From: Aldrovandia affinis
Taxonomy: Eukaryota; Chordata; Actinopteri; Notacanthiformes; Halosauridae
DNA: 64,000 bases
NCBI GenBank assembly: GCA_029706075.1
Contig: JAINUG010000134.1
Span: forward strand, 558,001 to 622,000
Reading direction: 5' to 3'
Shown here: positions 1 to 64,000 of the stretch, piece after piece
Layout of the letters: the number at the start of each line of letters is the position of its first letter
How positions within the stretch are numbered: the first letter of the stretch is position 1
Translations under genes and position numbers: made by a program
The notes under the pieces: generated by a model
Seen by the model: the letters and a program-made list of their open reading frames with translations, nothing else
Databases searched by the model: none
What the model was told of the DNA's origin: nothing

Positions 1-426
1 TTTGCAGTGAATACCCTGAGCCCCTTGTTGTTAAGTGCACTTTGTGACCTTTTCTGTCGCTCACCAGAAAACAGCATGCATGGCACACAAAACAATGCTT
101 CTTTGCTTTTGTTAAATATGAGCCTTAGACTTTCTCATCTCAGTTTGTACTGCGTAATACACTTTATTCTTTTCTTTTTTGTAAAGTGCAGTTCAAGAAA
201 ATAACTCAAAATGCTAAGTGTAAAAAGGAGTTAGGGACAGCATTCCGCGTTTCTCTAATCTAAAAATCTGTTTCGGAGTCCCTCTGACGAAGGAGCACAG
301 CTCAGCCCTGCCGCAAAGGCAGAGTGCTGTCCTAAAGTCTCCTCCTTACACTTACCATTTTGAGATCTATTCTTGAACTAAACTTTGTCCATAAAAGATT
401 ATGCACTCAAGTGCTGAAAGTTGGTT

Positions 427-590
427 CTCTGTGGCTCAGTTGGTAGAGCACAGCGTTGGCAACGCTTAGGTTGTGGGTTCAATCCCCACTGGGGCCACAT
501 ATACTGAAAAATGTATGCATTCACTACTGTAAGTCGCTTTGGATAAAAGCGTCTGCTAAATGGCATATATATATATATATATATATATAT
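427..590 (+). repeat. tRNA-headed SINE with L2-type tail, ending in an AT microsatellite
   Basis: The left part reads like a tRNA gene: an A-box-like GTGGCTCAGTTGGTAGAGCA is followed by a B-box-like GGTTCAATCC. The right part is the motif GTAAGTCGCTTTGGATAAAA with GCGTCTGCTAAATG after it. The same motif ends the L2 LINE at 54.5 kb in this window, which suggests this SINE is mobilised by an L2-type reverse transcriptase. An (AT)n run follows directly. No clear target duplication is visible. It is a non-coding retroposon, not a functional tRNA: no matching 3' acceptor arm closes on the 5' end. Confidence 0.75.
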
Positions 591-762
591 TCTATAAAAC
601 CAACAGACATAGGTGCCCTTCAGTTCCATGGACTAGGCACCCCTAATGCTTTCTGTTCAATTTAAAGCACCCATGTGGAGTTCCAGCACTTCTCTTTCTA
701 AGAGCTCAAAATGGTGTACCTGTACTGTAAATTGAATAATAAATACAATAACACGTAACAGA

Positions 763-990
763 CTCGCTGTTCGCTGCGCATAAGAGTGGCCCTGTAGTAC
801 CAGGTTATGGTCGACGGCTTGGCGAGTGCCATCTCGGAAGAGGCGTTACTTCACCTTCGTCATTACCGGTCGCAGGACTACGGCAGCAAACTCACATTAC
901 TAGGGGGGATTGACATAAAAAATTGCGATCTAATTGGCTACCAAATTGGGAGAAAATGGGATAAAATCAGAAACAAACAAACAAACAAAA
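763..990 (+). repeat. 5'-truncated SINE (family with ATTGGCTACCAAATTGGGAG tail)
   Basis: This is the 3' half of the SINE family seen more completely at 42.0 kb. Both share the blocks GTCGACGGCTTGGCGAGTGC, ACTACGGCAGCAAACTCA and the tail with ATTGGCTACCAAATTGGGA followed by an A-rich (AAAC)n stretch. The tRNA-like head is missing. The A-rich tail served as the landing site of the next SINE. Confidence 0.75.
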
Positions 991-1402
991 AACATACACG
1001 CATGGGCAGCGGATGGTGTAGCGGTCTAATGCACCACACTTTGTCTCGTCTGGTGTGGTGTGCACTGTCTGTCAGGGACGCAGTTCGAAACCTGCGTCTC
1101 TACCCGACCAGCCCTGGTCGTCAGCCCTGATCGGAGGCGGAATTTGGCTGTCCGCCTCCGGGGGAGGGGGGAGGGTGAGCCGGCACGAGTCCGTCGAGAA
1201 TTCTGGCGTCCATGGTAGAATTCTGTCTCGGAAGAGGCGGATCAATCGGCCCGGAAAGAGTGTCTCGACCCGGAGGACGGGCGGTGGACTCGTGCGGGTG
1301 GGGAATTTAGATAAATAGAGGGTATAATTGGCAACCAAATTGGGAGAAAAAAATGGAAAAAATTCGAAAAAATAAAATAAAAATAAAATAAACATACACG
1401 CA
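991..1402 (+). repeat. SINE with tRNA-like head and 12-bp target duplication
   Basis: The element (1003-1390) begins with a tRNA-like head in which TAGCGGTCTAATGCACC can serve as an A-box region and GCAGTTCGAAACCTGCGTC as a B-box stem-loop. It ends in AATTGGCAACCAAATTGGGA plus an A-rich AAATAAAATAAA tail. It is flanked by perfect 12-bp direct repeats AACATACACGCA at 991-1002 and 1391-1402, the signature of LINE-mediated retroposition. The head differs from that of the 42.0-kb family, but the tail is shared, so two tRNA heads appear to use one tail. Open reading frames across it are spurious. Confidence 0.8.
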
Positions 1403-1859
1403 ATGTTATAAGCTCTGGGTCAGCTAAGCTTTTCTCCTCTCGATGCCTGCAGCGAGTGTTAAAATATGACCTGATCTACTGACTAAGCTGGTGAGTCCAG
1501 TCATGCGAATGAACACATGAGCTGCAGAAGGTGGTGAGCCTCAAACGTTTTGAGTTGATCATGTCCCTCGGTGCTTTGTGTCGAGGTCGAGAGGTTTCTC
1601 GGAACCCGCAACAAACCTTCCCGCTGTTACACTGTCAATGAGCTTTCAGACTAACAGGGCCGTGGTTTCTCCATCATTATACATATGAATCTGTGCCTTG
1701 CAGAGCTCTCAAACCAATGTTCTTGTCTGCCAGTTCATTAGGAGGCAGCAGGCAGCATGTTGATGCACTCGCTCTCCACAGAAGAGCTGTGCAGACTTGA
1801 GTGGGTTATTGGGTTAGTCCATGAGTGCTGAGTGGATTTCTAAAAAGTGAAGATGTAAA

Positions 1860-2030
1860 TTAACCACGGCGACCGGGGTTCGATTCCCCGTCGCACCAGA
1901 GTCAGCTCTGGCTGGGAGTGCCACCGGGGTGCCAATTGTCTGTCTGCCCCAGAGAGGGGGGAGGGAAGCCGACATAGTTCGCTGCGCACAGGAGTGGTTC
2001 TGGGGTGCCAGAATTACTGCTGTTTTGAAC
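1860..2030 (+). repeat. SINE fragment (head and body, no tail)
   Basis: It contains the B-box region GACCGGGGTTCGATTCCCCG, then GTCGCACCAGAGT, a body like that of the 42.0-kb copy (GAGTGCCACCGGGGTGCCAA) and a GTTCGCTGCGCA block. It stops before the conserved tail. The start of the tRNA-like head is also lost. Confidence 0.7.
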
Positions 2031-2858
2031 TATGACTGTGCAAGTCCTTCAATGAATTGACATTAATCATACTCTCACTCCGCTTACCCTTAGGGCTGTT
2101 AATTATTAAGTATGTGAGTGCTTCCACTTCAAATACTTTTACACAGAAAATGAGGTAATCTCTTTCTCTCCCTCTCTCACTCTTGCTCTTGCTCTCTCAC
2201 TGATATATTGTATAATTATCACTAAATTAAACACTTGAGTCTTAATTCATACCCCTTGCAGAGCTTAACTCACCTGTTGTCACCCAAAACATAATTAATC
2301 TATTACCACCCTGTAGGGTAACACACACATGCTTGAATGGAGAAGGTCATTTAATGAGGCTGGTAAGTGAGCTCTAATGAAGCACTTAACCCCCCTGGGT
2401 AACCGTTCTGCTAATTGTTTCAGTGATTTCAGCAGAAGCACACAGACTGCGCAGTGGCTGACTGGATAGTTCCAAATAAAAATGATTTAAATATGGGAAT
2501 AATGGATTATGGGCACAAGATAGCACTATCTTGCCTAACTTCACCAACACACATAATTGCCTGTCAGTTTAGATAGTGTGAACCTCACATTTGGCAACGG
2601 CAATCGTTGTTGCATTGAATTGCACTTTTTGCAGATGTATTTGATGCCCTTCATATTTACCATCCAGTGAAGTCTCTGTTGTGGTGATTATGCATTGACA
2701 ATACACAGCTGTTAGATGCTGATATTTGGGAAGTCGATATCAAGCAAAATGAGAGTTTAAAAACTTAAAATGAACACTTCAAAAAGCAGTGAAACAGATT
2801 TCTCTGATACAGTACCCTCTAAAATAATTCTGACCCTTGATAAACATGAGCAAATAAC
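2031..2858. other. Anonymous AT-rich interval
   Basis: I see no gene, RNA or recognisable repeat here beyond a short CT-rich run near 2160-2200. Confidence 0.5.
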
Positions 2859-3470
2859 TGTCACGTCTCGTGTTCGTGTTCCCCGTAATTAAGTGTTAGT
2901 TTATTCCATGTTTTCCTGGCTGTCCGTTCCGTGTTTTCACTTTCACTTACCTGGTTCCAGTCTTGTCATTGTATTATCGTTTTCACCTGTTCCTCATGTG
3001 TCTGATTGCAGTTAGCTGCATTCGTGTTAATTCCTGATTGTTTCTTGTTATGTCTGATGTATTTAGCTGTGTGTTTTCCCATGTTCGTTACCAGATTGTC
3101 TCGTCATTGTATTGCCTACACAACCTTCCAGCGGTCTCTCTGTTTACTCGTGTTCGTGCTTCCTCGTGTTCATGCTTCCTCGTGTTCGTGCTTCCTCGTG
3201 TTCGTGCTTCCGTGTTCAGTCTTGTTCCCGATCCTCCTGTTCGTGCTCCTCGTGGTTCCTGCCCTGCTCCTCTCTGTGTTCTCTGGACTGATTCCCTGTT
3301 ATCGACCTCTGCCTGCCCATTAACCATGTCTTGCCTGCCTCTGACACACCTGAAGCCTGGAACAAACTTTGCCTGTCCCCGACCACTCTTTGGATCCCTG
3401 TATTGCCCTGATTGCTCCTGTGTGACCATTGCCTGTTATTGCATTGCCCAATAAATATTATTTGGGCTAG
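2859..3470 (+). repeat. Unclassified LTR-like or DNA repeat with a 16-bp minisatellite
   Basis: The segment starts TGTCACGTCTCGTGTTCGTG and ends near an AATAAA signal (CCCAATAAATATTATTTGGG). It is pyrimidine-rich and contains about four units of a 16-bp repeat based on CGTGTTCGTGCTTCCT around 3149-3218. This layout is familiar from fish solo LTRs or non-autonomous elements. I cannot see a convincing terminal pair or target duplication, so the class is open. Frames that stay open across it encode low-complexity peptides and are not genes. Confidence 0.4.
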
Positions 3471-3829
3471 TTAAATAATACTCATACAATTTTTCAGTTC
3501 CTGAGAAAAATACTTTTGTTTAACAAGTACATACCGGGGAACAAGAGGGTCGAGAGCTGTGACCCTCTGTGATTAACATTAAACATGGACATTGACAATG
3601 TGTACAGTTTTTGCACGTTAATAAAAATGTGGTCCCTATACTTAAAAACACCACAGCCAATACCACACAGATTGATTTAGCCCTTTAAATGCTACTTCCA
3701 AAATATGTACACCCAAACAAGAACAATCCATCTGCATCTCCCAACTCACCAGTGCTTGCCAACCTGCAACAGGTTTCACCAAGCCTGCTGTTGACCCTTC
3801 CGTTAACTCCGACAGCCAAACATCTCCAA

Positions 3830-4110
3830 AGTAGCCTTTTACCTCAGAAACATTTCCGTCAGCTAAACGGCTACACCACTGAGTTCAAAGTCCTTCTTCT
3901 TGTTTTCAAATCCACTAATACTGGTACTGGTCCCAGCTACCGCAATGAACCGCTACAACCCCACATCCCCAATCCGGAAAGACCCATAGACGACACTCCC
4001 ACCAACACTCAACTTCCGCATTCCCCAAAACAAGCTGGTCACTTTGGTCACCGCTTTGTATGCATTAAACAGGGGGCTCTCTGAGGGAAAGTCAGTGGGG
4101 GAAATTCAGT
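3830..4110 (+). pseudogene. L2-like LINE relic (C-terminal tail of the ORF)
   Basis: One frame carries EFKVLLLVFKS, then GTGPSY and a downstream FGHR-like stretch. This order matches the region after the reverse transcriptase in L2-type LINEs, where the L2 copy at 54.0 kb reads [20 protein letters not shown]. No catalytic motif is included and upstream sequence is unrecognisable, so this is a short, old, 5'-truncated relic. The open frame that contains it (3689-4084) is not evidence for a host gene. The assignment rests on short motif similarity only. Confidence 0.45.
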
Positions 4111-4329
4111 TAATTAGAGGGGTTGGTACATAGTCTGATATCAAATCTCTTGCCCATGATTTAACGCAGTATCCACCTTTTTAAAGAATGGCCACTCACT
4201 GTCCTTCACTGCTTGGGGGCCGCTCACCACATCCATGCTCTCAAAGTAAGTGTGTCTCATGCTCCTCAAAGCATGTCCAGAAAAAGTCAAAGCCTAGTTA
4301 ATCAACCGCACTTTCAGATTAATATCCAA

Positions 4330-4721
4330 AAGTGCTTTTCTCCATCCATCCATCCATCCATTATCTAAGCCGCTTATTCCTGGTCAGGGTCACGGGGGGG
4401 GGCTGGAGCCTATCCCAGCATGCGTTCCGGGCGAGAGGCAGGAATACACCCTGGACAGGTCGCCAATCCATCGCAGGGCACACACACCATTCACTCACAC
4501 ACTCATACCTACGGGCAATTTAGACTCTCCAATTAGCCTAACATGCATGTCTTTGGACTGTGGGAAGAAACCGGAGTACCCGGAGGAAACCCACGCGGAC
4601 ACGGGGAGAACATGCAAACTCCGCACAGAAAGGCCCCCGGCCTGGATTCGAACCCGAGACCTTCTTGCTGTGAGGCGACAGTGCTATCCACTGCACCACC
4701 GTGCCGCCAAGTGCTTTTCTC
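4330..4721 (-). repeat. Fish SINE with (ATGG)n tail and 13-bp target duplication
   Basis: On the minus strand the element (4343-4708) starts GGCGGCACGGTGGTGCAGTG, has a tRNA-like B box (GGGTTCGAATCCAGG) and ends in an (ATGG)n tail. It is flanked by perfect AAGTGCTTTTCTC repeats at 4330-4342 and 4709-4721. Two more copies lie near 23.2 and 38.5 kb. This is the most complete of the three because the B box is intact. Tetranucleotide tails like this are typical of RTE-mobilised retroposons (inference). Confidence 0.85.
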
Positions 4722-4874
4722 AACACTGTAAATTACAACCGCTTAACAAGCACGGTGCTCCTCGATCACAGGCACCATTAAACTCCTGTTGCAACTGTTA
4801 TGGCCAGATTCCGAAAAAAGGTTTCAACAACTTCAGATAACTTAATTTATAGCAGTGACACATCTTGACATTCA

Positions 4875-6050
4875 TCAGAATCAGAATCAGAATCAGAAAT
4901 ACTTTATTGATCCCCAAGGGGAAATTGGTTACTCTGCAGTTGCTCACATATACACAAGTGGGGAAATACATAAGAATAGAGAAATACTAAATACTAAATA
5001 TAACTAAATAATAAAGACAATAAATAAGGATAAATATGTCAATCAAAATCTCAAGTCAAGTATGTGCAATACAAAGAGATAACGAAATATGTACTATACG
5101 AATATATACAACAATGTGAATAAATTATTGCAATAGTAAAGTGCAGTAAGTGGGTTTCAGTTATTGAATTGCACATCAGTCAGTACAGTATGTACATTAA
5201 ATAAATACAATATGGGTGCAGTAAGTCCGGGGGACAGTCTATTGACTCAGAGTGTCTGACACTCTGAGGGAGGAGTTGTAGAGTTTGATGGCCACAGGCA
5301 GGAATGACTTCCTGTGGCGATCTGTGGTGCATCTCAGTTGAAGGAGTCTTGCACTGAATGTACTCCTTTGATTGGCCAGCATGTCATGGAGTGGGTGGGA
5401 GACGCTGTCCAGGATAGCACGTAGCTTGGACAGAATCCTCCTCTCTGACACTGCCGCCAGAGAGCCCAGCTCCACCCCCACAATGCTACTGGCCTTGCGG
5501 ATCAGTTTGTTGAGTCTGTTGGCATCCACTGCCCTCAGCCCGCTGCTCCAGCACACGACAGCAAACAGGAAGGCACTGGCCACCACAGACTCATAGAACA
5601 TCTGCAGCATTGTCCTGCAGATGTTGAAGGACCTGAGCCTCCTCAGAAAGTAGAGGCGGCTCTGGCCCTTCTTGTAGAGAGCTTCAGTGTTCGTAGCCCA
5701 GTCCAGTTTATTGTCAATGTACACTCCCAGTTACTTGTACTCCACAATGTCCACGCTGACCCCCTGGATGGAAACAGGGGTCACCGGTGCCTTGGTCCTT
5801 TTCAGGTCCACCACCAGCTCCTTTGTCTTTGTCACATTGAGCTGCAGATGGTCCTGCTCACACCATGTGACGAAGTTGTCCACCGCCGCTCTGTACTCAG
5901 CCTCTTCACCCTTGCTGATACATCCAACTATGGCAGAGTCGTCAGAAAACTTCTGAAGGTGGCAGGACTCTGTCTGGTAGTTGAAGTCAGTGGTGTAGAT
6001 GGTGAGGAGGAAGGGAGAGAGGACTCCCTTCCTCCCTTTATGAACAAATC
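4875..6050 (-). pseudogene. 5'-truncated CR1/Rex1-type LINE
   Basis: Read on the minus strand, the sequence encodes the end of a reverse transcriptase. It has an FSDDSAIVG version of the catalytic YADD box near 5930-5950, a KTKELVVD block, then LGVYIDNKLDWATNTEALYK, LYFLRRLRSF, and a C-terminal SFLPVAIKLYNSS. An in-frame stop sits before the LGVYIDNK block at about 5732; the last part (5239-5724) is open. The 3' end carries an AATAAAGTATTTCTG signal and a short GATTCT-like repeat tail at 4875-4900. The endonuclease and most of the catalytic domain are missing at the 5' end, as expected for incomplete target-primed insertion. The CR1/Rex1-Babar/L2 clade assignment is from memory; the exact family is uncertain. 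Confidence 0.75.
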
Positions 6051-6079
6051 GCCTCCAAACACTGGCACCGATTAAAAGA

Positions 6080-9000
6080 AATGTGATTGGCCGGTGAGGG
6101 GGCGGTATAGCAGTAAAAAGGCGCTCAATAGGGTGATATAAATTCTATCAAAAATGGAGAGAGGCCGTATGTGCAAACAGCCAGGTATCAAGCACTGAGT
6201 CAAAACATGTCACATGCTTTTCCTCTGCAGACACAGCCATGGCTTTGCCTTTTAGACTGTCATCGTTCTTTTGAGTATAGTTTTGCATTTGTTTCCAACT
6301 CAGTGAGCATGCACAAACTGACTCCAATAAATATGTGTTTGCATAGCTGCTCCTCTGATTAGGATGAAGCTTTCTGCTGGTTTAATAAACATTCAAAACT
6401 GCCAGCAGGTTCACAATCTCAGACCCAGTAATGCTGTATGTACAAGTTGATTTTTGCTTAGCCAATAGGCTTTATCTTACTAAAAAGACACTGCCCAAGA
6501 TTATCTACATAAAGGTTTTTCCAAGATGTGTCCTGTGAGTTGCTTTTCACCTGGAATACACGAGGACATTGCACTGCAAAAAGAGCTAGTCCATCATTCA
6601 TACAATCAAAACATTGTTCCATTTGAGTGTTTATACACAAGGCATTGCTTCACATGGAGCATTGACCCTTTCCCCCTTTTTTTATTTCAAGCTCAACCTA
6701 ACACATTCCCATAGACAAGCTAAGCAGTTGTTAGTTGTTTGTATAACTGAGTGGCAGTTATAAAGTGTGATATTCTTCACCACAGAAAATGGTAGTGACT
6801 CATATTCTACAGCTCCACTAATGCAATCACAGATCCTTATCATTCACCTCTAGAGTGAAGGACAGGAAACTAGTCATAGTCCCTGGGCTATACAAGAAGA
6901 GATGGGGGGAAAGATAGAAAAGAACAGAATAAATGAGAGACAGTAGCCATTTTTATCATTATATTTGTTATTTCTTACCATTGAAAGGTAATCCTTTTAT
7001 TTTGCGACTTTGTATATATGCATATGCTTTGTAAATATGAATACTGCATATGTTTGTCATAACAGTACAGAAAAATGTCATTGAAAATTGAAACTTAGCA
7101 AGAGAGAGAGAAGCGGATGAGATGGAATGGGGGGTTGTATTCTGTTCAAAGTTCAAAATCCCTTGACAAGAGAAATAAAAAAGAATCAACAAATAAAAAT
7201 GCAAAGTGTCGGCACTGCCGCCACCTTTTCTGCCATAGCTTATTCCTAAAGGCTGCAGCTCCCTGCCTTATGATTGACTCAGTGGGTAAAGGGTCTACTC
7301 TACTATTTTGTCCACTGTTCAAAATCATTAAGATATAATGGACACCATGGCATCCCTGACCTCTGACACACCTGTGCTAAAACCAGAACCCCTATCATTA
7401 CCTCTTTTCAGGGGGTCATTTGTATTTGTCACCTTATGCAAAAAAGGTCAATGCATCTGTGGAGGGCGTCGGTCTCGGCAACATGGGAGTGGCAGGGTGC
7501 CTTTGTTTTTCCATGTTGTGGAGGCCTTTGGAGCAGGGAGACTTTCAAGGGGCAGGTTTGGCACTCTCACAGGGTGTGAGAGTGAACTGTTGCCTGGAAG
7601 GTTGCTCCAAAGGCCCTTGTTAGGGGCTAGTTAAAGGAACTCAGCCACCTTGGTGGATTCAGGACAATCCTTCAATTGCTGTGTGAGTTTCTCTGTGGAA
7701 ATATCAGGACTGGAGAACTCCCAATCCTGAAGAGCCAGTGTGTAAGCAGGTTTTTGTTTCCACCAATTACCATGGCTCAATTAGTTAATTGGCTGCATAC
7801 ACCAACACCAGTTCACCCGTGGATTAGACCACAGCAAAACGTCTTCACCTGTCATTCATGAGTTTATCAAGCAACGTAGCTAATATGTTACATCACGTAA
7901 GTGATTGGGCTGGTTAAGTAAGAACAGAAGTTGGCATGATATCCAGAAACAGATAAGGCCCTGCCTTACGTTAGAGAATAGTGTATATACCTATTTCCTG
8001 CATGTCTGCCCAGTTTGTTCCTTCAATTCAGAGCCATTTTCCTAACTCTCGGAACCTGTGTGTCTCCAGACAGCAGCTTAGCAGCCCAGAGTGTTAGCCA
8101 GGGACTCCTGCTTGTTCAGTTAGCCTCGGAGGGGAACCTTTTTTTTTTCTTCTTTTTCTGTTATTGTTTTCTTTTTCCCTCTTTAAATTACCAGTGGAAT
8201 TGCCATGGGGACCATATTTTCAGATGTTGATTGGATATTATCATACTCCTCCCAAGCCCTTCCCAGTGACCTACCTTCCATGATGTTACAATATGTAATC
8301 TCCACAAGAGAGGGAACATTATCATGGGCAGCGGCAGTGTCTTTGATCCTTTCACAACCGCCCCCCATAATAACAGCATCTTCATTCAAATGTATGCAAA
8401 GCCCACGGAACACACTCATGCATGTATGTGAGGCATAAATCAGTGCTGGCAATGATTACCAGCGGCAGATTACCCAGTTAGAAATCCCATCGGGGCTCTG
8501 GTTTGAATGTATGGGGCAATGTCCAATCTGGACCATGATCGCCAAGGGAGTCAAGGGCAACAGTGTCCGGCACATAAATCAACCTTTGACCCAAAGAGGC
8601 CCTTAAGCGGCTCAGCCGGAGGTCTTTTTAAAAATGTGCAAGCTCTTGGGTGCTTTAAAACAGGACTGATCCAAAGAATCATAATCATTTTTTTCATTTA
8701 ACTCCTGGTGGGCTTAATATGAATAACTTAGGAAATAACTTTGACTTTAATTACTGCAAACATCTGCCACTATACTGCTGATATCCTCTGAGAAAAGTTA
8801 TTTTTTATATTCTTTAGAGGGATGCATTGTGGTAAATAAAAAGCATCCTGCTGCACGGTGAGACGGACTCCCAGGGGTCATTTGAGTTCATTACATCCTC
8901 AGGCAATTCAATTGCACTGGGGATCATGGGGATTCTGACCACAGACATCATGAAGTGACCCTATTAACCGATCAACCAATGAAATTACACTGAGTGCTCC

Positions 9001-9166
9001 TACCACATGGGTTGTCTCAGAGCTTGACAGCCAAGCTTGGATCCAATTCCGTTCCTTTATGATGTCATTTCTAAGAAAACAAGCTGCAGGAAGTGACCTC
9101 ACTCTGACAGTACAAGAGTACTATTTAGAGTTATTTTCCACAAATGAGCATGGTCACCTTCTGGTG

Positions 9167-9170
<4 letters not shown>
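6080..9170. other. Anonymous interval without a supported gene
   Basis: All open frames are short and lack recognisable motifs. A stretch at about 7700-7770 (GCAGGTTTTTGTTTCCACCA) resembles part of fish hAT fold-back MITEs, but no ends are visible. The rest shows nothing I can name. Confidence 0.5.

Positions 9171-9171
<1 letters not shown>

Positions 9172-9250
<79 letters not shown>
9172..9250. repeat. (GT)n microsatellite
   Basis: An uninterrupted dinucleotide GT run of about 79 bases. The cysteine/valine open frame it creates is not a gene. Confidence 0.97.
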
Positions 9251-9252
<2 letters not shown>

Positions 9253-11100
9253 AAAGTACCTTGATTGGTATTCTAACATTGATTGCATAGTTATCATTTG
9301 ACTTCACTTGGCTGGTTTCACATACTAATTAACCCAGAACATGATGCTTTTAAAAATTCCAGTTGGAATCAAATTGTTAGTAGCTTAACAGAGTGAGACT
9401 GATGGCAAGGAACTTTACCTACCCACCCACGTGATAAAATGTCCACCCACAACCAAGTTCAAAAGCGATGCCGTTTTTATTAAAACAGGCTTTTCATGGG
9501 CAAGCTGACATTTAAACATTAGGACTGGCTGACCTTAAAGGTGTATGATGCATGATTCAACAGCCTTCTAACAGCTGTCGCACTGCGACTCCCATGTGGC
9601 GAGATCAAATGGAGAAAAGCCACCCACAGGCAATTACATGTGAAACATGCTGCTGGCAGGGTGGAGGATAAGGGAGTGTTCCTTCAGGCCATATAGATGC
9701 CTCAGATTTGGAGTTTGTCCAGGTTAATGACTTTTTTGTGTTATTAATGAATTAATCTCCATTTTCTCGCCGCCTGTACCTGAGCTGTCTCTGCCTGTTG
9801 TTTACTCCTTCCACCGGGTGCCTGCTGATGACACCACAGCCACAAGGCCAGCAAGAAGGCCTGCTGAGTATTGTCTCTTCCGGCATCTGTCTGTGTATAC
9901 CTTTTTGTCTGTATCCGTTACCCTGGTCTCTCACCCATTGTTCTCTTCTCCCTGCTCATCCTTTGTCCGGCCCCCTTCTGCTCCTTCAGCCAGTTTCATT
10001 TCCCAGCTCCGCTGCTGTGGCCTTGCTGTCTCTCTCTCTCTCTCTCTCTTTCTACACTCCCACTCACAATCCCAAGCTACACCTGTTCCGGTGCCCTGCA
10101 AGTGTGGCACATCCTCAGTCCCACATCCTCCCCTACCTGTCCCATTCTGTATTATTTTCTCCTTTGGCATCAAAGGTGGCACATTATTGGCCCAATGAGG
10201 AAGGGTTGCAATCAGTAGGGTTATCCGCCACCTCTGCAGCCTGGTGGTGGCTGGTGGAGGCTGGCTACATGCTTTTTGAAGGATATCTCTGCGCTCTCCC
10301 AAAACTAAAAGGAAAAAGGAAACAAAAATATGGGATAAAAAAATGTTAAAATCAATTCCGCCTACAGGTAATTTCAAAAGGTCATTGAAAATGTTTTTAT
10401 TAAATTTTTTATGTTTCTGGCCTTCCCTTGGCAGTTTTAAAGCTTCAAGCATGGTCATTGAATTAAAATATTTTCTCAGTAAGGTCCTGTCCTTTCTCTT
10501 TATTTCTTGTATGCAGTGTTGGACATACTGTAGCCGAAGCCAGAGGCAATTGTTTCTGCCACTCTGTTGCCATGGCAGATTATTTGATTTAGCCATTCAC
10601 AATTTCCTCCTTACAGTGACAGTAATAAGCACAGAAGCTCAGAGCCTTGTTACAGAACTGCTTCTGTTCTGGGTATTTACAGACGCAAATGGACAGATTT
10701 TCAATAAATTTGAATCGTGATAAGAGAAGATTTATATCTGTGAGGTTTAAAATAAAGAAATAAATAAAATAACATTTAGAACACAAACCAGTCGGAGACT
10801 GAAACAGAGCGACAGGCTGCAGAGAGAGAGAGTCAATAAAACACTTGGACTAGGCGTTATTCCTCCAGTGCACATAATTTCCCCATAGGGCGATTAGGGG
10901 ATACTGTATCTAAAGATCTCAACTGCCACTTACTGAGTGATCAAATAATAATCCATCCATAGAAAAATATATTATTAATGCAGTGCTTCTTATGTGGCAC
11001 ACAAAGAGCTTTCCAACATAAAAATAACATGAAACAGAATGAATAAAAGCAGGTTGCAATACAGACATAAAAAAATAAAAATTATACATATATATATACT
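9251..11100. other. Anonymous interval without a supported gene
   Basis: The overlapping open frames between 9.8 and 10.6 kb on both strands have low-complexity composition and no domain I recognise; a (TC)n run lies at about 10027-10050. Nothing else is supported. Confidence 0.5.
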
Positions 11101-11104
11101 GTAT

Positions 11105-11995
11105 ATATGTACACTAAAAAGTTTTACAACATCCCCATTTTCCAGTTTTTACTGAAATTTAAGCAGTTCAAGTCCAGTGAATAACCTGAAATGGTACAAA
11201 GGTAAACTGCCAACAAAAAACCTAAACAAAAAAGTTTAGGTTACCAAAAACTGAAAAGTTATCTAAATTTCGGTTATAAGAAAAGGCCCTTTTCAGGGAA
11301 CAAGTAATGGGTTAACGTGGGTTAACAGTCACTCTGTGCAAGTCGTCGACTCTGGATCCAGCAAAAGAGCCCCAGACCATCACACACCCTCCTCCATGTT
11401 TGACAGTTGGTGTCACACACTGAGGAACCATCCGTTCACCTACAAAAACCATTCATAATTTCAAGATTTCAAATTTGGATTAATCGGTCCATAAAACCTT
11501 CTTCCAGTCTTCAGTAGTCCACTGGCGGTGCTTCATGGCCCAGGCAAGCCTCTTTTTCTTATTTTGCCATCTTAGCAATGGCTTTCTTACTGCCACTTGA
11601 CCTGTCAAACCTGCAGCTCTTCACAGTTGAAACTGAGACTTCCTTACCTCGACCAGTGTTAAGCTGTGCTTGAAGCTGTTGTCCTGTGAGCCGCCTATCA
11701 CACAAGCTGTTGTCTCTCAGAAACTTGTCTTCTGATTTTGTTGTGACTTTGGGTCTGCCAGACCACTTCCTGTCAGAGTTTCCAAGTGCCTTTTGATGGT
11801 GTAGGAAACTACTCACTGCCAAAAAATTTGCATTATTTTTCAGTTTTTGGTAACCTAAACTTTTTTTTTTTAACCTCTGGCAGTTAGGGCACTTACCTTT
11901 TGTACCATTTCAGGTTATTCACTGGACTTGAACTACTTAACTTTCAGTAAAAACTGGAAAATGGGGGTGTTCTAAAACCTTTGACCGGTAGTGTA
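11105..11995 (-). mobile_element. Internally deleted Tc1-like transposon
   Basis: Long terminal inverted repeats bracket the element. The left end (11109-11260) has CCCCATTTTCCAGTTTTTAC, and the right end carries its inverse ending in GACCGGTAGTGTA. On the minus strand the transposase relic has a helix-turn-helix region (GRPKVTTKSEDKFL, TGQQLQAQL), then RLAWAMKHRQWT, EDWKKVLWTD, an in-frame stop, and GERMVPQCVTPTVKHGGG with VMVWGSFAG. The sequence then runs into the left repeat. The C-terminal half with the second Asp and the final Glu of the DDE triad is missing. The element is therefore defective. Flanking TA-rich sequence (TATATAC) fits the TA target of this superfamily. Confidence 0.85.
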
Positions 11996-11999
11996 TATA

Positions 12000-13850
12000 C
12001 TGTATATATAAATATTTAAAACAAAAACGGAACAAAATCATTTATTCTGTTATTTTTATGTTTTTGCCCCCAATATCAAACATAGTATTCATTCATTATT
12101 AATTAATGCATTTGTTTCTTGTTATTACTCTTTTTTTTATTTCCCCATGATGATGGACTTTCATTTATTCTGGTGCACTCTGCGAAGCTTGCCAAATACC
12201 TCTCTCGGACCAGTTTTGAATTTGAATGAATTTCTGCAAATGGAAACATTTCATGAACTGTTGACTGTTGGCTAGAAAAATAAAAAAAGCAACTAAAGCA
12301 AAGCTATTATACCACGATTTGGTTCAATACTCAATTCTGATTAGTCAGGAGGATGTCACGGGCGGTTCTATCTATTTTTTTTATATCGGACCGTGTCTCA
12401 CGATGTAACATTTTTCACATGTGAAGGTGCATATCAAGTCGCCCACCACTAAACTTTAGTGTATTAATGAAAATACACTTCGTGCCCCAATTTCTTTGCA
12501 GCAGACATACCTCATGAAATGCTGTGTAATTTCTTGAAAAATATATATTTCTAACATAATTCACCAACGTTTTATTCATTCATTTGGCAAGTACCCTGAG
12601 ACAGCTGTTGGCTTTGTGTCACATCACCCTGTCATGCTGTCATTTTCACCAACGCACAACAATGAAGACACTGAAATAAGTGAGGGGAAAAGGCCCAACG
12701 CCTGCTTTATTTCTCAATCAAAGAGTAGAAACACAAAACTTAATGCAAACACTATCACTGGAAGATACAGTAACACTTCTCAGAAGTCTGTCACCAAAGG
12801 CCACCCAAGATTCTCTCTCAAAGGCACAGGAAGCTGCGCTTTTATAACTGGCCTGACGGAGGCAACGGTGTTGCCTACCGATGTTTCCCATGTGTGTGTG
12901 TGCCTGTGTGTGAGGCCGCTGCTGTCCAAGTTCCTTCTCTACTCCTCCCCCCACCCCTCCAGGTTTGACACCCTTACAAACATACAATAACGTATAACAC
13001 TACAACAACCAACGGTGTCTATCACTGGTATCACTTGTAGTTATCGCTGGCAAAAATAGTCTGGCAGGCAGGAGAGGAATGCAGTATACTTGAGTAAAGC
13101 TCAAGACGTTTAATCCCTGTTCTTTCACAGGATGCCACTAGGGCTGGAAGACCAGATGAAAATAAAACCCCCACTCTAAAGCTTAGCTAAGCAGCTGATG
13201 TCATTACACACAGAAGCGTGGAACCTTAACACAAATGAAGAACGACAACATTTTATCCTGCGAATGAATACGGTGCCCCCCTCAGTACCTGGTGCAACTG
13301 CTCTAAAGCCCAGGCACAAGCATGGACCTGTGACAGTAGCGTCGTTAAAATATGCAGGTATTTTATTTTCACCATGGAGAGAATAGCGAAACTCGAATCT
13401 GCACAATTTAAACCTGAACACTTGTCGTTGAGGTAATTATGACTGATGTTTTTAACTCCCCTGTGGTTCCTTTGAAATGATGCGGTAATGCGGAGTTGCA
13501 TAGAAAATGTGGCCCGTAAATTGCTTTCTTCTTCGAAACGCAGTCCGTTCAAAATAGATTTGCATCATTAAGATGTGTCCAAATGGTGCCCAGGGCAATG
13601 ATTTGGAAATAACTGCCATGGTAAGTACAGCACATTCATTCAAAGGAAATTAATGAAATGAAAAGATGGGAATATAGTATATGACTAGAAAGGGGGAAGA
13701 TAACAAGTTGCTCCCTCTTCTATTTTCTTACGTACATATTCCCTCTTTTCCCATCGAATCAACATCAGAGGCAGTAATCAAGGAAGAACATTAAACAAGC
13801 AAAGTGTGTTCACTCCTTAAACATAACAAGCATAATATGCTTGTTATGAG
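12000..13850. other. Anonymous interval without a supported gene
   Basis: Short open frames only. No motif, repeat end or RNA structure that I can name. Confidence 0.5.
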
Positions 13851-13852
13851 CA

Positions 13853-13972
<120 letters not shown>

Positions 13973-14480
13973 TCAGTTTGGGCACTCTTGAATATATACA
14001 TCAGCTTCATGTTGTGGTTTGTTTGTGAGCTATGATTTCCTCTTTTGATTGCCTATGGAATGCAATTTCATTTCTGCCAAATAACATATTTCTGTGCTGT
14101 AATTATGCTCAGTGTCAAATAATATGACCACTGAGCATGCATATTACGCTTGGCAATAGCCATGGTAACAGTCAAACACGCAGCTGTGATTTGAGGGGAT
14201 AACTCAAACTCGGGGAGTCCTGACCCCATTGATTCCATGTGGGGCCGTGGTCATCAGCCAATACATTGTGACAGGCCCCATTCACCAAACACTCACCGTT
14301 TTCAAACAAATCGAACTGTGAGCTCTGGGCTTTAGAGTGAACCACCAAATTAAATGGAAACACCATTAAATGCCTTAATCTCTCTCAGTCTGCAGCAGCA
14401 GTAGGATTACGAACAAACTATCACGTCCTGAATGGAAAGCACTCAGACATATCAGACTGACCCTGGCCACTGATGAGGGA

Positions 14481-14850
14481 CAGCACAGGCAAACCTTGTC
14501 AGCCAGGATCGATGGGCTCTCTGGTTGCCATGTCACAGGAAGGAATTATTGCTAATTATATGCATTTTTATTTTATTTTATTTATATGTTTTATTTTCTG
14601 TTTTTGCTGTTTACTCCCATTTTTTTCTCTCCCAATTATACCCTCTCTTTTTCATGGCTATTATGCCAGCACAGGCAAACCTTGTCAGCCAGGACCGACG
14701 GACTCTCTGGTTGCCATGTCACAGGAAGGAATTATTGCTAATTATATGCATTTTTATTTTATTTTATTTATATGTTTTATTTTCTGTTTTTGCTGTTTAC
14801 TCCCATTTTTTTCTCTCCCAATTATACCCTCTCTTTTTCATGGCTATTAT
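14481..14850 (-). repeat. 186-bp tandem duplication carrying a reversed SINE tail
   Basis: Two near-identical units start at 14481 and 14667, each from CAGCACAGGCAAACC to TTTCATGGCTATTAT. Each unit contains the reverse complement of GAGGGTATAATTGG, the tail of the SINE at 1.0 kb, followed by the complement of an A-rich stretch. The units differ at only a few positions, so the duplication is young. Sequence downstream to about 14960 may be the rest of the minus-strand SINE body. Confidence 0.75.
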
Positions 14851-14969
14851 CCCCTCCATCATATGAGAACTCGCTGCTGTAGTCTCAAGATCGGTAGTGA
14901 GTGCTGCACCGCCTCCTCTGAGCGGGCACCCGCCAAAGCCGAAGCCGGTCACCGTAACACACAGAACCA

Positions 14970-16731
14970 CTCATATATGCGGGTACTACTTTGTGTGTAG
15001 TTGCTAGCCAAATATAGCTGCCTCTGTCTAGCTGACTGTTACACAAAGCATTTTTTAGTCAGCCTACAGTGGTGATATGCTAATTTAGGCTAACATTAGC
15101 TAAAATAGCATACATTGACAGTGGTGATAGGCACAAAGCTAGCTACATTTTAGTGGTCATTCATATAATCATGACAGTCTGCTACTCTTGTAGTGAATTA
15201 GCTCCAAGGGTTGACTGATTATATAAAATATCTCTTAGTGACATTTCTTGTGACGAACCCCCCTAGAGGGGCTACTTTAGGTCTCATGACCTTGGTAATT
15301 CTTGACTCCTGGATATGGCCCTGATCGTGTTAATCACATGAGGTGAAGAAATAATTCCATGTTGGTGAGACCATGAAATATAAGATACAGATTGTTGTGC
15401 GCTTTTATCACTCCTGTATGAGAGCGCTAATGAAGTAATGCAGTGTCTGGCGTGTACAGAAAGCTGTGGCAGAAAGTGATGTTAGATAAGCAATATTTAT
15501 AGCCAGTGACCCAGTATCGTACAAAGAGACAGCAGAAAAGCACACTCACAAGATGCCGACAAGATGCAGACCATATAACTCACCCACACACTAGAATAGT
15601 GCCTTAACAGTATGCAGACCATGGGGCTCATTCACACACTTGAACAGTGCCTTAACAACATGCAGACCATGGGGTTCAACCACACACCGGAACACTGCCA
15701 TAACAGGATGTAGATGGAAGTTAATCCACGTGGTTTGTCTTATTAAATCGTTAGCATGAGGATCAACAGGTCTCGTCCCAGCAATATGGGCAGGGCTTAT
15801 CACCAAACAAATTTTGGTGATTAGGCGTTATAGGTGATATATCCGCAAGGATACAAAAAGCCTGGCTCGTGAGGCTTAAACAAGCTTCTCACCATGGGGG
15901 GCAGGGCTCGAGTGGACGTTTATTCTTTCCTACGTTTATTTCTTCAGTGAACCGGATCTGTGCGCTGCAAATGCAATGGATTTGGCCATCCCAGCTGTGG
16001 CAATTTTCCCGGACGCATTATTCAGCCAGGGAGATTCAGCAGCGGTCATGGCTTATGCCTGGCGTAATGCGGGGATCCAGGTTGGCACAGCGTGCCCCCT
16101 AAAGCTGTCACAGACCTGTAACCAAGAGATAGCGGATGTATGCAGGGTTAAAGGACAGCTCATGCTTCACCCTTTTGACAAATAACACATTCGACTGGAC
16201 ATGAAAGCGCAGTGACAAAATGTAATTACCAAAGATGTGGTGTGACCAGACCCTGGAGAGGGGCAAAGGGACCATGTTTGTTGCCCAAAATGTATTAAAG
16301 CAATTAAAATGAGCTGCATAGCACACATTTACAGCCATATGATTGTATAACACAGATTCATTTGATTATTTAAATGTAAATGCATCAATTATTTCTTTAG
16401 TTATTTAAATTGTGGCATGTTCACATTGAATGTCTCTACACAGTAACTTTTTCAGTGTTAAAGTTTAATTTAGTCTAATCAGCACTAACATTAGCTGTGT
16501 GGTAACTGCACATCTTTTAAAGCCTGCATTCCCCAGTGTAGGAGGGGGGTAGGCTCAATGTGCAATCAGTATAGCTGGGAGAGATGGTGTGTACAGTGGA
16601 TAAAAAGTATCGCATACTCCCTCTGTATCACACGAGTGGTTCCTATGCAGATTTATCAAGAGTTATAGCTGATTATAATAACTTTAATTTACTCATCCTA
16701 CTTCTGCTTCTTGTATCCAGGGCAAAGTGTA
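14970..16731. other. Anonymous interval with a 48-bp minisatellite
   Basis: Three units of a 48-bp repeat start at 15564, 15612 and 15660 (ATGCAGACCATGGGG core). The frame at 15976-16185 is open for 69 codons but matches nothing I know. I do not call a gene. Confidence 0.45.
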
Positions 16732-16840
16732 TACTATTATTATTATTATTATTATTATTATTATGATGATTATTGTGATTATTATGATTATTATGATGAT
16801 TATTATGATGATTATTATGATTATGATTATTATTATCACT
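16732..16840. repeat. (ATT)n and (GATTATT)-type simple repeat
   Basis: A trinucleotide TAT run passes into imperfect ATGATTATT units. The poly-Tyr/Asp frame is spurious. Confidence 0.95.
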
Positions 16841-17067
16841 TTTCTTTAATTTGGTGGATGGTCTTATTCAGAGAGTGTTCTAGCCCATCCAAGACCATCA
16901 TGAAAATGGCATCCAGGCTGCTGCAATAGGAAATGCATACTGTATTGTAGGTAATAGGCATAGAATCTGGGGTACAAGGGTAGGGGGGTTCTAACTCCCT
17001 TACTGTCCTGACTCCCTCAATGTTGAGAGAGCAATTATTCCTGTCCTGTCCTAAAAAGATCCTTTGC

Positions 17068-17212
17068 CAAAGGGCCTTTTCTTTTTTCTTTTTCTTTTTA
17101 TAAGTTATCAGTTTTGCTTCTGATTTTCCCATGTTTTTCTCCCAATTTGTTGGCCAATTGATTCAATTCCCCCCTATACCAGTTGTGCCATGCAGGGTCA
17201 AAGGGCCTTTTC
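17068..17212 (-). repeat. SINE 3' fragment with 14-bp target duplication
   Basis: A 117-bp insert (17082-17198) is the reverse complement of the shared SINE tail: on the minus strand it reads CAATTGGCCAACAAATTGGG followed by an A-rich tail. It is flanked by perfect CAAAGGGCCTTTTC copies at 17068-17081 and 17199-17212. The insertion lies just upstream of a Tc1 transposase remnant. Confidence 0.85.
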
Positions 17213-17219
17213 AATGTAA

Positions 17220-17515
17220 GTGTCCTTCTGCCGATGCAAAAAAAAACAACTGTTGATGTGCATGGCCAAAAAGCTACATTTGTCTCAACTGACCATAACA
17301 CTTGGTTCCAATCAGAGATCCTTATACCAGTAGTGAAATATGGTGGTGGATCTTTTAATATTAAATTTAAAATGTAAAAAATGTAAATTAATATGATGAA
17401 ATTTTTTCAGCAAGGCAATTATCCAAAACATATCTCAAAATCAACCAAGAAATGGTTAACTGACGACAAAATGAATGTTTTGCAATGGCCATCTAAAAGA
17501 CTAACTTTAGTTTAG
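17220..17515 (+). pseudogene. Tc1-like transposase remnant
   Basis: On the plus strand near 17410-17505 one frame reads QQGNYPKHISKSTKKWL and then MNVLQWPSKR. This corresponds to the conserved block around the second catalytic Asp of Tc1 transposases, here with the Asp replaced (QQDN to QQGN). Upstream sequence is colinear but too decayed to read. No terminal repeats are recognisable. It is a dead fragment. Confidence 0.6.
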
Positions 17516-17539
17516 AGAACTTTAAGAACAAACAGGCCT

Positions 17540-18285
17540 CACAGAGAAATGCGTTATGCCTGAGGTTCTCGCCTGAGACCACGGGAGCAATCCAACATGG
17601 CAGCACCCTGCTGCTAGATTCACAGCTAACTGCTACCAAACTAAAATATAAATAAAACGAAATAAAATGTTTTCTCCCCCAACGACCACCTGGAGGATTT
17701 AGAAAAATACATTGACGAGCATTACAACGAACTGTGCATAATGACAACTCCAAATTTGAAACGCTTCCACAACTCGTACACCGACACAGAAGACCTAACT
17801 GCCGACAATACAGAGGTTAGTGTCTTACTATCATCAATTCCAAACTTTCATCACTCGATGCTAGAATAGCGCTGATCGAAGTTCTCCACAAAGAATTCCA
17901 ATGCTTCAGAAACAGTCTGGAATTCAGCCAGGAGGAGATGGCATCACTCGTAAAAGAAAATCAAACATTACAAACCACCGTTAAAACACTTACCAACCAG
18001 ATGACAACTGTTGCAAACGAAAACAAAGAAATGAAAGAGACTATTCTGGATATGTCTCGCATATGCTACGCGACAACCAGTTTTTTTCAGCAATTCCAGA
18101 AAACTAATCCGATGACCCTGAAAAACTCATTAAAGAATTTATACAAACATCCCTGAAACTAAAGCCAGAGACAGTTAAATAAATAATATTTCACCGTATA
18201 CACCGTTTAGGAGTGGAAAAGCACGCTGTTATCACAGTAGATAAGCTATATGTTGATGGACAGTTATACTGTGACATGGGTGTCA
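17540..18285 (+). pseudogene. L1-type LINE, ORF1 (Swimmer/Tx1-like), broken
   Basis: The frame that opens near 17652 and resumes at 17938 encodes an L1 ORF1-like RNA-binding protein. A coiled-coil-like stretch rich in Glu, Leu and Asn (MASLVKENQTLQTTVKTLTN) is followed by an RRM-like part with LKLKPETVK and FHRIHRLGVEKHAV read in a neighbouring frame. Several stops and frame changes separate the blocks. ORF1 normally coats L1 RNA and trimerises through the coiled coil. The C-terminal domain is cut by the hAT-like insertion that follows, and ORF2 resumes 1.3 kb downstream on the same strand. Confidence 0.7.
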
Positions 18286-18821
18286 CCCCATAAAAGTCAT
18301 ACTTGTCAAAGGGCAAGTATCTTAGAAAAGATACTTGTCCTTCCTAAAAGTTACTTGTCCTTGGTCAATTCACCTTCCAATTTTCCTGGAAAGTGCGATC
18401 TCTGCTCTCTGAATCATATTTTAGCTGAGTTTTTAGCTGATCTTTGGTTTTAGCCTTTTTAGTGGGGGGTGGACTTGCACCCTCAATAAATCTCCACATC
18501 TTTGAAAATGCGATCACTACGTCATATGTAGTTCAAAGATAGACACGACGGTTAACGTTATTTATTTTCTACACGGATATTTATGTTTGACTTGTGCAGC
18601 GTGTGCTCATGGGACTGTGTAGCAGTGAAGCTCTGACGGGTGCCCGCAGGTGGTGTTAGCGACTAGTGTTCTGACTGTACAGTATATCATAACGTACAGT
18701 CTACTCAGGACTCAAGAGATTTTTCCATTCCCAACTAGAGAGTGGTATGGCAGCTAACGTAATAGCTAGCTAATAATTCCTAGATTTAACCGAGCAGGGA
18801 TGTGGGAATGATTTGTGCTTG

Positions 18822-18979
18822 GACTGTAGCAAGGCCGTAACCATGGAGTCAACATTGGGGGGGACATTTAAAAAAATATATCAGCTAGGCTATATATTGG
18901 GGGGGACATTTTGAGCATATCTGAATATTGGGGGGGATGTGTCCCCAATATATATGGTCGTTTCGGCCTTGGACTGTAG
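18822..18979 (+). mobile_element. 142-bp MITE with 8-bp target duplication (copy A site)
   Basis: The element 18830-18971 has terminal inverted repeats CAAGGCCGTAAC / CAAGGCCGAAAC and internal ATTGGGGGGGACATT-like blocks. It is flanked by GACTGTAG at 18822-18829 and 18972-18979. The corresponding position in copy B (49265-49272, CTACAGTC on the plus strand) is empty. An 8-bp duplication fits the hAT superfamily. Confidence 0.9.
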
Positions 18980-19061
18980 TATGGAGATGAGAAATCACTG
19001 CAGGAAAATCACAGCGATTCCTCAGCCTGGCGGGAGGGCTCACTGAACTGAATATAGACAG

Positions 19062-19225
19062 TAACTAGCTAGCTAGTGTTCACGGATATTGCTTGCTAAT
19101 TCATGGCTTGGTAAGTGATAAATGCATGATCACTTACTAAGCCTTGTGTTAGCAAGCAACTAGCAACAACAGATATCGATATGTCATTGCTCAATGTCCG
19201 TGAACGCTAACGTTAGCTAGCTAAC
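19062..19225. repeat. Imperfect palindrome inside the hAT-like element
   Basis: The arms TTCACGGATATTGCTTGCTA and GGCTTGGTAAGTGAT on the left pair with ATCACTTACTAAGCC and TTAGCAAGCAA plus GTCCGTGAACGCTAA on the right, around a centre at about 19120. The same palindrome exists in copy B (about 49020-49185), so it predates the split of the two copies. It could be a fossil fold-back MITE or a structural part of the element. Confidence 0.75.
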
Positions 19226-19635
19226 TAATTAGCTGGTTCTCGCTGTTGTGTCTATGTGCCATGATCTGTGAAGTTGCTTGACTGCTGCAGAGTCTGGCAT
19301 AGCAACAACAACAAACACGGTGAGCACAGACTGCATGCGAGTGACAATGTGCCGCTTTTCCCAGTTGGAACTTCAGATATATTTTTGAATATCTGTGCAT
19401 GACGTGTTTGTTACGATGTGAGTGTAAAACAGAAATAAGTTGTTTCACACTGATTTAATTGCCTATATGTCTGTGCCTATGTATCCAGGCATCCATGTTG
19501 TTTTGGGGGAATTGTCAAATAACATTGAGAGGGAAATTGAATTTTTATTTACTGGAAATATTAAGGTGAAATTACAGAATCTAAATACACACATATTAGC
19601 ACATACCACACATTAACTAACTCAAATCCACACAA

Positions 19636-20490
19636 ATGCTCTCAATAAAACTAGTAAGTTGGAACATCCGTGGTACTGGTTCACAGGCAAAGAAAACAAC
19701 AATTTTAAATCACCTAATCAAGTTACAGGCTGACATATGTCTATTACAAGAAACCTACTTATCAGAATCGGAACATCAGAAATGAAAAACTTCACAATTG
19801 AATCAAGTATATTCAGCAACCTACAATTCAAAGAAAAGAGGCGTCTCAATTTTGATACACAAAAGAATACCACTAATCCACAAAAATACAATTGCTGACC
19901 CCGAAGAGCGGTACATTATTATCAACGCCTCCATCAATAACAATAACATTACCATTGCAAGCATACACGGTCTATGTGCCATGATCTGTGAAGTTGCTTG
20001 ACTGCTGCAGAGTCTGGCAATAATGATGATCCCTCCTTCTTCCACACATTTATCTCATCATTAACTGATCTCACAAATTCAATAATCATCATTGGAGGTG
20101 TCTTTAATACAGTCATCGATCAAGACAGGTCAAGTATCTCAGGTAATTCCAGAAATTGGCACTCTACAGAAACACTCAAACAATGTATGAGTGATTTTGG
20201 TCTTGGTGATAGTTGGCGACTGAAAAACTTATCAACAAGGGGATTCTCATATTTCTCACCCCTTCACCAATCATTCTCTCGCATTGACTTCTTTCTTACT
20301 AGTAATTCAATTATATCTGATATCATAATTCACCCCATCATAATCAGTGATCATGCCCCTTTCTCCTTTCATTTAAATACTAAACATTTCGAACAACCTC
20401 CCACCAGATGGCGATTCAATGTATCTCTGCTTAAAGATGCTGATTTTGACACATTCTTTAAAAAGAGTGAGCATCCTTCTTGGAAATAAA
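19636..20490 (+). pseudogene. L1 ORF2, endonuclease domain, broken
   Basis: The frame starts ATG at 19636 with KLVSWNIRGTGS, then DICLLQETYLS, the N-terminal motifs of the APE-type endonuclease that nicks the target DNA. After a stop at about 19783 it resumes with KKRGVSILIHKRIPLI. A foreign 50-bp piece interrupts it at 19970-20019. It continues with IIIIGGVFNTVIDQD (the GDFN-box position, here GGVFN) and ends with SRIDFFLTSN and SDHAPFSFHL, the conserved C-terminal SDH motif. All major endonuclease landmarks are present in order but spread over several frames. Confidence 0.8.
19970..20019 (+). repeat. 50-bp perfect copy of hAT-like sequence inserted in L1 ORF2
   Basis: Bases 19970-20019 are identical to 19250-19299, which lie in hAT-like copy A 720 bp upstream (TCTATGTGCCATGATCTGTG start). 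They fall between the ITIASIHG and NDDPSFF parts of the L1 endonuclease, and so break its frame. No transposon ends or target duplication surround the piece. Confidence 0.9.
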
Positions 20491-21065
20491 CGATTCTCTG
20501 GAAATCTCATCCACATTACTCTGGGAAACGGCCATAGTAGTACTGAGGGGGAAAATAATGTCATACTCATCACATAAGAAAAAAAAGGAACAGGAACTTG
20601 AAAATAATCTGGAACAAACAATCAAACAACTGTATGACTCTTATGTTAATAATCCCACAGAACAAATTCAGATCGAACTCAGAGAAGCCAAATTTCAATT
20701 AAATGATATCATAAATAAAAAACACAATTCCTGATACAGAGACTGAGGCATGGCCATTTTGAACATAACAACAAATCTGGAAAACATCTCGCAAACCAGC
20801 TCAAATGAAAAAAAGACAAATCAATTATTCCTGTGATAAATAATTCAGCAGGGAGGGCCATGCAGTCACTTCAAGACATAAACAACACCTTCCGGGCATT
20901 CTGTAACAAGTTCACCTCTGTCCATGAACCAAATTCAACAGACATTGACTCCTTGCTGAATAATATAGACCTCCCAAAACTTAGCAAAGAACAAGCAGAT
21001 GAATTAAATACACCATTAGCACCCAATGAATTTCAAAAAGCACTTTATCAGATAAAGTTGTATTA
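20491..21065 (+). pseudogene. L1 ORF2, linker and start of reverse transcriptase region
   Basis: Frames at 20480-20734 (SYSSHKKKKEQELENNLEQT, then LREAKFQLNDIINKK) and 20833-21062 (INNTFRAFCNKF, LPKLSKEQADELNTPLAPNE) carry the colinear ORF2 linker that precedes the reverse transcriptase in L1-type LINEs. Stops and a frame change at about 20735-20830 separate them. The text stops at KALYQIKL, just before the expected NNKAPGPDG box, where an unrelated insert begins. Confidence 0.7.
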
Positions 21066-21560
21066 CTGTTTCGAAGCAGGGGAGCAGTCTAACACTCTCG
21101 TATGAAGAATGTCAGAGTATCTCCCACGAGATAAAGGAAATACAACAGTATATATCTTTTACATTCGAGGTGACCATCGCCCCTTGGAGTTTCACCCATT
21201 GGTCATGGTTGAAACCCCTCCTTTATTGATGGGTCCAGGCACACATTTTACCCTCCCAACATACACATTTCTTGTATACATTAGGATGAGGCAACTCTCA
21301 CTTATGACCCAGTAATAACTTTCCATCTGTGTTATTATGATTTATACAGTGCAATAATCATTCCCAAGGCGTTGACCTTGATGCTTCCTGCTCCCCAACC
21401 CAAACATGCTTTGTTTCTCATACTTTCACGAGTTGTTTCTCTCCCACTTCTAGCAATACACACTTATCTCTTCCTACGCGATATGAGGACAAAATGTTTG
21501 ACCTGCTCGTGGAAGCAGAAACAACTCAGTAAAGCTGAAACCGGCCTGTCCCAAGGCCTA
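21066..21560. mobile_element. Unidentified ~0.5-kb insertion in L1 ORF2
   Basis: This sequence has no counterpart in L1 and separates two colinear parts of ORF2 (KALYQIKL before, DNGFPVEFFKHF after). I see no transposase, tail or inverted repeat. A solo LTR or small non-autonomous element is possible. Confidence 0.5.
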
Positions 21561-22190
21561 ATTAAATGTTTCCCTGACAATGGCTTCCCTGTTGAATTCT
21601 TTAAACACTTCTTTTAAACACTTGGCAAACAATATCACCACTGTTTATCGAAATGACACTTCAAATAAAACACAACTCAAAAATCCCACCACACATGAAC
21701 ACAGCCCTCATCTCAGTATTACTGAAACCTGACAAAAACCCAACCCTATGCTCCTCCTAACACCTTTTCAATGATGAACAATACTAATGCACAACTAATT
21801 CAATATAAAGTAATTCACAGAGCTCATATCACTCAGCACAAGATGTTTAAGATGGGATTCATAGACTCATCACACTGTACGCTGAACACCCTGGATAGTT
21901 ACTTCCATGCTCCCTGGCTTTGCCCACCCACTCAACATTTCTGGCAAGCAGTCATTGACAGAACGTCCCTGCTTTTGGGCTGCGACATTCCACTCTCTCC
22001 ATCTCTTTGTCTACTGGGAGACCTTTCAACATTCAACCGCCCTATCAAAAGCACCAAACTGATACTCAATGTCCTAACTATCGCTAAGAAAACTATCCTC
22101 TTAAACTGGAAGAGCAGAAATACATTAAACATCACACAGTGGTTAAACCTTCTCACAAAATACATATCAATAGAACAAATTTAAACCTCT
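21561..22190 (+). pseudogene. L1 ORF2, remaining RT edge and C-terminal domain
   Basis: NGFPVEFFKHF and SVLLKPDKNPTL come from the start of the reverse transcriptase. The text then jumps, at about 21760, to the C-terminal part with IQYKVIHRAHITQHKMFKMG and CPPTQHFWQAV, a conserved C-terminal region of teleost L1 ORF2. The whole catalytic core with the YADD box is deleted. The final frame (21771-22184) is open to its natural end. This L1 cannot be active. Confidence 0.75.
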
Positions 22191-22749
22191 CTCCAAAACC
22201 AAATACATTTTCAAGAAACTTGGAACCCATTCATCAGTTCCTTAAATTTGCCTGTTAACTAATCCCACACACAAATAAAATACACACACACACACAGACA
22301 CACATACCCATATACCAACACTAGAATAGAAACACCCACCATACACTACCATATTTTACACTCCCTATCATTCTAACACCCCCCTAAATATAAATATAAA
22401 TGTTCTTTATTATTATTGCTTCATTTAAAAAAGAGAAATATTTATTTATACATTTTCTTTTATTTTGCTTTAGATTGTACATCTCACTCTGTGCACCATC
22501 ATGTCATCCATCTGCTTGTTTCTGTATCTATCTGTAGTTTTGTTAGTCTTTTATTTCAGTAATTTATGTCAGTCTATTTGTTTATCTGTCTCTCTGTCTG
22601 TCTGTCTGGTTACTTAGATAACACAACGGTATCGGGGTGGGACAGGGATGGTGGTAGGAGGGGAGGGCACCTGACACCTGACAGACATCATATTTGTATC
22701 TAGAACTGCACAACCTGTAAATATACTTAAAATGTATGTATGCATATAT
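22191..22749 (+). other. Probable L1 3' UTR and anonymous sequence
   Basis: AT-rich sequence with a short CA run follows the L1 stop codon. No clear polyA tail or target duplication marks the L1 end. A GTCTGTCTGTCT run lies near 22590-22610. Confidence 0.4.
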
Positions 22750-23068
22750 ATAATACATGTCCAATCAATTGAATTTACCACAGGTGGACTCCAATGAAGT
22801 TCTAGAAACATCTCAAGGATGATCAGTGGAAACAGGATGCACCTGAGCTCAATTTTGGCGTGAACACTTATGTACATGTGATATTTTCATTTTTTATTTT
22901 TAATACATTTGCAAAAATTTAAAAAAAACTTTTTTCGCTTTGTCATTATGGGGTATTGTGTGTAGAATTCTGAGAAAAAAATGAATTTAATCCATTTTGG
23001 AATAAGGCTGTAACATAACAAAATGTGGAAAAAGTGAAGCGATGTGAATACTTTCCGGATGCACTGTA
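22750..23068 (+). mobile_element. Right end of a Tc1-like transposon (5'-truncated)
   Basis: The sequence matches the familiar 3' part of a fish Tc1-like family: CACAGGTGGACTCCAATGAA, GATGATCAGTGGAAACAGGA, CTTTGTCATTATGGGGTATT, and the terminal GAATACTTTCCGGATGCACT followed by GTA. Only the non-coding right end is present; the transposase and left end are absent. Confidence 0.85.
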
Positions 23069-23157
23069 ATCAATAATAATCAAGTGTGGGCATTGTAAAC
23101 CATTTATAAGTAAATGAGTACAGTGTGAAGCGCAATTTGAGTTAAATTTAGCTAAAC

Positions 23158-23318
23158 AAATTGTATTGTTGTGCCCTGCGATGGATTGGCGACCTGTCCA
23201 GGGTGTATTCCTGCCTCTCGCCCGGAACGCATGCTGGGATAGGCTCCAGCCCCCCCCCGCGACCCTGACCAGGAATAAGCGGCTTAGACAATGGATGGAT
23301 GGATGGAAATTGTATTGT
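23158..23318 (+). repeat. 5'-truncated (ATGG)n SINE with 12-bp target duplication
   Basis: The 3' part of the same SINE as at 4.3 kb, from CCCTGCGATGGATTGGCGAC to ATGGATGGATGG (23170-23306). AAATTGTATTGT occurs on both sides, at 23158-23169 and 23307-23318. Confidence 0.88.
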
Positions 23319-23599
23319 CATTCACCGAACCAAAACCATGACTGATGCATGTAATACCAGTCAGCTAACATAATATAATTAAATCCAATAGCTTCCAGGT
23401 TTCAGTCTTTAATAAAGAGAGAGCTTATTCAGTGGTTGAGGCCAAATTCTATGCACTGTCAAGAATGATTAAAGTTTAGAGTGCTCTCATCACAATAGAG
23501 TGTTCAGAAGGCATTGCCTCTCCAATGGTGATGGGTACCCCAATCAGACGAGCTCATTCTACCAGAGTTTGTGTGGATGTCTTGCACCACATTCTTTCA

Positions 23600-23900
23600 A
23601 TACCACAAAACACCGGGAAGGAAAAGGTCAGTAGAGTTTCCTTTTTTTGGACAGTCGTCAACATAGATACATATTACAAAATGCAGTATTAAACATGTAA
23701 GCAGTGGTGATGAAAATTAGTCAAATGTACAGAGTCAGTGGTAGTGGAGTCTGAAGAGGTGGGTTTTGAGTGTCTTGCGGAAGATGTCCAGTGATTCCGC
23801 GGTCCTGACCGAGTGTGGAAGATTGTTCCACCAGCGAGGGGTCAGGACAGAGAAGAGGCGAGGAGCGGCTGTCGGGCACCTGGAGGGATGGGACAGTCAG
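23600..23900 (-). pseudogene. L2-like LINE 3' end relic
   Basis: On the minus strand the order GTCCTGACCCCTCGCTGGTG, GAACAATCTTCC, ACATCTTCCGCAAG and AAAACCCACCTCTTCAGACT matches the relic at 36.63-36.86 kb and resembles the end of the L2 LINE at 54.2 kb (GACTCACCTCTTCAGG). In that full copy this codes for the last residues of the reverse transcriptase ORF. The L2 tail motif is not present here; similarity to the other relic ends at about 23615. Confidence 0.65.
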
Positions 23901-25935
23901 TTTGCCAGAGGAGGCAGAGTGGAGGGCTCTGCCTGGGGTGTAGGGTGTGATGAGTGTGCAGATGCCTTCATTGGCTGAGAACGTGTGAGCAAAGACAATG
24001 TCGTTGCTACTTTGTTGTTCACTGTCCTCTGTGTGTCTGACGAGGCTGATAGGTGGCCCAGAGGTTGCGTTTCATCAGCCTAGAAACGTTGCTCCAACAT
24101 CGAGATAACGAAAAAATAACTTATCATCGAAGTGGTGCCGTCAGCTCCCCTGTCTTTTTTCCCTACCTAATATGTTTTACTTTAAGAAATGATGGGGAAA
24201 AGTATTGGGGAAACCCGATCACCACATTTGGGATACTGTGGATTTACACACTGTGGATTTACACTTTGTGGATTTACACACTGTGGATTTACACTCTTTG
24301 GATATACACTCCCTCGATTTCACCAATACAAATGAATGCGTGTTAATAATACTGTTCAGTGTGAACGGGTGCAGGGTGTGTCCCGTTCACTTGACTGTGA
24401 ACAGAGAGAAAAAGAGAGAGAATTTAGTGGGAGGTTTATTTTTAAATCTCCACCAAGCTTCCTGATATTTCCACTCGTAGGTGGGGTAGGAAAAAAATAC
24501 AAACTGTGTATATTGTGTTCCATGCGGTTTAAACAAAACATTATACGGGGATCAGTGGACGGATGACTGCCAGCGTTTCCACGACATCTAATTGACTCCG
24601 TCACTGGGCTCAGGCACACTCCTCTCCTGGACGGATCAGGCACTTGGTGCCTTGTGCTTCCAGGCTTAGGGATTGCTGCTGGAGGAATCTGAGGTTTAGA
24701 GAGGGAGTTAGCAGCAGAGACATGACAAGCAGGCAGCCATTGGGAAATCGGCCTGTCTGGCATGCTGCTTTTCAAGCAGGCACCTGTTCATGGTGAGTGG
24801 CTGCAGCTGGGATTTGCCAAACGAGGTGCAGCTGACCCTCGTTTCAGCAATCGGCCAGCTCCCGTCAGTACAATTAGCTGCGCAGACTTGTTTGTCCCGT
24901 TCACTGCTTGCATTCGCAAGCAGCCTGACGGGAGATGTGAGACCGCCCGGTCACCCTCCCTTCACCCTGCCACAACAGGTATGGTGCACAAAGATGTGCC
25001 ACTTCAGCAATCGAATGCACTGCGAAGGAGAATCTGCTTTGGGGAACGTGCAGAGGTTTCTTCTGAAAGAGCCTGCTGAATGTGGCTAAAGCATTTCTTA
25101 CCAACAGCCAGGCAGTAAAGTGCTTTATACGCTTTGCAGAATAAAGGTCTGGCATTTGAATATGTGTGTTTAAATCGTCTCTACGTGCATCCTTTGCAAG
25201 AGGGCACAGCTGGAATGCATTGTGGCCACTGTGTGCCGTGTCCGAGAGGTGGAATGAATAGCACTTTATGTAAAAATGTGACATTTTTTTATGTAACACC
25301 TTTAGCCTCGGGTAAAGCGATGTGAAGGTCCTACAGCTTTGCGTTCCACGTTCTCGGGGCAGGGCCCCCATTTTCCCAGGGTGACCTGCAACCTGTCAAT
25401 TTTAACGTTGCATCGTTTCTTTTTGACCCTTTTGATATGGCTGAATTACCCTCAGCCCACCCCCGCCGTTTAGCTGAGGTGAAGCCGATGGAATAGCCAA
25501 GGAATAACCGAGTGTGTGTGTGTGTGTAAAATGTTTACTGGAAATGAAGATAAAACAAAAAACATTTAATTAGAATAAAACAACCAATGAGGGTTGTACT
25601 AATTCTAAATTTCATATCTCAAACCTATCACAGTGAAATGGAATAAAAACCATAAAAACAAAATTGATAAGATGCTCAGTAAAAGCCAGACTAAAGCAGT
25701 ATTTTCAGGCGCCTTTTAAAACTGTTTACAGAGGCAGCCTGTTTGATTTATATTGGTAGTGTAGGATCATAAAAACAGAAATCAGACTTGGCTTGGCTTT
25801 TTTATTTGACTATGCAATGAACTTGAAATGAAAAAACAATGAAAAAATACTACTAAAGAATATTTCTTCATATTTATTGCATATCTCTTCATTCACAAAA
25901 TTTCAGTGCCTAATAAATGCATAATAATTGAACTT
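23901..25935. other. Anonymous interval with a 15-bp tandem repeat
   Basis: About five units of ACTGTGGATTTACAC lie at 24235-24310. Overlapping open frames at 24.3-25.4 kb on both strands have no recognised domain. I see no splice-flanked exon that I could defend. Confidence 0.45.
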
Positions 25936-26502
25936 TTAACCCTTGTATTATGTTTCAATGTTTCAACACCAATGAGTGGTGTTATACAAGTGCTATACAA
26001 GTCACCTCAAAAAGTAATTATTTGAAATTATCATCATGTCACTGACTATCATTACAAGCTTGACCAGATATTTCAGTTTTTTGTCCATATGGGACAGGTT
26101 TCCCTTGATATTACACCACTCGTTTTTCATTACAAAGCAAACAATATGCACTAATTATTCATCAAACTGACCATGATGGTGATGGTGATTTGCTGGCATG
26201 TTTTTAGTATCTCACACATGTAATGTTGGTCTTGCATTTCATGAGGGGCAAACTTGGCACAATAACATCCATTATAACCTGTACAATGTAACTCACATCA
26301 AAACAGTCATATGAATAATGAATTTAATTTGTTTTTAATAACAAGACAGCACATTGTAATGGTATATATAAAGCAACATAACCACCGTAAGAACAATAAT
26401 AACAAGAATAGCAGTAATGGTAATAATAACTATAACAATAATATGTTTGCATTTTTACTGCGCTTTCCACAACACAATGCAAGGTGCTGAAAGGTGCTAT
26501 AT

Positions 26503-27603
26503 TCAAACTGCACATGAATAACAGTATGTACAAGTATGCTGCTTACAAATATACTTGCTGCATTTGCTGCAGGTGATGTTGCTCTTTCTCTCTATGTTTG
26601 GAGGACAGCTCTGGCACCGTTTAAGTTTCTTCCCAGCCTCAGGCACAGGTGGAGTAGGGCCAGGTAGAGCAGGCACAGGTGGAGTAGGGCCAGGTAGAGC
26701 AGGCACAGGTGGAGTAGGGCCAGGTAGCACAGGCACAGGTAGAGCAGGCACTGGTGGAGCAGAGTCCTCAGTTTGGAGCTTTCTGACAATGGCTGCAGCA
26801 GCTGTGGGTAGACGTTCTCTGCAGATTATGTGGGGGGTAACAAGAGCTTTTCCCAGTTCTTGAAGGACAATCCTCCTCCTGTAAAGTCTCCCTCTGTTCC
26901 AGTCAGGGTCAACTGTAGTCCATACGACAAACATGTTGTAGGCAGAGACATCAATGATGTTATAAAAGAGGACCAAAGGCCAACGCGCTGTCTTCCTTTT
27001 GCAGCTGTATGTACCTGTCACCTTATCCAAGTTATCCACCCCTCCCTTGTTGGCGTTGTAATCAAGAAAGATTGTAGGTTTCCTGTCATCTCTACTGATC
27101 ACTGCAGCATCATGACGAAGGGTGCTCATCAACAGTACATTTTTCCTCTTTTTCGGTGAGTAAGAAACCACTATGGTGGTGTCTGTGAAGGCAAACTTGG
27201 ATGAGTTCACAGCTCTGTTTTGCATATTCAGCAGCGCACTGGGAAGCTCTGGCTTGTTTTTCCTCACAGTCCCAACCATAGTCAATTTACTTTTCAGCAG
27301 CTCCTGGCCCAGGCTGTAGGAAGTAAAGAAATTGTCGCAGGTGATGTTGTGACCCCTAAGACCTTGGGTCATGTCCAGCACCACTCGCATTCCTTGGTTC
27401 TTCTCCGGGGCTCCTCCAGGTGGTTTCCCTGTGTACACTTGCAGATTCCAAGCATATGATGACTGTGTATCACACGCCACCCATATTTTGATGCCATATT
27501 TACCTGGCTTGTTAGGCATGTACTGTCTGAAGGGACAGCGGCCTTTGAATGGCACAAGACGCTCATCGTTCACGTCGCCTGGGTCTTGTTTCTCGGTTGT
27601 CAA
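26503..27603 (-). pseudogene. piggyBac transposase, catalytic core and Cys-rich domain
   Basis: This 366-codon open stretch covers most of a PGBD4-like DDE_Tnp_1_7 transposase, the enzyme that excises and inserts the element at TTAA. All three positions expected for the catalytic Asp triad are kept: VACDTQSSYAW, ITCDNFFTSY and NKGGVDNLDK. The C-terminus has a Cys/His-rich zinc-binding domain (CQSCPP, CSKCSKYICKQHTC). Between them is an unusual proline-rich linker of tandem 10-residue units PPVPALPGPT, encoded by 30-bp DNA repeats at 26640-26760. The first codon is not a real start: the upstream frame is lost through a small deletion and frame change. Alternative: a domesticated gene, which the flanking breaks argue against. 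Confidence 0.85.
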
Positions 27604-27890
27604 ATCAAATCACGCTGGAGAAAATGTGAAAGGTCTGTAATGACATGGTGGCCCGAAATATCGCCCTCCCAGTCTCCGCATCCCATAGGCTGGCTGTCGA
27701 TTCATCCCTGGACCGGTACACTCCAGCCAGTATGAGCACACCCATATAAGCATGCAGGTGTGTCCCATCCAGCTCCTTCCAGTTGGCACCGTAAACCTGT
27801 ATGCCCTCCATGTTTGTGTTGTCCAGAATAATCCTCTCCACTGACTGTGGTATGAAAAGTTCAAAGGCCGATTTGATGTCATGAACACTT
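27604..27890 (-). pseudogene. piggyBac transposase, N-terminal part of the DDE domain
   Basis: The frame reads DIKSAFELFIPQSVERIILD, NWKELDGTHLHAYMGVLILA and TGRAIFRATMSLQTFHIF, the typical start of the PGBD4-like DDE domain. It then hits TGA where family members have an Arg codon, and about 100 bp of coding sequence appear to be missing before DERLVPFKG of the next part. The upstream edge is set by the solo LTR. Confidence 0.8.
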
Positions 27891-28476
27891 TGTGGCAGCC
27901 CAATGGGCTGCACAAGGAAATGGCTGCCGGGTCCTTCGACACATGGGAGCCAAAACACTACATTTCCCAGCAGGCCACAGAAACACCCGAGCAAAGTCAA
28001 GGCAATGGGACTAACGACCAGCTGAAGGCCATTTCAAGGCCTATTTAAAGGGCTGAATCCCGTCACACTGGGAGAGGAGTAGGAAAGTGTTTGTGAGGAG
28101 TTGGTGAGTGTTTGTAAGAGAGAAAACTGAAGTCGATTGACCAGCCAGTATTTGGAGAGAGAGAGAGAGTGATTGTTGGAGTGTTTTGTGTATGAAAATT
28201 TGATTGTTTGAGGACCCCCCTTTGGATTTTGACAACGGACTGGATTGTGGAACTGACTTGGATTTGGAATTGGAACGGACATTGACAACGAGCTAGGATT
28301 GCAGACTTTGTGTGTTTGTATTCCCCTGAAGACCCCACCCCTTTGTTTTGTGTTGTCAAGAGTTTATTTATTAAATTATCATTTTGGTTTCTGAATACTG
28401 CCTCCTGCTTGTTCTTGAACTTGCCTACGCCCTCTGCAAGGTCCGTGAGTGTCGCCCAACCCCTGGAGACACCACA
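27891..28476 (+). mobile_element. Solo LTR (Gypsy-like) inside the piggyBac transposase
   Basis: A 586-bp insert starts TGTGGCAGCCCAATGGGCTG and ends GGAGACACCACA, a TG...CA pair with inverted ends. It separates PTRFAVTH from DIKSAFELF, which are adjacent in related transposases. Internal phrases such as TTTGAGGACCCCCCTTTGG resemble the second solo LTR at 37.1 kb, so both probably belong to one retrotransposon lineage. I could not find a convincing target duplication. Peptides predicted across it are not genes. Confidence 0.7.
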
Positions 28477-28767
28477 ATGTGTAACTGCAAATCTGGTAGG
28501 CCCTGGGACCATTCTGATGATGTTTTCAGCTGACAGTCTTCCCTGACTTGCACAGAGGGTTTGTGACCATGCTATGTTTCCATTTTTTTATATGAGCATC
28601 TCCTCTATTCCAACCTGTGTATTTTCTTCATCAGAGGATGATTCATTGTAGTCCGAATTATGTTCAACATTGTCCTCAGTTTCAGACACTTCCTCCTCTA
28701 TTACACTGTCATTATCACTGTCTAAGAGTAAAGTGACGGCTTCACTGGCTGAGAGTCTTCTGCTCAT
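28477..28767 (-). pseudogene. piggyBac transposase, acidic N-terminus
   Basis: The start codon at 28767 opens MSRRLSASEAVTLLLDSDND followed by a Glu/Asp/Ser-rich stretch, the usual acidic N-terminus of this family. One in-frame TAA at 28588-28590 interrupts it. The same frame then continues with SAENIIRM and PGPTRFAVTH up to the solo LTR. The longer open frame upstream of this Met (to 28926) is likely leader. Confidence 0.75.
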
Positions 28768-29342
28768 GTTCCTCTTCTGACAAATTGCTGAGTGATTGAG
28801 TGAGTAAATGGTGAGGGGGACCTTTTTTATATCAGTGTTGCCCCTCTCAGACAGCAGAGAGGCATTTATTGTTATGTCTATGAGGCATTGGTAAGATTTT
28901 TGAAGATAAAATATATTTATAAACATGCCTTTAGTTCAAATAAAAGTAAGAATAATGCAAAAAATATTTGCATCTCTTTGGGATAGTCTTTATGTTTGTG
29001 GTGAGAGCAGTGTGTGTGTGTGTTTGAGTGTGTGTATGTGAGGGAGAGAGTGAGAGAAAAACAAAGTGTCCCTCTTATTTATACTAGCTGCTAGTTCATA
29101 AAGACCTATTCTCCTTTGTGGCCAAAATTGGCAGAAGCATCAAAATTGGGTGCAAAATGTATATAGAAATAAACAAAAACATCAAGATGTCAATATTCTG
29201 TATAGAAGTTCATGACCCCAAATGAGGCAAAGTCACCTGGCCTCAGGCTAAAACAAGTATGTTAACCAGCCTTTTAGTGACATAAACATCTAAATTCGGA
29301 TCAAATCTGTCCAACATAATACAAGGGTCTTTGAGTTGTAAA

Positions 29343-29510
29343 GGGAGGAGTAGAGAGGGCTGCTCCTCCTCTTTGAGAGGTGAAGAGAGGAGTAGAGAGG
29401 GCTGCTCCTCCTCTTTGAGGGGTGAAGAGAGGAGTAGAGAGGGCTGCTCCTCCTCTTTGAGGGGTGGAGGGAGGAGTAGAGAGGGCTGCTCCTCCTCTAT
29501 GGCCGTTGTC
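29343..29510. repeat. 42-bp minisatellite, four units (repeated at 31835-32000)
   Basis: Units with a GAGTAGAGAGGGCTGCTCCT core begin about every 42 bp (29351, 29393, 29435, 29477). Because 42 is a multiple of three, the minus strand stays open and gives 14-residue repeats (KEEEQPSLLLSSPL). I regard that as a by-product of the repeat. Confidence 0.9.
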
Positions 29511-30977
29511 AGGTGCTGTTCCCTCCCACAGCCTAGGAGCACTACAGGAGGTTTGACAGCAGCAGTATCTCAGACAGGCATGCTCACCTGAGGTTGATCA
29601 GTAATTAGCTCAGGTGTTGCCTATTGCTTTTGTTAGGCCTTTATAAAAGCACGGCCTGCCATACATGGAGAGTATTAATTTTCATATAATTGTCATGTAT
29701 TCAAATAATTTGCATACGTATAATGAGGAAGAGATACCTCTTCACGCTGTAGCGTTGAAAGCGTGGCGGCCATACTTAATATGAAATAGGGAACCGCAAC
29801 ATGTGAGGTGATTCTGAACCAGGCTTTTAATACTTTGTTGCACTGTGCCAGGTGTGCCCACAATAGTGAGGAGTGTAAGAGTGGACATGGGAGAGTTTGA
29901 GCTAGCCCTTTTTGGGAAAAAGCTATAATTCGTTTTTTTAAAGAAAATAAGTCGTTGCCTCAGCGGTGAAAAGATGTTTGTTGTTGATGGAAGGAGAAAA
30001 ACCTTTTTCTCTTTAAGATCCTCCCGGGGGAGGAGACCAGGCCAGTCCCAGCACTTGGCCTGGCCTGGAGAGGAGGACGGTGTAGTGGGAGAGAGGGACA
30101 GCACAGGTTTGGTTAGAGAAGCGACGCCCTACACACAAGCTGCTGGTTCCTGCCATGTGGCTCCCCTCTCTCTCTGGGCTCCTCAGCCACCTCTTATGCC
30201 CAGAGCAGTGAGCCTCGCTGGCTGATTTGAAATTGGTCTGCTGAATTCCTATAATCTAATGTTTGCCAGCTCTGTCCAGGGTGCTGAAAATGCAAGTAGC
30301 GAAGGGACAGCTGTCCATGGTCCTGTAATGACCAGATCGAGGTGTAGTGGTTGTCCATGGTGTTGCAGCCCTCTGCAGTGCCACAACCCTGTATTCAAAT
30401 GCTTTTTAGCTGACAACAGCCCTGAAGTGTGATTGCTTGCTCAGGGAGATACAGCAAATACACTTGGACCTATTAGTTGACTACAAGTCATCAATATTCA
30501 AGACATGTTGATGTACTGGTCAGTATTTGCAGAAACTCACTAGATTGTGGAGAATGAAAAAAAGGCGTTTCAGTTCTCAGCTCCTACAATGTGGAATGAA
30601 CTCCAAAAGCAAACTATAGTCAAACTATAACACCTTGGAGGGCACTGCCGTTTTAGAAAAGGTCTTATGTTAAAAAGTGTTTTTTTTCAATTTTGTCCTA
30701 ATTAGTGAACACGCATAATAAATGAATAACACATTGAAACATTTTAAAAAACCCAGTTCATCAAAATATGGGTAGGTGCGCACAAGCCCAGATTAATTCC
30801 ATTCATAATGCTTGTGGGAGGAAACAATGACACACGGAACAAATATATTTGGTGTGGCAGAAAGAGCCTTCCAGCGTGCAAGTGGACATACCATCCAAAA
30901 TTTATAGAGGACTAGAGCCTCAGTCAGAACACCCACTCTCTGATCTTTTCACTTAGCTGAGTAATAAGACAGAGCGT

Positions 30978-31165
30978 ATTCACATAGGACTGTGCTCGTC
31001 CAAGCAGGATATTTCATTAATCATTCATCGTTTTCATGCTCATCAAATCATTCAGTGACCACTCAGTGCACTGTGGATGGGGGCATTGTTATTCCTGAAA
31101 GAGACCACTCCTATCAAGATAGAAATGCTTCACCATAGGATGAAGGTGAACATTTATGGGAGAAA
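30978..31165 (-). pseudogene. Tc1-like transposase fragment (duplicated at 33470-33656)
   Basis: On the minus strand the frame reads LHPMVKHFYLDRSGLFQE, matching the region before the second catalytic Asp of a Tc1 family (usually FQDDNAP), here with a stop after QE. Decayed text continues downstream. Another colinear part (VMVWGAFSRHGLGPL, GKVNANKYKTIL) lies at 34620-34790, so the duplicated block cut through one transposase. Confidence 0.6.
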
Positions 31166-31731
31166 AAACAAGAGGAGCTTGCATTCAGGAATTCTGTGTT
31201 CTGTTCCTATGTTTCCAATAGATAATTTATGTAACCTAATATCTGTACATGGTCTAATTCCTGTATGTTTTGCTAACCGGGCCAATAACATTCTACTAGA
31301 CACATAAATAAAGCCACTGTTAGTCTATTATCAGTATGCCAATTAAAGCAGAAATATTGCCTACATGCTGCCGCTTGTAAGTGAGACACCAAGAACTTTA
31401 AATTAAACAGATGTGTTAGGCATATAAATTATGCAGGGACACAAAACTTGTTCTACAAAAGATACAAGGATTAAGTCAAACATAAATTACAGTCGAAGAT
31501 CCGAGTGTTCATTTGTGCAGTCGTAAAACTGTCACTGTCCGATGAGGTAATGATTATGTTTACGGGAGAGATCTGGACCGTGCGGTCTGGAACTCAAGGT
31601 TCCGGCACTGCAGTTTGTAGTTCAAAGTAACCATAGCCCTACCCTGCAATTAACGAAATGCATCTCGCCACATTTAAGTATCTTACCTTTGTATCAGAGA
31701 GTTTGCTAAATTTACTGATACTTTACTGTTA

Positions 31732-34208
31732 GCCTCAGGCTAAAACAAGTATGTTAACCAGCCTTTTAGTGACATAAACATCTAAATTCGGATCAAATCT
31801 GTCCAACATAATACAAGGGTCTTTGAGTTGTAAAGGGAGGAGTAGAGAGGGCTGCTCCTCCTCTTTGAGAGGTGAAGAGAGGAGTAGAGAGGGCTGCTCC
31901 TCCTCTTTGAGGGGTGAAGAGAGGAGTAGAGAGGGCTGCTCCTCCTCTTTGAGGGGTGGAGGGAGGAGTAGAGAGGGCTGCTCCTCCTCTATGGCCGTTG
32001 TCAGGTGCTGTTCCCTCCCACAGCCTAGGAGCACTACAGGAGGTTTGACAGCAGCAGTATCTCAGACAGGCATGCTCACCTGAGGTTGATCAGTAATTAG
32101 CTCAGGTGTTGCCTATTGCTTTTGTTAGGCCTTTATAAAAGCACGGCCTGCCATACATGGAGAGTATTAATTTTCATATAATTGTCATGTATTCAAATAA
32201 TTTGCATACGTATAATGAGGAAGAGATACCTCTTCACGCTGTAGCGTTGAAAGCGTGGCGGCCATACTTAATATGAAATAGGGAACCGCAACATGTGAGG
32301 TGATTCTGAACCAGGCTTTTAATACTTTGTTGCACTGTGCCAGGTGTGCCCACAATAGTGAGGAGTGTAAGAGTGGACATGGGAGAGTTTGAGCTAGCCC
32401 TTTTTGGGAAAAAGCTATAATTCGTTTTTTTAAAGAAAATAAGTCGTTGCCTCAGCGGTGAAAAGATGTTTGTTGTTGATGGAAGGAGAAAAACCTTTTT
32501 CTCTTTAAGATCCTCCCGGGGGAGGAGACCAGGCCAGTCCCAGCACTTGGCCTGGCCTGGAGGAGGAGGACGGTGTAGTGGGAGAGAGGGACAGCACAGG
32601 TTTGGTTAGAGAAGCGACGCCCTACACACAAGCTGCTGGTTCCTGCCATGTGGCTCCCCTCTCTCTCTGGGCTCCTCAGCCACCTCTTATGCCCAGAGCA
32701 GTGAGCCTCGCTGGCTGATTTGAAATTGGTCTGCTGAATTCCTATAATCTAATGTTTGCCAGCTCTGTCCAGGGTGCTGAAAATGCAAGTAGCGAAGGGA
32801 CAGCTGTCCATGGTCCTGTAATGACCAGATCGAGGTGTAGTGGTTGTCCATGGTGTTGCAGCCCTCTGCAGTGCCACAACCCTGTATTCAAATGCTTTTT
32901 AGCTGACAACAGCCCTGAAGTGTGATTGCTTGCTCAGGGAGATACAGCAAATACACTTGGACCTATTAGTTGACTACAAGTCATCAATATTCAAGACATG
33001 TTGATGTACTGGTCAGTATTTGCAGAAACTCACTAGATTGTGGAGAATGAAAAAAAGGCGTTTCAGTTCTCAGCTCCTACAATGTGGAATGAACTCCAAA
33101 AGCAAACTATAGTCAAACTATAACACCTTGGAGGGCACTGCCGTTTTTAGAAAAGGTCTTATGTTAAAAGTTTTTTTTTCAATTTTGTCCTAATTAGTGA
33201 ACACGCATAATAAATGAATAACACATTGAAACATTTTAAAAACCCAGTTCATCAAAAAATATGGGTAGGTGCACAAGCCCAGATTAATTCCATTCATAAT
33301 GCTTGTGGGAGGAAACAATGACACACGGAACAAATATATTTGGTGTGGCAGAAAGAGCCTTCCAGCGTGCAAGTGGACATACCATCCAAAATTTATAGAG
33401 GACTAGAGCCTCAGTCAGAACACCCACTCTCTGATCTTTTCACTTAGCTGAGTAATAAGACAGAGCGTATTCACATAGGACTGTGCTCGTCCAAGCAGGA
33501 TATTTCATTAATCATTCATCGTTTTCATGCTCATCAAATCATTCAGTGACCACTCAGTGCACTGTGGATGGGGGCATTGTTATTCCTGAAAGAGACCACT
33601 CCTATCAAGATAGAAATGCTTCACCATAGGATGAAGGTGAACATTTATGGGAGAAAAAACAAGAGGAGCTTGCATTCAGGAATTCTGTGTTCTGTTCCTA
33701 TGTTTCCAATAGATAATTTATGTAACCTAATATCTGTACATGGTCTAATTCCTGTATGTTTTGCTAACCGGGCCAATAACATTCTACTAGACACATAAAT
33801 AAAGCCACTGTTAGTCTATTATCAGTATGCCAATTAAAGCAGAAATATTGCCTACATGCTGCCGCTTGTAAGTGAGACACCAAGAACTTTAAATTAAACA
33901 GATGTGTTAGGCATATAAATTATGCAGGGACACAAAACTTGTTCTACAAAAGATACAAGGATTAAGTCAAACATAAATTACAGTCGAAGATCCGAGTGTT
34001 CATTTGTGCAGTCGTAAAACTGTCACTGTCCGATGAGGTAATGATTATGTTTACGGGAGAGATCTGGACCGTGCGGTCTGGAACTCAAGGTTCCGGCACT
34101 GCAGTTTGTAGTTCAAAGTAACCATAGCCCTACCCTGCAATTAACGAAATGCATCTCGCCACATTTAAGTATCTTACCTTTGTATCAGAGAGTTTGCTAA
34201 ATTTACTG
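31732..34208. repeat. 2.49-kb tandem duplication, copy 2
   Basis: Near-identical to copy 1. The sequence directly after it (CCAGCATTCCTGAGACGTGC) is the original right flank, so copy 1 is the added or interrupted one at its right edge. Confidence 0.93.
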
Positions 34209-34619
34209 CCAGCATTCCTGAGACGTGCGGCGGACAGATTATAAACCCGTGGAATAGGAGTATCTGCATAAATCGTGTGAGAACGATGTAACCATGTATC
34301 AAATAAATTGTTAACACGATGTATGTCTATAGAACGTACATAGTACACAGTTAGGTCAGCTGAAGTGTCTGTTTATCTCTGTTTATTTTGTTTTATTAAA
34401 GAGTGATTAAATAAAATGATCACGAGGGATAATGGAATGTGATGACATCATGGGGAGGGGTTGAGTCAGGGGGTGTAATGATGACGTTGAGCTCCGAGGC
34501 AGGAGGGGTGTGACATGTTAAAAGGTGGATGCAGTTTATATCAGACTCTGAAGAATGTGTTGTTTATTAAGAAGTATTGAATATGGTTTAGGATCTCTCA
34601 GTCTAACTGGCCCTGGCTG

Positions 34620-34790
34620 AGATTTTTTCCCACACACTCAGAATGGTTTTGTATTTGTTGGCATTTACCTTGCCCTGTAAGGGGTTGAGTGGACCTAAAC
34701 CATGCCGAGAAAATGCACCCCACACCATAACAGAGCCGCAAGAACCCTTCATCTATTCAAGTGTTTCCTTCATTTTGTCAGTTACCTGTG
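34620..34790 (-). pseudogene. Tc1-like transposase fragment, central part
   Basis: The minus strand encodes VMVWGAFSRHGLGPLNPLQG and KVNANKYKTIL, the block upstream of the piece at 33.5-33.66 kb. About 0.96 kb of unrelated sequence (33657-34618) now sits between the two parts and may itself be an insertion, since it carries an AATAAA-like signal on the minus strand. Confidence 0.6.
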
Positions 34791-34916
34791 TTTTTGGACA
34801 TTTCTCGTGTATAATCTGTGTGATTTAACTATAAAGATAATGGCTACCCATGATTAATAAGTGGACCATCCCTCAAGGCCTCCCAACATGTATACAGTAT
34901 ATGCCACCCTGTGCAC

Positions 34917-35062
34917 TTCAGTCCTTGTGTCCTTCTCACACTCTTTGGTACATATTAGCACTGCAGTCCTTGTGTCTTCTCACACTTTATGGTACATAGT
35001 ACAACAAATAAGAAATTACCACTGCAGTCCTTATGTCCTTCTCACATTCTATGGTACATGTC
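34917..35062. repeat. Three-unit minisatellite
   Basis: CTGCAGTCCTTGTGTCCTTC followed by TCACACT and TGGTACAT is repeated three times with spacing of about 45 and 60 bp. Confidence 0.75.
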
Positions 35063-35218
35063 AAAGCACAAAGAGCATGTGGTAAAACATTGCGAAAGCC
35101 CACAACGCTACTCACTTCTGATGCCCCGGGGCAGCGCATGAGAGAGAAGAACCCCACCCCCCCCCCCAATGACAGCCCCATTCCAGCCAACTCCTCTGTA
35201 AACACAAGAGAATGGCTA

Positions 35219-36575
35219 AATAAACATTGAACAAAAAGTTGGGAAATTTGTGTTTGGTAGATTATTTCTCTGTTGTAACAATGCTTCTTGGCAATACATT
35301 TTATACCGTTCGAAAGCCTGTTTATTTCCATTTTAAATGGTGCCCCATTTGTAAGGAACATGCATTTGTGGGATGAGCAGCACAGCTGAGTATGTGGATT
35401 GCGCCCATTAAAAATTTGCCAAATCTTCTCTGCCAATGCCAAACAGCTTATTCTGCTGTTGTTATTGACTCTTGTTTGGTGTTGTTTGGTGGATTGGATG
35501 ATTGAAGTCTATCGGTAACAAGGAAGAAACAAGACATATTGGCAATTTTACAATTTATTCATTTAACAAACAGTCAGGAGCCTCAGTAGCGTGTGGAAGA
35601 ACCATACACAGCCACAACAGCCTGGCACCTCCTCCTCATGCTGGTCACCAGCGTGGTCACACACTGCTGTGGGATGGCATTCCACTCCTCAACCAGGATT
35701 TGTTGCAAGTCAGCCAACGTGGTTGTGTTGGTCACTCTAGCACAAACAGCATGCCCAAGCTGATCCCACAAGTGTTCAATTGGGTTGAGGTCAGGACTGT
35801 TGCCAGGCCATTCCATTCTCTCTACTCCCAAATTCTGGAGGTAGTCTCTGATAAACCCCGCTCTGTGGGGGCGAGCGTTGTCATCTTGGAGGATGGAGTT
35901 CAGTCCCAGACTGTGGAGATATGGGATTACCACTGGTTGCAGAATCTCATCTCAATATGTCTCTGCATTGAGATTGCCTCCAATGATGACAAGCCTCATT
36001 TTTCCAGTGATGGAGATGCCGCCCCACACCATCACACTGCCTCCACCAAAAGGTGTTACTCTATCGGTGCAGCAATCTTCAGTTTGGAGATGGTACTAGG
36101 GCTCACTCCAAATAATGCCGCAACTTGCTTTTGCGGAACACCAGCTTGAAGTTGCCCTATCGCACGGGCCTTATCGAGGTCAGACAAATGTGGCATGCCG
36201 ATTCTTGGAGCAGACACTAATTGACCACTGTAGCAGGGCCCATGCTCACAGGTGCTGCCAATCAGGTGCCAATCAGGCACCTGATTGTCAACACCTGGGG
36301 GTACCGTAAACTCAAAACAAGAGTCAATAGCAACAGCAAAATAAGCTGTTTGGCATTGGCAGAGAGATTTGGCAAATTTTTCATGGGCGCAACCCACATA
36401 CTCAGCTGTGCTGCTCATCCCACAAATGCATGTTCCTTACAAATGGGGCACCATTTAAAAGGGAAATAAACAGGCTTTCCAATGGTATACAATTTATTGC
36501 CAAGAAGCATTGTTACAACAGAGAAATAATCTACCAAACACAAATTTCTGAACTTTTTGTTCGATGTTTATCTAG
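35219..36575 (-). mobile_element. Tc1/mariner element with ~255-bp inverted repeats, internally deleted
   Basis: The terminal inverted repeats run about 35222-35477 and 36315-36575, both starting TAAACAT(T/C)GAACAAAAAG. On the minus strand the transposase begins at about 36197 with LSDLDKARAIGQL and a helix-turn-helix (QKQVAALFGVSPSTISKLK). After a deletion it resumes with FGGGSVMVWGGISITGK, one stop, then ILQDDNARPHRAGFIRDYL and PGNSPDLNPIEHLWDQL. The second Asp and the Glu of the catalytic triad are kept, but the first Asp and the DNA-binding linker are deleted. Long repeats with transposase inside are typical of an IR/DR-type Tc1 element. Confidence 0.85.
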
Positions 36576-36599
36576 TGAGTTAGCGTGCTAACCTGATAA

Positions 36600-37015
36600 A
36601 GATCTACTCTACAAACAAACTACTCTCTGTCCTGACCCCTCGGTGGTGGGACGATCTTCCGCACTCAATCAGATCCGCAGAGTCACTGGCCATCTTCCGA
36701 GACTCAAAGACTCAAAACCCACCTCTTCAGACCCCACTACCATTGACATGTACATTTAACTAATTGTCATCACCACTGCTTACATGTTTAATACTGCATT
36801 TGTAATATGTGTCTATGTTGAAGACTGTCCGAAAAAACTCTACTAACCTTTTCCTTCCCTGTGTTACAGGTACGGTATGCAGCTGCCAATGATTATGTCT
36901 ATTACTGTATCACTACACTGATCATTTGCGCAGACTATGATTGATCTTACCATGTATTAATGCACATCTTGTAAGTCACTCTGGATAAGAGCGTCTGCTA
37001 AATGCCCAAAATGTA
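36600..37015 (+). pseudogene. L2-like LINE 3' end relic with tail
   Basis: CTGACCCCTCGGTGGTGGGA, AAAACCCACCTCTTCAGACC and the final CTTGTAAGTCACTCTGGATA with GAGCGTCTGCTAAATG match the end of the L2 LINE at 54.2-54.55 kb. Only the last codons and 3' UTR are present. Confidence 0.75.
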
Positions 37016-37095
37016 AATGTATAATGTTAATACTGCTAGCAAATGTAACCATGTAAAACTCTCAACAAAACAGAATCATACATGTGTGTATGTAT

Positions 37096-37623
37096 ATACT
37101 GTGGCAGCTGCCCGGAGGCATGGAGAGGAGTAGTTGTTGAGGGGTGTTACATCGCCGCCCGCTGGCTCCACCCCCGCACCTTAATGGGAAATCTGGGGCT
37201 GTCTGCACATGCACCTGATGCACGGTTGCAGTAATCCCGGGGGGAAATAAAAGACGCACCTGGGTCCTACATCGGGGTGAAGTACCGGAAGGGAAAAGCG
37301 TGGAGGAGTATTGAGGAAAGAGAACGTTGTGTTTTGGATTGCTTAGTGTATTGATTGGATTGCCTGGAGAACCCCGTTTGTGTACCGATTTTGGACTATT
37401 TTGAGGACCTGCTTTGGATAACGACATTGGAGTTTGGACAAAGATGACGAGAGTGGATTACAGACTACCTGTGTGTGTTCTTTCACCCCCCACCTCTTCC
37501 CTGGTTGGTGTGAGAATTTCCCTAATAAATTTCCCTTTTGTTTCCTATTTACCGTTGTATGTTGATTTTATTATTGTTCTTTGGCTGAGTTGCAACCCAC
37601 CAAACCAGATCCCGCCACAATAC
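37096..37623 (+). mobile_element. Solo LTR with 4-bp target duplication (Gypsy-like)
   Basis: The 520-bp element 37100-37619 starts TGTGGCAGCTGCCCGG and ends GATCCCGCCACA. It is flanked by ATAC at 37096-37099 and 37620-37623. An AATAAA signal lies at about 37524. It shares internal phrases with the solo LTR in the piggyBac gene. A solo LTR forms by recombination between the two LTRs of a full element. Confidence 0.8.
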
Positions 37624-37639
37624 AAATACACTGGGAGAC

Positions 37640-37776
37640 TGCAATATGTTTATTTTTTTTAATTTTTTTATTTATCCTTTATTTATACAGGAAGGTCCCA
37701 TTGAGATACAAGATCTCTTCTTCCAGGGAGTCCTGGTCAGGTCCTGGTTTATATATATAAAAACAAACATATTGTG

Positions 37777-37810
<34 letters not shown>
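37640..37810 (-). repeat. LINE 3' tail fragment and (CA)n
   Basis: On the minus strand GATCTTGTATCTCAATGGGA, CCTTCCTG and TATAAATAAAGGATAAATAA resembles a common 3' end of fish LINE copies. A short AT run and a (CA)n run of about 30 bases (37780-37808) adjoin it. Confidence 0.5.
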
Positions 37811-37813
<3 letters not shown>

Positions 37814-38334
37814 TTGAACCTCCTGGTCTAAGCATTAAAGCTATTATGACCAAAAATGATGTCAAAGTTAATTCTGATTTGTTGCAGGGGGACACAGGCT
37901 CTTATAGGTGCGTTCAGTAGATATGACTATGAACTACTATGAACTTCTGCATTAGCGGATGCACCCCTCCTTAGTTACAGGTTTCCTTGGGGAGTCTAGT
38001 ATGGACTACTGCATTAACATGGTGCAGCTCAAACCTCTGCTTTCATATTGTCACGACCCTTACCTGGATCTTTAGGCCCACTGGGCACATTAGTGGAGGA
38101 CAGCACCATTAGTGTGAGATGATAGCATTTCCTTTCACCATCCCTCTGTTTATCGGCTGTTTTATTTTGGACCCTAGCTAATGAGATCCTGTTAGAATAT
38201 GAGCAAACCGCCACCTTGCACATTATGCTTGCCGGTAATGAAGGCTCAAACGAGATAAACACATTTCTCGAAGCCGTTGTCATGGCAAAAATGAAAAGAA
38301 AAGAAAGAAAATAAATGACCTAATTTGTCCAAAT

Positions 38335-38702
38335 AATTCACTTACAGGCGGCACGGTGGTGCAGTGGATAGCACTGTCGCCTCACAGCAAGAAGGTCTTG
38401 AAGGCCGGGGGCCTTTCTGTGTGGAGTTTGCATGTTCTCCCCGTGTCCGCGTGGGTTTCCTCCGGGTACTCCGGTTTCCTCCCACAGTCCAAAGACATGC
38501 ACGTTAGCCTAATTGGAGAGTCTAAATTGCCCGTAGGTATGAATGTGTGAGTGAATGGTGTGTGTGCCCTGCGATGGATTGGCGACCTGTCCAGGGTTTA
38601 TTCCTGCCTCTCGCCCCTATGCATGCTGGGATAGGCTCCAGCCCCCCCGCGACCCTGACCAGGAATAAGCGGCTTAGACAATGAGATGAGAATTCACTTA
38701 CA
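38335..38702 (+). repeat. Fish SINE with 12-bp target duplication, B box deleted
   Basis: The element 38347-38690 starts GGCGGCACGGTGGTGCAGTG like the copy at 4.7 kb, but the GGGTTCGAATCC part of the B box is missing (AAGGTCTTGAAGGCCGGGGG). AATTCACTTACA flanks it at 38335-38346 and 38691-38702. The tail is a degenerate ATGAGATGAG, not (ATGG)n. Confidence 0.88.
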
Positions 38703-38941
38703 TGTAGAAAGAGGAGATTACATAAAAAACAGAATTTAGTTGCAAATGAACAATACCTGTTTCAAGAACACAGACTTCCTTCACGAGCATCAACCCAGAA
38801 CATGCTGCTTGTTCACATGCAATCATTTGAAGGAGGCGCAGCACAGATTCCCTTATCCCTTATCTTTATATTATATAGATCTGTCTGTCTGATGATGCAT
38901 ATCTGCTATCTGCCCATCCAGGCTATATTTGCATTTAATAT

Positions 38942-38985
38942 TTTAATCATTTAGCAGACACTCTTATCCAGAGCGACTTACATGA
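38942..38985 (-). repeat. L2/SINE tail motif
   Basis: The minus strand reads GTAAGTCGCTCTGGATAAGA followed by GTGTCTGCTAAATG, the tail shared with the SINE at 0.5 kb and the L2 LINE at 54.5 kb. No head or ORF is attached. Confidence 0.7.
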
Positions 38986-38989
38986 TATA

Positions 38990-41900
38990 TAAGTAAGTGG
39001 ATCTGCAAACCCACTCTCCCTGGACAAGTATTTTTTCAGGGGGGGTACAGTGCAAATGTAACAGAGCTTGCCCTTGGGCATTTTATCAAGTAATTACTGG
39101 GAGAATCATTGATGTACCCTTTGCTGGGGAAACTGTGTCTATTAACATTGCAGGTTTAATGCGTTTACAGCAGAGCTTTGCCCATAATGTCTGCAAAGGG
39201 CATCGACTTACGTCACCACGTGGGGCTTGGTCGGCTGCAAGGCCAAGGGGTAAAGGGAGCATATGGTACAGCCTTCTGCCACAGAAACGATTGCAAGAAA
39301 CAGAAATTAAGGGTTCTGTTGGCTCGGTTATGGTGTCGGGTGCGCCATCGTCCAGATGTAACCTTTAATTAATGATGTGCTCGCACATTATCCCCTGCTG
39401 GGGATAAGGACAAATGAGCCGGGGAATCTGCTGCATAATATGCAAAACAGCTCCTCATGCCATCCATTACCTTTTTTTTTTTTTGTAACTGTTTGTCAAA
39501 GATTATTTTTTTAATGTGCTAATCTGGAGTGTCCATTATCAATCGTAAGCCAGTCCTGTCAATTTGAGGGGGTACAAACTAGCTTGCCTCCAAAGTATAT
39601 CCACGCTGCTACTGCTTCTTTTAACTCTACAGTCCGCCAGCTTAGCCACATACTGCGCCGGATGTCTGAACACGCTACACAGCAGATACAGGCGGACCGT
39701 AGGACACCAATTGACCAGAGGAGGCGCTCTCGCACGATGAAACGGGGAGCACCTCCTGCTGACTGGTAATACCTCCTCCTCTCCGGGGGATGGAAGGGCC
39801 AATTATGAGTTGCCCCATGAAACCCTAAAAATACAGAAACAGCATGCTATTCCTGAATAACTGTGACAATGCCTCGAATCAATATCCGGTCCCATTGACG
39901 CAGCTAAAGTACAGAAATTGGAACAATGTTTCTTTTCCAACCTTTAATAAAAAATGTGCTGGCAGGAATCCCAAAAGCCACGCTGTGAACGAAGATACGC
40001 ATGGACATGGGAGAACAGCTGACAGCTGTGGGGGGAAATGAGATGGAACACACAATAGTCACATTTTCATGCTTTCAGTTAATGTCAAAAACAAACAACT
40101 TCAGGAGGCTTGTACAGAGCACCAGAGGCAGCTATGTGATGGGGATGTATAACTCAAACTCCATTTAGAAATTATATAGCCATATTAGCGTAGCCTAAAT
40201 AAACCACTAATTAAAACCACAGAGTAAGAACTTTATTTATTTTCAAAGAAAGTCTCTGTCATAGCTAACAGTTCATGCTAGCAGACAATAATATTAATGG
40301 TAACAGAGAACAACCCATTCTTGGTCAGAGTCATTCTATAGTGTGATGTATATGTACAGGTAACTGCCAAAATAAAGGCAACACTTCAGAAAATGAGGGA
40401 TCCTTTAACGGGCCCAGTACCACGGATGTCTATGAAGGGGTACATAGGCAAATGAGGTACCATTTCAAAGGATTACAAATCAGGGATTCACTTAACTGTC
40501 TGAATTGACATACAATTGAACCTATGATTGCACAGAGGACAAAATACACACCCTTCCTCCTGGATCTGTGTTATACTGTATATATTACAAGCATTTTGCA
40601 GATGCTCTTATCCAGATCGACTTACAGTTTACATTTCTTTCTTTACATACAATATGTTTATACAGCTGGATATTAACTGAAGCAATTCAGGTTAAGTACT
40701 TTGCTCAAGGGTACAACGGCAGTGTAATGCGATTGGTACACAATATGCTTCAAGGAAAGCTATGCTTTGCATTAGCAGCAACTCTGTGCTTTGTTTTACA
40801 GCAGTTTCATATGTATAATATTAATATTTGTTAAAACAATATCCATATCATATGGTGTTTTGGACTTACCGGATATAGGTGAAACGTGAGTACACTGAAG
40901 AACACTATTATGCAATACTTTATTGGACTTTCTGAAGCGTTTGAATGCGCTGTCCTGAAAGCTAAAAGACTAATGAATTTGTGGATGTGAAATTTTATAG
41001 AATGCAGTGACTGTGTAAATGGGGAAAAACATATGTTTATGATGTGGTTACGGATTTGTGCTGAATCATATTTCTTTGATAGTTCTTGTTCAGTACAGTT
41101 CTTTGATAGTTCTTGTTCAGTCAAAATGGTAGGGGGCATCCAGGGAAAAGATTAGATGTACAGAGAGTATATGAGTAACTTGCTGTTGTTTTACATTGAA
41201 AATATTTTTGTTGAGATACAAGATACAACAATTAGGCAAAAAAATGTTTTAAAAAATTGGGTTTTTGAAGATTTAGACATTTTTTCATAGCCCTTGTGAT
41301 TTGTTTTTGATTTCTCACCCCTTTAGAAAGGGTGATAATATGGCCTTGGGCTGTTTCATCTTCAGCCTGTGTTTAGTCACCACCCTCCAGCTGACATCAT
41401 GCCTCATCTTCTATGAGCTAGAAATTGAGAGTTGAAGTTACCCGAAACTGTCCCCCAGGGAGAGACTGTCAGAAGCACCAAGAAGCTCCTGGTAAACCTA
41501 TCAGCTTAATTTCCTCACAAATAGACACCCTGAGTCTTTTAATCAATTAAGTTGGTGGCAATTAATACATTTATTTATTTATTAATGAGGTAGCAGATGA
41601 AAATTGAGGACAATTCCACAGAATGCCACTCTTCTTCTCTCACAGAACATTTGACTGCTGTGGCTGCACTTTATCTAAATAAATATGTCTGACTTTTACA
41701 GTAATGAAAAGGAGGCAGTACGAAATGTCTCAAACGTTATAATGCCACTGCCTGGAAGTAATGTAGCAATACAAAATATGTCTCAACAAACGCACTGAAT
41801 AGAACAATTGATCTAATACAGGGGTGGACGAGGGTCGTATCCGTTTCTGGATTTCATGCCAACCTCTGCTCTTAGTGATTTATGTCATCTGACGTTTTAG

Positions 41901-42000
41901 CTTAACTTCTTAATAAACTCACAAATGACAGTTGAAGACTATTCTTGTGCCCTCATATGGAACATGTCACTGTGGTCTAATGAGTGAACCAGCATACACA
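38990..42000. other. Mostly anonymous interval
   Basis: Two small relics stand out. CAGGTAACTGCCAAAATAAA at 40357-40376 with GGCAACACTTCAGAAAATGA resembles a Tc1-like terminal repeat. GTAAGTCGATCTGGATAAGA on the minus strand (about 40587-40625) is another L2 tail. A CAGGGGTGGAC start near 41819 hints at a hAT-type end without a partner. A 25-bp direct repeat (TTTGATAGTTCTTGTTCAGT) lies at 41072-41122. No gene is supported. Confidence 0.5.
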
Positions 42001-42354
42001 GGGCCTCCCGCGTGGTCCAGTGGTTACAATGTTTGACGCTGGCCACGGTGACCGGGGTTCGATTCCCTGTCGCACCAGAGTCGGCTCTGGCCGGGAGTGC
42101 CAACAGGGGTGGCAATTGGCTGTCCACCCCAGGGAGGGAAGCCAACAGGATGTTCGCTGTGCATAGGAGTGGCTCTAGGGTGCCGGAGTTATGGTCGACG
42201 GCTTGGCGAGTGCCAAGATACTTGGCCTTCAACACCACCGGTCACAGGGCTACGGCAGCAAACTCATAGTACAATGGGGGTGGATTCACATGAAAAATAG
42301 CGGGTGTAATTGGCTACCAAATTGGGATAAAAATGGGATAAAAATCTGAAACAA
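42001..42354 (+). repeat. Near full-length tRNA-derived SINE
   Basis: The head GCGTGGTCCAGTGGTTACAA followed by GACCGGGGTTCGATTCCC and GTCGCACCA has the A and B boxes of a tRNA gene. The body has GTCGACGGCTTGGCGAGTGC and ACTACGGCAGCAAACTCA, and the tail TAATTGGCTACCAAATTGGG with an AT-rich end. It defines the family of the copies at 763 and 1860. No target duplication is obvious. Confidence 0.85.
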
Positions 42355-42828
42355 AATTCCCTTCAGAAACTTTCATACACCATGGCTCTCCATTAAGTTA
42401 GTTGCCCACAACTTATCTGAACATCCCGGTGAATTCACTCAGGGCATGCTGTTTGCTATCTCTTTGAAGCACAAGTAATTCAGCAGTCTCGGAATGGCTA
42501 ACCCACAAGCTTTGATCATACGTAATTGATTAAAAATAGTGCAGGGTCTCTCATGAAAGATCAGGACATATTCATTTGAAACTCAATAATGTATCTGTCA
42601 AATGGTGTGATGATGGCTCTAGCAGAGGACAATCAGGGTTAGTGAAGTGCCCTCTCTGCTCTGCAAATTAAACTTGGTGATATCAATCAACAATATGTGT
42701 CCCTTGGTTTATTCACTGTACACAGTAACTGTACTGTCTCCTGTCTCCTTGCTCAAAAGTTATGCATTTGTTCATGTGTATGATGTGTGCATGCCTATGC
42801 ATGTGCATGTGTGCATATGCGCGCGCGC

Positions 42829-42876
<48 letters not shown>

Positions 42877-44279
42877 ATGTGTACGTGCACATATGACATA
42901 TGTAACAAAAGTTACATGTTCTGTGTTGGTGTCAGAAGAGGTTTGTGTATGTGTGTGTGTGTGTGTTCCTGTGCATGTGCACATATGGGTGTGCATGTTT
43001 GTCCCTGTGCGTGTGTATGTGGACATATGCCTGTGGGTGTGTGTGCATGTGCGTAGGAGTCAAACGTCATTTCATCCACTTTCCATTTTCCACGGAAAGG
43101 TCCAAGGCTAGAGTGTTATCTTAATTGTGCTGTTTATTCTCGGGCCATACGTCTGTACCATTTTGCATCAACTCTTCTGCTCTCATCCTGCCTTTCTTTA
43201 AAAAATTGCTCTCCTATAACTGTACACACTCTACATTGTCGGCTTTCATCATCCGGCGCATTTAGTTCTACGAATGGATACATTCAATGCGCTGTGAGCA
43301 GGCCCGGCTGCCTGGCATTCTCGCTAGATCCTGCTGTTCCTGCTCGCTCTCTGAAAATGAGTAAATTGCATAATGGTTCAGCTTCAGATTATCACTGTGG
43401 TTAAAAGTGAGTACAGCCTTTGGGTGGGGAAATTACGCCGTTGGGCCAAATTCTGCCATTATGCCATTACAATACAGTACTTCACTCATTTAATGCATGG
43501 TTTCAACTGGGTACAGAACTTTTATTTTTTATTTTTCTCTGGATAAAAACAACAGAAAAACAGCAACAGCAGGTACACACAGAGACACAAGGTTAGCACT
43601 GCTGTATCCCTCTCCTACTGTGTTCGATAAGGACCAGTATACATTTTTTTTACAATTTTATCTTGAATAAAATCAGTACAAATGGCTTGGCATTAGGCAC
43701 CAGACCTTAAACATTAGTGTTTTGAGCAAAAATTAAGTGCAAGTGGTACCTAAGCCATAATAAAATGAAATGAGAGAAGAGTAAAGGTTTAATGAAGGCT
43801 TAATGGGCTATGTACTTGACATCAAATGTTTTTTTAAAGGTAAGATGTTACCGTAGGCACAGAGACGACAGACAAATGTGAAAACAACAGCTGCATGGCC
43901 AGAAGAACACACAGTGTAGGGCCATCACACACGATTTGACCCTCTGCATGTTTGCTTGGCAAAGAGGATTCTGGGTATTCGATGAAAGATATGCTGCGAC
44001 CATGTCTTCTTGTTTGTTCAGCAGTGGTTTTAATTGCATAATTCCCTGAGGTGTGGGATGTTGGACTTACCGATCAATATCCCTCAGTACACGCATTCAT
44101 CTGTTCATGACTTGGCCAGCAGGAAGTGTTTTTTTGCTTTTCCATCAGTGATCTCAGATGGTCTGATCTGAGTCCTCACCAACAGAAGGAGCTGAAACGC
44201 AGCTGAACTTACAAGCGTTTTCCTTCTTATTGGCATGCCAATGTGTAGCACAGAGTAGGTAATGTGACTATGAAAATGT
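42355..44279. other. Anonymous interval with GT-rich microsatellites
   Basis: A (GT)n run of about 40 bases at 42838-42876 and further GT-rich, interrupted sequence to about 43050. Open frames across it are repeat artefacts. Nothing else is recognised. Confidence 0.6.
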
Positions 44280-45252
44280 GTTCTACAGTATGATGGCATG
44301 TTCTTCCTGTAATTCTCCCTACAGAATTGAGACTAGACCCAATAGTGGAGGCAGAGGCAGACTCCTGACTGACAAACAAGAGCGGACTGTGGTCAACTTG
44401 GTCCGGGCCAGAAATGACATTCGCCTTACAGAAATCAGACAGCACATCCTGGACAATGAAGACATCTTCAACAATGTGTAAGCCATAAGTTTGCCGACCA
44501 TTGCACGCGTTCTGAAAAGGCTGTTCAGGTATGTTCAGTTTCATGATGCCTGTTTGTGAAACATTCCCCATCATTGTACTGTAATCAATAATTCTCTTTC
44601 CAACATGTCTTTTTACATAGAGGGTGATGGCCCTGGATGCTGTCAAAAACCATCACAAATTCGTTTTTGTGGATGAGGCAGGCTTCAACCTGGCCAAGAC
44701 AAGGAGGAGAGGTCAGAATTTCATTGGCCAGCGGGCAACCATCCAAGTACCCCGGACAATGTGGGGCCAACATCAGCATGTGTGCGTCTATATCAGAAGA
44801 TGATGTGGTGGACCTCATATTGGCGCATACAATGCAGAGCTCCTTGTTGCCTTCCTTGATGAGCTAACTCTAGTCTGTAGAGCTGTTGGTGTGATATGTC
44901 ATTGTGTGGGACAATATCAGGTTCAATATCAGGTTCCATCATGCTAAACTGGTGCAGGCATGGTTTCAGGCCCATCCACAATTCATCACCGTGTACTTTC
45001 CTAAACCCGATTGAGGAATCTTACTCCACATGGAGGTGGAAAGTGTATGCTAGGCGTCCGCATCAACAAGTGACCCTTCTCCAGGCCATGGATGACGCAT
45101 GCAACGACATCACAGCAGACCAGTGTCAGGCCTGGATTCGCCATGCCCGAAGGTTCTTTCCAAGATGTTTGGTGAATGAAAACATCGATGTTGATGTGGA
45201 TGAGAACCTGTGGCCAAATCCACAAGACAGGGTTGATAGGAATGATGAGTGA
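44280..45252 (+). pseudogene. IS630/Tc1-like transposase, frameshifted
   Basis: Colinear blocks of a DDE transposase lie on the plus strand in different frames. The N-terminal DNA-binding part has GRGRLLTDKQERTVVNLVRA and EIRQHILDNEDIFNNV. The catalytic part has KFVFVDEAGFNLAKTRRRGQ (first Asp), then VWDN-like coding text near 44900 (second Asp) and LNPIEESYSTWRWKVYARRP (Glu). The C-terminal part is RHARRFFPRC and DVDENLWPNPQDRVD. Full-length relatives encode one protein of about 300-plus residues, so most of the gene is present but broken by a stop at about 44479 and several frame changes. No terminal repeats were identified. Confidence 0.75.
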
Positions 45253-45764
45253 TTGATCCTTTGTTTTGCTTTTTTTTCTTAGCCAGGTGAGGAACACTCA
45301 CTTTTTTAGCACATTTTTGCTTTCATTCAAAGGGAACCTATGTTGTCATTTACAGTTTGTATTCATCAATACATTTCAGATTTGTTCAATGATTCCACTG
45401 CGTCTGTGGTATTCTCTCTACTAGTCCTTTTACAGTGACATTACGTGTAGCACATGATGAAACATGTATCACATATTTTGTACTGCAATATTTAATGGTT
45501 GTACGAACAACTTAACAGTGAAACTATCTGTATCTTGTGTGTGGGCGATCTAAAGAAATGTCCCTATGGTATTTCATGATAAGTTAGTTGTTTGAACCAA
45601 TGATTCTGTGAGTGCAAGGTTTCTTTAAAGATATGAATACACAATGCAATGTTTTGAAAGTTGGACAGCCTGTATTACAAGTGGTGACCATTTTGAGTTT
45701 TGTGTCTAGAGTTTTGAAAAATGACATCAAGGTTCTGAAACTAGTGCCAAAGTGATTAAAAAAA

Positions 45765-46190
45765 ACTGTAATACTTGGATGGGAAACCTCCTGGGAAAAC
45801 TAAGTTGCTGCTGCAAGCGGTGTTGGTGGACCAGTAGGGGGCACTATTGCCTCTGGACCAAATATAAATCCAATGCCCCAGCACAGTAATAGGGGCGCTT
45901 TGCTGAAGAAGGGGCCGTCCTTCACATGAGACATAAAACCGAGGTCCTGACTCACTGTGGCCATTAAAGACCCCATGGTACTTTTAGAAAGAGTAGGATG
46001 TTAACCCCAGTGTCCTAGTCAAATTTCCACAACAGCTGTCTCCATCTAATCATCTCTCCTCTCCTACATCTGATTGGCAATGCAATCCCCACCCACTTTG
46101 ATTCCCAATGTTGTCACTCAAAAATTGCTAATTGAGAATTGAGTTCTCAGTTGATCTACCTTGTAAAATAAATGCCTTATTATTTATTTT
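45765..46190 (+). repeat. 5S-rRNA-derived SINE3
   Basis: The start TACTTGGATGGGAAACCTCC and TGGGAAAACTAAG is the 3' half of 5S rRNA, including the internal control region. It is followed by the body GACCAGTAGGGGGCACTATT, AAACCGAGGTCCTGACTCAC and GTAGGATGTTAACCCCAGTG typical of fish SINE3. The first half of the 5S unit is missing. It is not a functional 5S gene. Confidence 0.85.
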
Positions 46191-48706
<2,516 letters not shown>

Positions 48707-49422
48707 TCATTACAGGGGCCCAGATTAGCAGTCATCCTATCGTCTCAGATGACTAAAAATAAAGAAGGACGACCTTCGATTTCCAAGTGATTGTCCTGCT
48801 GACGACTGTGAATTTATGATTTTTTATGATTTTTTATGAGCTAACTGGAACTATTTCTGTTTTACACTCACATCGTAACAAACACGTCATGCACGGATAT
48901 TCAAAAATATTTCAAATGGGAAAAGCGGCACAGTCTGTGCTCACCGCATTTGTTGTTGTTGCTATGCCAGACTCTGCAGCAGTCAAGCAAGTTTGCGGCA
49001 CATAGACAGCGAGAACCAGCTAGTTAGTTAGCTAGCTAACGTTAGTGTTCACGGGCATTGGATATCAATATCTGTTGTTGCTGGTTGCTTGCTAACACAA
49101 GCCTTAGTAAGTGATCATGCATTTATCACTTACCAAGCCTTGAATTAGCAAGCAATATCCGTGAACACTAGCTAGCTAGTTACTGCCTATATTCAGTTCA
49201 GTGAGCCCTCCTGCCAGGCTGAAGAATTGTTGTGATTTTCCTGCAGTGATTTCTCATCTCTGTCCTACAGTCCAAGCACAAATCATTCCCACATCCCTGC
49301 TCGGTTAAATCTAGGAATTATTAGCTAGCTATTACGTTAGCTGCCATACCACACTCTAATTGGGAATGGAAAAATCTCTCTTGTTCGAGTCCCAACTAGA
49401 GTGTAGCCTACGTTAAGATATA

Positions 49423-49591
49423 CTGTACAGCAAGGCCGAAATTACCATATATATTGGGGGGGACACATCCCAATATTCAGATATGCTCAAAATGTCCCCC
49501 CCAATATATAGCCTAGCTGATATAAAAAATATAAATAAATTGATTTGGTCCCCCCCAATGTTGACTCCATGGTTACGGCCTTGCTGTACAG
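49423..49591 (-). mobile_element. 153-bp MITE with 8-bp target duplication (copy B site)
   Basis: The element 49431-49583 is the same MITE as at 18830-18971, with inverted ends CAAGGCCG...CGGCCTTG. It is flanked by CTGTACAG at 49423-49430 and 49584-49591. The matching place in copy A (18675-18682) holds a single CTGTACAG, the empty site. Confidence 0.92.
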
Positions 49592-49604
49592 TCAGAACAC
49601 TAGT

Positions 49605-49956
49605 TGTTAGGTTCACAAATTCAGAATGCCTTTAAAGAGAATAGAGAACACTTGCACCAAATGAGAGACAGAACAATCTGAGAAAATCAAGCAGAGTTTA
49701 TTTAACCCAATGCATTCGGGGTTCAATGTCTCCCTGTCAGACAAAGAACAACTCTTTTCCTGCAGAGCTCACTTTCTTATACACAATCTTTAGCCTCGCC
49801 CATATATCAGTCATAAGACAGTTATTTTACTCTGCCCTTGAGACTGTGGCGGTTAGCTAGCTCACTGCAAAACAGCTCTGTAAAACAGACAGCTTACCGC
49901 CTATGCCCTTTGGCACAGTTCCATGTGCAAGCATGTGAAGTTACTCAGAAACAAAA
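49605..49956 (-). repeat. Retroviral 3' LTR
   Basis: The minus-strand LTR ends ...GTGAACCTAACA at the target duplication and has an AATAAA signal at about 49697-49702. The internal edge is next to a purine-rich tract on the minus strand (AAAAAGGAGGGA at 49957-49968), as expected for the polypurine tract. Bases 49807-49955 are about 97% identical to 62697-62843 by eye. Confidence 0.85.
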
Positions 49957-50090
49957 TCCCTCCTTTTTATGATTTTATCCCATATAGTCATAAAATACTT
50001 TCACATTTTGAACAGCATAGCAAGTTTATTTCAATGCAGAAGCTTAAAATCTTTAAACAAGTTTTGCAAGGCTATGGCAGTATTGTCATA

Positions 50091-50309
50091 GTCTAGAGCA
50101 GGGGTGTCAAACTCATTCCATCGTGGGCCGAGTGTATGCAGGTTTTTGTTGCAACCAGTGCACTACACCAGGTGATTTCACTAATTCGCTTCCTTCTTCA
50201 ACCAAGGAGGGAAACTAATTGAAATCACCTGGTGTAGTGCACTGGTTGCAACAAAAACCTGCATACACTCGGCCCACGATGGAATGAGTTTGACACCCCT
50301 GGTCTAGAG
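50091..50309. mobile_element. Fold-back MITE (hAT-type) with 8-bp duplication
   Basis: The 203-bp element 50099-50301 begins CAGGGGTGTCAAACTCATTC and is an almost perfect inverted repeat around its centre. GTCTAGAG flanks it on both sides (50091-50098, 50302-50309). It interrupts the cytoplasmic tail region of the retroviral env; the env reading resumes beyond it toward 50040. Confidence 0.93.
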
Positions 50310-51004
50310 GATCAATTATCTCTTCATTCCCAGAGTCAGATTGTCCTTCTTCAGAATTTAGGTTGTCATACTCATCAGTCACTAGGTATTTTTGTTGGGC
50401 CAGGGCTAATTTCTTAAGACCTTCCATAGCTTGATCTATGGTTTTACCATCCGCATCGTTATCAGGTATGTAGGTACAACACGCAGTTCCAATTATGTGG
50501 CATGCTCCTCCCTTGGAGGCAGTCATGAGGTCCAGGACCATACGATTTTGAATTGTCATTAATCTAAGTGCAGTTAACTCGTTTTTTATACTCTCGGTTG
50601 CATTCAGTGTGAAATTGATCAATGCACTCAGGCGGTAGTTTATTGTCTCTACCCTTAACATTAATTTGCCCACCCCCATTTGGGGAAAAAGACTAAGAAC
50701 CGCTTTGTTCCCTGTACTCCAAAGTTTGTGATCTTTTGGAACATTACTTCCCCCATATTGCATCATGCTTATCCTCTAAGGATCTTTTTGCACGACCCTG
50801 TGTTTCAGCACTTATTATCCATGTATGGTCAGTCAGCATCACATATGCACAAGTTCCGTGCCACTTCTTAGGCAGAGCTATGTACACATTGTGTCCGCAA
50901 AGCCAGTACCACCCATCCACTGCCCTAGTGCCGTTTTCTGTAGGCGCTAACGTGGAACACCTTGTCCCATTTAAGGGCGTTCCGGTGGTTCTATTCTTAC
51001 TCTA
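50310..51004 (-). pseudogene. env: Retroviral env: end of surface unit and transmembrane unit
   Basis: On the minus strand the end of the surface unit (GWYWLCGHNVYIALPKKWHG) leads to a furin-type RAKR site at about 50783-50794. The frame then shifts, and a 552-bp open stretch (50215-50766) encodes most of the transmembrane unit. This shows the conserved DHKLWSTGNK block, a heptad-rich segment, and the immunosuppressive-like region with a CX6CC disulfide motif (residues 89-97 of the stretch). The last 36 or so codons of that open stretch lie in the fold-back MITE and are not env. The membrane-spanning segment expected between CX6CC and the tail is not obvious. The gene is broken by the frame shift, the L2 insertion upstream and the MITE downstream. 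Confidence 0.85.
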
Positions 51005-54000
51005 GAAAAGTGTTTACCTGTGTTTGTGAACTGACGTGCTGTTTTCCGTCCCGCGTGTTTAGTATTTTTTGGTTTGCTAAAGATTGCCTCGTTAGTTTTT
51101 GACTGATCTCTGTTAGTTATTGACTGATCTCTGTTAGTTATCTGTAGTTTCTAAACTTTGCATAGCTTATTGGTGTTTAATTGCTGGCTATTACTGAATT
51201 AGATTAGCCTTGTTATTCGTTAGTTTCGACAGTTATCCACAATTGTTAGTTTGATTGTAGTGAATTGCAAGCAGTCCTGAGTAAATCCGTGTAATTATCA
51301 CGCTATTTGACTCAGCTGTTTGATCCCTCTTTTAGCTTTGTCAGAGCGATGCTCCCTCCTAGTATGTGCCCGCACCCCATAACAGTCTGCTCTCTCCCAT
51401 TCAGAAGGCGCTTCCAGCGTCGCACCCTCCCGTGACAACGGAATCTCTCCAACCTCTCCTACCCCTCCCTGACCCTTTGTGACAGCTTCACAATCTCAGG
51501 GGGGCTATGGAACTGTCGGTCTGCCGCACAGAAGGCCGACTTCATTTCTGCTTACGCCTCCCTCTTGTCCCTCCAGTTTCTCGCCCTCACCGAGACCTGG
51601 ATCAGCCCTGACAACTCCACTACTCCTGCTGCCCTCTCGTCCGCCTACTCCTTCTCCCACATCCCCCGGCCATCCAGCCGTGGTGGTGGTACAGGTTTGC
51701 TTATCTCTCCCACATGGAAGTTCTCAGTCGTTCCCCTCTCCAACCTGTCTATATCCTCTTTTGAATACCACCCTGTCTCCATCACCTATCCTACTAAACT
51801 CTTTATTGTTGTTGTCTATCGTCCACCAGGGCCCCTGGGATGCTTCCTCGATGAGCTAGACACCCTGCTCAGCTCCTTCCCTGAGGACGGCACCCCGCTG
51901 ATCCTCCTGGGAGACTTCAACATCCACCTAGAGGCTCCCCAGTCTGCTGCCTTCCTACCACTACTCCACTCCTTCGACCTCTCCCTGCAACACTCCCCCC
52001 CAACCCACAAGGCAGGCAACCTCCTAGACCTGATCTTCCTGAGGAACTGCCCCAGCTCCAATCTCATGGTTACCCCCTTGCATACATCTGATCACCATTT
52101 TATTTCCTTCTCCCTCTCCCTTGCCCCCCATCCTCCCTCCCCTCCTCCAACACCATCACTGCCCGTCGTAACCTTCGCTCCCTCTCACCCTCTTCCCTCG
52201 CTCCCATTGTCACTGCTTCCCCCCTTAAAGCATTTTCTAGACTCCCCACTGACACTGCTTCCTCCACCCTAATCTCATCTCTGTCCTCTGCACTTGACTC
52301 TCTCTGTCCTCTTCTCCCCAGACCTGCACGCTCATCCCGTCCTAGTCCCTGGATGTCTGACACCCTGTGCACCTCCCGGGTCAGCCTCCGTGCTGCTGAG
52401 AGGATGTGGGCGAAATCCAGCCACCCATCCGACCTTTCATCCTATCAGTCTCTACTGTCTGTGTTTTCTTCTGCCGTCACTGCCGCTAAGGCAAACTTCT
52501 ATCAAACTAAAATTCAAAACTCTATCTCTAAACCTCGGCAACTGTTCTCTATTTTCTCCTCTCTCCTCAGCACACCTGCTCCCCCACCTCAGTCCCCCTT
52601 CACTGCAGATGACTTTGCTGTTTTCTTCGAGGAGAAAATTGCAGACATCCGCAGCTCCTTTGTGCCCTCCACTGCCTCCCCTCCCTCTGTGCCCTCCACT
52701 CCCTCTGTGCCCTCCACTCCCTCCCCTCCCTCTGTGCCCTCCCCCTGCTTCCCTTCTTTTTCTCCCCTCTCAGACTCTGATATTTCCCACCTCCTCCTCT
52801 CCCACCGCCCTACCACTTGTGCCCTCGACCCTATCCCTTCATCCCTCCTCCAGGCTATCACACCTGACATCCTCCCATTTGTCACCTCCCTTGTGAACTC
52901 CTCCCTGTCCTCTGGTTGTTTCCCCTCGCCCTTCAAAAGGGCCCATATCACCCCTCTGCTGAAAAAACCCACTTTAGACCCCTCAGTCATCCAGAATTAT
53001 CGCCCAGTACCCCTCCTCCCCTTCCTGTCTAAAACCCTCGAAAGAGCAGTATCTAACCAACTCTCTGCTTTCCTCACAGAAAATAACCTGCTGGACCCCC
53101 ACCAGTCCGGCTTCAGACCTGGCCACTCAACAGAAACCGCTCTCCTCTCAGTCAATGAGGCACTCCATACTGCACAAGCCGCCTCCCTCTCCTCCATCCT
53201 GATCTTGCTTGATCTCTCAGCTGCCTTCGACACTGTGGAGCACTCCATCCTCCTGTCCTCCCTGGCAGCAACAGGGATCTGCGGTACAGCCCTCGCCTGG
53301 ATCGATTCCTACCTCTCCGGTCACTCCTTCCAGGTTGCCTGGGCTGGTAAAAAATATCGCCGCCTCGCTCCTCCCCACCGGGGTTCCACAGGGCTCAGTC
53401 CTCGGTCCCCTTCTCTTCTCCCTGTACACCCGCTCCCTTAGCTCTGTAATCTCTGCCCACGGCTTATTTTACCATTGTTATGCTGATGACACTCAACTCT
53501 TTCTCTCCTTCTCCCCATCAGATACTCAGGTCTCTACCCTCATCTCTGCTTGCCTGAGGGACATTCAGAGCTGGGTGGACAGTCACCACCTAAAGCTCAA
53601 CCCAGGTAAAACAGAACTAATCTTCATTCCTGCCCTAAACTCTCCCCACCTTGATTTCTCCATTTCTGTAGGTGACACCTTGGTGATATCATCACCCTGC
53701 GCAAAGAATCTCGGTGTGGTGATGGACAACAGGCTGTCCCTATCAATGAACATTGCAGCGGTAAGCCGGGCATGCAGATTCTTCCTGTATAACATCAGGA
53801 GAATCCATCCCTTCCTTACCACGTACTCTACCCAGCTCCTGGTCCAAGCAATGGTACTGTCCTGCTTGGACTACTGCAACTCACTCCTGGCTGGCCTTCC
53901 CGCATCTGCCATCAGACCCCTGCAACAAATCCAGAATGCTGCAGCCCGTCTGGTCTACAACCTTCCTAAACACTCCCATGTCACCCCCCTGCTCACTACC

Positions 54001-54573
54001 CTCCACTGGCTGCCTGTTATAGCTCGCATCAAATTCAAGACATTGGTCTTAGCATACCAGGCAGTCAAGGGATCAGCCCCAACATACCTCCTCAAGATCT
54101 TCAAACCCTACACACCTGCCAGACCACCTGCCGGTCACGTCTCCTGTCGGTTCTGGCTCCACGATGGTGGAATTACCTTCCTGTGGAAGTCAGAACAGCT
54201 GAGACCCTGGCCACCTTCAAGCGACGACTGAAGACTCACCTCTTCAGGGTGCACCTCTCCCCGTAGTCCGGTTTTTGTTAAACTTAGGGGCATAGTTGCT
54301 TAGTTTTACACGTCTACTTGTTTATGTATTGTATTAGGCTTAGGCATTATTTTCTGCATTGATTGCTTTATTGCTACCATTGAATTGTGGCTACAGATTT
54401 ACCTACAGGGTCCAAGTTTAACTATGTGGTTGCTCCTAGCACCAAGGAACTGTACTTCCCACTAGGGTGGCTTTCAGCTAAACTGTTCTTGACTACGGTT
54501 AACACTTTGTTGTACGTCGCTCTGGATAAGAGCGTCTGCCAAATGCCTGTAATGTAATGTAATGTAATGTAAC
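51005..54573 (+). mobile_element. L2-type LINE, nearly full length, with frameshifts
   Basis: The plus strand carries an APE endonuclease (51565-52272: FLALTETWIS, ILLGDFNIHL, TSDHHFISF), then a reverse transcriptase in two further frames. The first (52353-53441) has NYRPVPLLPFLSKTLERAVS, HQSGFRPGHSTETALL and [14 protein letters not shown]. The second (53209-54231) has [14 protein letters not shown], the intact catalytic [10 protein letters not shown] (53479-53490) and the C-terminal [20 protein letters not shown]. Thus at least two frame changes (about 52,270-52,350 and 53,330-53,440) disable one ORF. The 3' end is CGCTCTGGATAAGAGCGTCT followed by (AATGT)n, the tail also found on SINEs here. 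It sits in the retroviral env in the opposite orientation. Confidence 0.88.
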
Positions 54574-54967
54574 AGCGGGAGTACACTGTCCCATTGCATT
54601 GGGATGTGTCCCCCACCGGGACTGTTCCATTCCCTCGTACACAATTTACAAAGGTCTTATGCGGGGTATATGGTACTACCATAATGGGCGTAATCAACTT
54701 TTGTGGTGAGGTTTGTAATAAACCTTGTCGATCAGTGCAATTTATTCCCATCACTATATTCGTAGCAGTTAGCCTGGTTGTGATTTTGTGGGTTGGGTCA
54801 AAGTATTTAAGTGTTCCTGTATGAGTTGAGAGACCTATAGCACATGTTACAGTCCAGGACACATTTAATCCAATTCCCGGGGGTTGGTCCACAGTCACCC
54901 TTGGTGCTACGGATGATGCAGGTAGATGTGTGCATACGTAGCAGTTGGTCTTGTTTACGCTATGTCT
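54574..54967 (-). pseudogene. env: Retroviral env: surface unit, central part
   Basis: The minus-strand frame has TNCYVCTHLPASS with a CXXC (CYVC) motif, as in surface units of gamma-like retroviruses, several N-glycosylation sites (NKT, NVS, NCT, NGT) and paired cysteines. It lies between two LINE insertions: an RTE-like element upstream and the L2 downstream in env order. The first residues of the open frame (above 54967) and the last ones (below 54574) come from the LINEs, not env. The receptor-binding function is inferred only from position. Confidence 0.75.
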
Positions 54968-57900
54968 CTCTATGTCGTCCTCAGACAAGTCCTCCAGCGG
55001 CGTTTCCAATCATCTCGATCCTCCATGCATCTGGCTAGTTCGCCAGCATTTTCAGCTCCTACATCTGTTGGTGTGGGACGCCCTCGTAATCGATGCCCGT
55101 GTGTTGGTTCCCACAGCACCAGCTTGCTGGCTGGGAGCTCCCGGTGTCTCTGGCAATGACCGGCCAGTCTCATTCTTCTGACTGCTACTTTCTCACTCAG
55201 CCTTGGTAGCCCCCCATACAGATGCCTGTTGGTAACATGCTCGTTCTGGTTGATGTTTAGTACTACACGCAGCATTCTGGTGTAGCACCCATCCAGAGAC
55301 TTCTGTAGGGTGGGCTTCAGGGTCCAGCTCTCACAGCCGTATAGGAGAACGGACTCCACGGTCGCATAGAAGAAGCTTAGCTTGATGTTTCGGGGGACGT
55401 TGGAGTTCCATACACTGGCCATGCCATTCAGAGCCTTCCACGCAAGCGCCTTCCTCACTTTAAGGTCTTGCTCTGATGAGTTGACCCATGAGCCCAGGTA
55501 TTTGAAGTCATTGACTTCCTTCAGAGCAGTGCCTCCTGTTGTCATTAGAGGTGGATGGTCCGGGAGGATGTTGTAGGTGATTACCTCGGTTTTCTTTGCA
55601 TTTAGCCTAAGACCAACCTTGGCACACTCTGTCTCCACTCTGGTCAAGAGCTCCTGTGCCTGCTCCACACGGTCAGATATCAGGCTGATGTCCTCTGCAT
55701 AGTCCAGGTCTGTTAGGACTACAGCAGGGACTCGTCTAGACCTCTGCGGTGTAATAGTGAAGCCAAGTTCCTGCTCCCGTCCACTGATAGCTTGTCTAAG
55801 TGCATAGTCCAAGACTATAATGAAGAGGAAGGGGGCGAGGGTGTCCCCTTGCAGCACCCCCGCCAGGATGTCAAACTCCTCGCTATTGCCATCTGGGGTT
55901 ACTACCTTGGCTCTTGTTCCCGTGTACATGGTCCCTATGGCCCAGAGTAGGTTGGGAGGGACACTGTAAACCTTAAGAATGTTCATCATCACGCCTCTGT
56001 GTATTGAGTCAAAAGCCTTTTTGAAATCAATGAAACACAGCACCGCTGTCAGGTTGTTCTTTTTCACCTCCTCGATGATCCTCCTTAAGGTCAAGATCTG
56101 GGATACAGTGGTTCTCCCCTCTCTAAAGCGACTCTGGTTCTCTCTCAAGTGGGGGTCGATGGCGCCCCTTATCCGGTTCAGTATCATGCGGTTGTACATC
56201 TTTGCAATGATACATGTCAGACTGATGCCACGGTAGTTGTCTGGCTTCGAGAGATCTCCAGATTTAGGCACTGGGATGATGTTAGAGAGGGACCAAATAT
56301 CGGGCTTGTTGTTTTCCATCAGAGCTAGGTTGCAGATCTCCAGGATGATGTCGTCAAGGTCGCAGTTCTTAGGGACCTCTGGGGGAATGCCGTCCGGCCC
56401 AGCACTTTTCCCCTGCTTCAGAGTGGATTTCACTGTGGCAAACTCCCTGAGTGTAAAGGGGCCATCATCAATTTAGAGATTTGTGAGGACTGCAGTTATC
56501 ACTTTCTCGGCTCCATCCACTGTCGGGTGTGTGCCTAGGAGATCCCGGAAGTTGGTGAACCAGGAGGTCACTCTCTCCTCCGGGCTGCAGCCTGCAACCT
56601 GTCCCTCCTTCGACCTCTTGCACCCACTCATCTCATTTATGACCCTCCATGACTCCCCATACTGTTGTTTGCCCTGAGCTGCCTCCACTCTCCGCACCTT
56701 CTCCATCAGCTCCTCCCCCTTGATCTTGTCGTAGGTACTGAAGAGTAGTTGTTTGGCCTCGTTCAGTACTCCACGCCTCTCTGTGGTCCGTTCGCGGGCG
56801 AAGCTTCAGCGTGCCTCCTCCACCTTTGCACGCGCCTGCACGACCTCCGGATGCCTGGACCTTGGGGAGACTCTGATTCTCTCTGTCGTTGGCACGCACT
56901 CCCTAGTTGCCTTCACATTTGCAGCGACAAACCGCTCGTATGCTGTGCTAGGCCCCTCCTCCGTAGCCAGGAGTTGGAAGCGGTTTCTCACCTCCACGGT
57001 GTACCTGGCTTGGAGGTCGGGGCTTCGCGAGAAGGCCTCCCAGTCGTGGTGGATCCTTGGGCTAGGCTTGGGGACCCTTAGGCTCAGTCGCACCCTCGTG
57101 GAAACCACTCGGTGGTCAGAGCCCACAGAGTCGAACGTGCTGTACGACTCTGCGTTTAGGATCGAAGTCCTCCACTTGCGCCTCAGCAGTATGTAGTCTA
57201 GTTGACGTGTCATACTGGTAGCCCGGTCCTGGAAGGTCCATCTCTTGCCCATTCTCTTCCGGAACAAGGTGTTCGCAGCCAGTAGCTCGTGTTCTGTAAG
57301 CAGGGCAGCAAGATGTTCGCCGTTGCGGTTAGTGCTGTCGTGGTACGTGAAGGGTGCATCCTCTGGTCCAAGCCTCGCGTTGAAGTCGCCCAGAATTGCT
57401 AGGAAGTTGTGAGCCGGGCCATCACGGACAGTTGTTCTAAGGTCCTCGTAGAACTTCTCCACTTCCTCGACTGGAGCTACGTTGGTAGGTGAGTACACGA
57501 CCATGATGGTTGTAACTGGGTTTCCATCGAAATCCGCAATAAGGATCCTGTCGGTGTGCTGGTGCACCCTACGGAGAGCCTTTCGTGCCCGAGGACTCAG
57601 CAGTAGCCCCACACCACCTGTTGCAGCCTGGGCCTCGTTTCGCCATGCAGATGAGGTGATGAGCGAGCAATTCCCCACTTTGCAATACACGATCGGGTCA
57701 TGCGCATGCACTCTCCTGTGCTCCTGGACTCCCAGGATCTCCACTCCCCTTTTCTCGGCACAGTGTGCTAGCCCTGCCAGCCTTGCTTCTTCTCTCACTG
57801 TGCTTGCATTGATGGTTCCCATAATAAATGGTCTCCGACAACGCAAGAGTGCATTAGACGGTGTGCTGTGGTCAGACTTGACCCTCCCTTCCGGGTTTGG

Positions 57901-58615
57901 GGTCTCGTCGTCATGCTGCTTCCCGTTGGGGGGACCAGCTCCACCGTCTGCCGCATGATTCCTGTGGACTCCCGCCACTGGAAGTATAGGATTTGCAATG
58001 ATTGGATTCTCCATACTGTTGAACTTTACAATGTGCGTAATATAAGGACTGTGGGGCACAACTCCTCGCAGCCCTACTCTGGCCGTTTTGGGCATAAGCC
58101 CTTATCCGCCCTTTACTCCAAACCTTCAGGTGGCATACGGTCCGGAGTCAGGTGCGAGCAACACCTGTGGTTTTTGTTCGGAGTGACCTTCTCCTAGATG
58201 GGTTGCCATTCAAGGCTGGGCCCCATCTGCCCTTGCTATTGGCCCATAGCTGGGACAGTGGTTGAGAGACGCCAGGGCGTATCCACGCACCGGTGGGCCT
58301 GCACGCCTTCTCTCTGGGGCCCACTGCTGCTCCGAGATCCCCTACAGTTTAGCCTGGGACCGCAAGGTACCCAGTTACCGTGTGTGGCCACGAGGAGGCA
58401 CTGCAGGAGTCTTGGCGGTGGAGAGGCTGTGTACCGGCAGGAGGAGGCTTACGCACTCGGCTTCTCTTTTCACCCCCTGCAAAGAGGGCTAGCCGGCGGC
58501 AATAGCTGAAAGCAGAGAGTAGCAAGCAGAAGCAGCATGCAGCATGCACTACAAGCACCACTACCACAGTTCTACTGCACAGGCACATCACACACGCCCT
58601 ATGTGCAAGCACACA
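54968..58615 (-). mobile_element. RTE-like LINE with one long ORF broken by two stops
   Basis: On the minus strand one reading frame runs from 58095 to 54970. The N-terminal APE endonuclease has TINASTVREEARL, LGVQEHRRVH, FLAILGDFNARL and SVGSDHRVVS. After a TGA at 56806-56808 and a TAA at 56473-56475, all in the same frame, comes the reverse transcriptase: GKSAGPDGIPPEV, NYRGISLTCI, FIDFKKAFDSIHRGV, GVLQGDTLAPFLF and the catalytic box as YAED instead of YADD (about 55691-55702). The C-terminus has a Cys/His region and ends at 54970. There is no frameshift. The 5' UTR extends to about 58615. TATGT near both junctions may be the target duplication. RTE or RTE-X is my best clade guess. Confidence 0.85.
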
Positions 58616-58804
58616 CACACTATGTGCTGTGCGATTAGCATACCGCCACCATGCATTAGTTGCATATGCATGTGGTGGTTTGTCATTAGCATCTTCATAT
58701 TCGTGTGCTTTTACAAATCTCTTCCCTCTTATCGGTGTTCCGACTACCGTGATTATCATCAATATGGTCAAAGACCCCACCGCCCGCCACTGGAGGTTCG
58801 CCAT
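58616..58804 (-). pseudogene. env: Retroviral env: leader and start of surface unit
   Basis: The Met at 58804 opens a 63-codon stretch with a hydrophobic core (SLTILMIITVVGTP), a plausible signal peptide, then a basic and Tyr/Trp-rich start of the surface unit. It ends where the RTE-like LINE begins; the surface unit resumes beyond that LINE near 54967. Confidence 0.65.
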
Positions 58805-58939
58805 AGCTGTGTCTAAATCTCAGTAAGAGGGTTGTTTCCTTCACCGGTTTTGAGACAGGTGTGTTCTATATTTCACACCTCCCTTTGTAGCCAGACTTCT
58901 CCCTTCTGAGCACAACTCTTTTAGGTACCTACTCACCCT

Positions 58940-59539
58940 TTGTTACCTTTTTACAGTGGGACAGATGCACCCAGGTGGATCGCTCAGCAATCTTTACTGC
59001 TGTTGGAGTTGTTAGTAGCACCTGATACGGCCCTTTCCACTTTGGTTGATGCCACGCCTTGTGCCTTGGATCTTTAATCAGTACCCAGTCCCTGACCTGC
59101 AGCTTTTCTTCTGGTATTCCAGCTGTAAGAGTTTACACATTTCTTGTTTATTAGATAACATTTTCTTCATATAGTCTGCCAATGTGGGATTATCCTCTGA
59201 TGTTTTATCTCCAAATTGAGGTAGGTGATAGGCTTTTCCCATCTAGGTATTATTTCTCTACAAATTAGTTTTGCCACAGTTTGTGCATCAATGTTTGAGG
59301 TAGGGTATGCTTCTACCCAACCTGAGAATGGGTCAATCGTTACTAAGCAGCTCTTTTTCCCCTCACTTGGTGTGAGGTGGATGAAATCCATCATCCAAGA
59401 TTCAAATGGTCCTGAGGGAAGAGGTATGTTCCCTGGTGTTGGTTTAAGACCCCCCTGTGGGTTGTTCCGTAAGTATGCTAAACACCTTTTACAAAAAAAC
59501 ATTTTGAAGGTTGTAAATCCAAACGTTGTATAACGTTTG
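58940..59539 (-). pseudogene. pol: Retroviral pol: integrase core and C-terminal domain
   Basis: Minus strand. From the piggyBac junction the text starts with the two cysteines of the integrase zinc finger (CKRCLAYL). The core follows with SWMMDFIHLTPSEG (first catalytic Asp) and VTIDPFSGWVEAYPT, up to IPRWEKP. Sequence with the second Asp and the Glu is missing or unreadable near 59110-59220. The C-terminal part at about 58955-59110 has [20 protein letters not shown] and [16 protein letters not shown], a GPY/F-type domain. The enzyme would insert proviral DNA; this copy is dead. Confidence 0.82.
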
Positions 59540-61370
59540 TTAACCCCCTGAGGTCGACGGGAGCGGCGCCGCTCCCAGCAGCAATAAAAGTATATTACTA
59601 TTTCTAACTTCGCGATATTTTATCATACACACGCGACAAAAACATTGACAGAAACCTTAGAATCGCGACTTTCCGATTTGAGCACTGGCAAATCAAATGG
59701 GATTTTTAAATTAGGTTAATTAGACCAAAAGTAAACCTTGTTTTTACTCTGTTTTTTACCTTTTAGTACCGTCCCCCTTCTATTGACATGGTAACTAGGT
59801 GCGAGTTTCGGGGAGGTGTGGGGGGGAGGGGCGTGGGGGCCATGTGTGAAAACGCCGGCGTAAACAAACACAAACTGTCCCGACAATTTGAAGCAAGATT
59901 TTATACAGACATACAATTTTATTCAAGATGGAAAGATTTTCTGCGCTGCAGTGTTTGAGAGCATCGATGGAAAGCGACGAAGACAATAACTGACGAAGAG
60001 TAAGTAACTATATTTGATCTGCCATGTTATCAAATACTCGTATATATATTCAATATATGAATTCCGTGTGTTAAATTGCAGCGTAAACAATGTCCCGACA
60101 TTATATCGGATCTTGTCTGTGTTTACGGTTGCGAGCTGCCAGCAACAGACGGTGTATGCTGATATTTATTTTATTTACCATATTTTCAAATACTCGTGGG
60201 AAAAGTATTCGACTGCTGCGAATAATTAACGGGAGGATATTTAACCAGCTGGCATTCTGTTTCGGCGCTTGGACATTATCTAGCTTAGCTTGATAATACC
60301 TATTGTGATTAATGTTTCTTGCCTCTCGAGAACTTGTTTGTTCGTGTGCTTGTTGTTGTTTAGATTCCCAGCGTTTAGTTTATACCACGTTTTTGGATAC
60401 GTGGATTTACCTGTTTACTTTGATTTGTTTGTTCCTGTTCGTTGGTTTTGTTTTGTTTGTCTTCCGTGTCTTCGCAGACACGGATTTTGCTTTCGTTTTC
60501 CGACAGACGTTTAACGATAAATATCTTAAACCCAGAAAACGGGCTACTTTTGATCATGTGCCTGTGTCCACTGCCAAACACTCTGGATGTTGGCAAATTG
60601 GCTTCTGTTGGTTGCAATAAATGTGTACTCTGCAAGATGTCGGGAAACAGCGGTTTGTGACGTTCCCTTGTGTCTACAGTTGACCAGAAACTGTTTTGAG
60701 AAGTGGCACCAAAGACTGTGAAAGAACAAATTGTCTCACCATGTTTTAATTTGAATGTTTTGTATATAGTTTGTTTTCAATGAATCTTCCCAAATGAAAA
60801 AAAAACTTTCTGCATGGCTCACTGACTATTGCTTACTCTGATGGCTTTTCTCTTTGTCTGGCGGCCTTTGAGAGAGAGATGGCCCATCTGACAGATTTTA
60901 CAGGTGTGGACAAGCCTCAGGTGTGGATCATGAATATTCTTGAAATTAGCATATAGCCCTCCCACAGCCTGAAATAAATGTGACCAGTTCTGATAAAAAC
61001 AGGTTTTTAGCTATTTAGATCTCAGATGTGCTAAACTATTTTCACACCCTTACATAAACAAGACCTTGATGAACAAACGCATATTGGCAAAACAATTCGT
61101 CACTATAGTTTAGTGTGTGCTTTCACAACATTTGTGACGGCAGAAAAATTTACTCTTTATAACTTGTGTGTTTGTAGATCTATTTACAAGCTGCATATGA
61201 TACTGACCACACTATTGATGGCATATAAATGTAGCTGTGATTGTCCTTCAAATAAAAATATCAAACACTTTGGAGTAAGTGTGTGTTAAGTTGATGAAAT
61301 TGAGATAAATATCAGACCATGCCAAAATCAAAAACCTCCTCTAAGCTTAGCACGGACCTCAGAGGGTTAA
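59540..61370 (+). mobile_element. piggyBac-like element with TTAA duplication
   Basis: The 1823-bp element 59544-61366 is flanked by TTAA at 59540-59543 and 61367-61370. The ends are CCCCCTGAGGTC and, inverted, CCCTCTGAGGTC. The plus strand near 60530-60710 holds a decayed Cys-rich tail resembling that of piggyBac transposases (CVLCKMSGNSG and a later NCFEKWH-like phrase in another frame). No DDE domain is visible, so it is non-autonomous. It interrupts the zinc finger of the retroviral integrase exactly between its His pair and its Cys pair. Confidence 0.88.
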
Positions 61371-62690
61371 CCATAGCTACCATCCCTCCTTTTGAGACAT
61401 GGCATATGCCATGACTCAACTCTGCAGCTATGGTAAACAAAGATCTCGGTAATACAAGTTTGTTTTCTGGGCCCACCCACAGGCCAGTTTCGTTCTCAGT
61501 ACATTTTTGGTTGCCCCACATCCTTTTCTCTGGTACCCCCGCTTCATGTTGCATGTCTCTCAAGAGAGTGTAATCGAGGGTGATGCAATCAATTTCTTTG
61601 AACACTCCCTGAGTGTCTGCAGCTGCTTCTTTTGCAGCAGAGTCTGCGAATGCATTCCCCAGGGACACCTCATCTGTTCCTTTCGTATGTGCTGCACATT
61701 TACATATAGCCAGTGTTTTGGGTTTCTGTAATGCTCTCATAAGGGCTATTATTTCAGCAGCTTGTGCTGAGTAGTGAGGTGGTAATGCTTTTGCTTCTAT
61801 GACTTCAGTCTGAGTGCAGACCGCTAAGATTTACCCCTTTTTCATTCTTTTTGCAGGATCCATCCACATAGAATGTTACTTCTGCGTCAAGAATGGGTGT
61901 GTCCATTAACCCGGGGCGTGCTGCCACAGACCTAGATGTTTCAGCTACACAATCGTGAGGATCTCCATCCTCAGCGGTTGGCAGCAAGGTAGCCGGATTA
62001 AGTGTGGTGCATCTTACAATTGTTAGATTAGGAGTTGTTAGTAGAGTCGCCATACAGCTCAGCTGTCTTGCTGGTGACAGGAATGTATGTTTTGTTTGCA
62101 GTAGTAATACAGAAACTACATGTGGTACCATCAGTGTCAATGGTTGGTATAACACTATGGTTTGTGAGGCTTTTACTGCTAATGCTGCTGCTTCTACAGC
62201 TTGTAGACAGCATGGCAGTCCTCGTGCTACAGGATCCAGTTTTGTGGAGTAATAAGCAATTGGTCTTTGCTTACCTCCAAATGTTTGCATTAGGACTGAC
62301 GACATGAATCCCCCACGGCTGTCTACCATCTGTATGAAGGGTTTAGCTGGGTCAGGATGTGCCAACACCTGAGAGCTCACCATGACCTGTTTTACCTGTT
62401 CAAAGGCTTCGTTGGCTTCAGGAGTCCATTTGATTGGATCTCAAGCCTCCATTGTTTCGCTGTAAATACAATCTAACAGTGGCTGTGTCAATTGTGCAGA
62501 AAATTGATCGGCAGAAATGTATCATTCCTAGGAAAGACATCATCTGTTTTTTTGTTTTAGGCTTTGGGGCCTGCAGTATCGCTGTTTTCCTATCCGGTAA
62601 CAAGGCTCGGCCTTGAGCTGAGATAGCGTGTCCCAGATATTTTACTTCTGGTACACACCACTGCAGCTTCCCCTTGCTTCCCCTTGAATT
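61371..62690 (-). pseudogene. pol: Retroviral pol: RT connection, RNase H, integrase N-terminus
   Basis: Minus strand. Just inside the truncated LTR the text gives the RT connection (VKYLGHAIS, KTKKQMMSFLGMIHFCRS), with stops at about 62418-62440. The frame 61805-62383 continues with QTFGGKQRPIAYYSTKLDPV and, near its end, VTFYVDGSCKKNEKG with a catalytic RNase H Asp. After a frame break the frame below 61740 has SLGNAFADSAAKEAA (another RNase H Asp) and LSHGICHVSKGGM, the His half of the integrase zinc finger. The RT catalytic YxDD part is absent because of the 5' deletion. Confidence 0.85.
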
Positions 62691-62696
62691 TGGAGG

Positions 62697-62870
62697 TCAG
62701 TCATAAGACAGTTATTTTACTCTGCCCTTGAGACTGTGGCGGTTAGCTAGCTCACTGCAAAACAGCTCTGTAAAACAGACAGCTTGCCGCCTATACCCTT
62801 TGGGACAGTTCCATGTGCAAGCATGTGAAGTTATTCAGAAACAATTTTCAAACACAGAATTTCTCTATCA
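62697..62870 (-). repeat. Retroviral 5' LTR, truncated
   Basis: It matches the U3 part of the 3' LTR (49807-49955), and its outer end reads TGATAGAGAAATTCTG on the minus strand next to the target duplication. The R-U5 part is missing at the inner side. The outer 26 bp have no counterpart in the 3' LTR. Confidence 0.8.
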
Positions 62871-63264
62871 CTAGTCACTAATGCCACCTGCGGGCACCCG
62901 TCAGAGCTTCACTGCTACACAGTCCCATGAACACACGCTGCACAAGTCAAACATAAATATCCGTGTAGAAAAGAAATAACGTTAACCGTCGTGTCTATCT
63001 TTGGGCTACATACAACATAGTGATTGCATTTTCAAAGATGTGGAGATTTATTGAGGGTGCAAGTCCACCCCCCACTAAAAAGGCTAAAACCATATAAGAT
63101 CAGCTAAAAACTCGATGAAAATATGATTCAGAGAGCAGAGATCACACTTTCCAGGAAAATTGGAAGGTGAATAGGCCAAGGATAAGGAACTTTTAGGAAG
63201 GACAAGTATGTTTTCTAAGATACTTGCCCTTTGACTTTTACCCTAATCTGGGCCCCTGTCATTA

Positions 63265-64000
63265 TAATGTAGCTGTAAACTATACAGTCTAGACCCATCT
63301 GCTTTATGGAATGGATAAGATTAGTTTGGATACTTTTTATTTAGTTAATTAATGTTGTTGCTTTAGTCCCTTCTTGTTTCTTCTTGTGACTTGCAATCTT
63401 AATTCACTATCCTATAATAAACTGCGGTTTTGTTCTAGCTAAAATTAGCTACTTGTTAACGTTATCTAGCAAATAATGTGTCTCATCTGGCATGTTTTAA
63501 CTGAACAGGGCTAATGTTAGCTAGCTAGGTAACTGCTTGACATTGAGGATTGTGAAGTCAGAGAAAAACCCTTGTCGTGTGAGATTGATACTGTAGGGCA
63601 CTTTATTAGGAAATAAAGGAGATTAGAATTTGAAGGGGACAGCCCACAATATTTATTTTGATATGTTGCCAAATTCATGTATTAACTTTACCTTAATTAG
63701 GGAAATTATTTAGCTACCATACCCTGTATTGTTTTTCCACAAGAGTCGATATTAAAGGTAAACAATTTATTTGTGAGGTTAGTATTACCAAAATGTATTT
63801 ACTGTTATGTTGAATAACAATTGCTCCATGTTCCAAGTCTTTAATAAACTGCCAATTTGTCTCTTTATTTGTTTCTAATGTTTCATCAAAGTACTAATTT
63901 GATGAAAAAAAATTGCTAATTTGTTATTGAATGAAGATGGTAGTATTGTCTTAAATGATATGATGTCAGGCATTTAATATGAGGGTAATCTCTATTTTGC
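63265..64000. other. Anonymous AT-rich interval
   Basis: Sequence right of the nested stack; no gene, repeat end or RNA recognised. Confidence 0.5.

What the first reader, a model, noticed from the sequence alone, without database searches (positions are those of the whole stretch)
48707..63264. Three-level nested transposon stack with readable order of events
A hAT-like element (16-bp terminal repeats, TCATTA on both sides) contains a MITE and a provirus (CTAGT duplication). The provirus contains a fold-back MITE (GTCTAGAG), an L2 LINE, an RTE-like LINE and a TTAA-flanked piggyBac-like element. Five classes of mobile DNA expanded a ~1.1-kb element to 14.5 kb. The exact duplications give a relative timeline, and the intact copy A outside acts as a reference.
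Basis: partly seen in the sequence, partly recalled or inferred. Interest (0 to 1): 0.75.

Follow-up and report, generated by a model that had tools for sequence, protein, structure and literature searches.

The report
Nested jumping genes in fish DNA
A short jumping gene in a fish genome was hit by a virus-like element that was itself hit four times by other jumping genes; the stack is real, but it is an ordinary kind of genomic layering.

Summary
The stack is real. A ~1.1-kb hAT-like element (48713-63258, 16-bp ends, TCATTA duplication) holds a MITE (49431-49583) and a 13.3-kb endogenous retrovirus (49605-62870, CTAGT duplication). The retrovirus holds a fold-back MITE, a UnaL2-type L2, an RTE-like LINE and a TTAA-flanked piggyBac-like element. 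Empty sites in the same genome support every step except the outermost: 37 of 39 other hAT copies show the provirus site uninterrupted; other proviruses lack the fold-back MITE (11 of 11), the L2 (10 of 11), the RTE (6 of 11, others not scorable) and the piggyBac (11 of 16).

Three claims fail. Copy A is not intact: it lacks both ends. Its MITE is a separate insertion. The L2 has no usable duplication. Nesting orders hAT, then provirus, then four mutually unordered inserts; the MITE beside the provirus is not ordered. Divergence makes the hAT roughly three times older than the provirus (1.3-9.6).

Unexpected: the side MITE's family has 90 exact 157-bp copies in the assembly, a very recent burst. 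Overall, a new example of a well-known phenomenon.

The parts
48707..48712 (.). TCATTA, left target duplication of the hAT-like element
48713..63258 (.). hAT-like non-autonomous element B (about 1.1 kb of its own sequence, 14,546 bp with inserts), 16-bp terminal inverted repeats
   Evidence: about 1.1-kb full-length relatives with the same ends
49423..49430 (.). CTGTACAG, left duplication of the side MITE
49431..49583 (.). side MITE (CAAGGCCG...CGGCCTTG); 0 substitutions in 153 sites and one 4-bp gap against the 157-bp family form
   Evidence: 90 exact copies of the family form
49584..49591 (.). CTGTACAG, right duplication of the side MITE
49600..49604 (.). CTAGT, left duplication of the provirus
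   Evidence: single copy in A at 18663-18667
49605..62870 (-). endogenous retrovirus, internally deleted, carrying four later inserts
49605..49954 (-). 3' LTR; lacks 26 bp at its inner end that the other LTR keeps
50099..50301 (.). fold-back MITE, duplication GTCTAGAG (50091-50098 / 50302-50309); arms 89 nt, 99% complementary (the reported arms include part of the duplication)
   Evidence: flanks abut in 11 of 11 other proviruses
50310..51000 (-). env remnant (TLV_coat match in its transmembrane part, 22.6 bits against cut-off 22.5)
   Evidence: 39 other copies at 95-98%
51001..54572 (+). L2 LINE of UnaL2 type, about 3.6 kb, (TGTAA)n tail, no target duplication
   Evidence: UnaL2 3' stem at 54499-54552; tail; endonuclease and RT domains; boundaries
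54573..54965 (-). env remnant between L2 and RTE (no Pfam match; assigned by position and by relatives); includes 9-bp duplication 54957-54965
54966..58616 (-). RTE-like LINE, about 3.65 kb; endonuclease and RT in one frame with two internal stops
58617..58819 (-). probable env start remnant (no Pfam match; assigned by position); duplication 58617-58625
58929..59543 (-). integrase remnant (MLVIN_C; rve just under its cut-off)
59544..61366 (.). piggyBac-like element, TTAA both sides, ends CCCCCTGAGGTC / GACCTCAGAGGG; no transposase domain found
   Evidence: 4-bp overlap at empty sites; Pfam
61371..62696 (-). RNase H region and, by reading, end of reverse transcriptase, joined directly to the truncated 5' LTR
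62697..62870 (-). 5' LTR remnant (outer 174 bp)
   Evidence: 4 mismatches in 148 bp against the 3' LTR
62871..62875 (.). CTAGT, right duplication of the provirus
63259..63264 (.). TCATTA, right target duplication of the hAT-like element
18291..19437 (-). copy A of the hAT-like element, truncated at both ends
18830..18971 (.). MITE in copy A, TSD GACTGTAG 18822-18829 / 18972-18979; independent of the MITE in B

Best explanation
This is a nested mobile-element stack built by ordinary, separate transposition events. (1) A ~1.1-kb non-autonomous hAT-like element inserted with a 6-bp duplication. (2) A gamma-type endogenous retrovirus integrated into it with a 5-bp duplication. (3) Later, in unknown mutual order, a fold-back hAT-type MITE, a UnaL2-type L2, an RTE-like LINE and a piggyBac-like element inserted into the provirus; a deletion also removed the inner 5' LTR through the front of pol. 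(4) A 157-bp MITE of a very recently amplified family inserted beside it, its duplication ending 8 bp from the provirus duplication, probably late. Shown: boundaries, duplications, empty sites for every insertion except the outermost. Inferred: the enzymes responsible, the deletion's timing, and the place of step 4 in the order.
For: One alignment runs across the provirus site in A and in 37 of 39 other hAT copies, and across B's MITE site in A and 38 of 39; B itself fails both, as it should. B's two flanks are equally diverged from a 12-copy majority (31/724 and 16/383), as expected for halves of one copy. In 11 other proviruses the fold-back flanks abut in 11, the L2 flanks meet with one shared base in 10, and the RTE flanks overlap by 9 bp in 6. 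The piggyBac flanks overlap by 4 bp in 11 of 16 distinct places (9 directly, 2 by extrapolation from hit ends). Of 23 hAT copies with both ends found, duplications are 6 bp in 11, 5 bp in 5, 8 bp in 2, 3 bp in 1, none in 4. B differs from the majority at 47/1107 sites, the LTR pair at 4/148; age ratio median 3.0, 95% 1.26-9.61. Side MITE: 0 substitutions in 153.
Against: No empty site was obtained for the outermost hAT insertion; the query did not complete. The L2 has no target duplication. hAT membership rests on ends, duplication length and a short coding start, with no transposase domain match. The LTR comparison covers 148 bp only. Five of 11 proviruses could not be scored for the RTE, and 5 of 16 places for the piggyBac, because flank hits were missing. 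Two of 39 hAT copies (L004, L049) gave no alignment across the provirus site. Assembly error cannot be excluded from the assembly alone. The late date of the side MITE is not significant against the provirus age (Poisson P about 0.13, my arithmetic).
Confidence: 0.95

Rival explanations
1. The MITE in A and the MITE in B descend from one insertion in their common ancestor, so A is a true reference for the order of events.
For: Same MITE family and same relative orientation in both copies.
Against: Insertion points differ by about 150 bp, duplications differ (GACTGTAG and CTGTACAG), and each copy has the other's site uninterrupted. The two MITEs differ by 13 of 141 sites plus gaps. A third hAT copy (L028) has the MITE at yet another site with duplication GCTGCCAT.
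Confidence: 0.01
2. The stack is an assembly chimera that places unrelated repeats next to each other.
For: Dense repeats are where assemblies fail; reads were not available.
Against: Five of the six insertions inside the hAT-like element carry target duplications, and the two halves of B are equally diverged from the family. Chimeric joins would not produce this.
Confidence: 0.03
3. The central part of this hAT-like element is a preferred landing zone: three MITE insertions and one provirus fall within about 180 bp.
For: Positions about 553, 628, 711 and 730 of a 1.1-kb element.
Against: Four events, noticed after the fact; the search query contained the MITE, so L028 was favoured. A rough chance for four of four is about 1.5% before any correction (my arithmetic).
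Confidence: 0.1

Closest known systems
hAT5 / hAT6 groups of hAT transposons (Kapitonov and Jurka 2007, as cited in PMC12730594; passages seen)
   Same: 5- and 6-bp target duplications; short terminal repeats beginning CAGGG (the latter recalled)
   Different: This family is non-autonomous as seen here and mixes 5 and 6 bp; no transposase domain was found
Gamma-type endogenous retroviruses of fish (name recalled)
   Same: LTR TG...CA, MLV-type integrase C-terminus, TLV_coat-type env; some relatives show a proline-tRNA-like primer site beside the LTR (letters, identity recalled)
   Different: This copy is internally deleted; its 5-bp duplication is the minority in its family (4 bp in 17, 5 bp in 2, 3 bp in 1, none in 7 of 27 measured LTRs)
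UnaL2 LINE of eel (Rfam RF00436)
   Same: 3' stem above gathering score and TGTAA tail
   Different: Broken reading frames; inserted without a real duplication
Nested-element chronologies (REANNOTATE, PMC2672092; abstract and outline seen)
   Same: Same logic: nesting order plus LTR dating
   Different: One locus worked through with natural empty sites

Membership tests
hAT superfamily (hAT5/hAT6) | 5- or 6-bp target duplications | tested here: met
   16 of 23 copies with both ends have 5 or 6 bp; 2 have 8, 1 has 3, 4 have none
hAT superfamily (hAT5/hAT6) | conserved short terminal inverted repeats | tested here: met
hAT superfamily (hAT5/hAT6) | hAT transposase in an autonomous relative | tested here: inconclusive
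   A coding start like MWRFIEGASPPPTKKAKT is recognisable in 12 of 14 aligned copies, usually with stops soon after; no domain search was run on it; likeness to ZNF862/hAT starts is recalled only
gamma-type endogenous retrovirus | LTR pair with TG...CA ends and target duplication | tested here: met
   one LTR is truncated
gamma-type endogenous retrovirus | integrase, RNase H and env domains | tested here: met
   MLVIN_C 3.1e-15, RT_RNaseH_2 8.4e-17, TLV_coat 5.2e-05 (0.1 bit over cut-off); rve 3.8e-07 and RNase_H 0.0069 are under their cut-offs; two env-region pieces and the 58349-58819 piece had no match
L2 / UnaL2 | UnaL2 3' stem and TGTAA repeats | tested here: met
   62.2 bits against gathering 55
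RTE-like LINE | endonuclease and RT in one frame | tested here: met
   one frame with two internal stops
RTE-like LINE | RTE clade by phylogeny | not tested
piggyBac | TTAA target and CCC-starting inverted ends | tested here: met
piggyBac | DDE_Tnp_1_7 transposase | tested here: not met
   11 of 14 frames of 60 aa or more inside the element were scanned; none matched it, the only listing being SH2_2 at E 0.08, under its cut-off. Filed only as piggyBac-like, probably non-autonomous
hAT-type MITE (side MITE) | short, inverted ends, 8-bp duplications | tested here: met
   9 of 10 fetched copies have an 8-bp duplication; A, B and L028 too

The most novel reading that the evidence does not exclude
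The 157-bp MITE beside the provirus belongs to a family that is still moving in this fish, so that many of its 90 identical copies, and perhaps the slightly shortened one in this stack, are polymorphic between individuals. That would be an active vertebrate MITE with a readable present-day source.
Probability: 0.4. Interest if true: 0.55.

Novelty: new member of a known kind. Interest (0 to 1): 0.33.

Why it matters
Nested stacks fix the relative order of mobile-element families in a genome. Here the order is backed by natural empty sites and not by boundaries alone. The practical lead is a young MITE family with 90 exact copies next to a young retrovirus lineage, which makes current activity directly testable by genotyping.

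Tried and rejected
Rejected: A as an intact reference (both ends missing); one shared MITE insertion in A and B (reciprocal empty sites); a usable L2 duplication. My first empty-site count used short patterns with 3 substitutions (36, 36, 34 and 34 of 39); on checking it proved too loose, since L028 passed for its own filled site, so I replaced it with alignments that must span each site by 15 bases on both sides, with A, B and L028 as controls that came out as expected. The palindrome inside the hAT family was not pursued. The RTE was not classified by tree. Copy searches for the RTE, L2 and fold-back MITE were not asked for; the one for the piggyBac-like element did not complete, as did those for the right hAT flank and the mismatch-tolerant MITE count. 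Eight paper searches were run; one search found none, the others gave listings; PMC12730594 was read as passages, PMC2672092 as abstract and outline. None of the listed titles concerns this locus, which is weak evidence of absence.
Full report
What is there. The window is fish DNA, probably from an eel-like fish: four UnaL2 LINE 3' stems and a tRNA-like match followed by such a stem were found, and the closest named match of the RTE-like reverse transcriptase is from Synaphobranchus kaupii, 81% (that it is an eel is recalled; the single best hit, 84%, is unnamed). The host assembly is held without a name, 1.22 Gb in 2,576 contigs, with the window at C380:558001-622000.

The outer element. The 16-bp inverted ends and the TCATTA duplication are exact. 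In the same genome other copies share those ends and many measure about 1.1 kb (shorter and longer ones occur). Of 39 other copies fetched, 23 had both ends recognisable; their duplications are 6 bp in 11, 5 bp in 5, 8 bp in 2, 3 bp in 1 and none in 4 (where copies are mostly listed on both strands; recounted per copy). This fits the hAT5/hAT6 groups as described in PMC12730594 (passages), but no transposase domain was found, so 'hAT-like' is the right name. The copies come from the 40 scored of 2,270 first-look candidates, so they are not a random sample.

Copy A. A matches both flanks of B, with CTAGT single at 18663-18667 where B has the provirus. A is not intact: it starts 18 bp inside one end and stops about 138 bp short of the other. 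A also carries the same MITE family, at 18830-18971, about 150 bp away from B's site, with another duplication; each copy has the other's site uninterrupted. A third copy, L028, has the MITE at a third site. An alignment spans the provirus site in 37 of 39 other copies, B's MITE site in 38, A's MITE site in 39 and L028's MITE site in 35 (L028 itself among the 4 that fail); B fails for its own MITE and provirus, A for its own MITE. Only L028 of the 39 has a MITE hit, and none has an LTR hit. An earlier, looser pattern count is withdrawn.

The provirus. It lies on the minus strand at 49605-62870. Pieces match RT-RNase H, MLV-type integrase C-terminus, TLV_coat env (barely over its cut-off) and integrase core (just below it); other env-region pieces had no Pfam match and are assigned by position and by relatives. 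The 3' LTR is 350 bp and lacks 26 bp that relatives have; the 5' LTR keeps only its outer 174 bp and runs straight into the end of the reverse transcriptase (that end is by my reading, the 92-residue piece had no Pfam match). Since reverse transcription makes both LTRs alike, the truncation is most likely a deletion after integration (inference). Thirty-nine other copies of an env piece are 95-98% identical in their main aligned part (40 of 208 candidates scored), so the lineage is young. LTRs of the family mostly have 4-bp duplications: 17 of 27 measured, 5 bp in 2, 3 bp in 1, none in 7; 4 of 31 gave no pair of ends. Most of the 7 look like LTRs next to internal proviral sequence, where none is expected (my reading of the flanks). 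The 5 bp here is a minority form, but A's empty site shows it plainly.

The inner inserts. Flank probes, never joined, were placed on other natural proviruses. Fold-back MITE: flanks abut in 11 of 11. L2: flanks meet with one shared base in 10 of 11, so the L2 entered without a real duplication; the eleventh (L063) is altered there. RTE: flanks overlap by exactly 9 bp in 6 of 11, reckoned from the hit ends; in the other 5 one or both flanks gave no hit. piggyBac-like: flanks overlap by 4 bp, TTAA, in 11 of 16 distinct places, 9 directly and 2 by extrapolation; the remaining 5 lacked one or both flank hits (19 loci, three places fetched twice). The piggyBac-like element shows no transposase domain in 11 of its 14 frames of 60 residues or more.

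Order and age. Nesting proves hAT before provirus before the four inner inserts. It does not order the inner inserts among themselves, nor the side MITE against the provirus. B differs from a 12-copy majority at 47 of 1,107 sites, equally on its two flanks (31/724 and 16/383), which supports one element split in two. The LTR pair differs at 4 of 148. Taking half of that per lineage, the hAT insertion is about 3.0 times older than the provirus, 95% interval 1.26-9.61. The majority is built from copies chosen for likeness to B, so this is rough.

The side MITE. The family form is 157 bp. Nine of ten fetched copies are identical over all 157 bp, each with its own 8-bp duplication; the tenth (L114) is 152 bp with no substitution and no duplication found. 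These ten were picked from the best-scoring 40 of 1,319 candidates. An exact search of the whole assembly found 90 copies, 44 forward and 46 reverse, and none of the backwards control. The MITE in B has no substitution in 153 sites and one 4-bp gap; the one in A has 6 in 142 and three gaps; L028's has 1 in 157. B's MITE is clearly younger than its host element (Poisson P about 0.0015 under the hAT age) and probably younger than the provirus, though not significantly (P about 0.13); both are my arithmetic. A count with mismatches allowed, which would date the burst, did not complete.

Verdict. The reference copy and the timeline were overstated. Dating by nesting is an established method (REANNOTATE, PMC2672092, abstract and outline), so the locus is a well-supported example of a known phenomenon; the recent MITE burst is the part worth following.

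Noticed in passing
49431-49583 and genome-wide: 157-bp hAT-type MITE with 90 exact copies in the assembly: very recent amplification.
   Followed up: partly
49605-62870 and LTR loci L030-L040, L086-L105: Endogenous retrovirus family with mostly 4-bp but sometimes 5-bp target duplications (17 and 2 of 27 measured).
   Followed up: partly
50310-51000 and L054-L064: Young proviral lineage: 39 other env pieces at 95-98% identity among 40 scored of 208 candidates, one of them about 33 kb to the left of the window on the same contig (C380:525026).
   Followed up: partly
54966-58616: RTE-like RT is 81% identical to a Synaphobranchus kaupii protein, 82% (over 77% of the query) to one of Pogonophryne albipinna and 74% to one of Leuciscus chuanchicus. 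Patchy high identity, possible horizontal transfer.
   Followed up: no
26503-28033: A separate piggyBac-type transposase (DDE_Tnp_1_7) in two overlapping frames on the minus strand.
   Followed up: no
427-569: tRNA-like sequence followed by a UnaL2 3' stem: probably a tRNA-derived SINE with an L2 tail.
   Followed up: no
49029-49178 and 19066-19223: Palindromic stretch shared by both hAT copies, possibly an older fold-back insertion in the family ancestor.
   Followed up: no
L005 2257-3398: Another hAT copy interrupted by about 750 bp with an apparent 8-bp duplication.
   Followed up: no
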